The notes under the pieces: model-generated | Told to the model about the DNA's origin: nothing | The model's input: the letters and a program-made list of their open reading frames with translations, nothing else | Databases searched by the model: none | Shown: piece by piece, positions 1 to 64,000 of the stretch | Layout: each line of letters begins with the position of its first letter | Position numbering within the stretch: position 1 is the stretch's first letter | Source: Planctomycetaceae bacterium | Lineage (GTDB): Bacteria; Planctomycetota; Phycisphaerae; Phycisphaerales; SM1A02 | DNA: 64,000 bases | NCBI GenBank assembly: GCA_947490615.1 | Contig: CANLHK010000004.1 | Span: 1-64,000, forward strand | Direction of reading: 5' to 3' | Position numbers and translations under genes: made by a program

Positions 1-313
<313 letters not shown>

Positions 314-473
314 GAATATTCTTAGACACGTCGCTCGGAGTAATCCGAGTCGTGAATCCGTCAAGACAACCTCGTCTCCCGTTCGGAGCGGCTCTTACTG
401 AGCTGTTCTGGGAGATAGTTACCTGGTGACAGGTGACGAAGGCCTCCAACTGCTGCTTGATATATACAACGGC

Positions 474-506
474 AACCCCGCGCCCTGCGCGGGGTTGTTC
501 GTTTTT
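474..506 (+). terminator. Rho-independent terminator of the 16S rRNA transcript
   Basis: AACCCCGCG at 474-482 pairs perfectly with CGCGGGGTT at 488-496 around a short loop and is followed by GTTCGTTTTT. It lies ~165 bases after the 16S 3' end, before any 23S gene. This indicates that the 16S gene is transcribed without a linked 23S/5S. Confidence 0.85.
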
Positions 507-751
507 CATCTGGCGATTCTCGCGACCGGGTGTGAGCGGAACATGTCGCAGGGGATTGATCCAGCGCGCTTGCATGTTCGACGCGACCGCCCGTGACGTT
601 TGGCGACGGCGTCACAGCGCGTGAAGTGCAGGATTGGTCCAGGGTGGTTCATTTCGGTACCGACCCAACGCTGGGGCGGCATCACGGCACGGTTGGCAGG
701 CCGCTGATCGCGCTATGCCCGCGCAAGCCAGAGGCGGACCGATGCGAGCTG

Positions 752-794
752 GGAAAAAAGAAAGCGCGGACCGCACCGAAGTGCGATCCGCGCT
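752..794 (-). terminator. Terminator-like hairpin reading on the minus strand
   Basis: AGCGCGGA (763-770) pairs with TCCGCGCT (787-794), with an inner CGCAC/GTGCG stem and CGAA loop. The A-rich run at 752-763 becomes TTTCTTTTTT after the hairpin on the minus strand, which is the form of an intrinsic terminator. No minus-strand gene is visible upstream of it (800-1320), so it may stop antisense transcription or a small RNA. Confidence 0.5.
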
Positions 795-797
795 GGG

Positions 798-815
798 TAG
801 GACCAATTGGTCCTA
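798..815. promoter_or_regulatory. Perfect 18-base palindrome, possible operator
   Basis: TAGGACCAATTGGTCCTA is an exact palindrome with no loop, 4 bases after a strong hairpin. Such symmetry fits a dimeric protein binding site. The protein is unknown. Confidence 0.35.
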
Positions 816-1155
816 GTGCCTTTCCGGGAGGGCTCGATACGGGCCTGTCAGATCCGTATGGCCTCAAGCCGGTTTTCTCTGTTGTCTCGTTAGTGTCCAG
901 CCAACGAGACCAATCCCTGCCTTGCCAGCCGATGTCCAGTCGGCGGCGAGTGTCCTGTCAGTAGGGATGAGAACCTCAACCCGATTTTCTGCGCAAGCGG
1001 AAGTGGTTTTCTGCAGAACTGCTCCGCGGGGCAGCGCACCGCGGCTCACCCGTCTCCAGACTCGCTCGAAGATTTCCGACCTCACTCGTGGGGGCGGGCG
1101 GTTCAGTCCGACACCGCGTTCGCACTCTGGGGCCATCGCCCGATCAAGCGGGTAC

Positions 1156-1183
1156 TTGCAAAACGACGAAATGAGGATATCTT
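1156..1183 (+). promoter_or_regulatory. Candidate sigma-70-type promoter of the cco operon
   Basis: TTGCAA (1156-1161) and TATCTT (1178-1183) are separated by 16 bases, ~140 bases before ccoNO. Each hexamer matches consensus at four of six positions. No FNR/ANR-type box (TTGAT-N4-ATCAA) was seen between here and the gene. A CCGAGGTG/CACCTCGG inverted repeat at 1232-1253 lies in the presumed leader. Confidence 0.35.
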
Positions 1184-1321
1184 TATCCGTATTGGGTGAT
1201 TGCGTCCGCGAGGCGCGGCACGGTCAGCCAGCCGAGGTGTCAGGTCACCTCGGGTTCACCACCGACACGGCGGCATCGGCGCTCCTGAGGGTCGATCGCC
1301 GCGTTCAGGACAAGAAACACG

Positions 1322-3637
1322 ATGGCCTCTTCTCTTCACACGACCAACGCCGTTCCTACCCGCTCGAGCATGGCTAGTCAGGAGGGATCCGCGTCGGCGC
1401 TGGAACGATTCAGCTACGACGACGCGGTGGTGCGGTGGTTCATGGGTGCCTCGTTGCTGTGGGGGGTCGTCGGCATGTTGGTGGGGGTCATTGTGGCCCT
1501 CCAACTGGCGGACCCGCGCTTCAACCTCGGGCTCCAGTGGCTGAGCTTTGGTCGCTTGCGGCCGCTGCACACCAACGCGGTCATCTTCGCGTTTGCGGGT
1601 AACGCCATCTTCGCGGCGGTCTATTACTCCTCGCAGCGGTTGCTCAAGGCCCGCATGTTCAGTGATGCGCTGTCGTGGATCCATTTTGTTGGCTGGCAGT
1701 TCATCATTGTGTCCGCGGCGCTCACGCTGCCGCTCGGCTACACGCAAGGCAAGGAGTACGCGGAGCTCGAATGGCCGATCGATATCGCGGTGGTTTGCGT
1801 GTGGGTCGTGTTCGCAGTGAATTTCGTGGGAACGCTGATTCGCCGACGCGAGCGACACCTCTATGTCGCGCTCTGGTTCTACATCGCCACAGTCGTGGCG
1901 ATCGCAGTGCTCTACATCTTCAACAACCTTGTGATGCCCGCAGGATGGCTGCGTTCGTACTCCGTCTATGCGGGTTCGCAGGATGCGTTCATGCAGTGGT
2001 GGTACGGCCACAACGCCGTTGCCTTTTTCTTGACGACCCCGTTTCTTGGCCTGATGTACTACTTTCTGCCGAAGGCGGCCGAGCGGCCGGTGTTCTCGTA
2101 CCGCCTCTCGATCGTGCACTTCTGGAGTCTGGTTTTTCTGTACATCTGGGCGGGTCCGCACCATTTGCACTACACGGCGCTCCCAGAGTGGGCTTCGACG
2201 CTGGGCATGCTGTTCAGCGTGATGCTGTGGATGCCTTCCTGGGGTGGCATGCTCAATGGGTTGCTGACGCTGCGAGGCGCGTGGCATCGCGTGGCGACTG
2301 ATCCAGTGCTCAAGTTCTTCGTCGTTGGCATCACCTTCTATGGGATGTCGACATTCGAAGGTCCCCTGCTCTCGGTCAAGAGCGTGAACGCTCTGAGTCA
2401 CTACACCGATTGGACCATCGCCCATGTGCACGCAGGCGCGTTGGGTTGGGTGGGGTTCATGTGCTTTGGCATGTTCTACTGGCTCGCGCCGAGACTCCTG
2501 CAGACGCCAATCGCAAAGCCGTCGTGGGTGGTGTTGCACTTCTGGATCGCGACGATCGGCATCTTGCTTTATGTCCTTGCGATCTACTGGGCGGGGCTTA
2601 CCCAGGGGCTGATGTGGCGGGCGTTCGACCAGGACGGCATGTTGCAGTTCCCCGACTTCATCGAGACGGTCACGCTGCTAGTTCCTTACTACTGGATTCG
2701 TGTCGTCGGTGGATCGCTGTATCTCCTCGGCGCGATTCTGATGGGTCTCAATCTCATCCTTACCTGGGCGCGCCGACCGCGACAGTACGAAGTCCCCGTA
2801 TACGAGGCCGCATCGCTGCGCAGCGGTTTCCAAGAGTCACCGATTCCTGGTTCGGCTCTTCCGCGGGGGTATGTGATCGAGTTTGCTCGCAAGCTCGATG
2901 TGTTCTCGCAGCTTCGATGGCACCGCAAGTATGAGGGCTTGCCGATCGTGTTCACAGTGCTGGTGGCGATCGGTGTCGTCGTCGCGAGCCTTGGCGAGAT
3001 GGTCCCGCTGTTCACGCGGAAGTCCGATGTGGCGCGCATCAGCAGTGTTGAGCCGTACACGCCGCTCGAGTTGATCGGCCGCGACATCTACATTTCCGAA
3101 GGCTGCGTGAATTGCCACTCGCAGATGATCCGCCCGTTGCGCGCGGAAACCGAGCGGTACGGCGAGTATTCCAAGCCCGGCGAGTTCGTGTTTGATCATC
3201 CATTCCTGTGGGGTTCGCGACGCATTGGCCCGGACCTTGCGCGCACGGGCAAGAAGATCCCCTCGCCGCTCTGGCACTTGCGGCACATGAATCAACCCAC
3301 CGACACCAGTCCTGGTTCGATCATGCCGCCGTATCCGCATCTCCTGGAAGGAGCGCTCGACTTTGGTCAAGCAGTCGAGACGATCACCGCCATGAAGGCG
3401 CTCGGGGTGCCGTATGCAGAACCAGTGATTGCGGACGCCGCGGGGATCGCGCGCACACAGGCGGATGAAATCGCCAAGCGCATCGTCGCTGAGGCGGGAC
3501 CTGCAGGGCTTGGTGATCGAAAGGTCGTGGCGCTCATTGCGTACCTCATGCGGCTCGGCACCGATCTCGACAAACCGCTCGTCGTTCCAGCGCTCGGTGC
3601 CACGCCGATTGCTGCGCAGCAGGGTGGTGGCCAATGA
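1322..3637 (+). CDS. ccoNO: Fused cbb3-type cytochrome c oxidase subunits I and II (CcoN-CcoO)
   Basis: The 771-residue protein joins the catalytic haem-copper subunit CcoN (about residues 1-500) to the mono-haem c subunit CcoO (from about residue 520). The CcoN part has about 12 membrane segments and the conserved histidine blocks: RPLHTNAV for haem b, WWYGHNAV and GPHHLHYT for CuB, and HYTDWTIAHVHAG for haem b and b3. STFEGPLLS is typical of C-family oxidases. The CcoO part has one membrane segment and CVNCH near residue 595. The enzyme reduces oxygen to water in the cytoplasmic membrane and pumps protons, usually at low oxygen. The gene heads a tightly coupled cco operon, and its stop overlaps the ccoQ start (ATGA). 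Fused CcoNO is known in some bacteria but is less common than separate genes. Confidence 0.96.
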   Translation: MASSLHTTNAVPTRSSMASQEGSASALERFSYDDAVVRWFMGASLLWGVVGMLVGVIVALQLADPRFNLGLQWLSFGRLRPLHTNAVIFAFAGNAIFAAVYYSSQRLLKARMFSDALSWIHFVGWQFIIVSAALTLPLGYTQGKEYAELEWPIDIAVVCVWVVFAVNFVGTLIRRRERHLYVALWFYIATVVAIAVLYIFNNLVMPAGWLRSYSVYAGSQDAFMQWWYGHNAVAFFLTTPFLGLMYYFLPKAAERPVFSYRLSIVHFWSLVFLYIWAGPHHLHYTALPEWASTLGMLFSVMLWMPSWGGMLNGLLTLRGAWHRVATDPVLKFFVVGITFYGMSTFEGPLLSVKSVNALSHYTDWTIAHVHAGALGWVGFMCFGMFYWLAPRLLQTPIAKPSWVVLHFWIATIGILLYVLAIYWAGLTQGLMWRAFDQDGMLQFPDFIETVTLLVPYYWIRVVGGSLYLLGAILMGLNLILTWARRPRQYEVPVYEAASLRSGFQESPIPGSALPRGYVIEFARKLDVFSQLRWHRKYEGLPIVFTVLVAIGVVVASLGEMVPLFTRKSDVARISSVEPYTPLELIGRDIYISEGCVNCHSQMIRPLRAETERYGEYSKPGEFVFDHPFLWGSRRIGPDLARTGKKIPSPLWHLRHMNQPTDTSPGSIMPPYPHLLEGALDFGQAVETITAMKALGVPYAEPVIADAAGIARTQADEIAKRIVAEAGPAGLGDRKVVALIAYLMRLGTDLDKPLVVPALGATPIAAQQGGGQ

Positions 3638-3801
3638 CGACGCTCGCCGTCTCGATGCCTGAACTCTCTTTGATCTTCTTCCTCGTCCTCTTCGTCGGGC
3701 TCGTGGCGTGGCTGGTGTCGTCACGCTCGACGCGTTGGGATCGGGACGCACGCATTCCGCTCGATGAGTCGAGCGACGGAGGTACGAACCATGTCCGCTG
3801 A
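3634..3801 (+). CDS. ccoQ: Small cbb3 oxidase subunit CcoQ/FixQ
   Basis: This 55-residue protein starts at the ATG that overlaps the ccoNO stop. It has one hydrophobic segment (about residues 11-29, LSLIFFLVLFVGLVAWLV) followed by a polar tail containing DARIPLDE, which resembles the CcoQ motif after its membrane helix. CcoQ stabilises the cbb3 complex. Its end overlaps the start of ccoP by 11 bases and contains the Shine-Dalgarno GGAGG used by ccoP. Position, size and topology all fit. The sequence is too short for a firm homology call by eye. Confidence 0.8.
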   Translation: MTTLAVSMPELSLIFFLVLFVGLVAWLVSSRSTRWDRDARIPLDESSDGGTNHVR

Positions 3802-4429
3802 ATCGAATCCTCAGCAGCCCCGACTTCTCGATCACGATTGCGATGGCATTCGCGAGTACGACAATCCCATGCCGCTGTGGTGGACGGCGATTCTCTGGGT
3901 GAGCGTGATTCTCTCGCTGCCGTACTTCGTGTTCTATCACGCGGGCGGTGTCGGATCTTCCGCCGCGGCCGACTACGAAACTGAGGTCGGCGAGTTTTAC
4001 GAGATGCAGTCCGCCAAGCTTGGTGACTTGCAGCCTGATGCAGCGACGATTCTCACGCTCGCTCAGGACACCAAGAAGTTGCTCGGCGGAAGGAACATGT
4101 TCAAGGTGAACTGTTCGATCTGCCATGGCCCCGACGGCGGTGGAAAGACTGGGCCGAATCTCAGCGACGACTACTACCTCAACATCAAGCAACCTGAAGA
4201 CATCGTGCGCGTGCTGCGCGACGGCCTCGAATCGAAGGGAATGCCGAAGTGGGGGAAGCGGTTTAGTGGCCCGCAATTGGTTCTGCTCGCCTCGTATGTG
4301 GTGAGTTTGCGCGGGACCAAGCCAGCATCACCTCGCGAACCGCAAGGCGATCGCGTGGCAGTCTGGGCCATTCCACCGGCTGCTGCTGCCGCGACATCGG
4401 CCGCGAGCGACGCAGCAGCGAAGCCCTGA
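3791..4429 (+). CDS. ccoP: Mono-haem cbb3 oxidase subunit III (CcoP)
   Basis: The 212-residue protein has one membrane segment near residues 33-53 (LWWTAILWVSVILSLPYFVF) and a single cytochrome c domain with CSICH near residue 108 and GMPKWG supplying the probable axial Met. CcoP passes electrons from soluble or membrane cytochrome c to CcoO. The start at 3791 was chosen because GGAGG at 3778-3782 lies 8 bases upstream; an earlier in-frame start at 3764 would lie inside ccoQ with no such motif. Most CcoP proteins have two haem c domains and about 300 residues, so this one is short and lacks the second CxxCH. The C-terminus is an Ala-rich tail. Confidence 0.93.
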   Translation: MSAESNPQQPRLLDHDCDGIREYDNPMPLWWTAILWVSVILSLPYFVFYHAGGVGSSAAADYETEVGEFYEMQSAKLGDLQPDAATILTLAQDTKKLLGGRNMFKVNCSICHGPDGGGKTGPNLSDDYYLNIKQPEDIVRVLRDGLESKGMPKWGKRFSGPQLVLLASYVVSLRGTKPASPREPQGDRVAVWAIPPAAAAATSAASDAAAKP

Positions 4430-4446
4430 GTCAACCTTCGAACTCC

Positions 4447-6045
4447 ATGAATCGGACGATTCCACTTCCTGTACTTGACGCGTCTACCGACGCTGGTCCT
4501 TACCTCAAGCCCGAGGGGCGAGTCCTCGCGACGCTTGAGCAAGATGGACGCAGGCGTTGGCTGCGACCAAAGCCAAGTCCAGGCCCGTGGTGGCGGCGCA
4601 GACTCATGGTGGCGTGGGTGCTCATCGCGCTCTACACCGTGATTCCGTGGATCAAGTTCAAGGGGTTGCCGCTGGTCCTCCTGGACTTAGTCGAACGGAA
4701 GTTTGTGTTCCTCGGCACCGTTTTTCGGCCGACCGAGACGCTGCTCTTCGGCGTGCTCTCACTGCTTGTCTTCGTTGTCGCGTTTCTGTTGACCGCGCTA
4801 CTCGGTCGCGTGTGGTGTGGATGGGGTTGCCCGCAGACGGTCTACCTCGAGTTTGTCTTTCGCCCCTTAGAGCGCGTGTTCCTCGGACGCGGCTACTCGA
4901 GTCCCCACGCTTCGGTTCCAGGTTGGCGACGCGTCGCGCTGTCCGCAGCGCAAGTCGTCGTCTGCGCTCATCTCGCCAACACGCTGCTCGCGTGGTTCGT
5001 CGGAGCAGACAATCTCACGCGCTGGATCTTCACGAGCGCGCCATCCGCGCATCCTGTGGCGTTCGCGGTCTTCGCGAGTGTGACCCTGCTGATGCTCTTC
5101 GACTTCCTGTACTTTCGCGAGCAGTTGTGCTCTTTGGCGTGCCCGTACGGCAGACTGCAATCAGCGCTGCTTGATCGTGACTCCCTCATCGTGGGCTATG
5201 ACAAGAAGCGTGGTGAGCCTCGAGGCAAGGGTGCGCGCAAGTCGGCAGGCGCGCACGCTTGTGGCGGCAAGTGCAATGGCCAGGGCGGCTGCGGGAGCGG
5301 ATCAAAGTGCGATCACGATCACGATCACGATCAGGATCACGATCACGATCACGCAGCGGAGCGCCTTGCGGCGAGCACTCCTGCACGCGGCGATTGCGTC
5401 GACTGCACGCTCTGCGTTCAGACATGCCCGGCGGGCATCGACATCCGCGACGGCTTGCAGTTGGAGTGCATTCAGTGCACGCAGTGCATCGATGCTTGTG
5501 ACGCGGTCATGCGAAAGTTGTCGCGGCCAACTGGGCTGATTCGATATTCCTCAGAGCGTGCGCTCCAAGGAACGCCGCGCACTGGTGTTCGCATGCGCTT
5601 GGTTGTGTATCCACTACTCCTCGGAGTCTTGGTCATCGCAGCTGGGTACTTGTTGATGACCCGCACCGATGGTGCCGTCGCGTTGCTGCGCACACAGGGC
5701 GCGCCTTACATCGTGAAGCAGCTTGAACCTCGCGGCGAGACCATCGAAAGCGTGGTTCGCCTCCGTATCGACAACCGCACGCGGGGGGCTCTGACCTACA
5801 CCGTTGCGGCAGGTGAAGGCGTCGAGTTGCTTCGCGCCGAGAGCGTCGAGGTGCAGGGTGACGCCAGCCGTGAGGTCGATGTCGTGGTGCGAAGTGGACC
5901 CAACGACTTCCTCCGTGGTCGTCGCGAGATTGAGTTGTCGATCACTGAACAAGGTGCTCGCAAGGGCGCCTATCGCGCGACGGTCAAGACCGCCGTGCTT
6001 GGCCCGTTGGTGATTCCACCACTTCGTTCTGGAGGCGCCTTATGA
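4447..6045 (+). CDS. ccoG: Cytochrome c oxidase accessory protein CcoG with His/Cys-rich metal-binding insert
   Basis: The 532-residue membrane protein has the CcoG/RdxA/FixG layout: several membrane helices, the GRVWCGWGCPQ motif near residue 120, a two-cluster ferredoxin region with CVDCTLCVQTCP and CIQCTQCIDAC near residues 318-350, another helix, and a C-terminal Ig-like periplasmic domain. CcoG is reported to act as a cupric reductase in cbb3 assembly. Between the membrane part and the ferredoxin domain there is an extra segment with C272, C276, C282 and C288, followed at once by a 14-residue Asp-His run (289-302). This is not usual for the family and looks like a metal-binding loop. The gene lies between ccoP and fixH and its stop overlaps the fixH start. 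Confidence 0.94.
   Translation: MNRTIPLPVLDASTDAGPYLKPEGRVLATLEQDGRRRWLRPKPSPGPWWRRRLMVAWVLIALYTVIPWIKFKGLPLVLLDLVERKFVFLGTVFRPTETLLFGVLSLLVFVVAFLLTALLGRVWCGWGCPQTVYLEFVFRPLERVFLGRGYSSPHASVPGWRRVALSAAQVVVCAHLANTLLAWFVGADNLTRWIFTSAPSAHPVAFAVFASVTLLMLFDFLYFREQLCSLACPYGRLQSALLDRDSLIVGYDKKRGEPRGKGARKSAGAHACGGKCNGQGGCGSGSKCDHDHDHDQDHDHDHAAERLAASTPARGDCVDCTLCVQTCPAGIDIRDGLQLECIQCTQCIDACDAVMRKLSRPTGLIRYSSERALQGTPRTGVRMRLVVYPLLLGVLVIAAGYLLMTRTDGAVALLRTQGAPYIVKQLEPRGETIESVVRLRIDNRTRGALTYTVAAGEGVELLRAESVEVQGDASREVDVVVRSGPNDFLRGRREIELSITEQGARKGAYRATVKTAVLGPLVIPPLRSGGAL
5311..5352 (+). repeat. Seven-unit hexamer tandem repeat coding for (Asp-His)n in ccoG
   Basis: Seven tandem copies of GATCAC lie in frame, the fourth reading GATCAG, and encode DHDHDHDQDHDHDH. 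Because the units are almost identical at DNA level the tract is probably young and prone to length change by slippage. Confidence 0.95.
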
Positions 6046-6539
6046 GTCTCATCGCCAATCGATGGATGTTTGTTCCGATCGGTCTGCTCTCTCTGACCGT
6101 CACCATTGCCACGCTCACCGTGCTGTCGGCGGTCGTGGGCCACCCACTTGGGATGGAGCCAAGCTACGACGCGAAGGCCGCCTCCTGGGAGAGCGAGCGC
6201 GCGCAGCGCGCAACCAACGAAGCGCTTCGCTGGGTCGTCACGCCCGACATTACTTCCGACGGACCAACCCACTCGCTCGCGCTGCGCATCGAAGACAAGC
6301 ATGCTGCGCGCATCAACGCCTCCAGCGTGAGGGTCGAGTGCATTCCTGTGCGCGCCGCCGAGATGCGCCAGACGATTGAACTCTTGCGCGGCGAGCTTGG
6401 TGAGTTCTCCTGCTCCTTCGATTCTCCCGTCGGTGGTCAGTGGGAGTTTCGCGTGACGGTCGAACAGGGTGCCTTGCGATACACCGATGCATTCAGGCGT
6501 TTCTTGACGGGCACGCTGAAGGAGCCACGCCATGGTTGA
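6042..6539 (+). CDS. fixH: cbb3 oxidase assembly protein FixH/CcoH
   Basis: The 165-residue protein has one N-terminal membrane helix (about residues 7-30), PSYDAKAASWE just after it, and a periplasmic beta-rich domain with YTDAFRRFL near the end. This matches FixH/CcoH, a membrane-anchored factor needed for stable assembly of the cbb3 complex. The start overlaps the ccoG stop, with GGAGG eight bases upstream. The end overlaps the next gene by 8 bases. Confidence 0.85.
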   Translation: MSLIANRWMFVPIGLLSLTVTIATLTVLSAVVGHPLGMEPSYDAKAASWESERAQRATNEALRWVVTPDITSDGPTHSLALRIEDKHAARINASSVRVECIPVRAAEMRQTIELLRGELGEFSCSFDSPVGGQWEFRVTVEQGALRYTDAFRRFLTGTLKEPRHG

Positions 6540-7365
6540 GTCGCTTCAGTCGGATGGATCAATCCTCGCGCTCGCGGGAACGGTGCTCGCCTCGAGTTTG
6601 CTCGGGAGTGCGCACTGCGCGGGCATGTGCGGCGGACTCGCGGTCGTCGCCATCGGCCCCAACGACGGCGCGAAGACTCCGCGACAAGTTGGATATCACG
6701 CAGGCCGACTGCTGAGTTACTCTCTCGTTGGCGGCATCGCGGGACTTGCTGGGCAAGTCGTCGACGATGCGGGCGTTCTCGTGGGCGTGCAGCGTGTGGC
6801 GGCGATGGCTGCGGGTGTGACCATCGCGCTGTGTGGGCTTCTCGCCATCGCGCGCGCTCTCGGCGCTCGCGTTCCGAGCGCAAGCGTCCCGCTGCCGCTC
6901 GTGCGCGCCGCTCAACGCGTGCATGCGTGGACTCTTCGACTTCCACCGAAACATCGTGGTATTCCCATTGGACTCGCGACTCCGCTCTTGCCTTGCGGCT
7001 GGCTGTACGCCTTCGCTGCGATTGCTGCAGGCAGCGCTTCGTTGCCGCTTGGCGTGTTGGTGATGGCTTCGTTCTGGCTCGGCACTGTGCCTGCCATCGT
7101 GCTCGCTTCGAACGGCGCACGGTTCGCGTTCTCCAGGCTTGGTCGCGCTGCGCCGATCGCTCTCGGTGCTGCGATGGTGGCTGTTGGAATGCACGCCGCG
7201 TTCGTTCGGGGTGGAGCGGCGGAGCGCGCGCTTGCGGGTGTGAAGGACATCCAACCCTCTGCGCTGGTTGAGCTGTCGACGCAAGCGCGGCAGCAAGCAA
7301 GTGAGCGACCGCCGTGTTGTGCACACGAAGTTGATCCGACACGCGGCGAAGGTGGCACGCCATGA
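6532..7365 (+). CDS. Membrane protein of the DsbD/TauE-SafE-like family in the cco operon
   Basis: The 277-residue protein has six or more hydrophobic segments. GSAHCAGMCGGL near residue 23 is the paired-cysteine first-helix motif of the short DsbD-like (DsbD_2 / 'sulfite exporter TauE/SafE') family, which is often found in cco operons and is thought to move reductant or copper during oxidase maturation. GLATPLLPCGWLYAF near residue 145 is the second conserved helix. The tail has CCAHEVD near the C-terminus, a possible metal site. It sits between fixH and ccoI with overlaps at both ends. The exact substrate is unknown. Confidence 0.85.
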   Translation: MVESLQSDGSILALAGTVLASSLLGSAHCAGMCGGLAVVAIGPNDGAKTPRQVGYHAGRLLSYSLVGGIAGLAGQVVDDAGVLVGVQRVAAMAAGVTIALCGLLAIARALGARVPSASVPLPLVRAAQRVHAWTLRLPPKHRGIPIGLATPLLPCGWLYAFAAIAAGSASLPLGVLVMASFWLGTVPAIVLASNGARFAFSRLGRAAPIALGAAMVAVGMHAAFVRGGAAERALAGVKDIQPSALVELSTQARQQASERPPCCAHEVDPTRGEGGTP

Positions 7366-9866
7366 AGCGAACCGAACCAGCGGCGGCCCTCGGCCATCGC
7401 GTTGAATCCGCGTGTTCGCACTGCGGCCTCCCGGTTCCTCTCGCCGAGGCACGGGTTGGTGACGACCAACAATTCTGCTGCGGCGGTTGTCGCGCCGTCT
7501 ATGGCGCGCTCCATGAATGCGGCCTTGAACAGTACTACGAGCTGCGCGATCGCGAGCGGATGAGCGAGGCGACCCAGGCGGAACCAGCGCATGTCTCAGG
7601 CCGCGGCTTCGAGCATCTCGACGATCCTGCATTCTTGACGGCGCAGACGGCGTGCGATGCTGCAGGTGTTCGCAGCGTCGAACTGCGCATCGATGGCATT
7701 CGCTGCGGAGCGTGCGTGTGGTTGCTTGAGGCGATGCCGCGCATCGTCCGCGGCGTTCTCTCGGTTCGCGTCGACTCGGCGCGTGGTCTCACGCGGCTCA
7801 TTTGGGACGATCGGATCATCGCGCTTTCTGCCATCGCAAAGCGATTCGATGCGCTTGGCTATCAGCTCCATGCCTTTGGCGATCCGGAAGCCGTCGTGCG
7901 CGAGCGCGCCATCCATCGCGCGTGGATTGTGCGCATGGGAGTCGCGGGTGCCATCGCCAGCAACGCCATGGCGGTCGCGTTCGCGCTCTATGGCGGATTG
8001 CTCACCGAAATGGCGCAGTCGTATCGTCTGTTCTTCCAATGGTGCTCGGTGGCACTGGCCGTGCTCGCGGTGGCCTGGCCTGGCCGTGTGTTTCTTATCA
8101 ACGCCGTGACCGCCTTGCGTGCGCGCACGCCACACATGGATGTTCCGGTCGCGTTTGGCCTCGTTGCAGCGGTCGGTGCGGGCATCATCGCGACGGTCCA
8201 AGGCACGGGCTCGATCTACTGCGAGAGCGCAGCGATGCTGGTGTTTCTGCTGCTGGTCGGCCGATTCGTGCAGTATGGACGACAGCGGCGCGCGCGCGAA
8301 CAGGTCGAGCTTCTTCTGGCCATCGTTCCGTCCGTCGCGCGCAAGGTCACGCAGGAGCATGGTCGCGAGAAGTTGATCGAGGTTGCCATGGGCGCATTGG
8401 TCCCGGGCGACATCGTGGAGGTTCCCGCGGGAGAAGCCTCACCTGCAGACGGACGACTGCTCACGGATTCTGCGCATCTTGATCTCGCGCATCTCACGGG
8501 TGAGTCGCGCCCAGTGCGCATTGAGCGCGGCGGACCGATCTATGCCGGTTCGCGCGTCTTGGAATCGCCGATGCGCGTCGAGGTCACGGTGTCAGGGACC
8601 GAGACACGCGCCGCGCGGCTGCTCGCGTTGGTGCGCGAGGCGGGCGAACGGCGCGCTCCGATTGTCGAGCTTGCCGATCGCGTCTCAGCGTGGTTCCTTC
8701 CGACCATCGTCGTGGCCGCGCTGGTCACGATCCTTTGGTGGTGGCCACGCATCGGTGCGGAACAGGCCTTGGCGCGCGCGGTCGCGATGCTCGTGGTGAC
8801 CTGTCCGTGTGCGTTGGGCCTCGCAACGCCGTTGGCGGTTGTCGCAGGAATCGGCAAGGGCGCGCGACGCGGCGTTCTTGTGAAGGGCGGTGATGTCTTG
8901 GAGCGCGCGTCGAAGCCAGGCACGCTGGTGCTCGACAAGACCGGCACCGTGACCGAAGGCCGCACGCGCGCGATTCGATGGATCGGTGAACCGAGCGCGC
9001 TTGCCGATGCAGCGTGCGTCGAGATGCACAGCGCGCATCCGGTTGCCCGCGCCGTCGTCGATGGATTTGGCGAATCGGCGGGCGCGCAAGCGAAAGCCGT
9101 GGGCGTGCGCGAGATTCCTGGCCTTGGAATCGAAGGCCGCGTCGGCGCGAAATTGGTCCGCGTCGGAAGCATGCGCTTCATGCGCGAGCGTTCAGCCACC
9201 GTGTCCGACGAGGTGCAGACCTACGCGGCGGAGTGCACGGTTGCGGGACTGGCTCCGCTCTTCATCGCCATCGATGGCTGCGTCGCCGCAGTGATTGGTA
9301 TCGGCGATCCGATTCGCGCGGACGCTCGGAGCACGGTGTCGCGGTTGCAACGCGCGGGCTGGAAGATCGTGCTGGCCTCGGGCGATGATCCTGTTGTGAC
9401 CTCGGGTGTAGCGAAGGCTCTCGGTCTTGAAGCTCGAAATGCGCACGGCGGGCTCTCGCCTGAGGAGAAGCTGGCGTTTGTCCTGCGCGCCGATCTCGCG
9501 CGTCCCGTCGTGATGGTGGGCGATGGCGTCAACGATCTTGCGGCACTTGCCGCGGCCGATGTTGGCGTCGCGGTTCGCAATGGTGCGCAGGCATCGCATC
9601 ATGTTGCCGATGTCTGTCTTGCCGCCCGCGGCCTTCGGCCTCTTGAGCGATTCATCGTGGGTTCACGCAGCACGATGCGGGCGATCCGTGTGAATCTCGC
9701 GGTGAGTGTGGGCTACAACGCAGCGGGCGGCGTGTTGGCGTTTGCTGGATTGGTGAACCCACTGGTCGCTGCGATCCTCATGCCATTGAGCGGACTCACG
9801 GTGCTGGTCCTGGCACTGCGTATGCCGTCCTTTGCTCTTCCAGACTCTCCCAAGGAGGAACGCTGA
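7362..9866 (+). CDS. ccoI: Copper-translocating P-type ATPase CcoI/FixI
   Basis: The 834-residue protein has a cysteine-rich N-terminal domain (CSHCG near 18, CCGGCRAVY near 38), a heavy-metal-associated domain with GIRCGAC near 112, eight expected membrane helices, the ion-binding CPC in VTCPCALGLATPL near 478, the phosphorylation motif DKTGT near 525, and GDGVND near 719. HSAHPVARAVV is the HP nucleotide-binding motif of P1B ATPases. CcoI exports copper across the inner membrane for the CuB site of cbb3 oxidase. The start overlaps the preceding stop (ATGA) and the stop overlaps ccoS (TGATG). Confidence 0.96.
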   Translation: MKRTEPAAALGHRVESACSHCGLPVPLAEARVGDDQQFCCGGCRAVYGALHECGLEQYYELRDRERMSEATQAEPAHVSGRGFEHLDDPAFLTAQTACDAAGVRSVELRIDGIRCGACVWLLEAMPRIVRGVLSVRVDSARGLTRLIWDDRIIALSAIAKRFDALGYQLHAFGDPEAVVRERAIHRAWIVRMGVAGAIASNAMAVAFALYGGLLTEMAQSYRLFFQWCSVALAVLAVAWPGRVFLINAVTALRARTPHMDVPVAFGLVAAVGAGIIATVQGTGSIYCESAAMLVFLLLVGRFVQYGRQRRAREQVELLLAIVPSVARKVTQEHGREKLIEVAMGALVPGDIVEVPAGEASPADGRLLTDSAHLDLAHLTGESRPVRIERGGPIYAGSRVLESPMRVEVTVSGTETRAARLLALVREAGERRAPIVELADRVSAWFLPTIVVAALVTILWWWPRIGAEQALARAVAMLVVTCPCALGLATPLAVVAGIGKGARRGVLVKGGDVLERASKPGTLVLDKTGTVTEGRTRAIRWIGEPSALADAACVEMHSAHPVARAVVDGFGESAGAQAKAVGVREIPGLGIEGRVGAKLVRVGSMRFMRERSATVSDEVQTYAAECTVAGLAPLFIAIDGCVAAVIGIGDPIRADARSTVSRLQRAGWKIVLASGDDPVVTSGVAKALGLEARNAHGGLSPEEKLAFVLRADLARPVVMVGDGVNDLAALAAADVGVAVRNGAQASHHVADVCLAARGLRPLERFIVGSRSTMRAIRVNLAVSVGYNAAGGVLAFAGLVNPLVAAILMPLSGLTVLVLALRMPSFALPDSPKEER

Positions 9867-10078
9867 TGGAGCTCGTGTACATCGCACTTCCTGTGGCCTT
9901 ACTCATCGGCGGTGTCGCGCTGGGGGCCTTCATTTGGGCTGCGCGCGACGATCAGTTCGAGGACTTGGACACGCCGCCGCGGCGCGCGATCTTCGATGAT
10001 GTGGCGGTCAAACCTGATCGGCCCACCGTGAACGGGGCGCATTCGAGCCGTGAGCCGCTCGACACGCGGCAATCCTGA
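9866..10078 (+). CDS. ccoS: cbb3 oxidase maturation protein CcoS
   Basis: The 70-residue protein has one N-terminal helix (IALPVALLIGGVALGAFIWA) followed by ARDDQFEDLDTPPRRAIFDD. The pattern FxWAxxxxQFEDLxxPxxRxxxDD after a single helix is diagnostic of CcoS. CcoS is needed for copper and haem insertion into the oxidase. AGGAGG at 9854-9859 and the TGATG overlap with ccoI support this start. It is the last gene of the cco operon. Confidence 0.93.
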   Translation: MELVYIALPVALLIGGVALGAFIWAARDDQFEDLDTPPRRAIFDDVAVKPDRPTVNGAHSSREPLDTRQS

Positions 10079-10086
10079 GTTACTTT
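10059..10086 (+). promoter_or_regulatory. Promoter placing GTG start at +1 (leaderless)
   Basis: TCGACA (10059-10064), 16 bases, TACTTT (10081-10086), then exactly six bases to the GTG at 10093. No Shine-Dalgarno is present. The -35 differs from TTGACA at one base. Confidence 0.55.
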
Positions 10087-10092
10087 CGAAGC

Positions 10093-11823
10093 GTGACGCG
10101 ATCCTGTCGGCGATGGTGCATGGCGATGGTCTTCACGGCAGGTGCCGTGGCGGCGATCTCGTCCGCGCAATCCACCTTGCATTTCACCGATGTCTCTGCG
10201 GGAAGTGGTCTCGATCAGTTCTCGCACAATCCCAACGCGCTTGCAGTCCCAGGTCTCAATGAGTGGACCATGGGCGGCTTGGGTGTTGCCGACTTTGACG
10301 GTGACGGACTGGTCGATGTCTTTGTGCCGCGCGGCGGTGTTGGGACCGATCGGCTCTTCATGAATCGTGGCGATGGGACTTTCGTGAACGAGGCGGCAGT
10401 GCGCGGAGTCGCGGCGGTGCACGCTGGAAACGGCGTTGCCTGCGCGGACTTCGACGCCGACGGCGACTTCGACATCTTTCTGACGAGTTACGGCAGTGGC
10501 AGCGACAACCTTGGTGAGGTTGGTCGACATCGCCTGTATCGCAACGATGGCGGAGTGTTTACCGAAATCGCTGCCGCGGTCGGTGTCGCGACGAGCAGTT
10601 CCACCAGTGCGACCGCCAACGGCGCTGCGTGGGGCGACATTGATCTCGATGGCGATCTTGATCTTGCGGTGTGCGGTTGGTCGGCGAGCGTGGCGGGCAA
10701 TCGCGTGTTTCGAAACGATGGCGGAGTGTTCACCGACATCACGGGTGCAGGCTTCATCGTGCAGGGAACTTGGGGATTTCAGCCGTTGTTCGTGGACACC
10801 ACGGGCGATGGATTTCCCGAACTCCTCATCGCAGCGGATTTCCAGACCAGTCGTGCGTTTCGCAACCGACGCGATGGGACCTTCGTGCTGGCGACCGACG
10901 AGTTCGGCATGGGTGTGGATCGCAACGGCATGGGAGTCTGCGTCGGCGACTTCGATCGAAACGGCGCCGTCGATACTTATGTGACGAGCATCTACATGGA
11001 TGTTCCTCCTGCGCGCGCCCACAACGGAAACGCGCTCTACCTCAACAGTGGTGAGGGTGTGTGCGAGCAAGACGCCGCCGCGCGCGGTTGCGTCGATGGC
11101 GGTTGGGGTTGGGGCGCGGTTGCTGCGGACTTCGACCACGATGGTTGGGAGGAGATCGCCGAAGTCAATGGACGCAACGGTGGCGAGTGGATTGGTGAGC
11201 AGGAATACATCTTCCACAACGACGGCGGCAGTTTCGTGCGCGCAGGTGCCGAGACGGGCGTCACGCTCGCCGCAGACGCGCGCTGTGTCGCGACGCTCGA
11301 TTACGACCGCGATGGCGATCTCGACTTGGTTCTCCTTGCGAACAGCGGACCGCTTCGGCTTTACCGAAACGACTCGAAGCGGGTCGGTCGTTGGCTTGAA
11401 CTCGACCTTGAGGGTGGCGGCCTTGGCGCCCTCAGCGAGGTCACGTTTGCGACAAGTTCGGGCGTCGAGACGGTGCGCCGTTGGGTGCATTCAGGGAGCG
11501 GCTACCAATCGAGTCACGACCCCGTGGTGCACTTCGGTCTGCCGACGAGCGCACGAGTGGCCGAGGTGCGCGTGCTCTGGCCGAGCGGGCAAACCACAGT
11601 GATTCCCGCGATGGAACTCGATGTGCGTCACGAGGTCGCGCGGCCACTGCGCGCGGACTTGGATGGAGATGGACTCGTTGGCGGCGCCGATCTTGTGCAT
11701 CTGTTTGCCGTGTGGGGCGCAAAGGACCGCTCCGACCGAGCGATGCGCGCCGCCGACCTCCAACTCGACGGAATCGTGAACCATCGCGACCTTGCGGCGC
11801 TCCTCTCTGCGTGGTCCCGCTGA
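10093..11823 (+). CDS. Exported VCBS/FG-GAP repeat protein with ASPIC/UnbV domain and C-terminal dockerin-like repeats
   Basis: The 576-residue protein begins with a signal peptide (basic MTRSCRRW, hydrophobic core, likely cut after ISSAQS). A long run of calcium-binding-type repeats follows (DFDGDGLVDVF, DFDADGDFDIF, DIDLDGDLDLAV, DYDRDGDLDLVL), as in VCBS/FG-GAP beta-propellers. An ASPIC/UnbV-type domain with VRVLWPSGQTTVI lies near residue 500. The last 60 residues carry two dockerin-like duplicates (DLDGDGLVGGADLVHLFAVW and DLQLDGIVNHRDLAALLSAW). It is probably secreted or surface-bound. No ligand or enzyme activity can be assigned. The GTG start is supported by a TACTTT -10 six bases upstream. 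Confidence 0.85.
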   Translation: MTRSCRRWCMAMVFTAGAVAAISSAQSTLHFTDVSAGSGLDQFSHNPNALAVPGLNEWTMGGLGVADFDGDGLVDVFVPRGGVGTDRLFMNRGDGTFVNEAAVRGVAAVHAGNGVACADFDADGDFDIFLTSYGSGSDNLGEVGRHRLYRNDGGVFTEIAAAVGVATSSSTSATANGAAWGDIDLDGDLDLAVCGWSASVAGNRVFRNDGGVFTDITGAGFIVQGTWGFQPLFVDTTGDGFPELLIAADFQTSRAFRNRRDGTFVLATDEFGMGVDRNGMGVCVGDFDRNGAVDTYVTSIYMDVPPARAHNGNALYLNSGEGVCEQDAAARGCVDGGWGWGAVAADFDHDGWEEIAEVNGRNGGEWIGEQEYIFHNDGGSFVRAGAETGVTLAADARCVATLDYDRDGDLDLVLLANSGPLRLYRNDSKRVGRWLELDLEGGGLGALSEVTFATSSGVETVRRWVHSGSGYQSSHDPVVHFGLPTSARVAEVRVLWPSGQTTVIPAMELDVRHEVARPLRADLDGDGLVGGADLVHLFAVWGAKDRSDRAMRAADLQLDGIVNHRDLAALLSAWSR

Positions 11824-11844
11824 GCAGCGGGCAACGCTCCGCCG

Positions 11845-11850
11845 TACCAT
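11845..11850 (+). promoter_or_regulatory. -10-like hexamer upstream of transketolase
   Basis: TACCAT lies 63 bases before the GTG start that carries a Shine-Dalgarno, so this transcript would have a short leader. A TTG twelve bases downstream (11863) is in frame but has no ribosome site. Confidence 0.35.
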
Positions 11851-11913
11851 CCGCCCCGACTCTTGCCAGCGGACGCACTGGCCTCCAACGACGCTTTCAA
11901 ACAGGAGTTTTTC

Positions 11914-14070
11914 GTGACGAACGCGATGAGCAACGCCATGACCGCCTTTCCACTTCAACACGCTGGCACCCCAGCCGGAACTCCCGACATCGACAACCTC
12001 GCGATCAACACGATCCGAACGCTTTCGATGGATGCGGTGCAAGCGGCGGATTCTGGTCACCCAGGAACTCCGATGGCGCTTGCGCCGGTGGCCTACGCGC
12101 TCTGGCAGGATGTGCTGCGCTTTGATCCCGCGCACCCCAAGTGGGCGAACCGCGATCGCTTCGTGCTCTCCAATGGCCACGCCTCGATGTTGCTCTACTC
12201 GATGTTGCATCTGAGCTCGGTGCAGCGCGTCGATCATCACGGTCACCGCACCGGTGAGTTGGCGGTGCCGCTGGAAGACATCAAGCGATTCCGTCAGCTC
12301 GGTTCACTGTGCCCTGGACACCCCGAGTCGCATTTGACTTCGGGCGTTGAGACCACGACGGGCCCGCTCGGACAGGGACTCGCGACGAGCGTCGGCATGG
12401 CGATGGCTTCGAAGTGGCTCGGTGCGCGCTACAACCGACCCGGCTATCCGCTTTTTGACTTCCGCGCGTGGGCGATCTGCGGCGACGGCTGCTTGATGGA
12501 GGGCATCTCTGGTGAAGCCGCGTCCCTCGCGGGTCACCTCGGTTTGTCGAATCTCTGCTGGATCTACGACAACAACAAGATCACCATTGAAGGCTCGACC
12601 GATCTCGCGTACTCCGACGACGTCGCGGCGCGCTTTGCTGGTTACGGATGGAATGTGCTGCGCGTTGGTGATGCGAACGATCTCAAGCAACTCGTGCGCG
12701 CCTACGAGACGGCGCGTCGCGCGACCGATCGCCCGACCATGATCATTGTCGACAGCCACATCGGCTACGGCGCGCCGAAGAAGCAGGACACCGCGAGCGC
12801 CCACGGCGAGCCGCTCGGCGAGGAAGAGATCAAGGCCACGAAGCGCGGCTACGGTTGGCCTGAAGATGCGAAGTTCCTCGTACCTGACGGCGTGCGTGAG
12901 CGCTTTACCGAGAAGGTCGGCGCGCGCGGTGCAACGATGTCTGCCGAGTGGACAGCGCACTTTGAGGCGTATGCCAAGGCGTATCCGTGGCTCGCGGATG
13001 AAGTGCGAACCATGCTCGCGCGCGGACTTCCTGAAGGCTGGGACAAGGACATCAAGCCGTTCCCCGCCGACGCCAAGGGAAACGCCAGTCGCAACACTTC
13101 GGGGCAGGTGCTCAACCAGATCGCCAAGAATGTGCCGTGGCTCATCGGCGGCAGCGCGGACTTGGCGCCGAGCACCAAGACGCTCTTGACCTTTGACGGA
13201 GCTGGCGGGTTCCAGCGCGATGTCTTCGGCGGTCGCAACTTGCACTTTGGCATTCGCGAGCACGCGATGGCTGCGATCTGCAATGGTCTGACGCTCTCGG
13301 GATTGCGCGCGTACGGGGCGGGTTTCCTCATCTTCAGCGACTACGCGCGCGGCGGCATTCGCTTGAGCGCAATCATGGAACTGCCCGTCCTGCACATCTT
13401 CACGCACGACTCGATCTATGTCGGTGAAGACGGGCCAACCCACCAGCCCATCGAGCAGCTCCTTGGCTTGCGCTCGATTCCACATATGCAGGTCTTCCGA
13501 CCATGCGATGCCAACGAAGTGATCGCCTGCTGGCGCATGGTGATGACTTCCACCAATCACCCCTCGACGCTGGCACTGACGCGACAGAATCTTCCGACAC
13601 TTGATCGAACCAAGTTTGCGCCCGCCGAAGGATGTCGCCGTGGTGCCTATGTGCTCAGCGATTCAGCGAGCGACGCCAAGAAGGGCACGCCCGATGTGCT
13701 CCTCATCGGTTCGGGTAGTGAAGTGCACCTGTGCCTTGCGGCGCAGGAAATCCTTGCGAAAGAAGGCGTGCATGCGCGCGTCGTCTCCATGCCTTGCACC
13801 GCGCTCTTTGACGCGCAGGATGAGGCGTATCGCGGCAGCGTGCTGCCGTCGGCGGTGCGCGCACGCGTGACCTGCGAAGCCTCGAGCACGATGGGTTGGG
13901 ACCGCTATGCAGGTCTCGATGGCGAGTGCGTGGGCATGACCGGGTTTGGCGCGAGCGCACCAGCGAAAGATGTTGCGGCGCACTTTGGGTTCACGCCTGA
14001 GCGTGTGGCCGAGGCGGCGCGCAAGAGTCTCGCGCGCGTGCGCGGCGCGGTCGCAGGAGGTGGGCGTTGA
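11914..14070 (+). CDS. tkt: Transketolase
   Basis: The 718-residue protein is a thiamine-diphosphate enzyme that moves two-carbon units between sugar phosphates in the pentose phosphate and Calvin cycles. Motifs include DSGHPGTPM, FVLSNGHASMLLYSMLHL, GPLGQGLATSVGMAMA, the ThDP fold GDGCLMEGISGEA with DNNKITIEG, and in the pyrimidine domain HDSIYVGEDGPTHQPIEQL. Length fits the family (about 660-700). The GTG at 11914 was chosen because ACAGGAG ends six bases upstream. The rpiB gene follows with overlap, so the two pentose phosphate enzymes are co-transcribed. Confidence 0.97.
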   Translation: MTNAMSNAMTAFPLQHAGTPAGTPDIDNLAINTIRTLSMDAVQAADSGHPGTPMALAPVAYALWQDVLRFDPAHPKWANRDRFVLSNGHASMLLYSMLHLSSVQRVDHHGHRTGELAVPLEDIKRFRQLGSLCPGHPESHLTSGVETTTGPLGQGLATSVGMAMASKWLGARYNRPGYPLFDFRAWAICGDGCLMEGISGEAASLAGHLGLSNLCWIYDNNKITIEGSTDLAYSDDVAARFAGYGWNVLRVGDANDLKQLVRAYETARRATDRPTMIIVDSHIGYGAPKKQDTASAHGEPLGEEEIKATKRGYGWPEDAKFLVPDGVRERFTEKVGARGATMSAEWTAHFEAYAKAYPWLADEVRTMLARGLPEGWDKDIKPFPADAKGNASRNTSGQVLNQIAKNVPWLIGGSADLAPSTKTLLTFDGAGGFQRDVFGGRNLHFGIREHAMAAICNGLTLSGLRAYGAGFLIFSDYARGGIRLSAIMELPVLHIFTHDSIYVGEDGPTHQPIEQLLGLRSIPHMQVFRPCDANEVIACWRMVMTSTNHPSTLALTRQNLPTLDRTKFAPAEGCRRGAYVLSDSASDAKKGTPDVLLIGSGSEVHLCLAAQEILAKEGVHARVVSMPCTALFDAQDEAYRGSVLPSAVRARVTCEASSTMGWDRYAGLDGECVGMTGFGASAPAKDVAAHFGFTPERVAEAARKSLARVRGAVAGGGR

Positions 14071-14543
14071 AGATCGGTGTGGCGTCCGACCACGCGGGCT
14101 TCTCGCTGAAGGAGACGCTCAAGCGAGAGATCGAGGCACTCGGACATACGGTGTTTGATCTCGGCACCCACAGCAGTGAGAGCGTCGACTATCCAGACTT
14201 CGCAGAGAAACTCGGCCTCGCCGTTGCGCGCGGCGAAGTGGAGCGAGGCGTGTTGTTCTGCGGCTCAGGGATCGGCGCGAGTGTGGCCGCGAACAAGATC
14301 CCTGGGATTCGCGCGGGTAATTGCAGCGATACCTACTCGGCGCACCAGGGCGTTGAACACGATGCGATGAACATTCTCGTGCTCGGCGGGCGCACCGTCG
14401 GACCTGCAGTGGCCAGTGAGATGGTCCGCGCGTACCTCGCCGCGGACTACACCCATGAAGCGCGCCACGAGCAGCGATTGGCCAAAGTGATGGCGCTCGA
14501 AGCGCGCTACACCGCACAGCGCGGCGAAGTCACGAAGCGCTGA
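14067..14543 (+). CDS. rpiB: Ribose-5-phosphate isomerase B
   Basis: The 158-residue protein matches RpiB: IGVASDHAGFSLKE at the N-terminus, SVDYPDFAEK, the active-site region GVLFCGSGIGASVAANKIPGIRA, and NILVLGGRTVG. It interconverts ribose 5-phosphate and ribulose 5-phosphate in the cytosol. The start is a TTG overlapping the tkt stop, with GCAGGAGG nine bases upstream. Its partner tkt acts in the same pathway. Confidence 0.96.
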   Translation: MKIGVASDHAGFSLKETLKREIEALGHTVFDLGTHSSESVDYPDFAEKLGLAVARGEVERGVLFCGSGIGASVAANKIPGIRAGNCSDTYSAHQGVEHDAMNILVLGGRTVGPAVASEMVRAYLAADYTHEARHEQRLAKVMALEARYTAQRGEVTKR

Positions 14544-14580
14544 GAGTCGCGCGGCACAGGCGCCGTGAGAAGTGCGAACT

Positions 14581-14623
14581 GGAAAAAGAGAACAGGCGGA
14601 CCGTGTGGTCCGCCTGCTCGTTT
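14581..14623. terminator. Bidirectional terminator between rpiB and the FKBP gene
   Basis: CAGGCGGACC (14593-14602) pairs perfectly with GGTCCGCCTG (14607-14616) around GTGT. The A-rich stretch on the left (GGAAAAAGAGAA) gives a U tract for the minus-strand gene. On the right CTCGTTT gives a weaker tract for rpiB. Confidence 0.8.
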
Positions 14624-14655
14624 GGTGCTTGGTTGTGAGGTGCCCAGTGTCGTGC

Positions 14656-15537
14656 TTACTTGGACGCTGGCGCGGAAGGCGGCGTATCGCTCGAGACGAT
14701 CTCAAGCAACTCAACATCGAACACCAGCGTGGCCTTGGCGGGGATCGGTCCGCGACCGCGCTCACCGTAGGCCAGTCCGTAGGGGATGACGAGCTTGCGC
14801 TTGCCGCCGACCTTCATGCTGCCGACACCTTCGGTCCAGCCTGCGATCACTCCGCCCAGTGGGAAGGTCGCTGGTTGATCGCGGTCGTAGCTCGAATCGA
14901 ACTTGGTGCCGTCGGTGAGCCATCCCGTGTAGTGAACCTTCACGGTTGCTTCGGGGCCGCTTGGCGTGGCGCCCGTGCCGACCACGAGATCGGTGAACAT
15001 CAGACCACTGGGCAGATCAGTGAGTTCGCCCGTAAACGGCGCGCCAGAGAAGCGCGGCTTCTCGGTGTCGCTCACGATGGCGCCATCGTTGGCATTGATG
15101 ACGACTTCGAACGCCTTCGCGCCGGCGTAGATCATGACCTTGGCCACGGCGGGCTCGGTCATGTAGTCAAAGGTCGCCCAACGAACGCCACCATCATGCT
15201 TCTTTTTGGCGATGTCGATCGCAGACTTCATGGTGAGCGTCGGAGCCGTAGCGGCGCCCGTGGTCGCATCGACGATGACCTTGCGGGCCACGCCGCCTGA
15301 AGCCACAGTGATTTCGTACTTGAGCGCGGCGCCCAGCATGGTGCGCGCATCGACGGCGGTGCCGTTGGCGGCCTGCTCGGCGGTCGCGATGGCGGTGTCG
15401 AGCGAGACCTTGCTCGCAGAGAGCGCCTGCTCGACTTCAGCGGGGTCCGCAGGAATGCTGGTGTAATCGGTTTGTGCAGCGGCGGTCATGGTGAGAGCGA
15501 GTCCGCAGAGCGCGGCGACGACATTCTTGGTGTTCAT
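14656..15537 (-). CDS. Exported FKBP-type peptidyl-prolyl isomerase with two N-terminal PepSY-like domains
   Basis: The 293-residue protein has a signal peptide ([22 protein letters not shown]). Two PepSY-like units follow at about residues 35-95 and 105-165 (each with an Ala-rich helix then a strand pattern; the first ends in VIVDATTGA, the second in [11 protein letters not shown]). The C-terminal ~110 residues form an FKBP domain with [48 protein letters not shown] and [12 protein letters not shown]. It likely catalyses proline isomerisation in the periplasm or outside the cell. The start at 15537 was chosen because GGAG lies upstream and a clean signal peptide results. The combination of PepSY and FKBP is unusual. 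Confidence 0.88.
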
Positions 15538-15560
15538 GAGATGCTCCAGATTGGGTCGGG

Positions 15561-15570
15561 ATGCTAGCAT
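15561..15570. promoter_or_regulatory. Shared divergent -10-like palindrome ATGCTAGCAT
   Basis: The 10-base palindrome gives TAGCAT on both strands, between the divergent FKBP (start 15537) and lipoprotein (start 15640) genes, and could serve as -10 for both. No clear -35 is seen on either side. Confidence 0.35.
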
Positions 15571-15639
15571 GGGAATCTGTCGCCGCTGCAGGGAACTGCG
15601 CGGCCTGCGAAAACTCACGGCTTCACGGAGATGAATCAC

Positions 15640-15924
15640 ATGAAGTTGGGATCGAACCGCGTGGCGCGTTGGACAAGGATCGGTTGCACGATCGGAGTCC
15701 TCGTCCTTACCGCATGCGAGCAGGCGCCCGATGACGAACCGCATGGCGGCGGATACACCGCTGCGCCAGCGCCTGAGCCAGTCTCCGATTCCAGTGCGAC
15801 ACCCAAAGCGAACTCCACTCTCGGCAAGGCCAAGCAGGCCGCCGAGCGCGTCATCAATGAAGATGTCGCGGAGTACAACAAGAAGCTTGAAGCCGCCGCG
15901 GACGATGTGTTCAAGAAGCGCTGA
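15640..15924 (+). CDS. Small lipoprotein of unknown function
   Basis: The 94-residue protein has a lipoprotein signal: basic start ([12 protein letters not shown]), hydrophobic core and lipobox LTAC. The mature part has a Gly/Pro/Ala linker, then a predicted helix ([33 protein letters not shown]) with heptad-like spacing. ATG 15640 is preferred over ATG 15631 because GGAG ends ten bases before it. The function is not recognised; small helical lipoproteins of this kind often bridge membrane and cell wall, which is only a suggestion. Confidence 0.75.
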
Positions 15925-15935
15925 GTCCAGCTCGC

Positions 15936-17051
15936 TTAGCCAAGACGATCAGGATTGAGTCCCTTGAGATCGTCGACCACGAAGATGCCGTCCTTGCGGA
16001 TGACTTCGCCATCGAAGGCGATGGTGCCGCCGCCAAAATCACTGCGTTGGATGCAGACGAGATCCCAGTGGATCTCGCTGGTGTTGCCATTGCTCGCCTC
16101 TTCGTAGCAGCGACCAGGTGTGAAGTGGAAGCTGCCCGCGATCTTCTCGTCGAAGAGGATGTCCTGCATCGGGTGGGTGATGTGCGGATTGAATCCGATG
16201 GCAAACTCACCGACATAGCGCGCGCCTTCGTCGGTGTCGAAGATCTCGTTGAGCTTCGTGTTGTCGCCTTGGCAGGTGGCCTCGACGATCTTGCCGTTCT
16301 TGAAGACGAGGCGGACCTTGTCGAAGCTGATGCCGTTGTAGATGGTCGCCGCGTTGTAGGCGAGCACGCCGTTCACGCTGTCGCGCACGGGCGCGGTGAA
16401 GCACTCACCATCGGGAATGTTCTTGTCGCCACAGCAGGGGATGACACCGATGTTCTTGATCGAGAAACTCAAGTCGGTTTCGCCTGGGCCCTTGATGTGG
16501 ACACGGTCGGTCTTGCGCATGCGAACTGCCAGTGGCGCGCAGGCGGCGTCCATCTTGGCGTAGTCGACGCAGCAGACCTTGAAGTAGAAGTCTTCGAACT
16601 CTTCCGTGGGCTTTCCTGCCAGTTGCGCCATCGAAGAGGTCGGCCAGCGCAGGACGCACCACTTAGTCTTGTTCACGCGCTGTTCGAAGTGGACGGGCTT
16701 CGAGTAGAGCCGCGCCGCGCGCTTCATTTGGTCGCTCGGCACGATCGACTGCTCACTGATGTTGAAGCCGCCGCGCAATCCGATGTAGGCCTGCATGCCT
16801 TTCATGCGGTGCAGGTCATGGTCGCTCCAGAGTGTGAGACCTTCTTCCGAACCGCGGTAGAGCTCGGCCATGAGTCGACCCGAACGCTCCGCGATATGGG
16901 CGTGGGCGCCGACGGCGCGTGCGGCACGAACGAGCGCGATCGTCATCTCCACAGGGATGTCGAACGACTCGATGAGGAGATGTTCACCCTTCTGCAATCG
17001 CGTCGAATGGCGAACGAGAAGGTCGGCAAGCTTCGTGTAGCGCGGGTCCAT
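15936..17051 (-). CDS. M29-family (thermophilic) aminopeptidase
   Basis: The 371-residue protein resembles M29 metallo-aminopeptidases (AmpS/PepS type): [27 protein letters not shown] at the start, [12 protein letters not shown] in the middle, [17 protein letters not shown] with metal-ligand Glu, [19 protein letters not shown], and C-terminal EIHWDLV with a conserved His-Asp. It should remove N-terminal residues from peptides in the cytosol. It is the last of a three-gene minus-strand group (ltaE, HAD, this gene), 12 bases after the HAD stop. It also has its own TAGACT hexamer nine bases before the start codon, and that hexamer includes the HAD stop codon. Confidence 0.87.
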
Positions 17052-17060
17052 AGGACTCTG

Positions 17061-17066
17061 AGTCTA
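17061..17066 (-). promoter_or_regulatory. -10 hexamer nine bases before the M29 peptidase start
   Basis: TAGACT on the minus strand, nine bases before the ATG at 17051, no Shine-Dalgarno between. Its TAG is also the stop codon of the upstream HAD gene. Confidence 0.45.
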
Positions 17067-17744
17067 ATGGAGAAGACCCGCGACTGCCGCCACGGTGATC
17101 ATCTGCACCGACGGAACAATGAGGTCGGCGTCGCGTTGCCGCTCGGGCGTGTGGCCCTTCGAAGTGACGGCGATGCAGCGCATTCCTGCAGCTTTCGCGG
17201 CGGTGATTCCCGCGGGTGCGTCCTCGAAGACGACGCAGCGCGCGGGCGCGATGCCCAAGCGCGAGGCGGCGAGCAGGAAGCACTCTGGATCGGGTTTCGA
17301 TCGCGCGACATCGCGCCCCGTGACCACGGCATCAAACGGGCTTTGCAGTGCCAAGCCATCAATCGCGCGCTGCACATTGAGTGGTGGACCCGAACTTCCG
17401 ACGGCGATCTTGAATCCTGCGCCTCGCAGTGCGTGGACGAGTTCGCGCGCACCATCCATCAAAGGGAGATGGTGTCGGACGAGTGCGCGGTACGCCGCCT
17501 CCTTCTCCTCGTCGAGCGCGGCGATTTCTTCGTTCGTGAGCGCGCCTCGACCCGCGCGCAGCCAGCAAGCGCGCAGCAGATCTTCGTTGCGCCGACCAAA
17601 GTGCGCGTAGTACTCCTCGACGGTGACCTCGACGCCATGCGTCTTGCTGATACCGCGCCACGCTTCGTAGTGCGCGTCGTAGCTGTCGACGAGCGTTCCG
17701 TCGAGATCGAAGATGGCGGCAGAGTTGGTTGCGATGGTGGGCAT
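17064..17744 (-). CDS. HAD-superfamily hydrolase, beta-phosphoglucomutase-like
   Basis: The 226-residue protein has the HAD motifs: FDLDGTLVDS (nucleophile Asp13, acid Asp15), VGSSG for motif II, KPDPECFLLAA with the motif III lysine, and VVFEDAPAGITAAKAAG for motif IV. The helical cap between motifs I and II marks subclass IA (phosphoglucomutase/phosphatase type). It probably acts on a small phosphorylated sugar or similar metabolite; the substrate cannot be told from sequence. It is 24 bases downstream of ltaE. Confidence 0.88.
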   Translation of the reverse strand: MPTIATNSAAIFDLDGTLVDSYDAHYEAWRGISKTHGVEVTVEEYYAHFGRRNEDLLRACWLRAGRGALTNEEIAALDEEKEAAYRALVRHHLPLMDGARELVHALRGAGFKIAVGSSGPPLNVQRAIDGLALQSPFDAVVTGRDVARSKPDPECFLLAASRLGIAPARCVVFEDAPAGITAAKAAGMRCIAVTSKGHTPERQRDADLIVPSVQMITVAAVAGLLH

Positions 17745-17768
17745 GGCGGCGTTCGCGTCGATGGTGGA

Positions 17769-18803
17769 TCAGCGCGCAGCAGCGGCGGCGATGGCGATTG
17801 CCGCGGCGTCGATGTCCTTTGCCGAGACATCAAGATGCGTCACCATGCGCACGCGCGCAGCGCCCATGGGGATGGCGGCGACGCCGTGCGCTGCGAGTCG
17901 CGCGCAGAAGGCTTGCGCATCGCCAAGTTTGGGATCGACCGCGTAGAACACCATGTTGGTTGGAATGGTGTCGGGCGTGCCTTCCAACACCAATCCATTG
18001 GTGCGCGCGATGATCTGTGCAAGCCGACGCGCCTGCGCGTGATCGTCGGCAAGCCGTGCCACATGGTGATCGAGTGCATGGATCGCCGCGGCAGCAAGGA
18101 GACCCGACTGCCGCATGGCACCACCAAACATCTTGCGGAAACGACGGGCGCGCGCGATGAGCGCGGCCTTACCGCACAGCGCGCTTCCAACGGGCGCGCC
18201 GAGACCTTTCGAGAAGCAGATCGACACGCTGTCGACCTCTGCGGTGTACGCCGTCGGAGCAACACCGAGCGCGACGCACGCGTTCAGGAGGCGCGCGCCG
18301 TCGATGTGCACATGGAGACCGCTCTCGCGTCCCATCGTGGCGACTTCGCGAAATCGTGCGACGGGCCAGATCGTTCCACCACCCTTGTTGTGGGTGTTCT
18401 CGATCACGAGCATGCGCGAGATGGGCGCGTGTTGGTCGCGCGGCCGCATCGCCGCGCGCACTTGCGCGGCGTCGAAGAGCCCGCCAAGCCCGTCGAGTCC
18501 CGCCACCATGCAACCCGAGAGCGCGGCGGGCGCGCCGGTTTCGTAGTGAATGATGTGGCTGTCCTTGTGGGCGATGATCTCGTCGCCTGGTTCACAGACC
18601 GAACGGATCGCGAGTTGGTTGGCCATCGTTCCTGACGGAACAAAGAGTGCCGACTCCTTGCCGAGGAACGCCGCGACCTTGGCTTCGAGCGCCTGCACTG
18701 TGGGCTCGTCGCCAAGGACATCATCCCCAAGCGGCGCCGCCATCATGGCTTCCTTCATGGCAGGGGTCGGTCGCGTCACGGTGTCACTGCGGAAGTCAAT
18801 CAT
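17769..18803 (-). CDS. ltaE: Low-specificity L-threonine aldolase
   Basis: The 344-residue PLP enzyme starts with MIDFRSDTVTRPTPAM, the hallmark N-terminus of threonine aldolases. GDDVLGDEPTVQALE, FVPSGTMANQLAI, HIDGARLLNA and the PLP-lysine motif SICFSKGLGAPVGSALCG are present. It cleaves threonine or allo-threonine to glycine and acetaldehyde. Earlier in-frame starts up to 19262 were rejected because family homology begins at 18803 and they would run into the divergent gene. No Shine-Dalgarno is seen, but TACCAT lies nine bases before the ATG. Confidence 0.93.
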   Translation of the reverse strand: MIDFRSDTVTRPTPAMKEAMMAAPLGDDVLGDEPTVQALEAKVAAFLGKESALFVPSGTMANQLAIRSVCEPGDEIIAHKDSHIIHYETGAPAALSGCMVAGLDGLGGLFDAAQVRAAMRPRDQHAPISRMLVIENTHNKGGGTIWPVARFREVATMGRESGLHVHIDGARLLNACVALGVAPTAYTAEVDSVSICFSKGLGAPVGSALCGKAALIARARRFRKMFGGAMRQSGLLAAAAIHALDHHVARLADDHAQARRLAQIIARTNGLVLEGTPDTIPTNMVFYAVDPKLGDAQAFCARLAAHGVAAIPMGAARVRMVTHLDVSAKDIDAAAIAIAAAAAR

Positions 18804-18812
18804 GGGGGCGCG

Positions 18813-18818
18813 ATGGTA
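18813..18818 (-). promoter_or_regulatory. -10 hexamer nine bases before ltaE
   Basis: TACCAT on the minus strand, nine bases before the ATG at 18803. No Shine-Dalgarno is visible. A possible TTGCGT -35 has a poor 19-base spacing. Confidence 0.45.
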
Positions 18819-18908
18819 CGGCGGCGAAAGGCCAACGACGCAACCCCGCTTCTCCCTGAACCGCACTCGCCGCTGCAGCGCGTGTCCGAGAATGCCGATG
18901 TACGACCC

Positions 18909-21566
18909 GTGACTCCGCTCGTCGCCACTGTTCTGTTGAGTTCGATGTTCGCCCAAGACGCGGGCCTGACGCCGCGCCGCTTGGTGGCGCGCTTTGACTT
19001 TGAAGAGAGCGCCGAATTCAACACGGGCGTCCCTGCCAACTGGAACCGCGAGAAGCTCGGCTACGCGCAGTTTGGCTCGGTCGAGACCGCCGAAGGGGTG
19101 GGTCGATTGGCGGGAAGCAACGGTTACGCCGTGCGCTTTCAACTCGATGGTGCCTCGATGGCGTTCACGCGCGATGTGCCGCTCGTCACCGACAGCGGTG
19201 TGGTCGCGCAGGGGTCGGATCTCTTGCTGCGCGCTTGGACGCACACCGAGGGTTTGGTGCATGCTTCAGTCCGCGTGAGTGCGCGCTATCTCGATGCGCA
19301 TGGCGGCGCGATCGCTGGCGTGTACAGCTCGGAATTGGTGCGCGCGGAATCCGCCTGGCAGCTTCTCGAAGTCGTGCCGCCGCCAACGCCGCGCGAGGCT
19401 ACCGTCCTGCAGATCTGGCTTGAGGCGGTGCAACCCGACCAGCAAACGGAGCAGCCCGGCGCGCGACATGAAGTTCCTCGGAAGGACATTCGCGGCAAGG
19501 CGTACTTCGACGACATCGAGCTGTGGCAGATGCCGACGGTCAAGTTCGAGCCCGAGAGCAACGGCATCGTGCGACCTGGAACGCGCGTCAAGCTGCGGTT
19601 GCGTTGCGAAGATCCGATGACGCAGCAGCCGTCGGTTGTGGTGCGGGTGCGCGATGCGGGGGAGCATGTGCTCTTTGATCGCACGATGACGCTTCCCGCA
19701 GGACGCGATTTCACCCTGGAATTGCCCGAACTTTCCACGGGCTGGTACCAAGCCGAAGCGCTGTTTTCGCAGGGAAAAAACCAGATCGCCCGTCGTCTCG
19801 CGCGGATCGCCGTGCTGGCCGACGACCCGTTCGAGCCCGACCAACCGCCGCGATTTGGAGCGTCACTTGGGGCGCTGAGTACGCCGCTTGAGCCCGTGAC
19901 CGAACTCGCGCGCAGCGCGTTTGTCGTGCTCCCAGTGTGGACCGAAACCACCGAGTTGCGCGATCCTGCAGGAGAGATCGAGTACCTGCGGCCGCTCGTG
20001 GCCAAGTTGCTGGACTTGCGCGTCGAGCCAATGTTCCGCCTTCGCGCGGTTCCAACGCGCCTGGCCGCGGCGGAACGCATCGATCACTCGGATGCGCTTG
20101 GGCTGTTTGGTCTTGATGAAACGCGATGGCGCCCTGCACTCGAGCCTTGGCTCCTTGCCTACGGACAGCGCGTCGATCAGTGGTTCATCGGCGTGGATCC
20201 CGTCGACGCGGATCGCGTCGATCTCGCGGCGCGCATGGACTCGATTGCGCGCACCATGGGCACTGCCATCGCTGGACCCGCTGTGACGCTGCCGTGGTCG
20301 CCCGAAGAATTGGTGCCGACGACGCTCGACAAGGCGCTCGACGATGGTCGTCACACGCTTGAAATCGTGGCCGACGCAGCGTGGCGTGAGAGTGGCAGCG
20401 AGGCCTATGTAGGTTTCGCCAAGGGCGAACGCGGCATGGTGCGCATCGTGCCGCTTCCCAACGGATCAGTGACCGATCGCGACCGAGCCATTGATCTGGC
20501 GTTGCGGGCAATTGACGCGTGGCGCGCGGGTTTTGATGCGATTTCCGTCGAGGTCGGCGCGCCAGAGACTCCAGTGGTTCCTGGTCCCGCACTGGAGTTG
20601 GCCGCGTGGCGACAGATCGCCACGCGCTTGTGCGGTCGACGCTTTGCGGCAGAGATTCCTTTCTCGAACGGAGTCCGCGCGCTGCTCGCCAATGGCGCGC
20701 GCGGCCCCGCACTGGTCTTGTGGAACGAAGCAGGTGTGGAAGAGGTCGCACTTGAAGTGGACCTTGGCGCACGACCCGTGCAAGCGACGGACTTGTGGGG
20801 ACGCATGAAGACTGTGTCGCCGTCGGCGCGAGGACACGCGTTGCGCGTCGGCCGTGAGCCGCTCTTTGTTGAGGGTGTGAGCGAGGAAATGTGCCTGCTT
20901 CGCAAGGGCTTCCGTGTTGAACCTGGATTTGCCGACAGTCGCCGCGCGCCACAGGATGGCGTGTTGGTCCTCACGAATCCGTGGAACAAGCCGCTGAGCG
21001 GCACGCTCACCATCGTTGGTCCTGACGCCTTGGGCTTCACGCCGCGCACGCATCGCTTCAACATCGCTGCGGGTGGCGAAGCACGGATGCCCGTGCAATT
21101 CAGCGTTCCGCGCGTCACCGAAGCTGGTTCGATCCTGGTGCGCGCCGAGGTCGTGGGCACTGCGGAGGATCGATTCCAGGCGACGCTTGAGAGCACGATG
21201 GAGGTCGGCTATCGCAAAGCAGTGGTGACGCCGTCGTGGCGTCTCGCCCGCTCGATCAGCAGTGGGCGGATTGATCTGGTGCTCACCCTGCGCGTCACCA
21301 ATGTGAGCGATGCACCCATTGATGTCGAGGCGTTTGCGGGCGCCGAGGGCTATGCGCGCGATCGAAAGCTCATCACCGCACTTGCCTCCGGAGCCACGGC
21401 GGTTCGGTCGTTTCACTTCCCAGACGGCGCGCGCAAACTCTCGGGCCGTGACATTCGAACTGGCGTGCAGGACACTGACGCGGACATCTCACTCCTCAAG
21501 CGCGTGCCGATCCCGCCGCTCCTGCCACCGACCCAGACCGTCGCGGGTGCCGATCCGAGCCGCTAG
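18909..21566 (+). CDS. Large exported multidomain protein of unknown function
   Basis: About 885 residues from a GTG at 18909, giving a short signal peptide (TPLVATVLLSSMFAQ). An open frame reaches back to an ATG at 18813, but that lies only ten bases from the divergent ltaE start. About residues 20-210 look like a jelly-roll carbohydrate-binding-type domain (FDFEESAEFNTGVPANW opening, FDDIELWQMP closing). A beta domain follows, then an alpha/beta part with barrel-like spacing (residues ~330-610), then C-terminal Ig-like repeats (LVLTNPWNKPLSGTLTIVGP; LRVTNVSDAPIDVEAFAGAEG). The layout is reminiscent of glycoside-hydrolase-like surface proteins, but I see no catalytic motif. The start is uncertain. 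Confidence 0.7.
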   Translation: MTPLVATVLLSSMFAQDAGLTPRRLVARFDFEESAEFNTGVPANWNREKLGYAQFGSVETAEGVGRLAGSNGYAVRFQLDGASMAFTRDVPLVTDSGVVAQGSDLLLRAWTHTEGLVHASVRVSARYLDAHGGAIAGVYSSELVRAESAWQLLEVVPPPTPREATVLQIWLEAVQPDQQTEQPGARHEVPRKDIRGKAYFDDIELWQMPTVKFEPESNGIVRPGTRVKLRLRCEDPMTQQPSVVVRVRDAGEHVLFDRTMTLPAGRDFTLELPELSTGWYQAEALFSQGKNQIARRLARIAVLADDPFEPDQPPRFGASLGALSTPLEPVTELARSAFVVLPVWTETTELRDPAGEIEYLRPLVAKLLDLRVEPMFRLRAVPTRLAAAERIDHSDALGLFGLDETRWRPALEPWLLAYGQRVDQWFIGVDPVDADRVDLAARMDSIARTMGTAIAGPAVTLPWSPEELVPTTLDKALDDGRHTLEIVADAAWRESGSEAYVGFAKGERGMVRIVPLPNGSVTDRDRAIDLALRAIDAWRAGFDAISVEVGAPETPVVPGPALELAAWRQIATRLCGRRFAAEIPFSNGVRALLANGARGPALVLWNEAGVEEVALEVDLGARPVQATDLWGRMKTVSPSARGHALRVGREPLFVEGVSEEMCLLRKGFRVEPGFADSRRAPQDGVLVLTNPWNKPLSGTLTIVGPDALGFTPRTHRFNIAAGGEARMPVQFSVPRVTEAGSILVRAEVVGTAEDRFQATLESTMEVGYRKAVVTPSWRLARSISSGRIDLVLTLRVTNVSDAPIDVEAFAGAEGYARDRKLITALASGATAVRSFHFPDGARKLSGRDIRTGVQDTDADISLLKRVPIPPLLPPTQTVAGADPSR

Positions 21567-21585
21567 GTCGGACTCGAAGCAGGCG

Positions 21586-22161
21586 CTACCAGCGCACGCG
21601 GGGAATGGGCGGTTGACCGAACACTGATTCGAAGGTCAGTCGATCGATCTTCCAGGCGCCATTGGTCTGGCGAACGCGAATGATCCAACTCGAAGGCACG
21701 ACCGTCAACGAGCTTGCAGTGCTCGTCGAGCAGGAAAGTTCGACTTCTCCAGTGCGTTCGTCGAGCGTCCGCAGCACCAGTCGTGTGATGCGATTGGTCT
21801 CGATGCGGTTGCTGCGCGCGAGTGAGCTCAAGGCGCCGCGGATCGCGTCGATGCTCAGACCAGGGTTGTCGCGGCGGCCGTAGTTCAGCACGGCGTTGGG
21901 CGTGAAGAGCTCGGCCGCGCGCACCGTTTCGGCCTCCTCGGCGCAGGCCACCAGCGCCTCGACTACGGCCCGCGCTTCTTCACCAGGCGTGACGACGAAG
22001 CGACCGAGGAGTAGGGCGGAAACCCCGAGAAATGCAGCGCTGGCCGCCGCAATCGTGACCCCGCGACTTGGCGAGCCGCGCCCGCGCCAGAGGAGGAGCA
22101 GGGTGACGACGCCACAGAGGATCGCCACGGGGAGGGGGTTCTCGAAGAGCCACGACGACAT
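21586..22161 (-). CDS. Small membrane-anchored protein with NTF2-like C-terminal domain
   Basis: The 191-residue protein has two N-terminal hydrophobic segments (about residues 8-24 and 34-53) and then a globular part beginning GEEARAVVEALVACAEEAETVRAAELF, with later WIIRVRQTNGAWKIDRLTF. The helix-strand order and the closing Trp-Lys-Ile strand resemble SnoaL/NTF2-like domains. The function is unknown. The start at 22161 gives a direct hydrophobic N-terminus. It converges on the large exported protein gene with a 19-base gap. Confidence 0.7.
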   Translation of the reverse strand: MSSWLFENPLPVAILCGVVTLLLLWRGRGSPSRGVTIAAASAAFLGVSALLLGRFVVTPGEEARAVVEALVACAEEAETVRAAELFTPNAVLNYGRRDNPGLSIDAIRGALSSLARSNRIETNRITRLVLRTLDERTGEVELSCSTSTASSLTVVPSSWIIRVRQTNGAWKIDRLTFESVFGQPPIPRVRW

Positions 22162-22339
22162 GCGGGTTTCATTCTCGCAACAAATGGCGCAGGCTGGTTG
22201 AATGGGCTTTGGGATCCGACGCATTTTCTGCATGCGCTTCAAGGAGTCGGCCGATGCAGGCCGTTGCGGCGGAGCCGCGTCCAAGCAGACCGGGAGTCGG
22301 TCTCGTGCGGTCGCGATTGCGTTTCGCGGTCTTCGCACG

Positions 22340-25300
22340 ATGGCTTCGAGTTCGACCAAGCCCCCGACATCGTCCATCACACCTCCGAGTTCGGCGGTGA
22401 CGGCGACGGTGTCGATGCTCGAGCGCAACCTCACCGCTCTCGCGGCGCGCAACACTGATGTCGTCGAGGCGATCCGCGCCTTGGATCCCGCGTCCATCGG
22501 GGCGTTCGAGTGGTCCAACGCAGCCGATGGTTCCAAGATCGCTTCCTACGAAGGGCGCGCCCTTGCCTCGCGGCACGCGCCGCGGGAAGAGGCGACGAAC
22601 TTTGCCGACGCCATCGATCTGCGCGAGAAGGCGGTCATCGCGGTCCTCGGTTTTGGGCTCGGTTACCACATCGCTCGGCTTGGTGAGCGACTTGGCCGCA
22701 GCGGGCTCGTCGTCGTGCTCGAACCTGATGTCGCGTTGCTGCGCGCAGTGCTCTCACAGATCGACTGGACCGTGGCGTTTGAGCGCATGAACCTGGTGTT
22801 CTTCACGGGCGGCGAATCGTTGGGCCAATTCGCCGAGCGGTTTGCGGGTGCCGATGGTGTGCTCATTCAGGGCGTGCAAATCGTGGAGCATCCTGCGAGT
22901 CGCGCGCGCGTGGCGCCCGTGGTCAAGGAGTTCTCGCAACACCTCACAGAGACCATTCGTGCGACACGCGTGACGGCCGCGACGGCGCTCGCGCGCAGTG
23001 CGCACACGATTCGTTCCATCCTTCGCAACGCGCGGCTCTATGTCGGCGGCGAGAGTCTGGCGCCCTTGGCGGGAATTGCGAAGGACCAGCTTGGCATCGT
23101 GGTGAGCGCGGGCCCGAGTCTCCGTCGCAACCTGCATCTCTTGGCGAAGCCTGGCGTGCGCGATCACTGCGTGATCATCGCGACCCAGACGGTCTTGAAG
23201 CCGCTGCTGGCCGAGGGCATTCGGCCGCACTTTGTCGCTGCGCTCGATTGGCACCAGATCTCCAGGCGTTTCTATGAGGGACTGCGCGAGCAGGATGTCG
23301 CGGAGACCACGCTGATTCTCGATCCGCAGGCGAATCCCGTCATCGCCGAGAGTTACCCAGGACCGGTGCGGACGATTGCCGCGCCGCACCTCGACGCGTT
23401 GCTCGGGCCGCTTGCCGTCGACAAAGGTCGGCTGCCTTCGGGCGCGACGGTCGCACATCTCTGTTACCAGATCGCGCGGTATCTCGGCTGCAATCCTGTG
23501 GCGCTCATCGGTCAAGACCTGGGGTTTACCGACGGCGTCTACTACGCGCGTGGCACGGCCATCGACGAAGTGTGGGCGCCCGAGCTCAACCCATTCAACA
23601 CGATGGAGAACCTCGAGTGGACGCGCATCGTGCGTCATCGCGCGCATCTTGTGAAGCGGCGCGATGTCCACGGCAAGTCGATCTACAGCGACGCGCAGAT
23701 GGAGACCTATCTCAAGCGCTTCGAGTATTTCTTCCTGCAGGACGAGCGGCGTGGGCTCACGACGATTGACGCCACCGAGGGCGGCGTGCGCAAGGCGGGC
23801 ACCGAAGTGCGCGCGCTGGCCGAGACGCTCTCGATGCACGCGCAGACGCCGCTGGCTCCGATTCCACTCGCGCCACGGAACCTCGATGAAGCGAAACTCC
23901 TGGCCGCGGCAGAGCGGCTGCGCGTGGTCTTGGAGAATGTTCGGACCATCGGCCAGGCCTCCACGCGCACCGCAGGAGCGATCGCGCAGTTGGTGGGCGC
24001 CAACGCGAAGACGGAGCGCGACGATGTGCTGTGGCGCACCATCGAAACCGAGCGCGCCAAGGTCGGCGATCGACTCGACACGCTGCGTGTCTTGGATGAG
24101 TTCAGTCAGGTTGGTGTGCTCAAGCGCGCCAAGGCCGATCGATCCATCGAGTACGCGCGCGGCCTCTCGCCCGAAGAGAAGCAGCGACTGCAATTCGAGC
24201 GCGATCTCGCCAATGTGCGCTGGCTTCAGGAGAGTTCGACCGAGTACGCGACGGTGCTTGACGCGGCGATTCGGCGCCTTCAGGGCGAGAGCGTCGCGGA
24301 CGAGCCCGATGAAGCAGCCGTCTCTGCGGGGACCGACGGTGCGCTTGGGCGCGCGCTTGGTGAGGTGAGCGTCGCGTCGGAGGTTCGCGCAGCGTTCTTG
24401 GTTCCTGTCGATCCGTGGCGCGGAGGACTGGGCACTCCGCGCAGTCTCGCGGAGCCGTTGGCAGGAAAGACGGCGATGCAGTGGACGCTCGAGCGGCTCG
24501 CGCGCTCGCGTGAAGCGGCGGCGATCGTGCTGCTCGTGCCGGAAGGCTTCGATATCGATTCGCTCATCGATCGCTCGCGAATCTCCATGCCGATTGAGAT
24601 TCACTGGACCAAAGGCACACCGTTTGGACCTGAGCGCGAAGCGATCGCGTCGGCGCGACTGTGGAGCGACAGTTCGTGGCGCGGAGGAATCTCGGGTGCC
24701 ACGGTGTATGACGAAGTGCTCGCGCCGCGCGCGATGTACGAAGCGATGACGCGCTTTGGTGTGACCGCGGCGATCGTGGTCGGACCTGACTGGCCGCTGG
24801 TGACGGTACTTGGCGAAGATGGCTGCGATGCGCTGATTCGTCGCCATCGCACCCGACCAGATCTCTTGCGCATCGTCTTCAATCAATCGCCGCCAGGGAT
24901 GTGCGGCGTGCTCGTTGAGCGCACACTCATGGCGGAGCTCGCGCAAGGAGGTCGGCGCGCGTCGATCGGTTGGCTGCTTTCTTACGAGCCGACGCGGCCG
25001 CAGCAGGATCCGATTTCGAAGGATATCTGCGTCCAGATCGATCATGTCGTACGGCGGAGTCTCGTGCGCGCCGTGTTCGACACGCCGCGCAACATCATCC
25101 GCATGCGTCGCGCCATCGAGCCGGGACTTGGCGATCGCGGGTGTGGAGTGGCGGGCATCGAGCCCCGCGCGGCGATCGATCTCCTGGAGCGACAGCTCTT
25201 CGACACGGTTCCCTACTACACGCCGCAGCATCTCCTCGTGGAGCTCAACACGGGTCGTCAGGGCTCGGGTGCGTCAAGTCCACATCGCATGGGCTCGGTG

Positions 25301-26065
25301 CAGCGATCGATTATGACCGAGCGGCGATTCACGCGATTGGTCGAGCAGGTTGCGGAGTGCCGTGACTGTGTGATGACCTTCTGCGGCGCAGGCGATCCAT
25401 TGGCACATCCGGATGTGGCGCGTCTTGTTCGCATCGCCAAAGACGGCGGAGTGCGCGGCGTGCATCTGCGCACGGAGTTGCTCGCGGCGCCCGCGGTTCT
25501 GGAAGCAGTGGTGGAAGCGGGTGCGGATGTGTTCAGCGTCGAAATCGATGCGGACACGCCCGAGACCTATCGGCGCATGCACGGTGTGGACCGCCTTCGT
25601 GATGTGCTGGCGAACATGGACCGCGTTCTCAATGCGCGGCGAAGCTTGTCGGGTGCAAACGCGCTCGCTGGGTACGCCGTCCCGTGGATCGTCCCGCGCT
25701 TGCAGCGGCGCGTCGAGAGCTACGAGGACATCGACGCGTTCTTTGATCGCTGGCAGCACTTACTCGGTACACCCGTGATTGAAGGTGCCGCGCCGTTTGA
25801 TCCCTCGCCCGAAGCACCGCCCGATCCGCTGGCCAGTGCGCGCGCGCCCTCTCGCGCGTCCTGGCGCGAAATGCTGCGACGCATGTTGGTCCTGAGCGAC
25901 GGCGTGATTCCGCTCTCCGAACTTGATCTGCGCGGCGATCGCGCCTTCGCGCATGTCGATCGCGGTCCGCTGCTGCAACTCTGGCGCGATCTCGTCGCGC
26001 GGCGCAAGCAGATCCGCCGCGAGTTTGGCGAGTCGCATCAGGACTTGAGGACACGAATTCCATGA
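22340..26065 (+). CDS. Maf-type (DUF115) glycosyltransferase fused to an NTP-transferase-like and a degenerate radical-SAM-like domain
   Basis: About 1241 residues if started at ATG 22340; an in-frame ATG at 22202 would add 46 residues but leaves only 40 bases to the divergent gene. The first ~640 residues match motility-associated-factor/DUF115 proteins, which attach nonulosonic acids to flagellin: VLGFGLGYHIARLGE, VLEPDVALLRAVL, GIVVSAGPSLRRNLHLL, ALIGQDLGFTDGVYYARGT. Residues ~680-950 resemble a nucleotidyltransferase fold (LAEPLAGKTAMQWTLERLA) without its usual glycine motif. From ~965 the order VELNTG, FCGAGDPLAHPDVARLVRIA, SVEIDADTPETYRRMHG follows a radical-SAM barrel, but the CxxxCxxC site is replaced by NTGRQGSGASSPH. 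neuA follows with an ATGA overlap, which ties this protein to nonulosonic acid transfer. Confidence 0.85.
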   Translation: MASSSTKPPTSSITPPSSAVTATVSMLERNLTALAARNTDVVEAIRALDPASIGAFEWSNAADGSKIASYEGRALASRHAPREEATNFADAIDLREKAVIAVLGFGLGYHIARLGERLGRSGLVVVLEPDVALLRAVLSQIDWTVAFERMNLVFFTGGESLGQFAERFAGADGVLIQGVQIVEHPASRARVAPVVKEFSQHLTETIRATRVTAATALARSAHTIRSILRNARLYVGGESLAPLAGIAKDQLGIVVSAGPSLRRNLHLLAKPGVRDHCVIIATQTVLKPLLAEGIRPHFVAALDWHQISRRFYEGLREQDVAETTLILDPQANPVIAESYPGPVRTIAAPHLDALLGPLAVDKGRLPSGATVAHLCYQIARYLGCNPVALIGQDLGFTDGVYYARGTAIDEVWAPELNPFNTMENLEWTRIVRHRAHLVKRRDVHGKSIYSDAQMETYLKRFEYFFLQDERRGLTTIDATEGGVRKAGTEVRALAETLSMHAQTPLAPIPLAPRNLDEAKLLAAAERLRVVLENVRTIGQASTRTAGAIAQLVGANAKTERDDVLWRTIETERAKVGDRLDTLRVLDEFSQVGVLKRAKADRSIEYARGLSPEEKQRLQFERDLANVRWLQESSTEYATVLDAAIRRLQGESVADEPDEAAVSAGTDGALGRALGEVSVASEVRAAFLVPVDPWRGGLGTPRSLAEPLAGKTAMQWTLERLARSREAAAIVLLVPEGFDIDSLIDRSRISMPIEIHWTKGTPFGPEREAIASARLWSDSSWRGGISGATVYDEVLAPRAMYEAMTRFGVTAAIVVGPDWPLVTVLGEDGCDALIRRHRTRPDLLRIVFNQSPPGMCGVLVERTLMAELAQGGRRASIGWLLSYEPTRPQQDPISKDICVQIDHVVRRSLVRAVFDTPRNIIRMRRAIEPGLGDRGCGVAGIEPRAAIDLLERQLFDTVPYYTPQHLLVELNTGRQGSGASSPHRMGSVQRSIMTERRFTRLVEQVAECRDCVMTFCGAGDPLAHPDVARLVRIAKDGGVRGVHLRTELLAAPAVLEAVVEAGADVFSVEIDADTPETYRRMHGVDRLRDVLANMDRVLNARRSLSGANALAGYAVPWIVPRLQRRVESYEDIDAFFDRWQHLLGTPVIEGAAPFDPSPEAPPDPLASARAPSRASWREMLRRMLVLSDGVIPLSELDLRGDRAFAHVDRGPLLQLWRDLVARRKQIRREFGESHQDLRTRIP

Positions 26066-26790
26066 CGATGCCGCATTCCATCTCGCGCGAGGACTCGCTC
26101 GCGGTGGTCATTGGTCGCGCGGGAAGCAAGGGCCTTCCGCGCAAGAACGCGCTTTCCATCGCGGGTGCACCGATGATCGCCCATACGATTCGCTTTGCCC
26201 GCGCGTCGAGCTCGATCGGTCGCGTCATCGTTTCGACCGATGGCCAGGAGATCGCCAGCATCGCGGCGGCGGAGGGCGTCGAAGTCATTCGCAGGCCCGA
26301 GCACCTCGCCAACGACACGGCGACCGTCGACTCGGCGGTGCGTCATGCGGTCGAATCGAGTGGCTCTACCGCGGACATCATCGTCATCCTCTACGGCAAT
26401 GTTCCTGTGCGGCCAGCGGACTTGGCTGATCGCGCCGTGGCGCGGTTGGTCGAGACGGGCGCTGACAGCGTGCAGAGTTACTACCGCGTTGGCAAGACGC
26501 ATCCGTTCTGGATGTCACGGCTCGACGACGCAGGCAAGGTCTCGCCGTTCGTTGAGAACCGCATCTATCGCAGACAGGAGCTTCCGCCGCTGTTTATGCC
26601 CGATGGTGGCGTGATCGCGGTTCGTCGCGCCAGTCTGTTTGATGTGCGTGATGGTGAGCCCCACGCGTTCTTTGGTCGCGATCGAAGAGGCATCGAAACA
26701 CGGGAGGGCGAAGTGATTGATGTGGACACCGCCGTCGACATGGCGGTGGCTGCTGCGATGCTGGTGCAAGGTATCGAGGTGCACGCATGA
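26062..26790 (+). CDS. neuA: CMP-N-acylneuraminate (nonulosonate) cytidylyltransferase
   Basis: The 242-residue protein carries the CMP-sialic acid synthetase signature: VVIGRAGSKGLPRKN near residue 14, APMIAHTIRFARAS, ISTDGQEIASIA-type segment (VIVSTDGQEIA), VIRRPEHLANDTATVDSAVRHAV, and VIDVDTAVDMAVAAAML near the end. It activates a nonulosonic acid with CTP for transfer. It is coupled by overlaps to the Maf fusion upstream and neuB downstream. Whether the substrate is N-acetylneuraminic, legionaminic or another acid cannot be read from sequence alone. Confidence 0.92.
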   Translation: MTMPHSISREDSLAVVIGRAGSKGLPRKNALSIAGAPMIAHTIRFARASSSIGRVIVSTDGQEIASIAAAEGVEVIRRPEHLANDTATVDSAVRHAVESSGSTADIIVILYGNVPVRPADLADRAVARLVETGADSVQSYYRVGKTHPFWMSRLDDAGKVSPFVENRIYRRQELPPLFMPDGGVIAVRRASLFDVRDGEPHAFFGRDRRGIETREGEVIDVDTAVDMAVAAAMLVQGIEVHA

Positions 26791-27869
26791 CATCCTCGTC
26801 GGTCCGACTGGGCACACGCACCATCAGCCGAGGCTGCGATCCGTTCATCATCGCGGAGATCGGCGTGAATCACGATGGAAGCGCGGCGCGCGCGGGGGCG
26901 TTGGTCCACGCCGCGAAAGCCGCGGGCGCGGACGCAGCGAAGTTTCAGATGTTTGATGCTGAGATGCTCATGTCCAGGGACGCCGTGCTTGCGGCGTACC
27001 AGCGTGAGCAGGGCGCGCGTGATCCGCGCGATCTTCTTCGCAGCGTGCAGTTGTCTCCCGCAGAGCTCGGTGCGCTTGCGGACCTCTGCATCGCACTCGA
27101 CATCGTGCCCATGGTGACCGTCTTCTCGTTGCCGCTCTTTGAGCAGGCACGCACGCAGCGTTGGAGCGCGTTCAAGACTGCGTCACCTGACATCGTGAAT
27201 CGCCCGCTCTTGCACGCGGTTTCTTCGCTCGGGCGCCCGCTGGTCGTTTCGACGGGAGCCGCTGACCGAGACGAAGTGGCGCAGGCTGCGCGTTGGCTCG
27301 CGGCGTTGCCTGATCTCGCATTTCTCCAGTGCACGAGCAGCTATCCAACGCCTGACGCCTGCGCCGCCATCGGTGGTATGCAGGAGATCGCCGCGATCAC
27401 TGGACGCGCCGTCGGCTACAGCGATCACACCGCAGCGGTTGACACGGGTGCGCTCGCAGTCGCTGCGGGCGCGTGCATTCTTGAGAAGCACTTGACCTAC
27501 GACCGCGCCGCAAGTGGACCCGATCATTCCGCGAGTCTCGATCCACAGCAGTTTGCCGAGTATGTGCGTCTGTCGCGCCGCGCCGCGATGATGGTGGGTA
27601 GTCCCACGAAGGCAGTGCAGAGCGTCGAACTTGATGTGCGACGCGTGAGCCGCCAGTCGTTGGTGGCAGCGCGCGACATCGCCGCGGGCGCCTTCATCAC
27701 GCCGAATGATCTCACCGTGAAGCGCCCTGGCACTGGACTCTGTGCGAGTCGCTTTGATGAAGTGGTCGGATTGCGCGCGGCCCGCGCCATTGAGGCAGAT
27801 CGCGTGCTGCATGAGGCGGATGTTGTCCTTCGCGCTGAGGTGAAGGTGCGTCTGCGAGGGATGACCTGA
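26787..27869 (+). CDS. neuB: N-acetylneuraminate synthase-type nonulosonate synthase with SAF domain
   Basis: The 360-residue protein matches NeuB/SpsE: FIIAEIGVNHDGSAARAGALVHAAKAAGADAAKFQMF at the start, VVSTGAADRDEV, LQCTSSYPTPD, GYSDHTAAVDTGALAVAAGACILEKHLTYDR and GPDHSASLDP. The C-terminal SAF (antifreeze-like) domain is RRSLVAARDIAAG-type (SLVAARDIAAGAFITPNDLTVKRPG). It condenses phosphoenolpyruvate with an N-acyl-mannosamine-type sugar in the cytosol. The start overlaps the neuA stop and the stop overlaps the neuC start. Confidence 0.94.
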   Translation: MTSSSVRLGTRTISRGCDPFIIAEIGVNHDGSAARAGALVHAAKAAGADAAKFQMFDAEMLMSRDAVLAAYQREQGARDPRDLLRSVQLSPAELGALADLCIALDIVPMVTVFSLPLFEQARTQRWSAFKTASPDIVNRPLLHAVSSLGRPLVVSTGAADRDEVAQAARWLAALPDLAFLQCTSSYPTPDACAAIGGMQEIAAITGRAVGYSDHTAAVDTGALAVAAGACILEKHLTYDRAASGPDHSASLDPQQFAEYVRLSRRAAMMVGSPTKAVQSVELDVRRVSRQSLVAARDIAAGAFITPNDLTVKRPGTGLCASRFDEVVGLRAARAIEADRVLHEADVVLRAEVKVRLRGMT

Positions 27870-28981
27870 TGCGACGCATCGCAGTCGTGACTGGAACTCG
27901 CGCAGAGTGGGGCATCCTCAAGCCTGTGTGCATGGCGATTCGTGCTCGAAACGAACTCTCGCTCCATGTCGTTGCGGGTGGAGCGCATCTCCTAGCGCCC
28001 GCACGCACCATCGATGAGGTCCGCGCGTTTGCGCCAGGACTCGTCGAGTTCCCCATGCAGATCGCTGGCGAGTTCGGTCGTGCCGCTGACGCCCGCGCAC
28101 TCGGTCGCGGCGTCACGGCGCTTGCGGAAGTCTTTGCCGTACTGGTGCCCGATGTGGTGCTCGTGCTCGGCGATCGGATCGAGGCCTTTGCAGCAGCGGC
28201 AGCGGCGTCGGTCGGTGGAGTGCGTGTCGCGCACATTCATGGCGGCGATCGCGCCGAGGGCGTTGCGGATGAATCGATGCGTCATGCGATCACCAAGCTC
28301 GCGCACATCCATTTCCCCGCATCGGCGGAGAGTGCCCAGCGCATCCTCTCGCTTGGCGAGCAGCCTGAGACGATTCACCTTGTCGGGTCACCCTCGGTGG
28401 ATGGCTTGGAATCGATTGCGCCAATGGACGATGAGCAGTTCGCGCAACTTGGAAGTCCCGAGTTTGTGTTCTTGATGCATCCTTGCGCGCGGCGCGATGA
28501 GGTTGAGTACGCCGAGGCGTCCATGGTGCTCGACGCGGCGTTGGCGCGCGGAACGGTGCTGGCGCTTTCACCCAACAGCGATCCTGGTCGCGCAGGAATC
28601 GCGCGGGCGATTGCCGAGCGCTGCGATCGCCTGCGCGTCGCGGAGCACTTGCGTCGTGAGCAGTTTGTCGCGCTCTTGAAGCGTCGCGAGGTTCGAGCGC
28701 TCGTTGGAAACTCGAGTGCGGGCATCATCGAAGCTTCGGCGCTGGGCACGCGTGTCCTTGACATCGGTCGGCGACAGCGCGGTCGGGAGCGCGCCGCGAA
28801 TGTGGTGGGCTGCGCAGTCGCCGAGCCATCGGCACTGATGACTGCGTTCACGGCACTCGAAGGCGCGCCGCCGCGGACTTCTCATCCATACGGACAGGAC
28901 GGCGCGAGCGGCCGCATTGCAGCGATGCTCGCTGGATTTGATCCGTCACGGCATCCCATCGCCAAGCTCAACGCGTTCTGA
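27869..28981 (+). CDS. neuC: Hydrolysing UDP-N-acetylglucosamine 2-epimerase
   Basis: The 370-residue protein matches NeuC/NnaA: IAVVTGTRAEWGILKPV at the N-terminus, VLVLGDRIEAFAAAAAA, VAHIHGGDRAEGVADESMRHAITKLAHIHFPAS, HLVGSPSVDGL, and the UDP-binding GNSSAGIIEASALGTRVLDIGRRQRGRERAANVV. The enzyme releases UDP and forms N-acetylmannosamine (or the diacetamido equivalent), the substrate of NeuB. It is the last gene of the block. The gene order is Maf fusion, neuA, neuB, neuC, all overlapping, so they are almost certainly co-transcribed. Confidence 0.94.
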   Translation: MRRIAVVTGTRAEWGILKPVCMAIRARNELSLHVVAGGAHLLAPARTIDEVRAFAPGLVEFPMQIAGEFGRAADARALGRGVTALAEVFAVLVPDVVLVLGDRIEAFAAAAAASVGGVRVAHIHGGDRAEGVADESMRHAITKLAHIHFPASAESAQRILSLGEQPETIHLVGSPSVDGLESIAPMDDEQFAQLGSPEFVFLMHPCARRDEVEYAEASMVLDAALARGTVLALSPNSDPGRAGIARAIAERCDRLRVAEHLRREQFVALLKRREVRALVGNSSAGIIEASALGTRVLDIGRRQRGRERAANVVGCAVAEPSALMTAFTALEGAPPRTSHPYGQDGASGRIAAMLAGFDPSRHPIAKLNAF

Positions 28982-29179
28982 CCGACACCGCGGGTGGGGT
29001 TGTGCGGGCAGGGCCGGATATCTCGTGATGCGATCGCGATGACGCACGCCTCGTTCGGGTCTTCTCAAAGTCGCCCATCAATTGGAACACTGATCAGACC
29101 GATGAATTGGGTGCTTTCCGCCTTGCGGCAAGGGCACGGAAGAGCGCTGTTCAATGAACGAATCCCGTAGGTGAGCACG
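28982..29179. other. Intergenic region with short inverted repeats upstream of the HDOD gene
   Basis: This 198-base gap has no gene. CCTTGC-G-GCAAGG (29121-29133) and GTTCA-A-TGAAC (29149-29159) are small palindromes ahead of the HDOD gene. No confident promoter could be marked. Confidence 0.4.
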
Positions 29180-30067
29180 ATGCAAGTCCAGTCCCACGAT
29201 GCACACATGCTGGTCGCGCATGCGGCGGTCAAGCAGCTCAGCCACATCGCGACGCTGCCTGAGGTCACGCTGGGCATCATTGAGCTCGTCGAGAATCCCA
29301 ACTCGAGTGCGCAGGACCTCAACACGCTCATCGGCCGCGATCCTGCGCTCTCAGCGCGCATTCTCAAGGTTGTGAACAGCGCCTTCTACGGATTGCCGCG
29401 GCAGATCGGCTCGATCAATCGCGCGATTTCCATGCTCGGTCTGAACGCCGTGAAGAACATCGCCATCGCAGCAAGCTTGGCGAAGCTCTTTCGTGGCGGT
29501 GCGCTCTGCGATCGATTCGACGCCAAAGAACTTTGGGATCACTCGATCGCCGTGGCAACCGCCGCGCGCTTGCTCGCCAAGGAAGCGCGCATGAGTTCGG
29601 GCGACGAGGCGTTCCTTGGCGGACTCATGCACGACATCGGCATCATGGTTGAGCTGCAAGTCGATCGAGCCAAACTTGTGAAGGTGTTCAGCGACATGCA
29701 GTTTGATGCCGAGGGCGCTCCGCTCATCGACTTCCGAATGGTGGAGCGCGCCGTCTACGGCGCCGACCACGGGCACTTTGGCGAAGCGCTCTGCGAGCAG
29801 TGGAAGTTCCCGCGGTCGCTCGCTCAGGCGTGCGGCCATCACCACGATCCGCTGTGCGCGCCCTCCGAATCACGGCAAGTTCCTTGGCTGATCTTTGTGG
29901 CCGAGCGGTTGGCCACCGAGGGTGGCGGCTTCCACGCCGACCTCATGGACCGCGAGATTCCCCGCGAAGCACTCGAGTCTTTGGGCATTGGCGCGGCGCA
30001 ACTTGACGCGGTGCGTGCACAGCTCGCCGAGAAGCTCGCAGAAGCACAGGTCACGCTCGCCGCGTAG
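29180..30067 (+). CDS. HDOD-domain signalling protein
   Basis: The 295-residue protein is an HDOD domain (a degenerate HD phosphohydrolase fold lacking the usual metal ligands): LSHIATLPEVTLGIIELVENPNSS, LIGRDPALSARILKVVNSAFYGLPRQIGSINRAISMLGLNAVKNIAIA, LMHDIGIMVELQ. HDOD proteins are regulators in bacterial signalling, often linked to motility, stress or second messengers. The ATG at 29180 has GGTGAG just upstream; a GTG at 29171 would add three residues. The downstream gene begins nine bases after the stop. Confidence 0.9.
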   Translation: MQVQSHDAHMLVAHAAVKQLSHIATLPEVTLGIIELVENPNSSAQDLNTLIGRDPALSARILKVVNSAFYGLPRQIGSINRAISMLGLNAVKNIAIAASLAKLFRGGALCDRFDAKELWDHSIAVATAARLLAKEARMSSGDEAFLGGLMHDIGIMVELQVDRAKLVKVFSDMQFDAEGAPLIDFRMVERAVYGADHGHFGEALCEQWKFPRSLAQACGHHHDPLCAPSESRQVPWLIFVAERLATEGGGFHADLMDREIPREALESLGIGAAQLDAVRAQLAEKLAEAQVTLAA

Positions 30068-30070
30068 CAT
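30065..30070 (+). promoter_or_regulatory. -10 hexamer six bases before the LON-domain gene
   Basis: TAGCAT ends six bases before the ATG at 30077. Its TAG is the stop codon of the HDOD gene. No Shine-Dalgarno is present. Confidence 0.5.
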
Positions 30071-30076
30071 CGCGGC

Positions 30077-30799
30077 ATGGCCGCCTCGGTGCAGATCGAC
30101 TTCTCGCGTCCTATCGCGCTCTTCCCACTGCCGTCGGTGGTGGTGTATCCGCACACTGCGGATCGCTTGATTGTGTTTGAGCCGCGCTATCGACAACTCG
30201 TGGAAGACTGCCTCCGCGCCAAGGGCGATGGTCCGCTCCTAGACGCTGCGCCCATTGCACTGGCGACCTACGCCATGCGCGGTTGGAGTGGCGAACGGAT
30301 CGGTGAGCCGCCGCTGCGCAATGCGGTGTGCGTGGCCAAGATTGTCGATCATCGACTGCAGAGTGATGGTCGTCACCAGGTGTTGCTGCACGGATTTTGT
30401 CGGGCACGCATTGATGCGATTGCAGAGCCCGAAGGTCGTCGTCTGTATCGCGTTGGACGGCTGGCGCCCATCGATAGTCGTCCTGGCGCGCCGCGCTCGA
30501 TGCCTGGGTTAGAAAGCGAGATCTCTGCACTGGTCTCGCACGGCTGCCTCTTGCGCATGCAACGGCTGCAGCCCGTGCGTGATTGGATTCGCAGCGGCAA
30601 TGTGCCCACCGAGTTCATCATGGAGCAGTTGCTGTTCATGCTCGCGCGCGGCGACGCGCAGCGCTACGAGATGCTCGCAGAGCCAAGTGGACGGGCGCGG
30701 GCCCGCTTCGCGCTGAGCGAACTCGCGCATCTTGGAGCGATGCTCGACCACGCGATGGAGCGGGCAGCGCCTTCGACGCGTGGCGTTTCACCGAACTGA
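30077..30799 (+). CDS. LON substrate-binding (PUA-like) domain protein
   Basis: The 240-residue protein opens IALFPLPSVVVYPHTADRLIVFEPRYRQLVEDCL, the standard N-terminal domain of Lon proteases, and continues with VCVAKIVDHRLQSDGRHQVLLHGFCRARI and a helical second half. There is no ATPase or protease domain. Stand-alone LON-domain proteins are common in bacteria, and their role is poorly known (possibly binding of misfolded protein). Its last 12 bases overlap the convergent cyclophilin-like gene. Confidence 0.9.
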   Translation: MAASVQIDFSRPIALFPLPSVVVYPHTADRLIVFEPRYRQLVEDCLRAKGDGPLLDAAPIALATYAMRGWSGERIGEPPLRNAVCVAKIVDHRLQSDGRHQVLLHGFCRARIDAIAEPEGRRLYRVGRLAPIDSRPGAPRSMPGLESEISALVSHGCLLRMQRLQPVRDWIRSGNVPTEFIMEQLLFMLARGDAQRYEMLAEPSGRARARFALSELAHLGAMLDHAMERAAPSTRGVSPN

Positions 30800-31480
30800 C
30801 GAGATCTTGGCCGCGTCCATCGCCGCGTTCCACTCCACGAGTTCCTTGGCGAATCGCGCGCGCAACGCGGCGGTGTCGCCTTCGATGCGTACTTCAAGAA
30901 TCGGCTCCTCTGCAGGCAATCTCGTGGCGATATCGAGACCTTCAACGATGACGCCAAACACGCTGTAGAGGAGGTTCCATCGATCCTGCGGCTTCACCGT
31001 GAGGAAGATGCGATTGGGCTTCGATCGCGCGGTGTGTTCCTCGGAGGTGTTCGAGGCGCACAGTCTTCCGCCGACATCGAAGAGGAGCTTCGGCGAGAGT
31101 TCGCGCTGCACAGTGAAGATCGGCGCGCTCTCTCCAGTCTGGCGCACGACGGGAGAGAAGTCCGACCAGGTGCGGCCCGTGAAGTAGCCGCGCTGCGCCA
31201 CGGCGATGAAGGCCATCGAGACGCGCGGAGCTTCGTTGGTCGCGAGCCGAACGCGGATGATCCCCGAGGGCTGAACGAAGACCGCGAAGATCTCCGCCGT
31301 GGCTGCCGGCGTCGGTGATGGAGTCGTACCTTGCGTCGTATCTTGCGTCGTACCTTGCGTCGCGCGCGGCGGCAACGCGTTGGGCGTCGAACCGTCACAG
31401 GCAACGAGTATCACTGGAAGTAGGGCGGCAAGGATCGCGCATCGACCAGCGCGGTGGGTCATGAAGAGGGAACGGAGCAT
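30788..31480 (-). CDS. Cyclophilin-like lipoprotein with altered active site
   Basis: The 230-residue protein has a lipoprotein signal (lipobox ILVAC), a Thr/Pro-rich linker with a repeated QGTT pattern, and a cyclophilin-type fold: IRVRLATNEAPRVSMAFIAVAQRGYFTGRTWSDF, RIFLTVKPQDRWNLLYSVFGVIVEGLDIATRLP. The usual catalytic FHRVIPGFMIQGGD is replaced by FSPVVRQTGES, so the active-site Arg is not in its usual place and isomerase activity is doubtful. ATG 31480 is preferred because GCAGGCAA lies ten bases before it. It follows the gene at 31483-33096 directly. Confidence 0.75.
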   Translation of the reverse strand: MLRSLFMTHRAGRCAILAALLPVILVACDGSTPNALPPRATQGTTQDTTQGTTPSPTPAATAEIFAVFVQPSGIIRVRLATNEAPRVSMAFIAVAQRGYFTGRTWSDFSPVVRQTGESAPIFTVQRELSPKLLFDVGGRLCASNTSEEHTARSKPNRIFLTVKPQDRWNLLYSVFGVIVEGLDIATRLPAEEPILEVRIEGDTAALRARFAKELVEWNAAMDAAKISSVR

Positions 31481-31482
31481 GA

Positions 31483-33096
31483 TCAATTGCCTGCGTTGCC
31501 GCGGCTTCCGCGTGATCCGCGGCTGCTGCGCGCGGGGGCGTCGTTGGTGGCGCCGCCTGGAGCATCGGCCGACTCGGTGCGAAGAGGTTTGCCAGGCGCG
31601 GGAGCCGACTCGAGTGCGGGCGGCGTCGCGGGATTGTTCGTCGAACGATCGGTCGTGGCCTGCGCGGGCTCATCGGCCAGCGCGTCAAGGCGCGCTGCGA
31701 GGGACCTGTGTTCAAACGCATCGGCGCGTTCGAGTGAGTCGGTCGTTGCAATCGCATCATCGATGCGCGCCGTGGCCGCGAGATCCGCATCACCGACCAT
31801 CGTGCGAATCCGTTGGAGCATGTCCTTCACGATGGCGCGGCGTTTGTGCTGGGCTTCGAGGACAGCAATGCGCGCATCGATCTCGCTCACCATCGACGCA
31901 CGCGTGCGCGTCACCAACCGCGGGAGTACGAGGTCAGCCGCCTCGCACGCGCGGCGCGAGAGCGGCTCAAGTCGCTGGTACGAGGTCTCCAGCGCATCAA
32001 GCAGTGCGGTGTCGTGGTCAGGGCTGAAACTCGGCAGGGCCAGCGACTCTTCCACCATCTTGCCGAGCAGGCGTTCGTCTTCAAACAACTCGGGATGAAG
32101 CGTGCGCTGCCAGAGTTCGACGAGCTTGCGGCCATCGCGCGGCTGCAGGCGCGAGCGCACGCGATCAACGAGGTCAAACTGCACCGCGCGGATTTCAAGC
32201 TCGTTGGCGAAATCACGGTCTTCGAGTGCCGCCAGCTCGCTTTCGACGGAGGCAGCCGTCTCGGCAGGAGCGAAGCGCCAGAGCATGCCTGCCGTCGTTT
32301 CGACGATGGCCCGCGCGCTGTCGGTGTTTTGGATCAAGCGCGCGCGCTGCGCGAACGATTGTGCCAGCGTGCGCGAGTATTCAGCAAAGATCGGGTCAAG
32401 CGTCGCGAGTGTGGCGGAGTCGAGCGCAACTTGCCCGAGCAGTTCGAAGAGCGTGACGCGTGTCGAGGGCAGGAGCGCATTCGATGGAAGCTGATCAAAG
32501 CGCCAGGCCAGCAGCGAGCGGGCGTAGCGAGACTTCAGATCGTCGGGTGTCGCTCCCTCGATCGCCTCAAGCAGTGTTCGTTCGGCGGCCATGCTTTGTC
32601 GCGTGGACTTGTCGCGCAGTGCCAGGAGGGCGATCAACTCGGGCGTTGCGCGCGGCTCAAACACTTCGTTGGTGGAATCGAAATTGAACGCGGCGGGGAG
32701 CAACCGCAGGATCTGTCGCGTCGCAGTTTCGTTCTGCTTCTCGATGGTCTCTCGGTAGAGGCTGTGCGCCTGCGCGAGTGGTTCGCTTCCAGCCATCGAA
32801 GGAGCGATGCCGCCAAGAAACGCATTGAGCCGACCAAGGCTCATCGGCGGGGGGATCATGAGTTTCCGCAGCGCGTCTTCTGCGGCGACGCGCGCGCGCT
32901 CGCGCCGTTGCGTGGCGGTTTGCGGCGCCACTTCTGCGGGGGGCGCGGGCGTTGCGTTGGTGGGTGTCGAGACGCTTGACGCGGGCGGATCTTGCGCGAG
33001 CCATTCAGTCGCGGCGAGGTCCCGAGGTGCCACAAGCGTGGTGGCAAGGCTCGCGCACAGCGCCGCAGCAGAGAGGCCAGAGTGGTGGGCTCGCAT
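31483..33096 (-). CDS. Exported alpha-helical protein of unknown function
   Basis: The 537-residue protein begins with a signal peptide (MRAHHSGLSAAALCASLATTLVA), then a Pro/Ala/Thr-rich linker, then long helices rich in Ala, Leu, Arg and Glu (AEDALRKLMIPPPMSLGRLNAF, QNTDSARAIVETTAGMLWRF). The C-terminal ~60 residues are low-complexity and end in SSRGSRGSRGNAGN. No family is recognised. The start at 33096 is set by the signal peptide and by TACACT six bases before the ATG; the open frame itself extends to 33552. It is co-transcribed with the cyclophilin-like lipoprotein. Confidence 0.72.
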   Translation of the reverse strand: MRAHHSGLSAAALCASLATTLVAPRDLAATEWLAQDPPASSVSTPTNATPAPPAEVAPQTATQRRERARVAAEDALRKLMIPPPMSLGRLNAFLGGIAPSMAGSEPLAQAHSLYRETIEKQNETATRQILRLLPAAFNFDSTNEVFEPRATPELIALLALRDKSTRQSMAAERTLLEAIEGATPDDLKSRYARSLLAWRFDQLPSNALLPSTRVTLFELLGQVALDSATLATLDPIFAEYSRTLAQSFAQRARLIQNTDSARAIVETTAGMLWRFAPAETAASVESELAALEDRDFANELEIRAVQFDLVDRVRSRLQPRDGRKLVELWQRTLHPELFEDERLLGKMVEESLALPSFSPDHDTALLDALETSYQRLEPLSRRACEAADLVLPRLVTRTRASMVSEIDARIAVLEAQHKRRAIVKDMLQRIRTMVGDADLAATARIDDAIATTDSLERADAFEHRSLAARLDALADEPAQATTDRSTNNPATPPALESAPAPGKPLRTESADAPGGATNDAPARSSRGSRGSRGNAGN

Positions 33097-33102
33097 GGTC
33101 GG

Positions 33103-33108
33103 AGTGTA
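33103..33108 (-). promoter_or_regulatory. -10 hexamer six bases before the 33096 start
   Basis: TACACT on the minus strand, six bases before the ATG, no Shine-Dalgarno in between. Confidence 0.5.
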
Positions 33109-33339
33109 AATCGGCGTTTCGGGCTTCCTGCTTCGGAAATGCCGAGTTTCTTCCATCCTTGTCGCCCGAGGCGGAGGTCGGTCGGCGGGGTGAAGGCCTC
33201 TGCTCCCGCCATCGTCAACACAAAGGCGAACAGGTAGACTGCACCGAAGCCTGAAACCGCTGCGACAGCACGCGGAAGCAGGCCGTTTCGCGCCTCGTGG
33301 CGCGCTCGGGTCGCGATCGCCACCACTAAAGGAGCAGTC

Positions 33340-33918
33340 ATGGGTGCAGGACTTTCGGTTCTCTTCGTCGTTTGCGGCGCCATCGGGGTGCTGGCGTTGG
33401 TCCTCGGATTGTGGCTGATCGGCGTCTACAACTCGCTCGCGCGCGGCCGCGTTGGCGTGCAAGGGGCGTGGAGCGACATCGATGTGCAGCTCAAGCGTCG
33501 CCACGATCTGATCCCCAACCTCGTCGAGACCGTCAAGGGGTACGCCACCCACGAACGCGGCACACTCGACGCGGTGATTTCGGCGCGCGCCCGCGCGGTG
33601 TCGGCGAACTCCATCGATGACAAGATCGCGGCCGAAGGCGGCCTCACCCAGGCGCTCGGTCGCTTGATGGCCGTCGCCGAGGCCTACCCCGATCTCAAGG
33701 CCAACACCAACTTCCTGCAGTTGCAGGGCGAGCTCGCGTCCACCGAGAACATCATCGGTCGCGCGCGCAGCGGTTACAACGGCGCGGCGGGCGGTTACAA
33801 CCAGACGCTCGTGGCCTTCCCGACGAATCTCATCGCGGGGATCTTCGGCTTCAAGCAGATGCCGTTCTTTGAGCTCGACAGCGCGGCAGAGCGGACTCCG
33901 CCACAGGTGAAGTTCTAG
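33340..33918 (+). CDS. lemA: LemA-family protein (first copy)
   Basis: The 192-residue protein has an N-terminal membrane helix (VLFVVCGAIGVLALVLGLWLIGVYN) and the LemA core: QGAWSDIDVQLKRRHDLIPNLVETVKGYATHERGTLDAVISARARA, LGRLMAVAEAYPDLKANTNFLQLQGELASTENIIGRARSGYN, and GIFGFKQMPFF near the end. LemA proteins are membrane-tethered helical-bundle proteins of unclear role. AAGGAG ends seven bases before the ATG. It is the first of a three-gene group with a second LemA two genes on. Confidence 0.93.
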   Translation: MGAGLSVLFVVCGAIGVLALVLGLWLIGVYNSLARGRVGVQGAWSDIDVQLKRRHDLIPNLVETVKGYATHERGTLDAVISARARAVSANSIDDKIAAEGGLTQALGRLMAVAEAYPDLKANTNFLQLQGELASTENIIGRARSGYNGAAGGYNQTLVAFPTNLIAGIFGFKQMPFFELDSAAERTPPQVKF

Positions 33919-33920
33919 TC

Positions 33921-34688
33921 ATGGCCTCCGCGCTCGGGGGCTGCGCAGTCGTGGTCGCAGCGCTCGTGGGGATCGCGCTCCTCGTCTGGGCGGTCGTGTA
34001 TGGACACCGCAAAGAGCGAGAGCGCACCGCGGCGCTCGCTGCTTTGGCACAGCGCAGATCTTGGCGGTTCACGCCGCTCGATCACGGGTTGGCAAACCGC
34101 ATGGCGGGCTTCCCGATGTTCAACCTCGGCCACTCGCGCCGCGGGATGAACCTCATGGAAGGTGAGCTGACGCTCGGTGGACTGCGGATGTCGCTTCTGT
34201 GCGGCGACTATCAGTACAAGGTCACCACCAGTAACGGCAAGACGACGACCACCACGACTTGGAACATGTCCTTCATCGCCGTGGTGCCGCTCCTGTCGGT
34301 TCCCGAGGATCTCACGGTGCGCGCGGAGGGATTCTTCGACAAGATTGGCGCATTTCTCGGCATGGACGACATCGACTTTGAGTCGAGTGAGTTCTCCAAG
34401 CGCTTTCATGTGCAGTGTTCCGATCGTCGCTTTGCCTTCGACCTGTTCGATCCGCGGATGATGGAGTTCTTCCTCGCCGTCGCGCCGCCGCGTCTGCACG
34501 CGCGAAGCAACTGCCTCTTGTTTGATCGTGGCATGCGTCGCTGGGAAGCGGCGGAGTTTGAAGGTGAGCTTGGTTGGATGGATGGATTTTTCCTGCGGGT
34601 GCCGCGCCATGTGCGCGCGGCGCGCTTGCCGAAGTCAGAGCACGCGACGGACCCGATTCTGAGTCCGAGCAATGGAGAAACGCGATGA
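33921..34688 (+). CDS. Membrane-anchored protein between two lemA genes, unknown function
   Basis: The 255-residue protein has one N-terminal membrane segment (GGCAVVVAALVGIALLVWAVVYG) followed by a soluble domain starting RSWRFTPLDHGLANRMAGFPMF. It includes a Thr-rich TTSNGKTTTTTTW stretch and RRFAFDLFDPRMMEFFLAV. The soluble part looks like the DUF3137-type proteins often found next to LemA genes, but this match is by eye only. It starts two bases after the first lemA stop and overlaps the second lemA start. Confidence 0.75.
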   Translation: MASALGGCAVVVAALVGIALLVWAVVYGHRKERERTAALAALAQRRSWRFTPLDHGLANRMAGFPMFNLGHSRRGMNLMEGELTLGGLRMSLLCGDYQYKVTTSNGKTTTTTTWNMSFIAVVPLLSVPEDLTVRAEGFFDKIGAFLGMDDIDFESSEFSKRFHVQCSDRRFAFDLFDPRMMEFFLAVAPPRLHARSNCLLFDRGMRRWEAAEFEGELGWMDGFFLRVPRHVRAARLPKSEHATDPILSPSNGETR

Positions 34689-35287
34689 ATCCTCTCTCAC
34701 CAGCCAGTGGCGCGACCCAAGGTGGTTTCGCGGTGGCCTGCTGTGTCGTTGCCGCGATCGTGGGGATCCCCTTGATCTGGCTCATCGCAACCTACAACCG
34801 CTTCGCTCGGCTTGGGCAACAGGTGAAGGAGTCGTGGTCAGGCGTCGATGTCGAGCTCAAGCGGCGGCACGATCTTGTGCCCAATCTCGTGGCGACGGTC
34901 CAGGGTTACGCGCAACATGAGCGCGCGACGCTCGAACTGGTCATCGCCGCGCGCGCCAAGGCGATTCAGGCTGGCAGCGCGTTGCGTGAGCGCGTCGACG
35001 GCGAAGCGGAGCTTGGGCAATCGCTCGGGAAGTTGCTTGTCGTCGCCGAGGCGTATCCGCAACTGAAGAGCGATCGCAATTTCCTCGAGTTACAGCGGGA
35101 GCTCTCGCTGACCGAAGACCGCATCGCCGCAGGTCGCCGCTTCTACAACGCCAATGTGCGCGAGCTCAATGCGCTGCGTATCGAGTTTCCCTCCAACCTT
35201 GTCGCGGGAGTCTTCGGCTTTGCCGCCGAGCGCTTCTTCGAACTCGAGGATGCGTCGCAGCGCGATGTGCCGCAGGCCAAGTTCTAG
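34685..35287 (+). CDS. lemA: LemA-family protein (second copy)
   Basis: The 200-residue protein repeats the LemA pattern: membrane helix (ACCVVAAIVGIPLIWLIATYN), SWSGVDVELKRRHDLVPNLVATVQGYAQHERATLELVIAARAKA, LLVVAEAYPQLKSDRNFLELQRELSLTEDRIAAGRRFYN, and GVFGFAAERFFELED. It aligns along its whole length with the first copy, ending PQAKF against PQVKF, which points to an old tandem duplication around the middle gene. GGAG lies upstream of the ATG at 34685, and the start overlaps the preceding stop. Confidence 0.93.
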   Translation: MNPLSPASGATQGGFAVACCVVAAIVGIPLIWLIATYNRFARLGQQVKESWSGVDVELKRRHDLVPNLVATVQGYAQHERATLELVIAARAKAIQAGSALRERVDGEAELGQSLGKLLVVAEAYPQLKSDRNFLELQRELSLTEDRIAAGRRFYNANVRELNALRIEFPSNLVAGVFGFAAERFFELEDASQRDVPQAKF

Positions 35288-35291
35288 CCTG

Positions 35292-35297
35292 TATCCT
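35292..35297 (+). promoter_or_regulatory. -10 hexamer six bases before ruvB
   Basis: TATCCT, then six bases (CTAGGG) to the ATG at 35304. The hexamer lies just after the lemA stop. Confidence 0.5.
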
Positions 35298-35303
35298 CTA
35301 GGG

Positions 35304-36353
35304 ATGGCGAAGGAACGCATCGTGACAGCTGCTGCGCAAGAGCGCGAGCGCGAGACGGATCTCGATCCACAGGTCGTGGAGATTCGTCCGCGGACGCTGC
35401 GCGAATATGTCGGGCAAGGCGAACTCGTCGAGCGACTCAGCATCGCGCTCGAGGCCGCAAAGCTCCGCGCTGATCCGATGGAGCATGTGCTGCTTCACGG
35501 TCCGCCTGGTCTTGGCAAGACCACGATCGCCCATGTGATCGCGGCGGAGATGGGAACCCGCGCTCATGTCACAAGTGGCCCAGCGCTCACCAAGGCGGGC
35601 GATCTCGTGGGGACGCTCACCAAGCTCGAAGAGGGCGATGTCCTCTTCATCGATGAGATCCATCGCCTTCCCGCGGCGGTCGAGGAGTTCATTTATCCCG
35701 CGATGGAAGATCGTCGCATCGACTTCACACTCGACAGCGGGATGCACGCGCGCGTGGTGACGATTCAGCTCAAGCCTTTCACGCTCATCGGCGCGACGAC
35801 GCGCGCGGGCATGCTCACCCAGGCGCTGCGCAGTCGCTTTGGCATCGCGCACCATTTGGAGTTCTACGAGCACGAAGACCTGGTGCGCATCCTCGTGCGT
35901 GCAGCAGGAATCCTCGGCATGCAGGCGGGGTTGGGCGGCGTGTCGAGCGAAGCCTTTGACGCGATCGCGGCGCGCAGCCGTGGAACTCCGCGCATCGCCT
36001 TGCGCCTTCTTCGTCGCGTGCGCGACTTCGCACTGGTGCGAGGCGGCGGACGCGCGGACCAGTCGGTCGTCGATGGCGCGCTGCGCCTCGAGGGGATCGA
36101 CGCGCTGGGACTCGATGAACTCGATCGCAAGTACATGCGGGCGATCGCCACCATCTATGGCGGTGGTCCTGTCGGACTTGAGGCGATTGCGGCGACGCTT
36201 TCACAAGACGCCGAAACACTCGAAGACCTCTGCGAGCCGTTTCTGCTGCAGCTCGGCTTTCTTGCGCGCACCCGTCAAGGGCGTCGCCTGACCAAGCAGG
36301 GCGCCGACGCGATCGGCTTCACGCTGCCGAGTACCGCGGCGCTCTTTGAGTAG
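35304..36353 (+). CDS. ruvB: Holliday junction branch-migration ATPase RuvB
   Basis: The 349-residue protein has the RuvB layout: RPRTLREYVGQGELVERL, Walker A GPPGLGKTT near residue 66, Walker B LFIDEIHRLP, the sensor GATTRAGMLTQALRSRFGI, GTPRIALRLLRRVRDFA, and the winged-helix tail. It drives branch migration with RuvA. The start at 35304 is set by family length and the TATCCT hexamer six bases upstream; earlier in-frame starts lie inside lemA. ruvA and ruvC are not in the window. Confidence 0.97.
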   Translation: MAKERIVTAAAQERERETDLDPQVVEIRPRTLREYVGQGELVERLSIALEAAKLRADPMEHVLLHGPPGLGKTTIAHVIAAEMGTRAHVTSGPALTKAGDLVGTLTKLEEGDVLFIDEIHRLPAAVEEFIYPAMEDRRIDFTLDSGMHARVVTIQLKPFTLIGATTRAGMLTQALRSRFGIAHHLEFYEHEDLVRILVRAAGILGMQAGLGGVSSEAFDAIAARSRGTPRIALRLLRRVRDFALVRGGGRADQSVVDGALRLEGIDALGLDELDRKYMRAIATIYGGGPVGLEAIAATLSQDAETLEDLCEPFLLQLGFLARTRQGRRLTKQGADAIGFTLPSTAALFE

Positions 36354-36845
36354 TCAGCGTCCTGCGCGCTTCTCGGCAACAAATCGTCGCAGCGCGCTGA
36401 GCAGTTGTTCGTCGGCGTGCGGCGCGATCGACGCGCCACCGACGAGCGAATCCGCGCGATCAAGAAGCGCAGCGAGTTCCTCTTCGTTCCACGCGACGAA
36501 CACACCTTGCCGCGACTGAAATCGCCGCGCCGTTCCAAATTGATGGTCGTTGCGCGTCTCTTGCAGTTTCGCGCTGCGCGGAAGGACAATGATCGGCGTG
36601 CCGCGCAGCATGCACTCGATGATGGTGCCCGTCCCTGCGTGGGCGACCACGACTGTTGCTTCATCAAACCGCGCGCGAATCTCCTGCGCGGAAAGCATGG
36701 CGCTGGCCGCGAATCCGCTGCAGTCGACGCTGCTCGCGCCCGTCTGAAAGAAGAGGTCGGTGCGTTGGCGCGCGCGCGCCCAGGCAAGCACGGCCTGCGT
36801 CATGCGGTCGAAAGCGAGTTGCGAGCCAACCGTGACGAAGATCAC
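36354..36845 (-). CDS. Alg13-like catalytic half of a split UDP-sugar glycosyltransferase
   Basis: The 163-residue protein opens IFVTVGSQLAFDRM and contains VVVAHAGTGTIIECMLRGTPIIVLPR and ETRNDHQFGTARRF, which are the Alg13/EpsF/PssE C-terminal GT28-type motifs that bind the UDP-sugar. It works as a pair with an Alg14-like membrane subunit, encoded directly upstream with a 4-base overlap. In bacteria such pairs add a sugar to an undecaprenyl-linked intermediate for surface polysaccharide. Its stop abuts the convergent ruvB stop with no gap. Confidence 0.88.
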   Translation of the reverse strand: MIFVTVGSQLAFDRMTQAVLAWARARQRTDLFFQTGASSVDCSGFAASAMLSAQEIRARFDEATVVVAHAGTGTIIECMLRGTPIIVLPRSAKLQETRNDHQFGTARRFQSRQGVFVAWNEEELAALLDRADSLVGGASIAPHADEQLLSALRRFVAEKRAGR

Positions 36846-37357
36846 ACGACGCTCCCCGCAAAGTAGACCTCGCCTGGTTGGCGCGCCGAGGGATCACTGG
36901 GAAGTGGCGTGCCCAGTTCGGGCCATTGCGTGAGGGTGAGCGTGGCGGTCTGCGCCGCGTTGCGGCCTGACATCGAGAGTTCTTCGGCGTTGGCGATCGA
37001 GTCAATCCACACGGTGCGCGCGTTGACGAGCTTGGCGAAGCTGATCGCAAAGAAGCCAGGCGCAGCGCCCGTCGACACCACCACATGGGGTCGCACGCGC
37101 AGAAGCACCCACACCACGCAGAGCGCGCTCCACAGGAGACGCAGCTTGTTCCAGCGATTCGCGTCGGGAACGCGCAGGAATCGGTCGGGCGCAACTTCGT
37201 CCCGCATCTCAGGCAACACCGAACACCAGACGCGTTCGCATTGATCAAACGCGGGCGCGAGTCGCCGCAATTCGGTCCAGTGTCCGCCAGACGAACTGAC
37301 CAAGAGCACGCGGTGCCGCGTCTTCGACGCGCTGCGCACCTCGCGCTGCGCGTTCAT
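36842..37357 (-). CDS. Alg14-like membrane-anchoring half of a split glycosyltransferase
   Basis: The 171-residue protein contains VLLVSSSGGHWTELRRLAPAF, KLRLLWSALCVVWVLLRVRPHVVVSTGAAPGFFAI and VWIDSIANAEELSMSGR, matching Alg14/PssD proteins that anchor the Alg13-like partner and bind the acceptor. The hydrophobic stretch near residues 75-92 is the likely membrane association site. Start overlaps the stop of the LptD-like gene and stop overlaps the Alg13-like gene, so the three are translationally coupled. Confidence 0.87.
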   Translation of the reverse strand: MNAQREVRSASKTRHRVLLVSSSGGHWTELRRLAPAFDQCERVWCSVLPEMRDEVAPDRFLRVPDANRWNKLRLLWSALCVVWVLLRVRPHVVVSTGAAPGFFAISFAKLVNARTVWIDSIANAEELSMSGRNAAQTATLTLTQWPELGTPLPSDPSARQPGEVYFAGSVV

Positions 37358-40300
37358 CGCGTTCCGCCAAGAGACGGGTTGTACGCACCGAACGCCGAAG
37401 CAGCTCCACTGCGCGAACCAGCGGGAATCGACAGCGAAAGCCCGACCACAGTCTGGTCTTCCACGAGGTCGTAGCGCGCGTTGGCGTTCAGATCGAAGTC
37501 AGGAAATCCGCGCGTGAGCGAACCACCGACGGCGCGGAACTCGCCAGCCTCAAGGTCATATTGCGGACTCATCGCTAGGAGGTACCGCTTACTGATCCGA
37601 TAGAGCGCGCCCGCTTGCAGGAGCTCGGTCGAAGTCGGCGCGACATAGCGGTACTCGATGTAGGTGCTGACCGCAGGGTTGTGGCGCATCTCAATGCCGA
37701 GCGACGCTCGCGCAAGGTTCTGCAGGATCGCATCGTCATCGGTGATGAAGTCGCGATCCTCGAAGAGGTAGTTCACCGTGCCGCCGAGCGTGAGCGAGTC
37801 GGAGACTTGCCAGGTCGACGCGCCGTAGGCATGACTTCCCCACTGCGAGAGCTCGGGCCTGAAGGAGTAGAACGCGGGGATCGGCGATTGGCTCCAGCGC
37901 AGACTCGCGAAGGGATTGAGCGGATCAACAGGCGTTGGCGTGAACTCCGAACTTCCGTCGCTGAGCACCACGCCCATGTCGAGTTTGAGCCAGTCCACCG
38001 ACTGCCACGCGCCAGGACCGCCGCGCTGGGTCTGCAGAGTTTGCCGAAGTCCGATGTTCGCAGCCGAACCCGCGCTCGAACCTTCGATCGATTGGTCGTA
38101 GATCGGAAGCGCGCCCGCGTCGAGCGAATCGACGCCTGTCCACAGCGTGCTGTACGGCTCAAGGATGTGCCGCATGCGATTGAGATCGAGCAGCCGACTC
38201 TGCATGGTGTCGTCGACGCGCACGAAGTGCATGCTCGCGCGCACGCCACCGCCTGCCTGCAACCGAATCGTCTCGACATCGGCTGTGTACGCGGTGAGTT
38301 CATCACTGAGGTAGCCCGTCGCCTCGCTGCTCACAAACGGTGTGACCGTCAGCCCGTCGCTGACCATGGGGATGCTGAACTCGTGTCGCGTGTCGAGTCG
38401 ACCGATGGTGCCGTCGGTGTATCCCGCGGAGTCATAGGCCGAAGCGATGGAGTCGTTGGCACCGATCGCGTCGCCCCACGCGCCCGTGCGAACGCCGAGA
38501 AGGGCCGGAGTCCCTGTGGTTGGACGCAGCGCCATGGCCGTCGCGGACCACTCTTGCGTCCAGGTCACACCTTCGAGCGGTTCGTCGCCATAGCGGGCGA
38601 GGACCAACTCAGGAATCTTGTCGACGGTGTATCCGCGGCTCGCGAGCAAGTAGGAGTTCGAGATGAAGTCGTTCAGATCATGCTTGATGACCAACGACAT
38701 CGTCGAGTTGTCACTCGTGCGATTGAGTTCCGTCGAGGTCTCGTACTCGCGGCGCTCGTCAAACGCGCGCTGCCGCCACGACGACACGAAAGTCTCGTCA
38801 GAGATGTAGGAGAACTGCGACTTGAGCGTCATCGTCGGATCGAGCGCGGTCGCCCAATGCGCGTCGACGATGCCGCGCATGCCCTCGTCGATGGGGACGA
38901 GCACGCCTGAGCTGGTGCGGTCGTCGCCGCCCGTGTCATAGAGCCCGTAGAGATCGACGACCCCTTGGCCCATCGACTCGGTCATGCGGAAGGTCGCGCC
39001 GACCGCGGCGCCGCGTTCGCTGTAGCCGTCAACGCGCAGTTCGCTGTCGACACCAGGCGTGGGCGCGAGTCCAAACACCGCCGCGAGATCCCACGAGGTG
39101 CCGATCTCCACGCCGCGATCGTCCGCGTAGCCCGTGTCGATCGAGCGAATCGGAATGCGATCGACGCGACCTTCGTATCCAGGCAACGGAAGGATGCGCG
39201 TTCCGCTCGTCATGATGCCCGCGCCTTCGGAGTGCACCCACACGCCGCCGTCGTCGCTGCCGACGCCCGCGGGCTCTTTCGTGACGGTGACGCGGTCGAC
39301 GCCGATGGCCAGATGGGGCGTGAAGAACTCGCTCGTTGAGATGGTCGCGCGCTCGGCGGTCCACTCTTCGCGGGCGACTTGGCGCAGCTCTGCAGCGCGC
39401 ACATAGATGGGGAGGTCTTTGCGATTGCGGTCGTAGGTTCGCAGGACCGCGTCGACGACCGCCGCGCGATTGCTCGCGAGGTCGTAATAGAGTTGTGCGC
39501 CTCGAAGCGTGTAGCTCCCGTCACTCGCGTGCGCGGCGCCTTCGAGATAAATCCCCTGAATCGCCGAGGCGTCGATTGAGCGCTTGCCGGTGCGCAGTCC
39601 AGTCAACGCATCCTTGGTCAGAAAGAGGACCGCGCGCTCAGCGGAGAGTTGCAGAGTGCGCTCCGCATCGCTGTCGGCGGAGCGGTACTCAATCTCCACC
39701 ATGCCCTGGATGGACACGCGATCAGCCTTCTCATCGATGGTGATGCGATCCGCCGAAAACGACACGGTTCCGTTGGGTTCGAAGATCGGCAGGGACTTCG
39801 CGGGCACCACGGCAATCGAATCAGGGAGCGCGTCGGTGCTGGCAGCGGCGGTTGCCGCGCCGCCAATGGCACCACCTGGAACCAGCGGAAGCTCGACGAT
39901 CGGCGAGGGACTTTCGAGGAGCGGAACCGTCGCCACGCGTTGGGTTCCTGCATGGATGCGCGCCGTGAGGCCGCGGAGGTAACGCGAAAGCGCTGCTTCG
40001 CCGTTGGTCAGCGTGGCTGCGCGCGCGGTCGCTGCGGCAGTGTCCAGTTCGGCACGGCGCTCATCGGCGGAAGTTGGCGCGCGCGTCGGCGAACCCTGTT
40101 CGGTGATGAGCAGCGAGAGCTCCATCGAGCCCATCGTGGTCGCGGTGATGAGGAGCTCTTTGCCGCTTGCGCCAAGACCAGCGCGTCGCGTCGGCTCTTG
40201 CGCGTGATCGAACCAGATCGCAAGTTGCGTCGCGGCCTCACCGCCAAGCGGAAGTCGATTGACCCAGACAATCGCCCGTTGTGCCGTCAGGCTGTATCCA

Positions 40301-40560
40301 CCGACCGTCACGCGCACATCGCCTTCAAGGTAGAGACGCTGCGTGTCGTCGGTCTTCCAAGTCCAACCACGCGTGGCGGTGAGTCGACATCCTGCCGCGA
40401 TCGGTTTGGTGGGAAGCACGAAGCCGCCGAGCGAGCGACCAGTGATCAGCGCGCGCTCGGTCGTCGCTTGCCCGAATGCGTGTGGCGTTGCCGCGATGAT
40501 CGCGACAAGCGACAGCGCCGCGAGGCAGTGCATGGAGCGCAGGGCGTTGGTGCCGTTCAC
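37354..40560 (-). CDS. lptD: LptD/OstA-like outer-membrane assembly protein
   Basis: The 1068-residue protein starts with a signal peptide (SMHCLAALSLVAIIAATPHAFGQ). The N-terminal part has OstA/LptA-type beta-jellyroll strands (LYLEGDVRVTVGGYSLTAQRAIVWV; VSFSADRITIDEKADRVSIQGMVEI), and the C-terminal ~600 residues alternate polar and hydrophobic residues like a large beta-barrel (RMRHILEPYSTLWTGVDSL; YGASTWQVSDSLTLGGTVNYLFEDRDFI). LptD inserts lipopolysaccharide into the outer leaflet. At this length it is longer than proteobacterial LptD (about 780). The GTG start at 40560 is supported by TATTCT six bases upstream. The family call is by pattern; a diverged homologue is likely. Confidence 0.75.
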   Translation of the reverse strand: MNGTNALRSMHCLAALSLVAIIAATPHAFGQATTERALITGRSLGGFVLPTKPIAAGCRLTATRGWTWKTDDTQRLYLEGDVRVTVGGYSLTAQRAIVWVNRLPLGGEAATQLAIWFDHAQEPTRRAGLGASGKELLITATTMGSMELSLLITEQGSPTRAPTSADERRAELDTAAATARAATLTNGEAALSRYLRGLTARIHAGTQRVATVPLLESPSPIVELPLVPGGAIGGAATAAASTDALPDSIAVVPAKSLPIFEPNGTVSFSADRITIDEKADRVSIQGMVEIEYRSADSDAERTLQLSAERAVLFLTKDALTGLRTGKRSIDASAIQGIYLEGAAHASDGSYTLRGAQLYYDLASNRAAVVDAVLRTYDRNRKDLPIYVRAAELRQVAREEWTAERATISTSEFFTPHLAIGVDRVTVTKEPAGVGSDDGGVWVHSEGAGIMTSGTRILPLPGYEGRVDRIPIRSIDTGYADDRGVEIGTSWDLAAVFGLAPTPGVDSELRVDGYSERGAAVGATFRMTESMGQGVVDLYGLYDTGGDDRTSSGVLVPIDEGMRGIVDAHWATALDPTMTLKSQFSYISDETFVSSWRQRAFDERREYETSTELNRTSDNSTMSLVIKHDLNDFISNSYLLASRGYTVDKIPELVLARYGDEPLEGVTWTQEWSATAMALRPTTGTPALLGVRTGAWGDAIGANDSIASAYDSAGYTDGTIGRLDTRHEFSIPMVSDGLTVTPFVSSEATGYLSDELTAYTADVETIRLQAGGGVRASMHFVRVDDTMQSRLLDLNRMRHILEPYSTLWTGVDSLDAGALPIYDQSIEGSSAGSAANIGLRQTLQTQRGGPGAWQSVDWLKLDMGVVLSDGSSEFTPTPVDPLNPFASLRWSQSPIPAFYSFRPELSQWGSHAYGASTWQVSDSLTLGGTVNYLFEDRDFITDDDAILQNLARASLGIEMRHNPAVSTYIEYRYVAPTSTELLQAGALYRISKRYLLAMSPQYDLEAGEFRAVGGSLTRGFPDFDLNANARYDLVEDQTVVGLSLSIPAGSRSGAASAFGAYNPSLGGTR

Positions 40561-40566
40561 GGTCGC

Positions 40567-40572
40567 AGAATA
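40567..40572 (-). promoter_or_regulatory. -10 hexamer six bases before the lptD-like GTG start
   Basis: TATTCT on the minus strand, six bases (GCGACC) before the GTG. No Shine-Dalgarno. Confidence 0.5.
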
Positions 40573-40615
40573 GCGATGCGCCGCAGTCGTGCGCGAACTT
40601 CGCGCGCTCCGCAAC

Positions 40616-41584
40616 TCAGGATCGCCAAGAGACGGGCTCGGAGATTTGTGGTCCCGCTTCACGCACGATCGCGACGATGGCAAAGATGGCGATTGCCGCT
40701 GAGCCAATCGCAATCGCCTCGCCGTGCATTCCCGCTGCGACCAGCCACGCGCAGGCAACAAGACTCTTCCAGAGGCTGCCGTAACGGAGGACTTTCTCTG
40801 AGGCGCGCGACCCGCGGGCGGTTCGGAGTTTCCACGCACACGCCACTGCGCCAAGGACCATCGCCACAGCGGGAATCGCCAGAAGCCGCGGGTCGCTCCA
40901 CGCGGGCATCGCGCCGTCGTTGCGTGAGTATTCCAGCCAGAACAGGACCGCCGACCAGAACACCCAACCCGCCGTCGCCACCGACACGCTTCGACGCGTG
41001 AGCTTCGGCCGCTTGTCACCCAACACATAGGCCAGCGCACCGAGCACCATGGTGTGCGTCATCGCCAGCCAGACAGGAAGGAGTGCAAACGCCTCGGTGC
41101 ACGGGACCGCCATCGAGAGCGCTGTCGCAAGACCGATGAGCACGAGTCCGAGTCCTGGGACATGTTTGGCAAACGCGTCGTAGATCAGGATCACCACGGC
41201 CAGCGCCATCGCGGCGAGCATCGCGTCAGATCCAAACGCAATCGCACCGAGCAGGCCAGCACACAGCAAAGCAGCCGCGAGTTGCACCGCGCGTCGTGGA
41301 CGCAGATTGCCCGCGGGGATCGGTCGATCGGGCGCAAAGGCGCGATCGTGTTTGGAATCGAGGAAGTCGTTCAGCGCCGCGCCGAAGGCCAGGAATCCGA
41401 TCGCCACGAGAGCGCCCGCGACGAGGGCTTGCCAGAGCGGTTGCACTGCAACGGGCTGCGTCGAGAGTCGCGTGTCAGCGCGGGCGAGAAAAATCATGAC
41501 CCAGACATTGGCCACAGCGCCAAACGCCACCGAGAGTCTGGCCAGTTCGATCGCTGCAAGAGTTCGGCGGACGATGCGGCGCAT
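40616..41584 (-). CDS. UbiA-family prenyltransferase
   Basis: The 322-residue membrane protein has about nine hydrophobic helices. The first Asp-rich motif is LNDFLDSKHD at residues 71-80, followed by RPIPAGNLRPRRA; the second aspartate region is YDAFAKHVPGLG. UbiA enzymes join a prenyl chain to an aromatic or other acceptor at the membrane (quinone, haem O or lipid pathways). The acceptor here cannot be named. The start at 41584 was chosen because TACATT lies six bases before the ATG and the helices begin soon after. Confidence 0.88.
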   Translation of the reverse strand: MRRIVRRTLAAIELARLSVAFGAVANVWVMIFLARADTRLSTQPVAVQPLWQALVAGALVAIGFLAFGAALNDFLDSKHDRAFAPDRPIPAGNLRPRRAVQLAAALLCAGLLGAIAFGSDAMLAAMALAVVILIYDAFAKHVPGLGLVLIGLATALSMAVPCTEAFALLPVWLAMTHTMVLGALAYVLGDKRPKLTRRSVSVATAGWVFWSAVLFWLEYSRNDGAMPAWSDPRLLAIPAVAMVLGAVACAWKLRTARGSRASEKVLRYGSLWKSLVACAWLVAAGMHGEAIAIGSAAIAIFAIVAIVREAGPQISEPVSWRS

Positions 41585-41590
41585 ACGCGC

Positions 41591-41596
41591 AATGTA
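41591..41596 (-). promoter_or_regulatory. -10 hexamer six bases before the ubiA-like gene
   Basis: TACATT on the minus strand, six bases before the ATG at 41584. No Shine-Dalgarno. Confidence 0.5.
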
Positions 41597-41674
41597 GGGA
41601 AAGCGTAGGAAACGCGGCGCGTCACGCGTTGGGTCGTGCGGCAATCGCCGTGCGCGATCGATGCCGCAGTTCAC

Positions 41675-41680
41675 TACCAT
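41675..41680 (+). promoter_or_regulatory. -10 hexamer nine bases before ribH
   Basis: TACCAT, then nine bases to the ATG at 41690. No Shine-Dalgarno. No FMN riboswitch (RFN) sequence was recognised upstream. Confidence 0.45.
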
Positions 41681-41689
41681 GCGCGACCT

Positions 41690-42181
41690 ATGCATACGGT
41701 CGTTCCATTGACAGCAAGCGCTCGCGGGCTGCGCGTCGGCGTGGTAACGAGCGCCTACCACGACGCCGTCACGGGCGCCCTGCGCGATGGCGCGTTGAAG
41801 GTGTTCCGCGCCGCGTCGGGGGACGACTCGGATCTCGTCCTCGTGGACGCGCCTGGATCCTTCGAACTCGTTGCCATCGCGCACGCTCTCGCACTGCGCT
41901 CCGACATTGATGCGGTGGTCTGCATCGGCTGTGTTCTTGCGGGCGAGACGACGCACGACCAGTACATCTGCCAGGCTGTCGCCGCGGGACTCTCGACGAT
42001 TACCGCACAATCGGGAAAGCCGATCGCGTTTGGCGTGCTGACCTGCCAGACCATCGAGCAAGCCAAGGCGCGCGCAGGTGGCGCCAAAGGCAACAAGGGT
42101 GAAGAGGCGATGCGCGCGGTGATCGCGGCGGCGCAAGCCGTGCAGCGCGTGCAACGGCTTCCGCTTGGGAGACCCGCATGA
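41690..42181 (+). CDS. ribH: 6,7-dimethyl-8-ribityllumazine synthase
   Basis: The 163-residue protein matches lumazine synthase: LRVGVVTSAYHDAVTGALRDGAL, LVDAPGSFELVAIAHALA, AVVCIGCVLAGETTHDQYICQAVAAGL and GKPIAFGVLTCQTIEQAKARAG. It catalyses the penultimate step of riboflavin synthesis and usually forms icosahedral or pentameric shells. The start at 41690 fits the family N-terminus and the -10 hexamer; an in-frame ATG at 41636 has no support. The nusB gene overlaps its stop, a common ribH-nusB order. Confidence 0.95.
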   Translation: MHTVVPLTASARGLRVGVVTSAYHDAVTGALRDGALKVFRAASGDDSDLVLVDAPGSFELVAIAHALALRSDIDAVVCIGCVLAGETTHDQYICQAVAAGLSTITAQSGKPIAFGVLTCQTIEQAKARAGGAKGNKGEEAMRAVIAAAQAVQRVQRLPLGRPA

Positions 42182-42693
42182 GTACGGGACGACACCGTGT
42201 GCGCGCCGAACGACGGTACGCGCTCCAGGCTCTCTACCAGTTCGATTCGGGACTCGCGGGCGATCTGTCCGCGGTGCGTGAGGCATTGGATAGTGCTGCA
42301 GAGATCGAGGAATTCGGCGAATCTCCCGATACCGCCTCGGCGCAAGCGCGGCTGGCCGCGCGCGACCCTGACGCCGCCGCGTTGCGCGCACAGCAGATCG
42401 AAGATGGCCTCGGCCTTGCGTCGTTGGTGTGGGAGTACCGCTCCGATGCTGATGCAGCAGTGAAGCCGTACACCGCGGAATGGCCTGCCCATCGGCAACC
42501 CGTCTTGGATCGCAATGCGCTTCGCCTTGGCTGGTACGGATTCACCCATGGCGGTGATCCGATCGCGGTGGCCATCGACGAGACGGTGGAATTGGTGAAG
42601 ACCTACTCCACCGAGAAGTCGGGCGCGTTCGTGAACGCGGTGCTTGATCGTGTCGCCAAGGCGGGAACCGCCGACGGAACGGGCGCGCGCTGA
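42178..42693 (+). CDS. nusB: Transcription antitermination protein NusB
   Basis: The 171-residue all-helical protein starts RHRVRAERRYALQALYQFDSG and ends with DRNALRLGWYGF..VAIDETVELVKTYSTEKSGAFVNAVLDRVAK, the two conserved NusB segments. It acts with NusE in rRNA antitermination. An insert in the middle (about residues 38-75) makes it a little longer than the usual 140-150. It overlaps ribH and shares its last base with the ftsY start. Confidence 0.93.
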   Translation: MSTGRHRVRAERRYALQALYQFDSGLAGDLSAVREALDSAAEIEEFGESPDTASAQARLAARDPDAAALRAQQIEDGLGLASLVWEYRSDADAAVKPYTAEWPAHRQPVLDRNALRLGWYGFTHGGDPIAVAIDETVELVKTYSTEKSGAFVNAVLDRVAKAGTADGTGAR

Positions 42694-43616
42694 TGGGTCT
42701 CTTCCGTTCCGCGCTTGACGCGATCAAGAAGGGGTTGCACAAGACTGCCGAAGCGATCGGCGGGCAACTGCGCTCCTTGTTGTTGGGCCGCACGCTCAGC
42801 GAAGAGCTCATCAACGAGATCGAGACGCGACTGCTCGGAGCCGATGTCGGCGTGAAGGCGACGCGCGAACTCGTCGAAGGGCTGCGCACCGAGTTTCGCT
42901 CGGGCACGCTCTCGCGCGGCGAAGATGCGCTGGAGTACCTGAAAAAGAGCCTGAAATCGCGCTGGCCTGTCGAGGCGCGCGCCATCGCCGTCGCGAATGC
43001 GAAACCAACGGTCGTGCTCGTGGTCGGTGTGAACGGCGTGGGAAAAACCACGAGCGTCGCCAAGATCGCTCGCAGCCTAAAGGATGAAGGTCGCTCGGTG
43101 CTGCTCGCGGCGGCCGACACCTTTCGAGCGGGCGCTGTGGCGCAACTCACGGTGTGGTCGGAGCGACTTGGCATTGACATCGTCAAGGGCAAGGCTGGTG
43201 CCGATCCTGCAGCAGTGGCGTTTGACGCTGCGGACGCAGCCATTGCGCGCGGCGCCGATGTCCTCCTCGTCGACACCGCTGGCCGTCTCCACACGCAAGA
43301 CAACTTGATGCGTGAGCTCACGAAGATCCGCAATGTGCTGGCCAAGAAGATCCCTGGTGCGCCACACGAAGTGCTTCTCGTGCTCGACGCCACCAGCGGA
43401 CAGAACGCCGTGCAACAGGCGCGGACCTTTGGCGCGGCTGCCGGCGTGACAGGCATCTTTCTGGCCAAACTCGACGGCACCGCGCGCGGCGGCATCGTGG
43501 TAGCGATCCGCGAAGAACTCGATGTTCCCGTCAAGCTTGTCGGAGTCGGCGAGCGCCCCGAGGATGTCCAGCCCTTCGATCCCGACCGCTTCATTGAGGC
43601 GATGTTCGCGGCCTGA
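42693..43616 (+). CDS. ftsY: Signal recognition particle receptor FtsY
   Basis: The 307-residue protein has the SRP-GTPase NG domains: LLLGRTLSEELINEIETRLLGADVG in the N domain, the P-loop VVGVNGVGKTTSVAKIA near residue 111, DTFRAGAVAQL, LLVDTAGRLHTQDNLM, ATSGQNAVQQA, and FLAKLDGTARGGIVVAI. It docks SRP-ribosome complexes at the membrane. The acidic A domain of the E. coli protein is absent, as in many bacteria. Coupled to nusB by TGATG. Confidence 0.97.
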   Translation: MGLFRSALDAIKKGLHKTAEAIGGQLRSLLLGRTLSEELINEIETRLLGADVGVKATRELVEGLRTEFRSGTLSRGEDALEYLKKSLKSRWPVEARAIAVANAKPTVVLVVGVNGVGKTTSVAKIARSLKDEGRSVLLAAADTFRAGAVAQLTVWSERLGIDIVKGKAGADPAAVAFDAADAAIARGADVLLVDTAGRLHTQDNLMRELTKIRNVLAKKIPGAPHEVLLVLDATSGQNAVQQARTFGAAAGVTGIFLAKLDGTARGGIVVAIREELDVPVKLVGVGERPEDVQPFDPDRFIEAMFAA

Positions 43617-43749
43617 CGCGGCGTGTCCCACGCGCAGTCGTGTCTGCAAAGGTCAGGAAATGCTGCAAATCAGGGGAGATCCGTAGGCGGCATCGCGCGC
43701 GCGACGGTCTACGATGCGCGCCACGCCGCGTCCTTGTTGCGGCATCCTC
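43617..43749. other. Intergenic region with a short direct repeat
   Basis: CTGCAAA occurs at 43644-43650 and 43663-43669, each followed by a TCAGG, giving two imperfect tandem units about 19 bases apart. TACGAT at 43710-43715 could be a -10 for the prepilin gene. The repeats could be a tandem activator site. Confidence 0.3.
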
Positions 43750-44436
43750 ATGCGTCGTCGCGCCATCCATCGCCTTGCTGCCTTCACCATCGTCGAGATG
43801 CTCGCGGTGGTGTTCATCATCGGCGTGCTGATGTCGATCATCGTTCCCTCCTTGGCCAATGTGCGTCGCGAGTCCCTTTCGGTGGCGTGTCAGGCGAACC
43901 TTCGCCAACTCAACGCCGCCATTGACGCGTACCGCTCCACGATCAAGGGCGCATTGCCGATGTGCGACTTCCTTCCCGCGGCGACTCCTGACGGTCCCGT
44001 CGGCGGTTTGGTGGAAGTGCTCGGCGGGATGATCGAGAAGGACTGCAAGTGCTGGTACTGCGCGGGCGATGTCGATCTCGAAGGTTCGATCGCAGCGGGA
44101 ACGAGCTACATCTATCTGCCAGGACTCTTGCGCTACTCGCCGCAGGTGCAGATCCAAGTTGCGGGCCTGATGTTCGCGTCGCAAGGCGACTCACTCACCG
44201 AGCGTCAGCGCGTGCGCAGGCGCCACGAGGCAGAGGCGAAGATCGTCGGCTCGCTTTATGAGCGCAGCCCGATGGAGTTTGCGGTACTGATGGACAGTCA
44301 GGATCGTCACACGATTGGCAGCAGAAATCCGCGCAATGCGGCCTACATCGACGGCAGCGTGACCATCTTGCGCGACACGGGTGATCAAGCCAAAGACACC
44401 GAGTCGATCTTCGATCAAGGAGCGCCGACGCCATGA
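43750..44436 (+). CDS. Prepilin/pseudopilin-like protein (type II secretion or type IV pilus class)
   Basis: The 228-residue protein starts MRRRAIHRLAAFTIVEMLAVVFIIGVLMSIIVPSL. This is a prepilin N-terminus with the cleavage site just before Phe, the conserved Glu at +5 (FTIVE) and a hydrophobic helix. The planctomycete DUF1559-like exported proteins share this leader. The C-terminal domain has a CKCWYC cysteine cluster and an ending that resembles minor pseudopilins (YIDGSVTIL). The next gene overlaps its stop. An alternative start at 43714 is possible. Confidence 0.82.
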   Translation: MRRRAIHRLAAFTIVEMLAVVFIIGVLMSIIVPSLANVRRESLSVACQANLRQLNAAIDAYRSTIKGALPMCDFLPAATPDGPVGGLVEVLGGMIEKDCKCWYCAGDVDLEGSIAAGTSYIYLPGLLRYSPQVQIQVAGLMFASQGDSLTERQRVRRRHEAEAKIVGSLYERSPMEFAVLMDSQDRHTIGSRNPRNAAYIDGSVTILRDTGDQAKDTESIFDQGAPTP

Positions 44437-45176
44437 GTCTCGTGGAATCCATCACTGACGCGCGGGATCGTCTCGATGCCGCGATTGAGGATTGCTGGGA
44501 GAACCGCAGGCGCGAGATTGGCCGCGTGCTTGGCGGCGCACTGGTGATCGCGTTGCTTGGTGGCGGCATCTACTGGTGGATGGAGATTCGCTTTCGGCCG
44601 CCACCATCGATCTTCGATGCGCCCGTCGATGATGTGCTGGGCTACTTCGCGCTGGACGACTTCTCCCAACTTCCCGTCGACGAGCGCATTCGCTTTCTGC
44701 GCGAACTTGCCGATCGCTTCCGCGGGATGGGTCAGGCGGAGAGCGCGACCATGGCCGCGTTTCTCGCGGGTTTGTCAGGCCCCGCGCGCGAGCAAGCCAC
44801 GCAGAACGCGCGGCTCTTGGCCAAGGACATTCTCGCGCAGGGTGCCGATGAGTACTTCCGCATTCCTGAGAAGGACCGCGGCGCGTACATCGACGACTGG
44901 ATGGTGCGCTGGATGAAGACGGGCGAGCGCATCGCGACGGGCAAAGAGAGTGAGAAGCCCGACGACGAACGCCTCGCCGACATGAAGGAGCAGGGCGCGC
45001 GAGGTCGTCAGCGTGCCAGCGAGCGCCAAGGTGACGAGATGCCGAGTCTCACTGACGGCGGCGCTGTGACCTTCCTCGACTTCTGGGCGAGCGATGTCGA
45101 GAAGGCCTCGACCCCGCGCGAACAAGGGCAAATCGTGCGTTTCCTCGGCGATGTGCGCAAGCGCTTCGGTGGCTGA
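44433..45176 (+). CDS. Single-pass membrane protein of unknown function
   Basis: The 247-residue protein has an amphipathic N-terminal stretch, one membrane helix near residues 30-50 (VLGGALVIALLGGGIYWWM), and a soluble helical domain with FALDDFSQLPVDERIRFLRELADRF and a charged, Gln/Glu-rich section. No family is recognised. It overlaps the prepilin-like gene by four bases, so it probably works in the same export or pilus assembly. Confidence 0.7.
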   Translation: MSLVESITDARDRLDAAIEDCWENRRREIGRVLGGALVIALLGGGIYWWMEIRFRPPPSIFDAPVDDVLGYFALDDFSQLPVDERIRFLRELADRFRGMGQAESATMAAFLAGLSGPAREQATQNARLLAKDILAQGADEYFRIPEKDRGAYIDDWMVRWMKTGERIATGKESEKPDDERLADMKEQGARGRQRASERQGDEMPSLTDGGAVTFLDFWASDVEKASTPREQGQIVRFLGDVRKRFGG

Positions 45177-45379
45177 ACCGCGACGGCTGGGGCGATGCGC
45201 GTCGCGCAGAAACTCGACGGCGCGGCACTTCCACATTCGCGACCACCGTTGCGCAATCGCTTGCGCTTCCGCAAACTCGCGCGTGACGGTGTTGACAGCG
45301 TTGGCGCGTCTCACAGAATGCGCACGGCGCGTCCGCGTGGACGCGTCACGGCTTACGACACAGACCATGGAGGTGAAAG
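45177..45379. other. Intergenic region containing copy 1 of a conserved short segment
   Basis: About 45198-45280 resembles 46226-46320 at DNA level (ACCACCG..CGCAATC.CTTGCGCTT.CGC.AAC), and both encode on the minus strand a FA.AQ.IA.RWS.M.KC peptide. Possibly a decayed or small minus-strand gene, or a shared regulatory element before two exported-protein genes. Confidence 0.4.
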
Positions 45380-46138
45380 ATGAACCTGATGAAATCAGTA
45401 GTGGCGATCGGTCTCACGGGAGCACTGATCGGTGCGTTGACGCTGCTCGGCTGCGGGACAGCACTGAAGATCACGCCTGGAATGGAGGGGGGGATCGGCA
45501 TCGAGATCACAACGACTCAACCGCCAACGAATGACATTCGAGAACTTCCGAAAGGCTTCCGTGCCTGCGGCAGTCGGATCAGTACGGTGGAGCTTGAGGG
45601 TGGGGAGCAGGTCCAAGTCCTGCTCTGCTTCTACTGCGCGGATGATGTCAACGATCCGACCGTCTACATCCAGCACAACTGCGAAGGGGCCTTCAAGAAG
45701 GGCATGAAGAACCCAAACGCGGGACAGATGGTGGCACCACCGACCGCTGTGAAACTTCACGCCGTCACGGGCGTGGTCGATCCGCGTCATGCCAAGCTGG
45801 AGTTCCAAACCGGCGAGGCGATGACGCTGTGCGCGAACGATTTCGCCGGCGCGCAAGTGCGTCTGCGAATCAACGGCGCACCTGCAGCGGAGGTTCTTGC
45901 GGCGGGATCGTGCACGCTTCCTGCGGGAACGCGTTTCTCAGTCGATGGCACACCTGCGGGAGTCGCTGATGTTCTCTACTGGTGTTTCGGTGCGGGTGAA
46001 CTGACGATCCGTCTTGATGACGGACGAAACCTCGAACTTCTCGCCATCACAGGTGAGGAATTCGGCGTGGCGGTGGCGGTTCGTATCGACGGCGTCGTGC
46101 AGCCCAACTCGGTTGCGCTGCTTCCGTGGCGTCGCTGA
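45380..46138 (+). CDS. Lipoprotein of unknown function
   Basis: The 252-residue protein has a lipoprotein signal with lipobox LLGC near residue 25. The mature part has a Cys-containing N-terminal half (FRACGSRI, LLCFYCADD, QHNCEGAF) and a beta-rich C-terminal half ending VAVAVRIDGVVQPNSVALLPWRR. GGAGGTGAAAG lies just before the ATG and is one of the strongest ribosome sites in the window. No family is recognised. The next gene also codes a cysteine-rich exported protein. Confidence 0.75.
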   Translation: MNLMKSVVAIGLTGALIGALTLLGCGTALKITPGMEGGIGIEITTTQPPTNDIRELPKGFRACGSRISTVELEGGEQVQVLLCFYCADDVNDPTVYIQHNCEGAFKKGMKNPNAGQMVAPPTAVKLHAVTGVVDPRHAKLEFQTGEAMTLCANDFAGAQVRLRINGAPAAEVLAAGSCTLPAGTRFSVDGTPAGVADVLYWCFGAGELTIRLDDGRNLELLAITGEEFGVAVAVRIDGVVQPNSVALLPWRR

Positions 46139-46551
46139 GTCAGTCAACGGAGTTTGAGTCGTCGCATCACTGCGGGGTGCGCGTCGTGCATCGGGCACGC
46201 GCGCATCCCGCGGTGCATGGGTCGTGCGCGTCGCGCGTCCGACGGAAAATCGCCGATGCTGCATTTCGCCATTGGTGACCACCGATTCGCAATCACTTGC
46301 GCTTGCGCGAACCTGGACGATGAGCCATTGACGGTCTTCGTATCGCTTGGAGAATTCTCCGAGCGCGCTGGGCCGCCATGGATCGAAGGGTCTGGCGGTG
46401 CACGACGCGCTTGAGGAGTGGATTTGCAAGCTACGCGCAAGTTGCGCGCAGCTCGTGCAGGGAACGGCGTCACTGCGACGCCGACTGCACCTCGGTGCCA
46501 GCGTTGGATTGCTGGCTCGATCACCTGGTCAATCGTCATGGAGGACACCGT
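46139..46551. other. 413-base intergenic region with copy 2 of a conserved short segment
   Basis: No plus-strand gene is supported. A minus-strand frame (46566-46144) contains RFAQAQVIANRWSPMAKCSIG, like copy 1 at 45198-45280. The Shine-Dalgarno GGAGGA of the next gene is at 46540-46545. Confidence 0.45.
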
Positions 46552-47556
46552 ATGAACCGCGCTCACGCAATCAATCGTTCTCGTTTCGTCGCCTCACTCT
46601 CGGCTCTTGCCCTCGGGTTCCTCGCGCCTCTCGCGGCGCGGGCAGATGACCCGCCGGTGGTGCCAGGATTGGCTGAACCCGCCGATGGCATCGAGGAACC
46701 TGATGGGTGTTCCCTCTGGATGCCCTTTCGGATCGCGCCGCACTGGTCGGCCGTGACCGTGTGTTGTTGCGGTGGGCCAGGACTGGCGGTTGGATTCGGC
46801 GACGGAGCCTATCCCTGCGTGCAGACTTTCGATGGGTGCGATGTTCTGATTCGCGACTGCGCGTGGTCGCCCCAAGGTCTCCGCGCGATCTACTCGGATC
46901 AGCGGGTGGAGACGATGCCAGGTGGCTGCTGGACCGGAGGGGCTCTGGAGAGTCGCAAAGCGTTCGTGACGTACGCGACAGGACTGCGCTGGATTGGGGA
47001 AGCCGACCCTCCACATGCCATCCAGTGTCGAGCGGATGTCAGGGTTCGGCTCAAGGCGCAGCTCGACCTCGATGCTCGCAACTCCGATCCAACAGTGGGC
47101 GGCGTCGCGGCGGCACTGGCCATGGCCCGAAGCGCGGTGCGGCTTTCCCCTCACTTTCCTGGGCTCCCCGACCCCAAGGCGGTTGGGAACAACGCAGCGC
47201 TGTCGGAACTCCCGTGGACGCTTTCGCTGGGATTCGAAGCGGATGGGTCAGGGATTGGGTTCACCGGCGGTGCGAGTTGGGTGATCGGTGCGAACGAAAC
47301 GCGTCATTGGACGGAGGACGACTACCTCATCGCCAGCACCGTGTTCTGCCTTGGATCGAGATCCGTCATACTCTGCGCAGATCTTGAGGTACGAACGCGG
47401 GCAGTCGTGGCGTTCGCAACCGAGGCGCACGGACACGCCGAAGCAGAGCTTGAGAACTTGTCGATCATGACGGTGAGTGCCGAAGGCGAGACCGGCTGCA
47501 TCGACTGCGGGGCATTCACGACCGGACCATCACTCCACCAGGAGGGAAACCAATGA
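46552..47556 (+). CDS. Cysteine-rich exported protein of unknown function
   Basis: The 334-residue protein has a signal peptide (MNRAHAINRSRFVASLSALALGFLAPLAARA) cut near ARADD. The mature part has about fifteen cysteines, including VCCCGGPG, CVQTFDGCDVLIRDC and CIDCGAF, so disulfide bonds are likely. The C-terminal half is beta-rich with Ala/Gly/Ser content. No family is recognised. GGAGGA lies six bases before the ATG. The stop overlaps the start of the next gene. Confidence 0.73.
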   Translation: MNRAHAINRSRFVASLSALALGFLAPLAARADDPPVVPGLAEPADGIEEPDGCSLWMPFRIAPHWSAVTVCCCGGPGLAVGFGDGAYPCVQTFDGCDVLIRDCAWSPQGLRAIYSDQRVETMPGGCWTGGALESRKAFVTYATGLRWIGEADPPHAIQCRADVRVRLKAQLDLDARNSDPTVGGVAAALAMARSAVRLSPHFPGLPDPKAVGNNAALSELPWTLSLGFEADGSGIGFTGGASWVIGANETRHWTEDDYLIASTVFCLGSRSVILCADLEVRTRAVVAFATEAHGHAEAELENLSIMTVSAEGETGCIDCGAFTTGPSLHQEGNQ

Positions 47557-50417
47557 GCGTGTTCTGGAATCGATTCATGCGCGGCGCGGCGGCGATCGTC
47601 GCGATCACGATGGGCTTGGTGGTCGTGCGAGGAGGCGCTGCTGGCGCGCCGATCCTTGAGCCTCCTCCAAACTCCGATCGCTATGCGGGGCCGTACGCCC
47701 AGGAAGCCGTCGAACAAGAGGCGCGCGTGCGCTCGTTGATGGCGTCGTTCATCGAGAGTTCGCCTGAAGATCTCCGCGCATCGATCCCCGAGCAATTCGC
47801 CCAGCGTTGGGGACTCGAGCTTGACGAGGGCGATCCGCTCTTGCCAGTCCAGACTGCGCGATTGATCGCAGACCGCAGTTCAATAGAGCTCGCGTTGATC
47901 CGTCGGCAGTCCTGGCGATTCGACTCCCAGACGGAGCGGGACGCAGCGCGTGCGCGTTGGAGTTCCATGTTCGACAGCCTAAGAGCGAGCGACGCAACGC
48001 CGCGACAGCGTCTTGAGCGGTACGACACGGCACTCCATTCGTTTGAGTCCTTCGTGCTGGGTGGTCCGAGCGCGTCGACGGGCCCGCTGTTCGGCCTTGC
48101 CCTCCCTGCGCCAACGCAAAAGGCACTGGCCACGGCTTGGTCCGAAGCGCGCGCCATTCTCGACGGCGATGAGCCCGCGGAACGAGAGCGGGCAGCGTTG
48201 GAGTCACTGCACGAGTTCGCCCAGACGCTGTTCCGCACTCATCCTGAGTACGCACGCCGTGCACAGGAGACGGTGAAGGGGCGCGTCGAAGATCCTCGCG
48301 AGCGATCGGTGGCCAAACTTCGGGACTTGTCGCGCGCATGGGTGATGGAGCATGCAGCGGAGGAGACTTCTGAAGCGGACCTCGCACTCATGCGCCGCGC
48401 GGTCCACGAGAGTGAGACCAACCGAGCGCTGGCGCGTGAGGACGCGCAAGCGTGGGCGACGCAGGCGATCACCGCGCTGGCCTCGCTGATCGGAGAGACC
48501 TGTGCGGTGGCCGACGATGGGTTTCACGGAGTCATCGATACTGCGGCAGGCAATCGTGTCTTTGCACAAGTCGATGCGGGTCGCGTTGAGGGCGGCGGGT
48601 ACCGCATCGAACTCGGTGTTGTAGTGGCGATGCAACCAACTCCGCCGTTGGCATCCATCGCGGGGCTTCGCGTCCTCGTCGATGCGACAGGCGCAATCTC
48701 GATCGAACGAGCGCTTGAGCCGCGCGAGATCTCCAAGGACTCTCGCGAGAGGTCGTTTGGGAACTCGCTTGATTCCAAACTCCTCGAGCGAGTCACGGGA
48801 CGCGTAACGCTCGAACCGTCGGGCGCAGCCGGGGGAAGTCCGCCGAGCATCGCGCGGGCGGTTCTCGTGGAGCTCACCACGCCGCTGACCTTTCGGTACA
48901 CCGCCAACGGCGAAACGCTTTCAGTCACGGAAGGCGTCGCCACGGCTCGCGCGCAGGCAAGCATGAACCCGCTGCGCACGAAGGAACTCGGCGCGGAGAC
49001 TCCTCGCGCGCTAGAAATCTCCCGGCTCATCGCCGCGGGAATCGGATTCGTCGACGGTGGCCCTACCGCACGCGGATCGACGGAAGCTGCGCAGTGGGTC
49101 GCGCGTGCAGCGGCCATCACTGAGTCCGACGCCGCTTGGGTGGTGGCGCGCGCGGAGCTCCTTGAGTGCCTCGCACGCGTGGACATGGCACAGTCGCGGG
49201 GCGAAGCGGCGAGGGTTCGCGTCGAAGCGCTGCGGCGCCTGTGGGCCGATCGACAGCTTGGCTCAGTGTCGGAAGAGGTCGTGGCGTCGTTTTCCTCGAC
49301 TCCACCACTCTCTCCGCTGCACGGATTCGGTTGGATGAACAAGGCGGCGAAACTCGCGCGCGGCGACTTTTCGCGGACAGCCCTGTCTCAGAGCGCACCA
49401 GGCGCCGTCCGTGACGAGTCCGATGAGTTAGTGGCGGCAAGCCTCGCCCTTGTCGGGCGGATCGCGGTGCTGTTGGACGCCGCTGCACAGTTTGAGGGAA
49501 CGTTGGAGATGCGCGTGGCGCGCCCCGATTTCGCGCGGCAGGTTGCGGAGGATCTCGTCGCGGCCTGTCCGAACATCGGCGCGGATTCGGCGATGGCAGT
49601 GTGGGAGTCGGATGCTGCGGTTCGTCGAGTCGCGCTTCGATTGCGCTGGCATGGTGCGTTGGTGGCGCGCGAAGCTCCAGCAGCCGTCCCCGCGGACAGT
49701 GCGCCAAGGGCAAAGAAGAGCGAGCCACCGTCCGTGGTCATGCTCTCGGCGCGCGACTCGCGGGCGTTGGCTCGGCAAGTGGCGTGGGATCTTTGGGCGT
49801 TGCGGGAGCGTCACCAACAAGCTGCGCCGACGGCCAAGCCGAGCGCGGCATCGGAAACGGCGAGCGCGGCCAAGGTGCACGCGAACTTCGCTGCCTCGCT
49901 CGCAACCATTTCCAAGGCGATCCCTGCATCGCCGACGATCGACGCGCGCTTCGCACGCCTCGAGCTCGTGCTTGCACGCTTTCTGAGTGACCCAGCCAAC
50001 GCGGTCACGCTGGTGCCACTGGATGACCAAGCGGGCCAGGCAATCACTCGAGCGATGCAGGTCGAGGTCGACTATGCCATGGGAGTTGGCGCACCGAGCA
50101 AAGTCGCCGACGACGGAACCGGCGCCGCCGAGCAGGCCGACACGGGCTTTGGACGGCTTGCGGCAGCGATCAAGCAGGCGAGTCAGAAGCCGGCCGATGC
50201 CACGCTTCGAGAGGAAGCCGAGGCCCGCGCCTGGATCGCTGGACTTTCGGTCTTGTCGAGTGCGTGTCGCGCGCTCGGACAAGATCGCGCGCGCGAGCCC
50301 GAGTTCCGCCGTGCGGTGGTGCCGTGGAGCGGGTGCTTCATCCAGCATGCGATGCGATCGCAGCAGGTGCTCAGTGAGGGCGAGCTGCTGCTGACGGTCG
50401 ATGTCGCGGCGCCGTGA
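47553..50417 (+). CDS. Large exported alpha-helical protein of unknown function
   Basis: The 954-residue protein has a signal peptide (FMRGAAAIVAITMGLVVVRGGAAGA). The rest is mainly helical, rich in Ala, Arg, Glu and Ser, with one beta-rich island near residues 320-480 (VAMQPTPPLASIAGLRVLVDATGAI, GRVTLEPSGAAGG). Alanine-rich linkers include PSAASETASAAK. It resembles in style the proteins at 31483-33096 and 58892-61303 but no alignment could be made by eye. It overlaps the cysteine-rich protein gene, so they are co-expressed. No function can be given. Confidence 0.7.
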   Translation: MSVFWNRFMRGAAAIVAITMGLVVVRGGAAGAPILEPPPNSDRYAGPYAQEAVEQEARVRSLMASFIESSPEDLRASIPEQFAQRWGLELDEGDPLLPVQTARLIADRSSIELALIRRQSWRFDSQTERDAARARWSSMFDSLRASDATPRQRLERYDTALHSFESFVLGGPSASTGPLFGLALPAPTQKALATAWSEARAILDGDEPAERERAALESLHEFAQTLFRTHPEYARRAQETVKGRVEDPRERSVAKLRDLSRAWVMEHAAEETSEADLALMRRAVHESETNRALAREDAQAWATQAITALASLIGETCAVADDGFHGVIDTAAGNRVFAQVDAGRVEGGGYRIELGVVVAMQPTPPLASIAGLRVLVDATGAISIERALEPREISKDSRERSFGNSLDSKLLERVTGRVTLEPSGAAGGSPPSIARAVLVELTTPLTFRYTANGETLSVTEGVATARAQASMNPLRTKELGAETPRALEISRLIAAGIGFVDGGPTARGSTEAAQWVARAAAITESDAAWVVARAELLECLARVDMAQSRGEAARVRVEALRRLWADRQLGSVSEEVVASFSSTPPLSPLHGFGWMNKAAKLARGDFSRTALSQSAPGAVRDESDELVAASLALVGRIAVLLDAAAQFEGTLEMRVARPDFARQVAEDLVAACPNIGADSAMAVWESDAAVRRVALRLRWHGALVAREAPAAVPADSAPRAKKSEPPSVVMLSARDSRALARQVAWDLWALRERHQQAAPTAKPSAASETASAAKVHANFAASLATISKAIPASPTIDARFARLELVLARFLSDPANAVTLVPLDDQAGQAITRAMQVEVDYAMGVGAPSKVADDGTGAAEQADTGFGRLAAAIKQASQKPADATLREEAEARAWIAGLSVLSSACRALGQDRAREPEFRRAVVPWSGCFIQHAMRSQQVLSEGELLLTVDVAAP

Positions 50418-50438
50418 CGCGCAGGCGATCGTTCGCTC

Positions 50439-52955
50439 TTAGCGCCACTCCTGCCGCGGATACCGTCGCTTCAGTCCGTTGCGCATTTCGGGATAGAGCA
50501 CGCGCCAGAAATTGGCGAGATCCTGCGTGACTTGCAGCGGGCGGTAGTTGGGACCAAGGATCTCCACAACGAGTGGCACGCGGCCCCCCGCGACTTTGGG
50601 CGTCTCATCGAGACCGTAGAAATCCTGGATCTTGGCGCGACCGCGCGGAGGCACGCCGACCTCGTACTCGATCTTCATCTTGAATCCGCGCGGCATCGCG
50701 ATCGACGCGGGCGCCATCTTTTCAATGAACTGAAGATCCTCCCACGACAGTGCGCTGCGCACGGCGTCGATCGCATGCTTGGCCTCGACTTCCTTGGCGC
50801 GCACGCAGCCTGAGCAGAGTTCGGTGCGGATGATGTCGAGGTCTTCGTCGCTGTAGGCGAGGAGATTTTTCTCGGGGAACCACTGCGCGACGCAGCGCAC
50901 CCGCGCGATCCACGGTTCGCAATGCTCGTCCCAACCGTCGAGTTTGATCTCGCCCGACTTGATGCGCGAGAGCAGTTCCTGTTCGACCACCGCCGATGGT
51001 TGCGCGGGACGCGCCTTGCGCGCGATGACGGCGTCGAGGAAGAGCTCTTCATCCGCCGTCTCGACGGCACGGGATTCCTTGTTCCAACCCGCCGTGGTGC
51101 GCCGCGAGAACGCGTTTGGGAGCGCGCGTTCGACAATGGCGCGCGGTACAGGATGCGCCACAGGAATCGAGACGAGCCGATCGTGATCGGGTCCCGACTC
51201 GCGCACTTCAAGTGCCACGATGAATCCTGGCTCGTGCACCAACGACTCTTTCGCGAGTTCGACCTTGCGTCGGCCAGCCAGCGCGCAGTGCGGGCGCTCG
51301 CGTTCAAGTTTGAAGGCGATGCGATCGGTGAAGCCCGCCACCAACGCCGCGTCAAACGCAGCGTTGGAGTTGTCACTGCCCGTCTCCTTCACGCTGCGCG
51401 CCAACTGTTCGGCCACGAGCACCGCCTCGCGAACCGCCAGACGATCGGCTTCGCGCGGGAGTGTGCGGCTTTCCGCGGATTCCACGAGTTTTTCGCGCAC
51501 CAACGCGTCGCTTCGTGGGTCGTCTTTCTCAAGCAGCGAGAGCAATCCTTGCGGCGCGAGGCTCTCTGCAGGATCGCGATCCGACAACGCCGCGGCAAGA
51601 CGCGCCACGCGCCGCGCGCAGCCGAGTCGCGCGCCCTCGACGAGTGCGCGCGACAGGCGCGGATGCGCAGGGACGCGCGCCATGGCGCGGCCAATCTCTG
51701 TGAGTCCGCGCTGATCGAGTGCGCCAAGATTCGTAAGCGTGCGCGTGGCCTCGTCGATGCGCCGTGCGTCGGGTGCGTCGAGCCACGGGAAGTGTGCGAA
51801 GTCGTCCACACCAAGCGACATGGTCTCAAGCATCGCGCTCGCGAGATCAATGCGCGCGACTTCGGCCATGGTGTGCGCCTCGCGTCGCTCGTGCTCGGCG
51901 AGTGTCCACAGACGCACCGCGCGGCCCGGCGCGGTGCGTCCCGCGCGTCCTGCGCGTTGCTCGGCACTGGCCTTGGAAATCGGCTCGACGCGCAAAGTGT
52001 CGAGCCCGCGCAACGGGTCGTAGCGGTGGATACGCGCGAGTCCCGCGTCAATCACCGTGCGCACGCCGTCGATGGTGAGGCTGGTTTCAGCCACATTGGT
52101 CGACACGATGATGCGGCGGTGCTTCGCAGGATCCACCGCGGACACCGCGCGGTCCTGTTCGTCGGGAGGAAGCGCGCCGTGAAGTGGCAGCACCTCTGCG
52201 GTGACACCTGTCCGCGAAAGCGCGATGCGCGCGCGTTCGCAGGTCCGCATGATTTCGTAGCCACCTGGCATGAACACCAGAAGATGCCCTGGGTCATCGC
52301 TCTGTCCGCGCGCGAACGCGTCGAGCACGCGCTCGATGGCGTTTCCTGCAAGATCCCACGCGGGCTCACGCGACGGCTTCGCGAGGTACTCGACGGTCAC
52401 GGGGAATGAGCGGCCTTCCGCGACGATGGTGCGGCACCCAAGAAACGATTCGAGTCGAGTAGCTTCGAGCGTCGCGCTGGTGACGACCATGCGCAGATCG
52501 GCGCGATGCGTTTCCTGCGCGAGTTTGAGCAGCCCAAGCGCGACATCCACGGCCACCGAGCGTTCGTGGAACTCATCGAGGATGACGCAAGAGACACGCG
52601 CGAGTGTGGGATCGCGCTGCATCTGCCGAACGAAGAGTCCATCGGTCACGAAGCGCACCCGCGTGCGCGGCGAGACCTTTCGATCGTGGCGCGTTTCGTA
52701 GCCGACCAGTCCGCCGCACTCGTCGCCAAGTTCTGCCGCCACGCGCATCGCCAGCGTTCGCGCGGCGAGTCGACGCGGCTCAAGGATCACGATGTCGCCG
52801 CGCACGCCCTCGAGGTCGAGCAACATCTTGGGTAACTGTGTGCTCTTGCCAGATCCCGTGGCCGCAACGACCACAAGCCGATTGGCCGCACGCACCGCAG
52901 CGCGGATCGTTTCCCGCGCAGCATGGATGGGAAGTTCCGCTGGCCCACGCGCCAT
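50439..52955 (-). CDS. hrpB: ATP-dependent RNA helicase HrpB-like
   Basis: The 838-residue protein is a DEAH-type helicase: Walker A VVVAATGSGKSTQLPKMLL near residue 30, EPRRLAARTLA, the DEFH box CVILDEFHERSVAVDVAL, VTSATLE, IIVSTNVAETSLTIDGV, and SAEQRAGRAGRTAPGRAVRLW. The C-terminus (ARVRCVAQWFPEKNLLAYS; NFWRVLYPEMRNGLKRRYPRQEW) is the HrpB-specific tail. The start at 52955 gives a normal N-terminus and overlaps the stop of the upstream LOG gene by one base, so the two form an operon. Its biological RNA target is unknown. Confidence 0.94.
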   Translation of the reverse strand: MARGPAELPIHAARETIRAAVRAANRLVVVAATGSGKSTQLPKMLLDLEGVRGDIVILEPRRLAARTLAMRVAAELGDECGGLVGYETRHDRKVSPRTRVRFVTDGLFVRQMQRDPTLARVSCVILDEFHERSVAVDVALGLLKLAQETHRADLRMVVTSATLEATRLESFLGCRTIVAEGRSFPVTVEYLAKPSREPAWDLAGNAIERVLDAFARGQSDDPGHLLVFMPGGYEIMRTCERARIALSRTGVTAEVLPLHGALPPDEQDRAVSAVDPAKHRRIIVSTNVAETSLTIDGVRTVIDAGLARIHRYDPLRGLDTLRVEPISKASAEQRAGRAGRTAPGRAVRLWTLAEHERREAHTMAEVARIDLASAMLETMSLGVDDFAHFPWLDAPDARRIDEATRTLTNLGALDQRGLTEIGRAMARVPAHPRLSRALVEGARLGCARRVARLAAALSDRDPAESLAPQGLLSLLEKDDPRSDALVREKLVESAESRTLPREADRLAVREAVLVAEQLARSVKETGSDNSNAAFDAALVAGFTDRIAFKLERERPHCALAGRRKVELAKESLVHEPGFIVALEVRESGPDHDRLVSIPVAHPVPRAIVERALPNAFSRRTTAGWNKESRAVETADEELFLDAVIARKARPAQPSAVVEQELLSRIKSGEIKLDGWDEHCEPWIARVRCVAQWFPEKNLLAYSDEDLDIIRTELCSGCVRAKEVEAKHAIDAVRSALSWEDLQFIEKMAPASIAMPRGFKMKIEYEVGVPPRGRAKIQDFYGLDETPKVAGGRVPLVVEILGPNYRPLQVTQDLANFWRVLYPEMRNGLKRRYPRQEWR

Positions 52956-53734
52956 CAGATCGCGCTTTCGTGCCACGAATCGCCGCCGCGCCGACGATGC
53001 CGCGGTCCACCGCGCGTGCCGTCGCCCGAGATGCGTTCTTCGTCGTCGGCCGCAAAACGCGGGAGTTCTGGCGCGACGATGCGCTTTCCAATGTGCGTCT
53101 CCCAGACGATCTGCACGGCCTCTTCGACACTGTCGGTGATCGAGAAGATCGAGAAGTCGGCGGGGCTGACCGTCGCATACTCGTCGCGCAAGGTTGTCTT
53201 CATCCACTCCACGAGTGGTGCCCAGAACTTCGAGCCCACGAGTACCACGGGGAACGGCACGATCTTCAGCGTCTGGATGAGCGTGAGCGCTTCGAACAAC
53301 TCATCCATGGTGCCGAAGCCGCCGGGGAAGATGATGAAGCCGCGCGCGTACTTCACGAACATGACTTTGCGAACGAAGAAGTAGCGGAACTCGATGTCGA
53401 CGGTCTGGTAGGGATTCGGCTCTTGTTCCATCGGCAATACGATGTTGAGTCCGATGCTCGTGCCGCCTGATTCCTTCGCGCCTTTGTTCGCGGCTTCCAT
53501 CACGCCTGGTCCACCACCAGTGATGACGGCGAAGCCTTTCTCGGAAAGAAGTCGTCCGCAGAGTTCTGCTTGCTGGTAGGCAGGATGCTCCGACTTCAAT
53601 CGCGCGGAACCAAACACTGCGACACCAGGTGCGCAGCGCGACATCGTTTCGACGCCGTCGACGAACTCACTCAGAATGCGCAGAGCGCGCCAACTCTCGA
53701 GCGCGAGGGATTGCTTGCGTTCCATCGGATCCAT
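52955..53734 (-). CDS. LOG-family (TIGR00730-type) nucleotide-binding protein
   Basis: The 259-residue protein has GVAVFGSARLKSEHPAY, GFAVITGGGPGVMEAANKGAKESGG and GFIIFPGGFGTMDELFEALTLIQT, the defining motifs of the lysine-decarboxylase-like/LOG family. Known members are cytokinin riboside 5'-monophosphate phosphoribohydrolases that release the base from a nucleotide. The C-terminal ~30 residues are basic and His/Arg-rich (GGPRHRRRGGDSW). The start is backed by TACGCT six bases before the ATG at 53734. Confidence 0.92.
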   Translation of the reverse strand: MDPMERKQSLALESWRALRILSEFVDGVETMSRCAPGVAVFGSARLKSEHPAYQQAELCGRLLSEKGFAVITGGGPGVMEAANKGAKESGGTSIGLNIVLPMEQEPNPYQTVDIEFRYFFVRKVMFVKYARGFIIFPGGFGTMDELFEALTLIQTLKIVPFPVVLVGSKFWAPLVEWMKTTLRDEYATVSPADFSIFSITDSVEEAVQIVWETHIGKRIVAPELPRFAADDEERISGDGTRGGPRHRRRGGDSWHESAI

Positions 53735-53740
53735 GACGGG

Positions 53741-53746
53741 AGCGTA
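53741..53746 (-). promoter_or_regulatory. -10 hexamer six bases before the LOG-family gene
   Basis: TACGCT on the minus strand, six bases (CCCGTC) before the ATG. No Shine-Dalgarno. Confidence 0.5.
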
Positions 53747-53828
53747 CCGAAGCCCGATACTCTGCGTGGTCGCGGGCAGGGGTCGATCCGCGTAACTCGT
53801 GTTTCGGACAATACTTGCATCGTCGTAT

Positions 53829-53857
53829 TTGAACCAGAACGCGCATTTCGGTAGACT
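53829..53857 (+). promoter_or_regulatory. Sigma-70-type promoter of folC, nearly leaderless
   Basis: TTGAAC (53829-53834), 17 bases, TAGACT (53852-53857), then nine bases to the ATG at 53867. This is the best-formed promoter of the leaderless set in the window. Confidence 0.65.
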
Positions 53858-53866
53858 GCCCGATCT

Positions 53867-55894
53867 ATGGCCAGTGAATCATCCGCCCACAGCAATCGCC
53901 GCAACACCTCGAGCTCGAAGGTGAAATCTTCAGACCAAGGGAAGGGTGCGCGCAGTTCGGCGAAGCCAACCGCATCGGGAGCGGTCGCATCGGTGACGAG
54001 TGCGCGCACGCCAGCGAAGCTTCCGAAGTCTGCTGCGGCCAAGCATGCATCGGGTGCCTCGAAGTCCTCACCAACGCCAGCGAAGAAGTCGATCAGCGTG
54101 GCCGCGGCCAGCAGCAAGAACAAGGCGCCAAGCGTGGCTGTCAAGACCGTGTCGACGAAGAGCGCGAAGTCTGCGCCCGCGAGCAAGGCTTCCGTGACAG
54201 CGGCGCAGACGACTGCCAAGTCTCCCGCGACGCCCGCGACGACTGCAGCGCCAGCGCGCACGGGTCGCGGCAGCAACAAGCGGACTCCTGCGCATGTGCT
54301 TGAGTACTTCGCCACGCCGCGACCAGCGCCCGCGCCGCGTTCCGAAGCAACGCTCAAGGCGATCGCTGCAGCGACTCCGCGACAGAACACTCCGCAACCA
54401 CCCGCGCGTCAGTTGGGTTTGCGCGCGACGCGCCCCGAAGAAACCGCAAGCGTGCGGCCACTCGAAGTGCGCTCGGGCCGATCGACGGAGGGCAAGGCTC
54501 CCAAGGCTGCAGCGGACATCACAGGCTTCAGCGCCGCGGTGCGCTACCTGATGGAGCGCACCGATTTTGAGCGCTCTCGTTCGGTGAAGTACAACGAGGC
54601 GAACTTCCGTCTTGAGCGCATGCAGCAACTGCTTGCCAAGCTCGGCAATCCGCAGGAGCACATTCGCACTGTGCATGTTGCGGGCACCAACGGCAAGGGC
54701 TCGACGGTCGCCATGATCGCTTCGATGCTGCAAGCCTGCGGCTACACCGTCGGCGTCTACACCAGTCCGCATCTCGTGGATCTGCGCGAACGCATTTCGA
54801 TCAACGGGCAATTCATCGAGAAAGCGGCCTTCGCCGAGACGATGAAGATCGTCGCCAAGGCCGCCGAGAAAGCAGGCGTTGAGCCAACGTTCTTCGAAGT
54901 GCTCACCGCCGTCTGCTTCAAGTATTTCGCAGAGCAAGCCGTCGACATCGCCATCATCGAAGTCGGCCTCGGCGGGCGTCTTGACTCGACGAATGTCATT
55001 CGTCCCGAGGTGAGCGTCATCACTTCGATCGACCTCGATCACACGAAGCTCCTCGGCAACACGCTTGAAGAGATCGCCCGAGAGAAGGCGGGCATCTTCA
55101 AGAAGGATGTTCCTGCGTTCATCTTCGAGAGCGAGCCGTCGGTCCAACAGGCGATCATCGAAGTTGCCGAGAAGGTCGGCGCGCAGCTGCGCATCGTGAA
55201 CAAGGACATCGACTACTCCGCGCGTTTCTGCGTGACCGAAGACCTCGGTCCGCATACGCGCGTCTGCCTGTACACCAAGAACTCGCGGCTCGAGCATCTT
55301 CCCGTGCCGCTGCAGGGCGAGCACCAAGCCTCGAACTGCGGCCTCGCGCTTGCGGTCGTCGATCACTTGCGCACCGTGGGATTCGAGTGCCCCGAGGACA
55401 AGATCACTGACGGCCTTGCCGCGACGAAGGTGGCTGGACGCATGCAACTCGTGTGGGATCGCCCGCGCGTGCTGGTCGATGGTGCGCACAATCCTGCGGC
55501 CGTCGGCGCGCTCATGCGCTGCGTCGGAGCGCATGTTCCCTACGACTCGATGATCTGCGTCTTCGGTTGCTGCAGCGACAAGGATGTCCCTGGGCTGCTC
55601 GACAAGGTGAATCTCGGCGCCGACAAGGTGATCTTCACGCGCGCCACGAGCAATCCGCGCTCGGCGGATTCCGAGGATTTGCAGAAGCTCTTCCACGAGC
55701 GCAGCGGCAAGATGAGTCAGATCGCCAAGACGCTGCCTGAAGCTCTCGCTATGGCGACGCGCGCGGTGAGTCGTGACGATCTCGTCTGCGTGACGGGCTC
55801 GTTCTATCTCGTCGGCGAGACGCTCAAGCACTTGCAGCACTTCGATCGTTCGATGGGCGGCAAGATCAGCGCCACCGTGCCTGAGTCGCGGTAA
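53867..55894 (+). CDS. folC: Folylpolyglutamate/dihydrofolate synthase with long Lys/Ala/Ser-rich N-terminal extension
   Basis: The 675-residue protein has a normal FolC domain from about residue 222: RLERMQQLLAKLGNPQ, the P-loop HVAGTNGKGSTVAMIAS near 273, YTSPHLVDLRERI, IIEVGLGGRLDSTNVI, VITSIDLDHTKLLGNT, EKAGIFKK and LVDGAHNPAAVGAL. It adds glutamate to folates and/or dihydropteroate. The first ~220 residues are low-complexity, dominated by Ala, Lys, Ser, Thr and Pro (repeats such as SAKSAPASKAS, AKSPATPAT), like a histone-H1-type tail. The promoter and near-leaderless start at 53867 support the extension being translated. leuS follows 57 bases later. Confidence 0.93.
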   Translation: MASESSAHSNRRNTSSSKVKSSDQGKGARSSAKPTASGAVASVTSARTPAKLPKSAAAKHASGASKSSPTPAKKSISVAAASSKNKAPSVAVKTVSTKSAKSAPASKASVTAAQTTAKSPATPATTAAPARTGRGSNKRTPAHVLEYFATPRPAPAPRSEATLKAIAAATPRQNTPQPPARQLGLRATRPEETASVRPLEVRSGRSTEGKAPKAAADITGFSAAVRYLMERTDFERSRSVKYNEANFRLERMQQLLAKLGNPQEHIRTVHVAGTNGKGSTVAMIASMLQACGYTVGVYTSPHLVDLRERISINGQFIEKAAFAETMKIVAKAAEKAGVEPTFFEVLTAVCFKYFAEQAVDIAIIEVGLGGRLDSTNVIRPEVSVITSIDLDHTKLLGNTLEEIAREKAGIFKKDVPAFIFESEPSVQQAIIEVAEKVGAQLRIVNKDIDYSARFCVTEDLGPHTRVCLYTKNSRLEHLPVPLQGEHQASNCGLALAVVDHLRTVGFECPEDKITDGLAATKVAGRMQLVWDRPRVLVDGAHNPAAVGALMRCVGAHVPYDSMICVFGCCSDKDVPGLLDKVNLGADKVIFTRATSNPRSADSEDLQKLFHERSGKMSQIAKTLPEALAMATRAVSRDDLVCVTGSFYLVGETLKHLQHFDRSMGGKISATVPESR

Positions 55895-55936
55895 ACACAC
55901 GCTGAATCAGTGGGTCGTGCACTGGGCGGCGGGCCT

Positions 55937-55942
55937 TACAAT
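55937..55942 (+). promoter_or_regulatory. -10 hexamer nine bases before leuS
   Basis: TACAAT (five of six TATAAT bases), then nine bases to the ATG at 55952. The -35 is weak. No Shine-Dalgarno. Confidence 0.5.
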
Positions 55943-55951
55943 CCGCCCCCT

Positions 55952-58843
55952 ATGTCTGCCCCTCTGCCCATCGAGACGAACGAGCTTCCGCATCGCTACA
56001 CCGCGGCCTACGCCAATGCGATGGAAGTGAAGTGGCAGGACGCGCTGCGTTGGCCTGACGGCAATGGCTACGGCCATCGTCAGCCCAATCCTGGTGAGCC
56101 AGGATTCGATGGATCGAAGCCGAAGTTCTACTGCCTCGACATGTTTCCCTACCCCTCGGGTGCGGGTCTTCATGTCGGACATCCCGAGGGATACACCGCG
56201 ACGGACATCATCTGTCGCTTCAAGAAGCTCAAGGGCTTCAATGTGCTTCACCCGATGGGCTGGGATGCGTTTGGACTTCCCGCGGAGCAGTACGCGATTC
56301 AGACGGGCGTGCATCCTGAGGTGACCACGAAGAAGGCGATCGACAATTTCCGTCGCCAGCTGCGGCGCTTTGGCTTCATGTACGACTGGTCGCGCGAGTT
56401 CGCGACGATCGATCCTGGGTACTACAAGTGGACGCAGTGGATCTGGCTGCTGGCCTATGAATCGTGGTTTGATCCGAGTACGAAGAGGGCGCGTCCCATC
56501 AGCGAGCTTGCGGAACGCTTCGCGCGCGACGATGCGGAGTTTGCCACGGAAGGCGGAAGCCGCACGCGTTGGAGTGCCGCCACGCCGCGCGAGCGACAGG
56601 CGCACCTCGACACCTTCCGCCTCGCCTACATCGGTGAGCAGACGGTGAACTGGTGTCCGAAACTCGGCACGGTGCTCGCCAACGAGGAAGTCATCGACGG
56701 ACGCAGCGAGCGCGGTGGCCATCCCGTGCGACGAATGCCGCTGCGCCAGTGGATGTTCCGCATCACCGCCTACGCCGATCGCTTGCTCGACGACCTCGCG
56801 CTCGTGGATTGGCCTGAGTCGACGCGCACGCTGCAGACCGATTGGATCGGACGCAGTGATGGCGCGGAGATTCACTTTGCCGTGGAAGGCGAGCGTGAGC
56901 CGCTCACCGTCTTTACCACGCGGCCTGACACGCTCTTTGGCGCGACCTACATGGTGGTCGCACCTGAGCACCCGTTGGTCACACGCGCGGTGGCGCGTGA
57001 CGCGGGCGGAAAGCTCGCGGAGTATGTCGCGTGGGCGAAGAACCGCTCGGACATCGATCGCCAGGCTTCGAAGGAGAAGACGGGCTGCGCGACAGGTCTC
57101 TTGGCGGTGAATCCAGCAACAGGCGCGCGCATTCCCGTGTGGACCGCTGACTATGTGCTCATGGGCTACGGCACGGGCGCGATCATGGCAGTGCCCGCAC
57201 ACGATGGACGCGACTTCGAGTTTGCCACGGAGTTCGCGCTTCCGATCGTGCAAGTGGTCGAGATCGACGGCGCGCGCTTCACGGGTGAGTGCGCCACCAG
57301 CGGCGAGGGCCGCGCGGTGAACAGTGCGAATGCTGCCACGCTCTCCATCGATGGACTTTTTACGACGGAGGCCAAGACGAAGGTCATCGCGTGGTTGGAG
57401 TCGAAGTCCATCGGCACCCATCGCGTGAACTACCGATTGCGCGATTGGCTCTTCTCGCGTCAGCGCTATTGGGGCGAGCCATTCCCCATCGTGTACGACG
57501 CTCTGGGCAATCACTATCCGATCACGACTGCGGCGTTGCCGCTCACGCTGCCGCCGCTGGCCGACTATTCGCCCGTTGAGAGCGACACGCCGCAACCGCC
57601 GCTGGCCAAAGCCACCGCGTGGACTCACACCACCGCGGGTGCAGCGGGCGTCGATTCATCGCTTCTTCCTGCGCACACGCCCGTTGTTCGTGAAACCAAC
57701 ACCATGCCTGGATGGGCAGGAAGTTGCTGGTACTACCTGCGCTACTGCTCGCCGAGCGATGCGTCGCACTTTGTCTCTCCTGAGGCAGAGCGCTACTGGA
57801 TGCTCTCGCGTCGCGGTGGTGGCTCTCACGAAACTCCCACGACCTACGACGCGGCGACCTGCCATGCGGGCGGCGTTGATCTCTATGTCGGCGGCAGCGA
57901 GCACGCGGTCTTGCATCTCCTCTATGCGCGCTTCTGGCACAAGATGCTTTTTGATCTCGGTCATGTTTCGACGCCCGAACCGATGGGTCGGCTCTTCCAT
58001 CAAGGCATGATCACCAGCTACGCCTACCAGCGCGCCGACAAGAGTCTTGTCGCGGTGGATGAAGTCACCGAACGCAGCGAAGGTGAGTTCGTCGAAACCA
58101 AGACAGGCGAGCGCGTCGTGCAGACCGTCGCGAAGATGTCGAAGTCGCTGCGCAATGTCGTGAATCCCGACGATGTGATCGCCGAGTACGGCGCCGACAC
58201 TTTCCGTCTCTATGAGATGTACATGGGTCCACTCGAAGCGTCGAAGCCGTGGAACACGCGCGACATCATCGGCGTGTTTCGCTTCTTGCAGCGCGCGTGG
58301 CGATTGGCAGTCGATGAGCGCACCGGCGCGCTGTTGGCCGCTGCCCAATCTGATCCGAAGATCGAGAAGCTCCTCCATCGCACGATTCACAAAGTCGCCG
58401 AGGACATCGAACGGCTCTCGATGAACACCGCGATTGCCGCGCTGATCGAACTCGTCAACGCTGCGACTCGACCAACGGGCATGGCCGATCCAACGCAAGG
58501 CGGCATGACGCGCGATCAACTCGATCGCTTTGCCCGCATCCTCTGGCCATTCGCACCGCACATCGCCGACGAACTCGGCGCGCGGCTCGGCGTGCAGGGT
58601 GTCGGTTTCTACGCCTCGACTTGGCCAGCATGCGATGCGGCGCTCCTGGTCGATGATGAGGTGGAAATCCCCGTGCAAATCCAAGGGAAGATCAAGGCGC
58701 GACTCATGGTGTCTGCCAAGGCCACGGCTCCCGAGATTGAGGCCACCGCACTCGCACACGCAGAAGTGGTCGCTGCGATCGCGGGCCGGCCCGTCAAGAA
58801 GATCATCGTCGTGGCGGGACGCATGGTGAACATCGTCGTCTAA
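55952..58843 (+). CDS. leuS: Leucyl-tRNA synthetase
   Basis: The 963-residue class I enzyme has the HIGH-type motif in FPYPSGAGLHVGHPEGYTATDI near residue 73, the editing (CP1) domain with VFTTRPDTLFGATYMVV, YGTGAIMAVPAHDGRDFEFA and the KMSKS motif at about 727 (AKMSKSLRNVVNPDDVI). MPGWAGSCWYYLRY and VGGSEHAVLHLLYARFW are LeuS signatures. It is longer than many bacterial LeuS (about 860), with inserts in and after the CP1 region. The start at 55952 was chosen over an in-frame start at 55910 because the family N-terminus begins here and TACAAT lies nine bases upstream. Confidence 0.97.
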   Translation: MSAPLPIETNELPHRYTAAYANAMEVKWQDALRWPDGNGYGHRQPNPGEPGFDGSKPKFYCLDMFPYPSGAGLHVGHPEGYTATDIICRFKKLKGFNVLHPMGWDAFGLPAEQYAIQTGVHPEVTTKKAIDNFRRQLRRFGFMYDWSREFATIDPGYYKWTQWIWLLAYESWFDPSTKRARPISELAERFARDDAEFATEGGSRTRWSAATPRERQAHLDTFRLAYIGEQTVNWCPKLGTVLANEEVIDGRSERGGHPVRRMPLRQWMFRITAYADRLLDDLALVDWPESTRTLQTDWIGRSDGAEIHFAVEGEREPLTVFTTRPDTLFGATYMVVAPEHPLVTRAVARDAGGKLAEYVAWAKNRSDIDRQASKEKTGCATGLLAVNPATGARIPVWTADYVLMGYGTGAIMAVPAHDGRDFEFATEFALPIVQVVEIDGARFTGECATSGEGRAVNSANAATLSIDGLFTTEAKTKVIAWLESKSIGTHRVNYRLRDWLFSRQRYWGEPFPIVYDALGNHYPITTAALPLTLPPLADYSPVESDTPQPPLAKATAWTHTTAGAAGVDSSLLPAHTPVVRETNTMPGWAGSCWYYLRYCSPSDASHFVSPEAERYWMLSRRGGGSHETPTTYDAATCHAGGVDLYVGGSEHAVLHLLYARFWHKMLFDLGHVSTPEPMGRLFHQGMITSYAYQRADKSLVAVDEVTERSEGEFVETKTGERVVQTVAKMSKSLRNVVNPDDVIAEYGADTFRLYEMYMGPLEASKPWNTRDIIGVFRFLQRAWRLAVDERTGALLAAAQSDPKIEKLLHRTIHKVAEDIERLSMNTAIAALIELVNAATRPTGMADPTQGGMTRDQLDRFARILWPFAPHIADELGARLGVQGVGFYASTWPACDAALLVDDEVEIPVQIQGKIKARLMVSAKATAPEIEATALAHAEVVAAIAGRPVKKIIVVAGRMVNIVV

Positions 58844-58879
58844 CGCTTGATCATGGCGCGGTGAGTCAGCGCCGAGCGG

Positions 58880-58885
58880 TATCCT
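58880..58885 (+). promoter_or_regulatory. -10 hexamer six bases before the 58892 lipoprotein gene
   Basis: TATCCT, then six bases (GCCTCG) to the ATG. The same hexamer and spacing are used at ruvB. Confidence 0.5.
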
Positions 58886-58891
58886 GCCTCG

Positions 58892-61303
58892 ATGCCGAGT
58901 TGGCGCACCGTGGGTCTTACCGTGCTGTGGGTGTTCGCCGTGGTGCTCACGGCGTGCGGACCCACCGCCACGCCATTGGATCGCGTCGCGCCTCCCGCGC
59001 GCTTTGACGCCTTGCGCGAAACCGCCGCGTGGTGTCCCGACTTTGACGCCTCGTGGTGGCCAAAGATCGACGCTGCGTACGGAGAGTACGACCGCGCGCT
59101 CGATGAGCTCATCACGGCGCGTTGGGATCCGCTCTCGGTCGAGGTCAGTGTCGAGCGCGAACAAGGCCGCCTGCCTGATGCCAAGCGAGCGCGTGCGCAG
59201 TGGGGGCGCTACCAGCAGCTCATGAACGAGCTCACCGAGCGTGAGCGCGGGCTGATTGTCGCACTCGATTCGGCACTGCCCGCGGAAGCCGACGCGTTTC
59301 TCGCGCTGCTTCGCGCACGCTTGGAGTTTCGTCGTCACAGCGGCATGCTGTGCGATCCCAACACGCGCCTTCCTGGTCCGCTCGAAGTCCTCGCCTCAGT
59401 CGGGCGCGGGACCGCCGATGGGTTGATCGTGGAAGCCGCGACGGCGGCCTACGCGCGCTTGGCGATCGAGGCGCGTGAAGTCGCGCGCGCGCGCGTCGAA
59501 CTCTTCATCGACTACTGCGAGGCACGATCCGTGGGGCCGAAAGACGCCACGCAACTCGACAAGGCGTTTCAAGGCGATTTCGCCCGAGCGCTGGAACGGT
59601 TCCGTCTCGCGTTGTTGCGCGAGAGCACGCTGTTCGCGCAGGCACTCGCCGATGAACCGCGGCGTGACGAGTTTCTCTCGCAACTCGATGCGACGCTCCA
59701 CGATGGCGTGCGCAGTACGGCGGCGCTGCGCGCGACCTGGTTGGTCGGGCGCAGGATGCTTGAGCGCCGCGAGAAAGCAGAGCCGAGCGATCTCGTCGCC
59801 TTCGATCTCGTTTACGAGAGGGTGTGTGCGCGACAGGCGCAGTTGCGACCGCTGCTTCACTCGGGTTCCAAGGCAGCGCGTGCAAGTGCGTACCGCGAAC
59901 TCGTTGCCATTGCAGCGCCACTGCACGCACACATCGACGAGAAACTCGGGAAGGGCACCGCGCCGCGCCTCGATGGGAAGGTGGACGAAGTCGTCGCAGG
60001 TCTGCGCACGGACGCGCAGGTCGCTGATGCGCTGCTGGTCGCCGAGGACGCAGAGGAGAAGCCTGCGGCCGAGGCCCCGCCGCCGCCACTCTTTCCTGGT
60101 CGAAACGCAGGCATCCAGTTGCTCCTCGGCGCGCCGCTGCGCGAAGGAACTCTGCTTGCCCTGGCAGCGCGCGTTCGAGTTTCCGCGCAATCGGCTCCTG
60201 AGTTGGCTCCGATGTTCCTCAAAGCGCGCGAGACACTTCGCGAGGCGACCGACGCGATCGGCCACGACATCGAAACGGAGATTCGCGATCTCGGTCGGTC
60301 GTCGGACGACGCCGCGCACGAGGCGAAGGTCCAGCGTTTCATGTCGTTTCTGCGCGGCAAGGTCGAGCGCGCCCGCGCTCTTGATCGCACCGCCAACGAG
60401 CAGATGCTCAACGAGATCGCCCGCGCGGCGGGTGTCCCGATCGATGACGAGCGCGTGGCCATTGCGCGCACCGAATTGCAGTTGCTCTCAGAGATCGGTG
60501 CCGACCGAGGAATCGATGAGGCCTCGGGGATCGCTGGATTGAACGCGGTCTCTTTGGTGAATCCCTTTGAAGTGGTTCGCAGCATGGGCGCCGACGAGCA
60601 GCAGCGCGCCGTGAGCGAGTCGATCGTCTTTGCGCGTGCGGACGAACTGCTTGTGGCCCATCGTGAGGCACGCGCGCTGTTCGAACGGAATGTGCGTTCA
60701 CTGCTGCTGGCGTTGTTGCGCGCCGATCTCGCGCGTCGACGCAATGAGGCGACGACGGAGCCTCCGTGGCGGCCAGCGCTCGCGGGCGTTGCAGCGGCCG
60801 ATCTGCGCTTTCAAATCGCGGAAGACCTGCGGGCTGCGCAAGGTGACTTCGTTGCACGAGCCTACCTGACGCGGCTTCGTGAGCTGGCCGAACCTGAAGT
60901 GCAAACGCGCCGCGCCGCAGCGGTGATGCGCCTCGATCGATTTGCGGCAGGAATCGGGCAGGGCTCCATTGAACGCGCCGCGAATGAGGATCTTCGAACC
61001 GTTCTCGCAGAACATCTCGATCAGGCCGACGAGCGTGCGAATGCCGCGCTGAACGCGTGGATGCGTTGGCGATCGCGTTGGCTTGGAGGCGGCGCGAGGA
61101 GCGATTGGATCGAACTCGAGCGGACGGGTCCGACGGGTTGGCTCTGGCTCTCTCGCGTGAAAGACGCTGATGAACGCGCCATCGCGGCCTGTGCTGCGTC
61201 GCTGGCCTTTGACGGTGCAGCGCAGGAAGCCGAAGAGGCCGTGCGCGCCACGCGCGAGTTTCCACTGCGACTTCCGTTGCGGCTTCGACCGAACTTTGAT
61301 TGA
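58892..61303 (+). CDS. Large helical lipoprotein of unknown function
   Basis: The 803-residue protein has a lipoprotein signal (TVGLTVLWVFAVVLTACG, lipobox LTAC). Most of the mature protein is helical and rich in Ala, Arg, Leu and Glu (ALDELITARWDPLSVEVSVERE, RARAQWGRYQQLMNELTERERG), with coiled-coil-like sections and a Pro-rich break near residue 395 (EAPPPPLFPG). No known domain is recognised. The next gene starts 27 bases downstream and may be co-transcribed. Confidence 0.72.
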   Translation: MPSWRTVGLTVLWVFAVVLTACGPTATPLDRVAPPARFDALRETAAWCPDFDASWWPKIDAAYGEYDRALDELITARWDPLSVEVSVEREQGRLPDAKRARAQWGRYQQLMNELTERERGLIVALDSALPAEADAFLALLRARLEFRRHSGMLCDPNTRLPGPLEVLASVGRGTADGLIVEAATAAYARLAIEAREVARARVELFIDYCEARSVGPKDATQLDKAFQGDFARALERFRLALLRESTLFAQALADEPRRDEFLSQLDATLHDGVRSTAALRATWLVGRRMLERREKAEPSDLVAFDLVYERVCARQAQLRPLLHSGSKAARASAYRELVAIAAPLHAHIDEKLGKGTAPRLDGKVDEVVAGLRTDAQVADALLVAEDAEEKPAAEAPPPPLFPGRNAGIQLLLGAPLREGTLLALAARVRVSAQSAPELAPMFLKARETLREATDAIGHDIETEIRDLGRSSDDAAHEAKVQRFMSFLRGKVERARALDRTANEQMLNEIARAAGVPIDDERVAIARTELQLLSEIGADRGIDEASGIAGLNAVSLVNPFEVVRSMGADEQQRAVSESIVFARADELLVAHREARALFERNVRSLLLALLRADLARRRNEATTEPPWRPALAGVAAADLRFQIAEDLRAAQGDFVARAYLTRLRELAEPEVQTRRAAAVMRLDRFAAGIGQGSIERAANEDLRTVLAEHLDQADERANAALNAWMRWRSRWLGGGARSDWIELERTGPTGWLWLSRVKDADERAIAACAASLAFDGAAQEAEEAVRATREFPLRLPLRLRPNFD

Positions 61304-61312
61304 CGCATCAGT

Positions 61313-61318
61313 TAGCAT
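61313..61318 (+). promoter_or_regulatory. -10-like hexamer twelve bases before the DUF2314-like gene
   Basis: TAGCAT, then twelve bases to the ATG at 61331. The spacing is longer than the six or nine bases seen at the other genes. Confidence 0.3.
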
Positions 61319-61330
61319 CTGCGTCCAACC

Positions 61331-62608
61331 ATGTCGATGTCGCGCGACCACATGCCTATCCAGATCGGACTTCCTTCCGAGGTGGCGTGGGAGGTCGCAG
61401 AGCCCGAGCCGATTTCATACCTCGCGTTTCTTGACGGCGAGGAGCTTCCCGATCCTGGCAGCGCGTTTATCGCAGCGGGTGAGTCGTTTGGCGTGGCGCC
61501 GCAGGATGTGCAGCCGCTTCCCTTGGACGAGGAGCGGGTGGCGTGGGCCTTCTCATTCACGGTTCCTCGTCGTGCGGCGCGGATCATGCTCTGGTGTGAG
61601 CGCGCCGTCGAAGGTGCGTCACCCGATGGACAGGCGCGCGATGCGCGATGGGTCCTCTTCATCGAAACGCTGCTTGATACGCAGCGCCCTGTGGACGATG
61701 CAGTCGCACTCGCCGCGACGGTCGCGCGGACTGGTGGGCAACGCACGCGGTTGCTCTTCGATCCTGCGCTCGGCGTGGCGTGGAATCGCGGCGAGTTCAG
61801 TGCGCTGTTTCTGACTGGCGATGCGGCGAAAGACGAAACGGCGTTGGTCGATGAGCGACATCTTTATCGCGTAGAAGTCGTGGCACGCGATCGCGCCAAA
61901 GGACCGTTCTGGATTTCCACGGTGGGCATGGCGCGCGCGGGCAAGCCCGAACTCGAGATCCTCGAAGTTCCCGTGAGCGAAGTGCGCGCCGCGCTCGAAC
62001 TCATGGATGCACTCGCGGCGCGTTTTCTCACCGAATCGCTGCCGCACGCGGGTGTCCCCTTCGAAGCGGGGCCTGAGCTTTCGATCGCATTGGTTCCTGC
62101 GCACGAGGTCATCGAGACACTCTCGCTAGGCGCTGCGGGCGATGCCAGCGATCGGCGCGGACTTCCGCGCGGACCTCGCGCCGCGATTTGCGCGGCGGGT
62201 CGTCGTGGTTCGTTTCGCAGCATCTGGACAGCGCCGAGTGAGGTGCTCGTGCAACTGGCTCGTCAGGAGCGCGGGCTCTACATCGCGCCGCGCGTGAGTG
62301 CGGTGCGCGAGCGGGTGGCGCGGCATTCATGGGGGGCGTTCGTCCGCGCCCACGCCTCGCGTGGCCACGATGCGGGCGTCGCGTTCCTGGTCAAGATTGC
62401 TTCGGAAGAACGCGACGGAGAGCGCGAGCATCTGTGGATTTCGGCGCAGCACGCGGATGGCCGTGGGGGGCGGGGGCTTCTCGCACGGAGCGAGTCCGCA
62501 GCTGTCGTCGTGGACTTCACGCTCGAACAGGTCGGCGACTGGCGCGTCGTCGGGTTCTCTGCGGAACTTCCCGAGGTTGGCCCTGAAAGCGCCGATCGAA
62601 TCCCCTGA
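61331..62608 (+). CDS. DUF2314-like protein of unknown function
   Basis: The 425-residue soluble protein has no signal peptide. The last ~100 residues (SWGAFVRAHASRGHDAGVAFLVKIA, EREHLWISAQ, GLLARSESAAVV, VGDWRVV) resemble DUF2314, with its Glu-His-x-Trp motif. The N-terminal ~300 residues are alpha/beta and may correspond to the DUF4026-type region that accompanies DUF2314 in other bacteria; this part is less certain. Function unknown. Confidence 0.65.
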   Translation: MSMSRDHMPIQIGLPSEVAWEVAEPEPISYLAFLDGEELPDPGSAFIAAGESFGVAPQDVQPLPLDEERVAWAFSFTVPRRAARIMLWCERAVEGASPDGQARDARWVLFIETLLDTQRPVDDAVALAATVARTGGQRTRLLFDPALGVAWNRGEFSALFLTGDAAKDETALVDERHLYRVEVVARDRAKGPFWISTVGMARAGKPELEILEVPVSEVRAALELMDALAARFLTESLPHAGVPFEAGPELSIALVPAHEVIETLSLGAAGDASDRRGLPRGPRAAICAAGRRGSFRSIWTAPSEVLVQLARQERGLYIAPRVSAVRERVARHSWGAFVRAHASRGHDAGVAFLVKIASEERDGEREHLWISAQHADGRGGRGLLARSESAAVVVDFTLEQVGDWRVVGFSAELPEVGPESADRIP

Positions 62609-62624
62609 ATCGCGCGCGCTGCGC

Positions 62625-62630
62625 CACAAT
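62625..62630 (+). promoter_or_regulatory. -10-like hexamer six bases before the DUF58 gene
   Basis: CACAAT, then six bases (GGTTCC) to the GTG at 62637. One mismatch from TANNNT. Confidence 0.4.
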
Positions 62631-62636
62631 GGTTCC

Positions 62637-63788
62637 GTGCTCGAGTCCACAGTAAAACCAAAGCGCCGAACCCGACTCGCGACCGCGGGCGTGATCTATG
62701 CGTTGGTGGTGCTCGCGGTGGGACTCGCTGCAGGAAGCCGCCCGAACAACTTGTTGGTGTGGGTCTTCAGCTTCCTCGTCGCGGCGCTCATCGTTTCGGG
62801 GCTTCTCTCAGGCTTCATGATGATGTCGGTGCGTGCCTTGCGCATCGAGCCGCGTCGCGGGCGTGTTGGTGAGCCGCTCTTGGTGCGCTATGAAATCGCT
62901 AATGCGTCGCGGGTGCTCGCTGCCTACGACCTTGGCATCACGGAGCACGGCAAAGGGCAGAATCGCCTGGAAGTCGCGGGGCCCGCGTGGATCCTCCATG
63001 TTGGTCCGCGCGAGAGTCTCCACGGTGAAGCGGTCTTTCGTCCGACGCGTCGCGGACCTGTGCGGCTTGACGAGTTTGAAGTGTCCACGAGTTTTCCGTT
63101 CGGCCTTCTTCGCAAGACGCTGCGTTTCCAGCAGGTGGGCGAAGTGCTCATCCATCCTGAGATCATTCCCTTGCGGCTCGATCTTCTAGCGAAGGTGACC
63201 TCGGCTGGATTTGGTGGTCATCGGCTCAGTGGAAGCTCGGGCGGACACGACGATTTCTTTGGCGTGCGTGAATACCGCCCTGGCGACAGCATTCGCAGCA
63301 TCGCGTGGAAGCGCCTCGCGGGCACGGGAACATTGGCAACCGTGGAGCGCAGTCGTTCGGTGCCGCCGCGGTTGCGCGTGCTCGTCGACCTGCGCACGCC
63401 GACCGATGAACTTCGCGTGGCCGAGGGCGAGGACGCGCGCAGCCTTGAAGAGCGCGCGATTGTGCTCGCGGGGAGTTTCCTCGCGCTCGCCGATCGATTG
63501 GGTTACGAGTATGCGCTGAGTGTCGCGGGATTGGACATCCCACCCGTGGCTCTGCGAAAGGGCCACTTTCACCGTGAGAAACTGATGTCTTCGCTCGCAG
63601 CGCTTGACCTCGACGCACCGCGCGCGCGCGGAAACGGCCTGGCTGCGAGCGATGAGCGCGCGACAGTCGTGGTGGTGCATCCTGACCGCACTGACCTCGC
63701 GGTGGCGCCGAGTGATGCGTGGCACTTCACGGCGCGGCAGTTGGACTCGTTGCGTGAGCGATCGAAGCGACAGGAGTCCGAGCCATGA
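62637..63788 (+). CDS. DUF58-domain membrane protein
   Basis: The 383-residue protein has two N-terminal membrane helices (VIYALVVLAVGLAAG; LLVWVFSFLVAALIVSGLLSGF), a beta-sandwich region (RRGRVGEPLLVRYEI; SFPFGLLRKTLRF), and the DUF58 motif GHDDFFGVREYRPGDSIRSIAWKRLAGTGTLATVE followed by a von Willebrand A-like domain. DUF58 proteins usually occur with a MoxR ATPase and a transglutaminase-like protein; the latter follows directly here. The GTG start at 62637 gives a short basic N-terminus and sits six bases after CACAAT; an upstream in-frame start at 62298 lies inside the previous gene. Confidence 0.88.
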   Translation: MLESTVKPKRRTRLATAGVIYALVVLAVGLAAGSRPNNLLVWVFSFLVAALIVSGLLSGFMMMSVRALRIEPRRGRVGEPLLVRYEIANASRVLAAYDLGITEHGKGQNRLEVAGPAWILHVGPRESLHGEAVFRPTRRGPVRLDEFEVSTSFPFGLLRKTLRFQQVGEVLIHPEIIPLRLDLLAKVTSAGFGGHRLSGSSGGHDDFFGVREYRPGDSIRSIAWKRLAGTGTLATVERSRSVPPRLRVLVDLRTPTDELRVAEGEDARSLEERAIVLAGSFLALADRLGYEYALSVAGLDIPPVALRKGHFHREKLMSSLAALDLDAPRARGNGLAASDERATVVVVHPDRTDLAVAPSDAWHFTARQLDSLRERSKRQESEP

Positions 63789-64000
63789 CGCTGCTTCGGC
63801 AGTATCGCGTGTCGAGCTTTGTCCTCGTGCTCTTGGCGATGGTCGCGTTCTCCATCGCGGAACTGGACTTTGCGATGCTGTTCTTCAGTGTCGTGCTCGC
63901 CGTGCTGGCGTGGTATGTCACCGAGGGTCCGCGCGGACGGACCTTGCCGGAGTGGGTTGCCAATGCGCTGATCCTCGCACTGTTGGGCTACAGCGGATTT
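63785..64000 (+). CDS. Membrane protein, probably DUF3488/transglutaminase-like N-terminus (truncated by window end)
   Basis: The first 72 codons encode RQYRVSSFVLVLLAMVAFSIAELDFAMLFFSVVLAVLAWYV and a further helix, i.e. at least three membrane helices close together. This is the form of the N-terminal membrane domain of DUF3488-transglutaminase proteins, which are typical neighbours of DUF58 genes. The start overlaps the DUF58 stop (ATGA). The catalytic part lies outside the window, so the call rests on topology and neighbour. Confidence 0.6.
   Translation, partial: MTLLRQYRVSSFVLVLLAMVAFSIAELDFAMLFFSVVLAVLAWYVTEGPRGRTLPEWVANALILALLGYSGF

Follow-up and report, generated by a model that had tools for sequence, protein, structure and literature searches.

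The CcoG protein encoded by a planctomycete contains a Cys- and His-rich insert directly ahead of its ferredoxin motifs, which raises the question whether the Cys and His residues form one conserved metal-binding element that could capture or store copper next to the redox centre, as a sequence-only reading of the locus had suggested. The window, a stretch of 64,000 nucleotides (contig CANLHK010000004.1, positions 1 to 64,000), was compared with genomes of the same genus, order, class and phylum, and the two parts of the insert were followed separately.

ccoG, its operon and the linker insert

The gene ccoG (fixG/rdxA; 4447–6045, forward strand) encodes a cbb3 oxidase assembly protein of 532 aa. 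Its assignment as CcoG, already proposed from the letters, is firm by sequence: the protein matched the TIGR02745 equivalog with 370.1 bits (cut-off 316.7), contained Fer4_18, Fer4_5 and FixG_C, and ended in an Ig-like domain (PF11614; 31.3 bits, cut-off 25.6), for which 2r39, a FixG-related protein, was the best PDB fold match. Two C-x3-C motifs, Cys124-x3-Cys128 in the membrane part (4816–4830) and Cys228-x3-Cys232 (5128–5142), as well as the first (Cys317/320/323/327-Pro; 5395–5430) and second (Cys341/344/347/351; 5467–5499) 4Fe-4S motif, all on the forward strand, were invariant in 59 of 59 aligned CcoGs, the alignment being also the source from which these motifs were defined as CcoG features. 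Since these 12 core Cys were invariant in all 59 sequences, the insert is regarded as an addition to an intact core.

The surrounding operon has the order ccoNO-ccoP-ccoG-ccoH-DsbD_2 protein-ccoI-ccoS, with all genes on the forward strand. It consists of fused cbb3 oxidase subunits I/II (ccoNO, 1322–3637; NF011053, 1166 bits), ccoP (3764–4429; FixP_N and Cytochrome_CBB3), ccoH (FixH, 6042–6539; PF05751), a DsbD_2-type membrane protein (6532–7365; PF13386), ccoI for a P1B-type metal ATPase with an N-terminal metal-binding region (7362–9866; named from PF12156, TIGR01525 and its operon position) and ccoS (9866–10078; PF03597, 60 bits). The cco gene order was kept around the other nine loop-bearing copies, as far as the contigs reach. 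As side observations, positions 1–306 of the window seem, by eye, to be the 3′-terminal part of a 16S rRNA gene, with the cco operon starting about 1 kb later, and the DsbD_2-type protein carries a C-terminal Cys-Cys pair, which recurred in L263, L265, L267, L268, L270 and L271.

The insert comprises residues 261–314 (54 aa; 5227–5388, forward strand) and is bounded by RGEPRG on one side and the GDCVDC ferredoxin motif on the other, which confirms its proposed place behind the membrane part and ahead of the ferredoxin motifs. In the 532-aa translation, the four Cys were found exactly where they had been placed, at residues 272, 276, 282 and 288, within a metallothionein-like Gly/Cys loop (C-x3-C-x5-C-x5-C; 5260–5310, forward strand), and were followed by DHDHDHDQDHDHDH at residues 289–302.

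AlphaFold2 modelling of full-length CcoG gave a mean pLDDT of 86.1 and a pTM of 0.79, with residues 271–276 and 279–300 at a pLDDT <50; the insert is predicted to be a flexible arm ahead of the ferredoxin motifs. A 161-aa segment modelled alone reached a pLDDT of 44.3 and was uninformative. A 21-residue consensus of the loop, searched against the PDB, returned 0 matches at E 10. With CcoG as query, the PDB fold search yielded only 2r39 and general Ig-like domains among the best 50 matches shown, and the profile search nothing beyond ferredoxin-type proteins and, again, the Ig-like 2r39, a full CcoG structure being absent among the PDB matches shown. The loop is placed on the cytosolic side by analogy with published CcoG knowledge, as given in the available text of PMC7558416 and PMC8475189.

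Compared with R. capsulatus CcoG/FixG/RdxA (TIGR02745), the window protein shares the domain content, the core Cys motifs, the Ig-like C-terminus and the cco operon, but adds the 54-aa linker with its Cys-rich loop and Asp-His tract, whereas the linker of the others is mostly shorter than about 40 aa and Cys-free.

Distribution of the Cys loop and selection on its codons

Sixteen genomes of the genus, including the own assembly, were searched for CcoG. A near-full-length protein was found in ten (the main copies), only weak matches with E near 1e-3 were obtained in G012 and G015, four genomes gave none, and G010, one of the ten, contained two further copies. All ten main copies carried the loop, with four to six linker Cys, and eight of them showed the usual pattern C-x3-C-G-C-D-x2-GG-C-(GSG)-x2-C or one near it. 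The C-x-C pair, present in eight of ten loop copies, is missing from the window loop, which lacks the middle Cys through a two-codon gap; in L007, the linker is a looser Gly/Cys run with altered Cys spacing and a C-C pair. The two further CcoGs of G010, also encoded within cco operons, were loopless, with linkers of 10 and 6 residues containing one and no Cys, respectively. As an observation on this genome, it holds three cco operons (L271, L272 and L273), of which two are truncated at contig ends; only L271 encodes a Cys-loop CcoG.

The resemblance to metallothioneins is one of style only (Gly/Cys-rich, C-x-C in most genus copies, no predicted fold); the loop is part of a 532-aa membrane protein instead of a free small protein and has only 4–6 Cys. 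The window loop contained neither C-x-C nor C-C, the pairs taken as the metallothionein criterion, and no metallothionein family of Pfam or NCBIfam matched the window CcoG at E 0.001.

Four to six Cys adjoining two ferredoxin motifs in a redox protein could also serve as ligands of a further Fe-S cluster, or assist in its assembly, with this cluster lengthening the route of the electrons. Their spacing, mostly C-x3-C-G-C-x5-C-x5-C (L007 and the window differ), does not, however, resemble that of the protein's own C-x2-C-x2-C-x3-C motifs, and copies differ in having between 4 and 6 Cys, which leaves an extra cluster quite unlikely.

Outside the genus, the CcoG segment was matched in 64 of 397 genomes of a class sample and in 74 of 392 genomes of a phylum sample, the two samples overlapping, and loci from named genomes were additionally read for the best 80 of 258 confirmed stretches. 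After duplicates had been collapsed, 201 distinct linkers were readable; that of G658 was left uncounted because it is split between contigs. Linkers with at least four Cys amounted to 10 of 12 copies in the genus against 2 of 189 elsewhere (L058 and L099), counts which are not independent draws because the proteins share ancestry. Elsewhere, 186 of the 189 linkers were Cys-free and that of L129 had one Cys, as did L035 within the genus; linkers outside the genus were mostly short. No linker with at least four Cys was found in the 34 loci of other phyla (counted by hand from record titles) within the best 80 of 258 stretches, and a limited literature search did not find such a loop described in CcoG. 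Based on the class and phylum samples, conservation of the loop across Phycisphaerae was rejected. The prospect that all close relatives would lack the insert, with no sign of selection, was not borne out either, since the loop is conserved in position in every main copy of the genus.

Maximum-likelihood analysis of 59 CcoGs grouped the ten loop copies in one clade (support 100/99), which together with the loopless G010 pair made up a 12-row clade (100/98). L058 and L099, from distant planctomycetes, have similar Gly/Cys loops at the same linker site and were placed elsewhere in the tree, surrounded by loopless proteins; loopless rows lie between the two, L058 pairs with the loopless L026, and this region is only partly resolved. 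The simplest reading would be that the loop was gained once in the genus and once or twice outside it; a label count on the tree, in which ungrouped rows are ignored, is compatible with a single origin for L058 and L099. Because linkers with at least four Cys occurred outside the genus only in these two distant planctomycetes, the trait looks convergent.

Sequence and length around the loop vary among the genus linkers. Over the ten copies, the loop Cys codons comprised 32 TGC and 18 TGT. Codon changes were counted on the tree for nine aligned copies, L007 being omitted because its Cys spacing does not align, and all were synonymous (TGC/TGT), with 0 replacements. The number of synonymous events was 13 by script, with the unresolved root treated as a hard polytomy, and at least 10 by hand, with the best root resolution for each column. 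At a synonymous share of 0.2–0.25, the neutral chance is <1e-6 for the 10 events counted by hand and 8e-10 and 1.5e-8 for 13. Since change at these codons was synonymous only, the Cys part of the insert is, judged by its codons, under purifying selection, and drift as the origin of the loop was rejected. A drifting, GC-rich low-complexity spacer, Cys included, would fit the wide variation in linker length, and Gly/Cys-rich stretches easily arise in GC-rich DNA; set against the synonymous-only Cys codons of nine copies and the contrast between the ten main copies and the 189 outside linkers, this disfavoured reading is very improbable.

The Asp-His tract

The tract DHDHDHDQDHDHDH (5311–5352, forward strand) consists of seven GATCAN hexamers, as seen from the sequence, its codons and TRF, which reported positions 5310–5353 with a period of 6, 7.3 copies and 94% match. 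The earlier description as an (Asp-His)7-type, seven-unit hexamer repeat was right as to the units and needs correction as to the residues, which are seven Asp but only six His, because the fourth unit is GATCAG (Gln). Within the own assembly (3.26 Mb in 28 contigs, completeness 96.9%), runs of three GAYCAY units were confined to the tract (2 matches, both inside), and a reversed control pattern gave 0 matches. The codons of the tract were uniform (GAT 7/7, CAC 6/6), for which P is about 3e-4 relative to 47% GAT and 61% CAC in eight genes of the window.

The Asp-His run is present in the window CcoG and absent from the other nine main copies, eight of which have 1–5 linker His; the ninth, L013, has 14 in a different sequence, arranged as a His-rich stretch of mixed codons and different order just after the Cys loop. 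Conservation of the tract in the genus was rejected, as the window copy alone carries it, and the idea of Cys and Asp-His residues as one conserved element did not hold. By their sequences, the Cys loop and the Asp-His tract are two features with different histories. Past slippage is likely because the tract codons are uniform, and the tract is most likely a recent, lineage-specific slippage product.

Whether this product is neutral and functionless, resulting from hexamer slippage in a disordered linker, appears evenly balanced: the uniform codons, the nine main copies without a tract and a six-base unit that preserves the frame all fit neutrality, but in L013 the Cys loop is directly followed by another His-rich stretch, of different sequence and with mixed codons, and the tract is the sole site of three consecutive GAYCAY units in its genome. 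Judged from its residues, the tract may or may not bind metal.

An 18-base Asp-His pattern was found in 12 of the 16 genus genomes, in unrelated proteins including a ZIP protein (L243) and ATP synthase subunit a. The following side observations concern these proteins. In L252 (G009), ATP synthase subunit a (PF00119) ends in a His/Asp-rich tail, and the tail in L261 (G014) is very similar by eye. L253 (G001) encodes a protein with several 4Fe-4S domains and an Asp-His run at the end of the frame seen, together with a molybdopterin-binding match below its cut-off, and the tails in L247 and L249 are similar by eye. In small lipoprotein-like proteins of L245, L246, L251 and L258, a lipobox-like Cys is soon followed by three to six Asp-His units in a row; the L245 protein had no Pfam family match. 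The window tract has in common with His-rich loops or tails, for example of ZIP transporters, an (Asp-His)n run within a segment that is probably flexible; it differs in being part of CcoG, beside a Cys loop, and in occurring in only one CcoG copy.

A set of four Cys separated by Gly, with Asp/His alongside, suits Zn(II) no less than Cu(I). The loop might therefore bind Zn(II), or another divalent ion, in a structural or regulatory site without being a copper carrier, and the Asp-His run in the ZIP-family protein of the genus (L243) agrees with this; given that the loop sits in the CcoG of a cbb3 oxidase operon and that AlphaFold2, which models no metals, shows no folded unit for it, a Zn(II) site is considered rather unlikely.

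Copper handling by a putative thiol arm

R. capsulatus CcoG is described, in the available text of PMC7558416, as a Cu(II)-reducing protein that carries two 4Fe-4S clusters and, in addition, two Cu sites; the same text suggests it as a Cu(I) supplier for CopZ and P1B ATPases. CcoI is thought to get Cu also from donors besides CopZ, according to the available text of PMC8475189. Reductase activity and cytosolic side of the window protein are taken from this Rhodobacter literature, by analogy.

The preferred reading, to which we assign a probability of roughly 0.5, is that CcoG acts as a cupric reductase with a flexible thiol arm, which takes Cu(I) from the reductase and hands it to CcoI or buffers it. 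The arm, with its four to six thiols next to the pair of 4Fe-4S motifs, would have arisen a single time, at the root of the genus's main CcoG lineage. Cu(II) would be reduced by the CcoG core, and the Cys loop would take up the resulting Cu(I) at once, protect it against re-oxidation and deliver it by thiol exchange to the ATPase CcoI, whose gene lies three genes downstream of ccoG, or simply buffer it. In the window strain, the slippage-born Asp-His tract would lengthen the arm and could weakly capture Cu(II), Zn(II) or Ni(II), or equally have no function. Metal binding by the loop, copper as the metal and the hand-over to CcoI are steps that we infer from sequence. The copper idea of the sequence-only reading is plausible for the Cys loop and weak for the Asp-His tract; most simply, the thiol arm would accept, buffer or hand over Cu(I), with Zn(II) or a further Fe-S cluster as possible alternatives.

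Counting against a copper arm are the window loop, without the C-x-C pair of most copies, the altered spacing in L007, the absence of linker Cys from nearly all CcoGs outside the genus, and the retention by G010 of two loopless paralogues in cco operons. The Cu sites that CcoG is reported to have already (PMC7558416, available text) count against the need for one.

A comparable concept is found in CopZ of Archaeoglobus fulgidus, where, as far as the available text of PMC7558416 goes, Fe-S-based Cu(II) reduction and Cu(I) binding are combined in one polypeptide; that protein is a cytosolic chaperone fused to an Fe-S domain, whereas the window protein has a short flexible thiol loop in a membrane reductase, and no homology is claimed.

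Possible copper partners were searched in the same 16 genus genomes. The Csp-type family PF03860 gave no match in any of them, a control B. subtilis genome being positive. HMA domains were present in all 16 (50 matches), 29 of them in small proteins and 21 in frames of 416–1092 aa; the latter, large or cut, were taken as ATPases or pieces thereof, those inspected being the own CopA and a portion of G015:C29. The own genome encodes a CopA-like ATPase and one small HMA protein with a hydrophobic, exported-looking N-terminus. None of the 29 small HMA proteins of the genus looks cytosolic; all appear exported- or lipoprotein-like by eye, no predictor being used. For comparison, 16 loopless genomes of the order gave 58 HMA matches, for which 20 regions and one neighbour in L333 were fetched, some smaller frames of G048, G053 and G057 lying outside these regions. 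In this incomplete reading, G024 alone showed chaperones that clearly look cytosolic, L324 (G034) was ambiguous, L328, L334 and L335 gave no frame with the search motif, and G036, G037, G042, G046 and G224 contained ATPase-sized HMA frames only. As cytosolic-looking copies are scarce in loopless genomes too, absence of CopZ was rejected as a loop-linked trait; it fits the proposed arm without singling out the loop bearers. A CopZ substitute would also hardly be required, because loss of CopZ in R. capsulatus lowers cbb3 activity only slightly, according to the available text of PMC8475189.

A bolder extension of the thiol-arm reading can be put forward only tentatively and is doubtful at present: the genus CcoG would be cupric reductase and Cu(I) chaperone in one, its tethered arm would feed CcoI directly without CopZ, and such arms would have arisen two or three times in planctomycete CcoGs. 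Recurrent gain of thiol arms would suggest that Cu(I) leaves CcoG at this linker. A selected thiol arm beside the clusters would offer a direct, mutable handle on the exit of Cu(I) from CcoG and on the loading of CcoI by routes other than CopZ.
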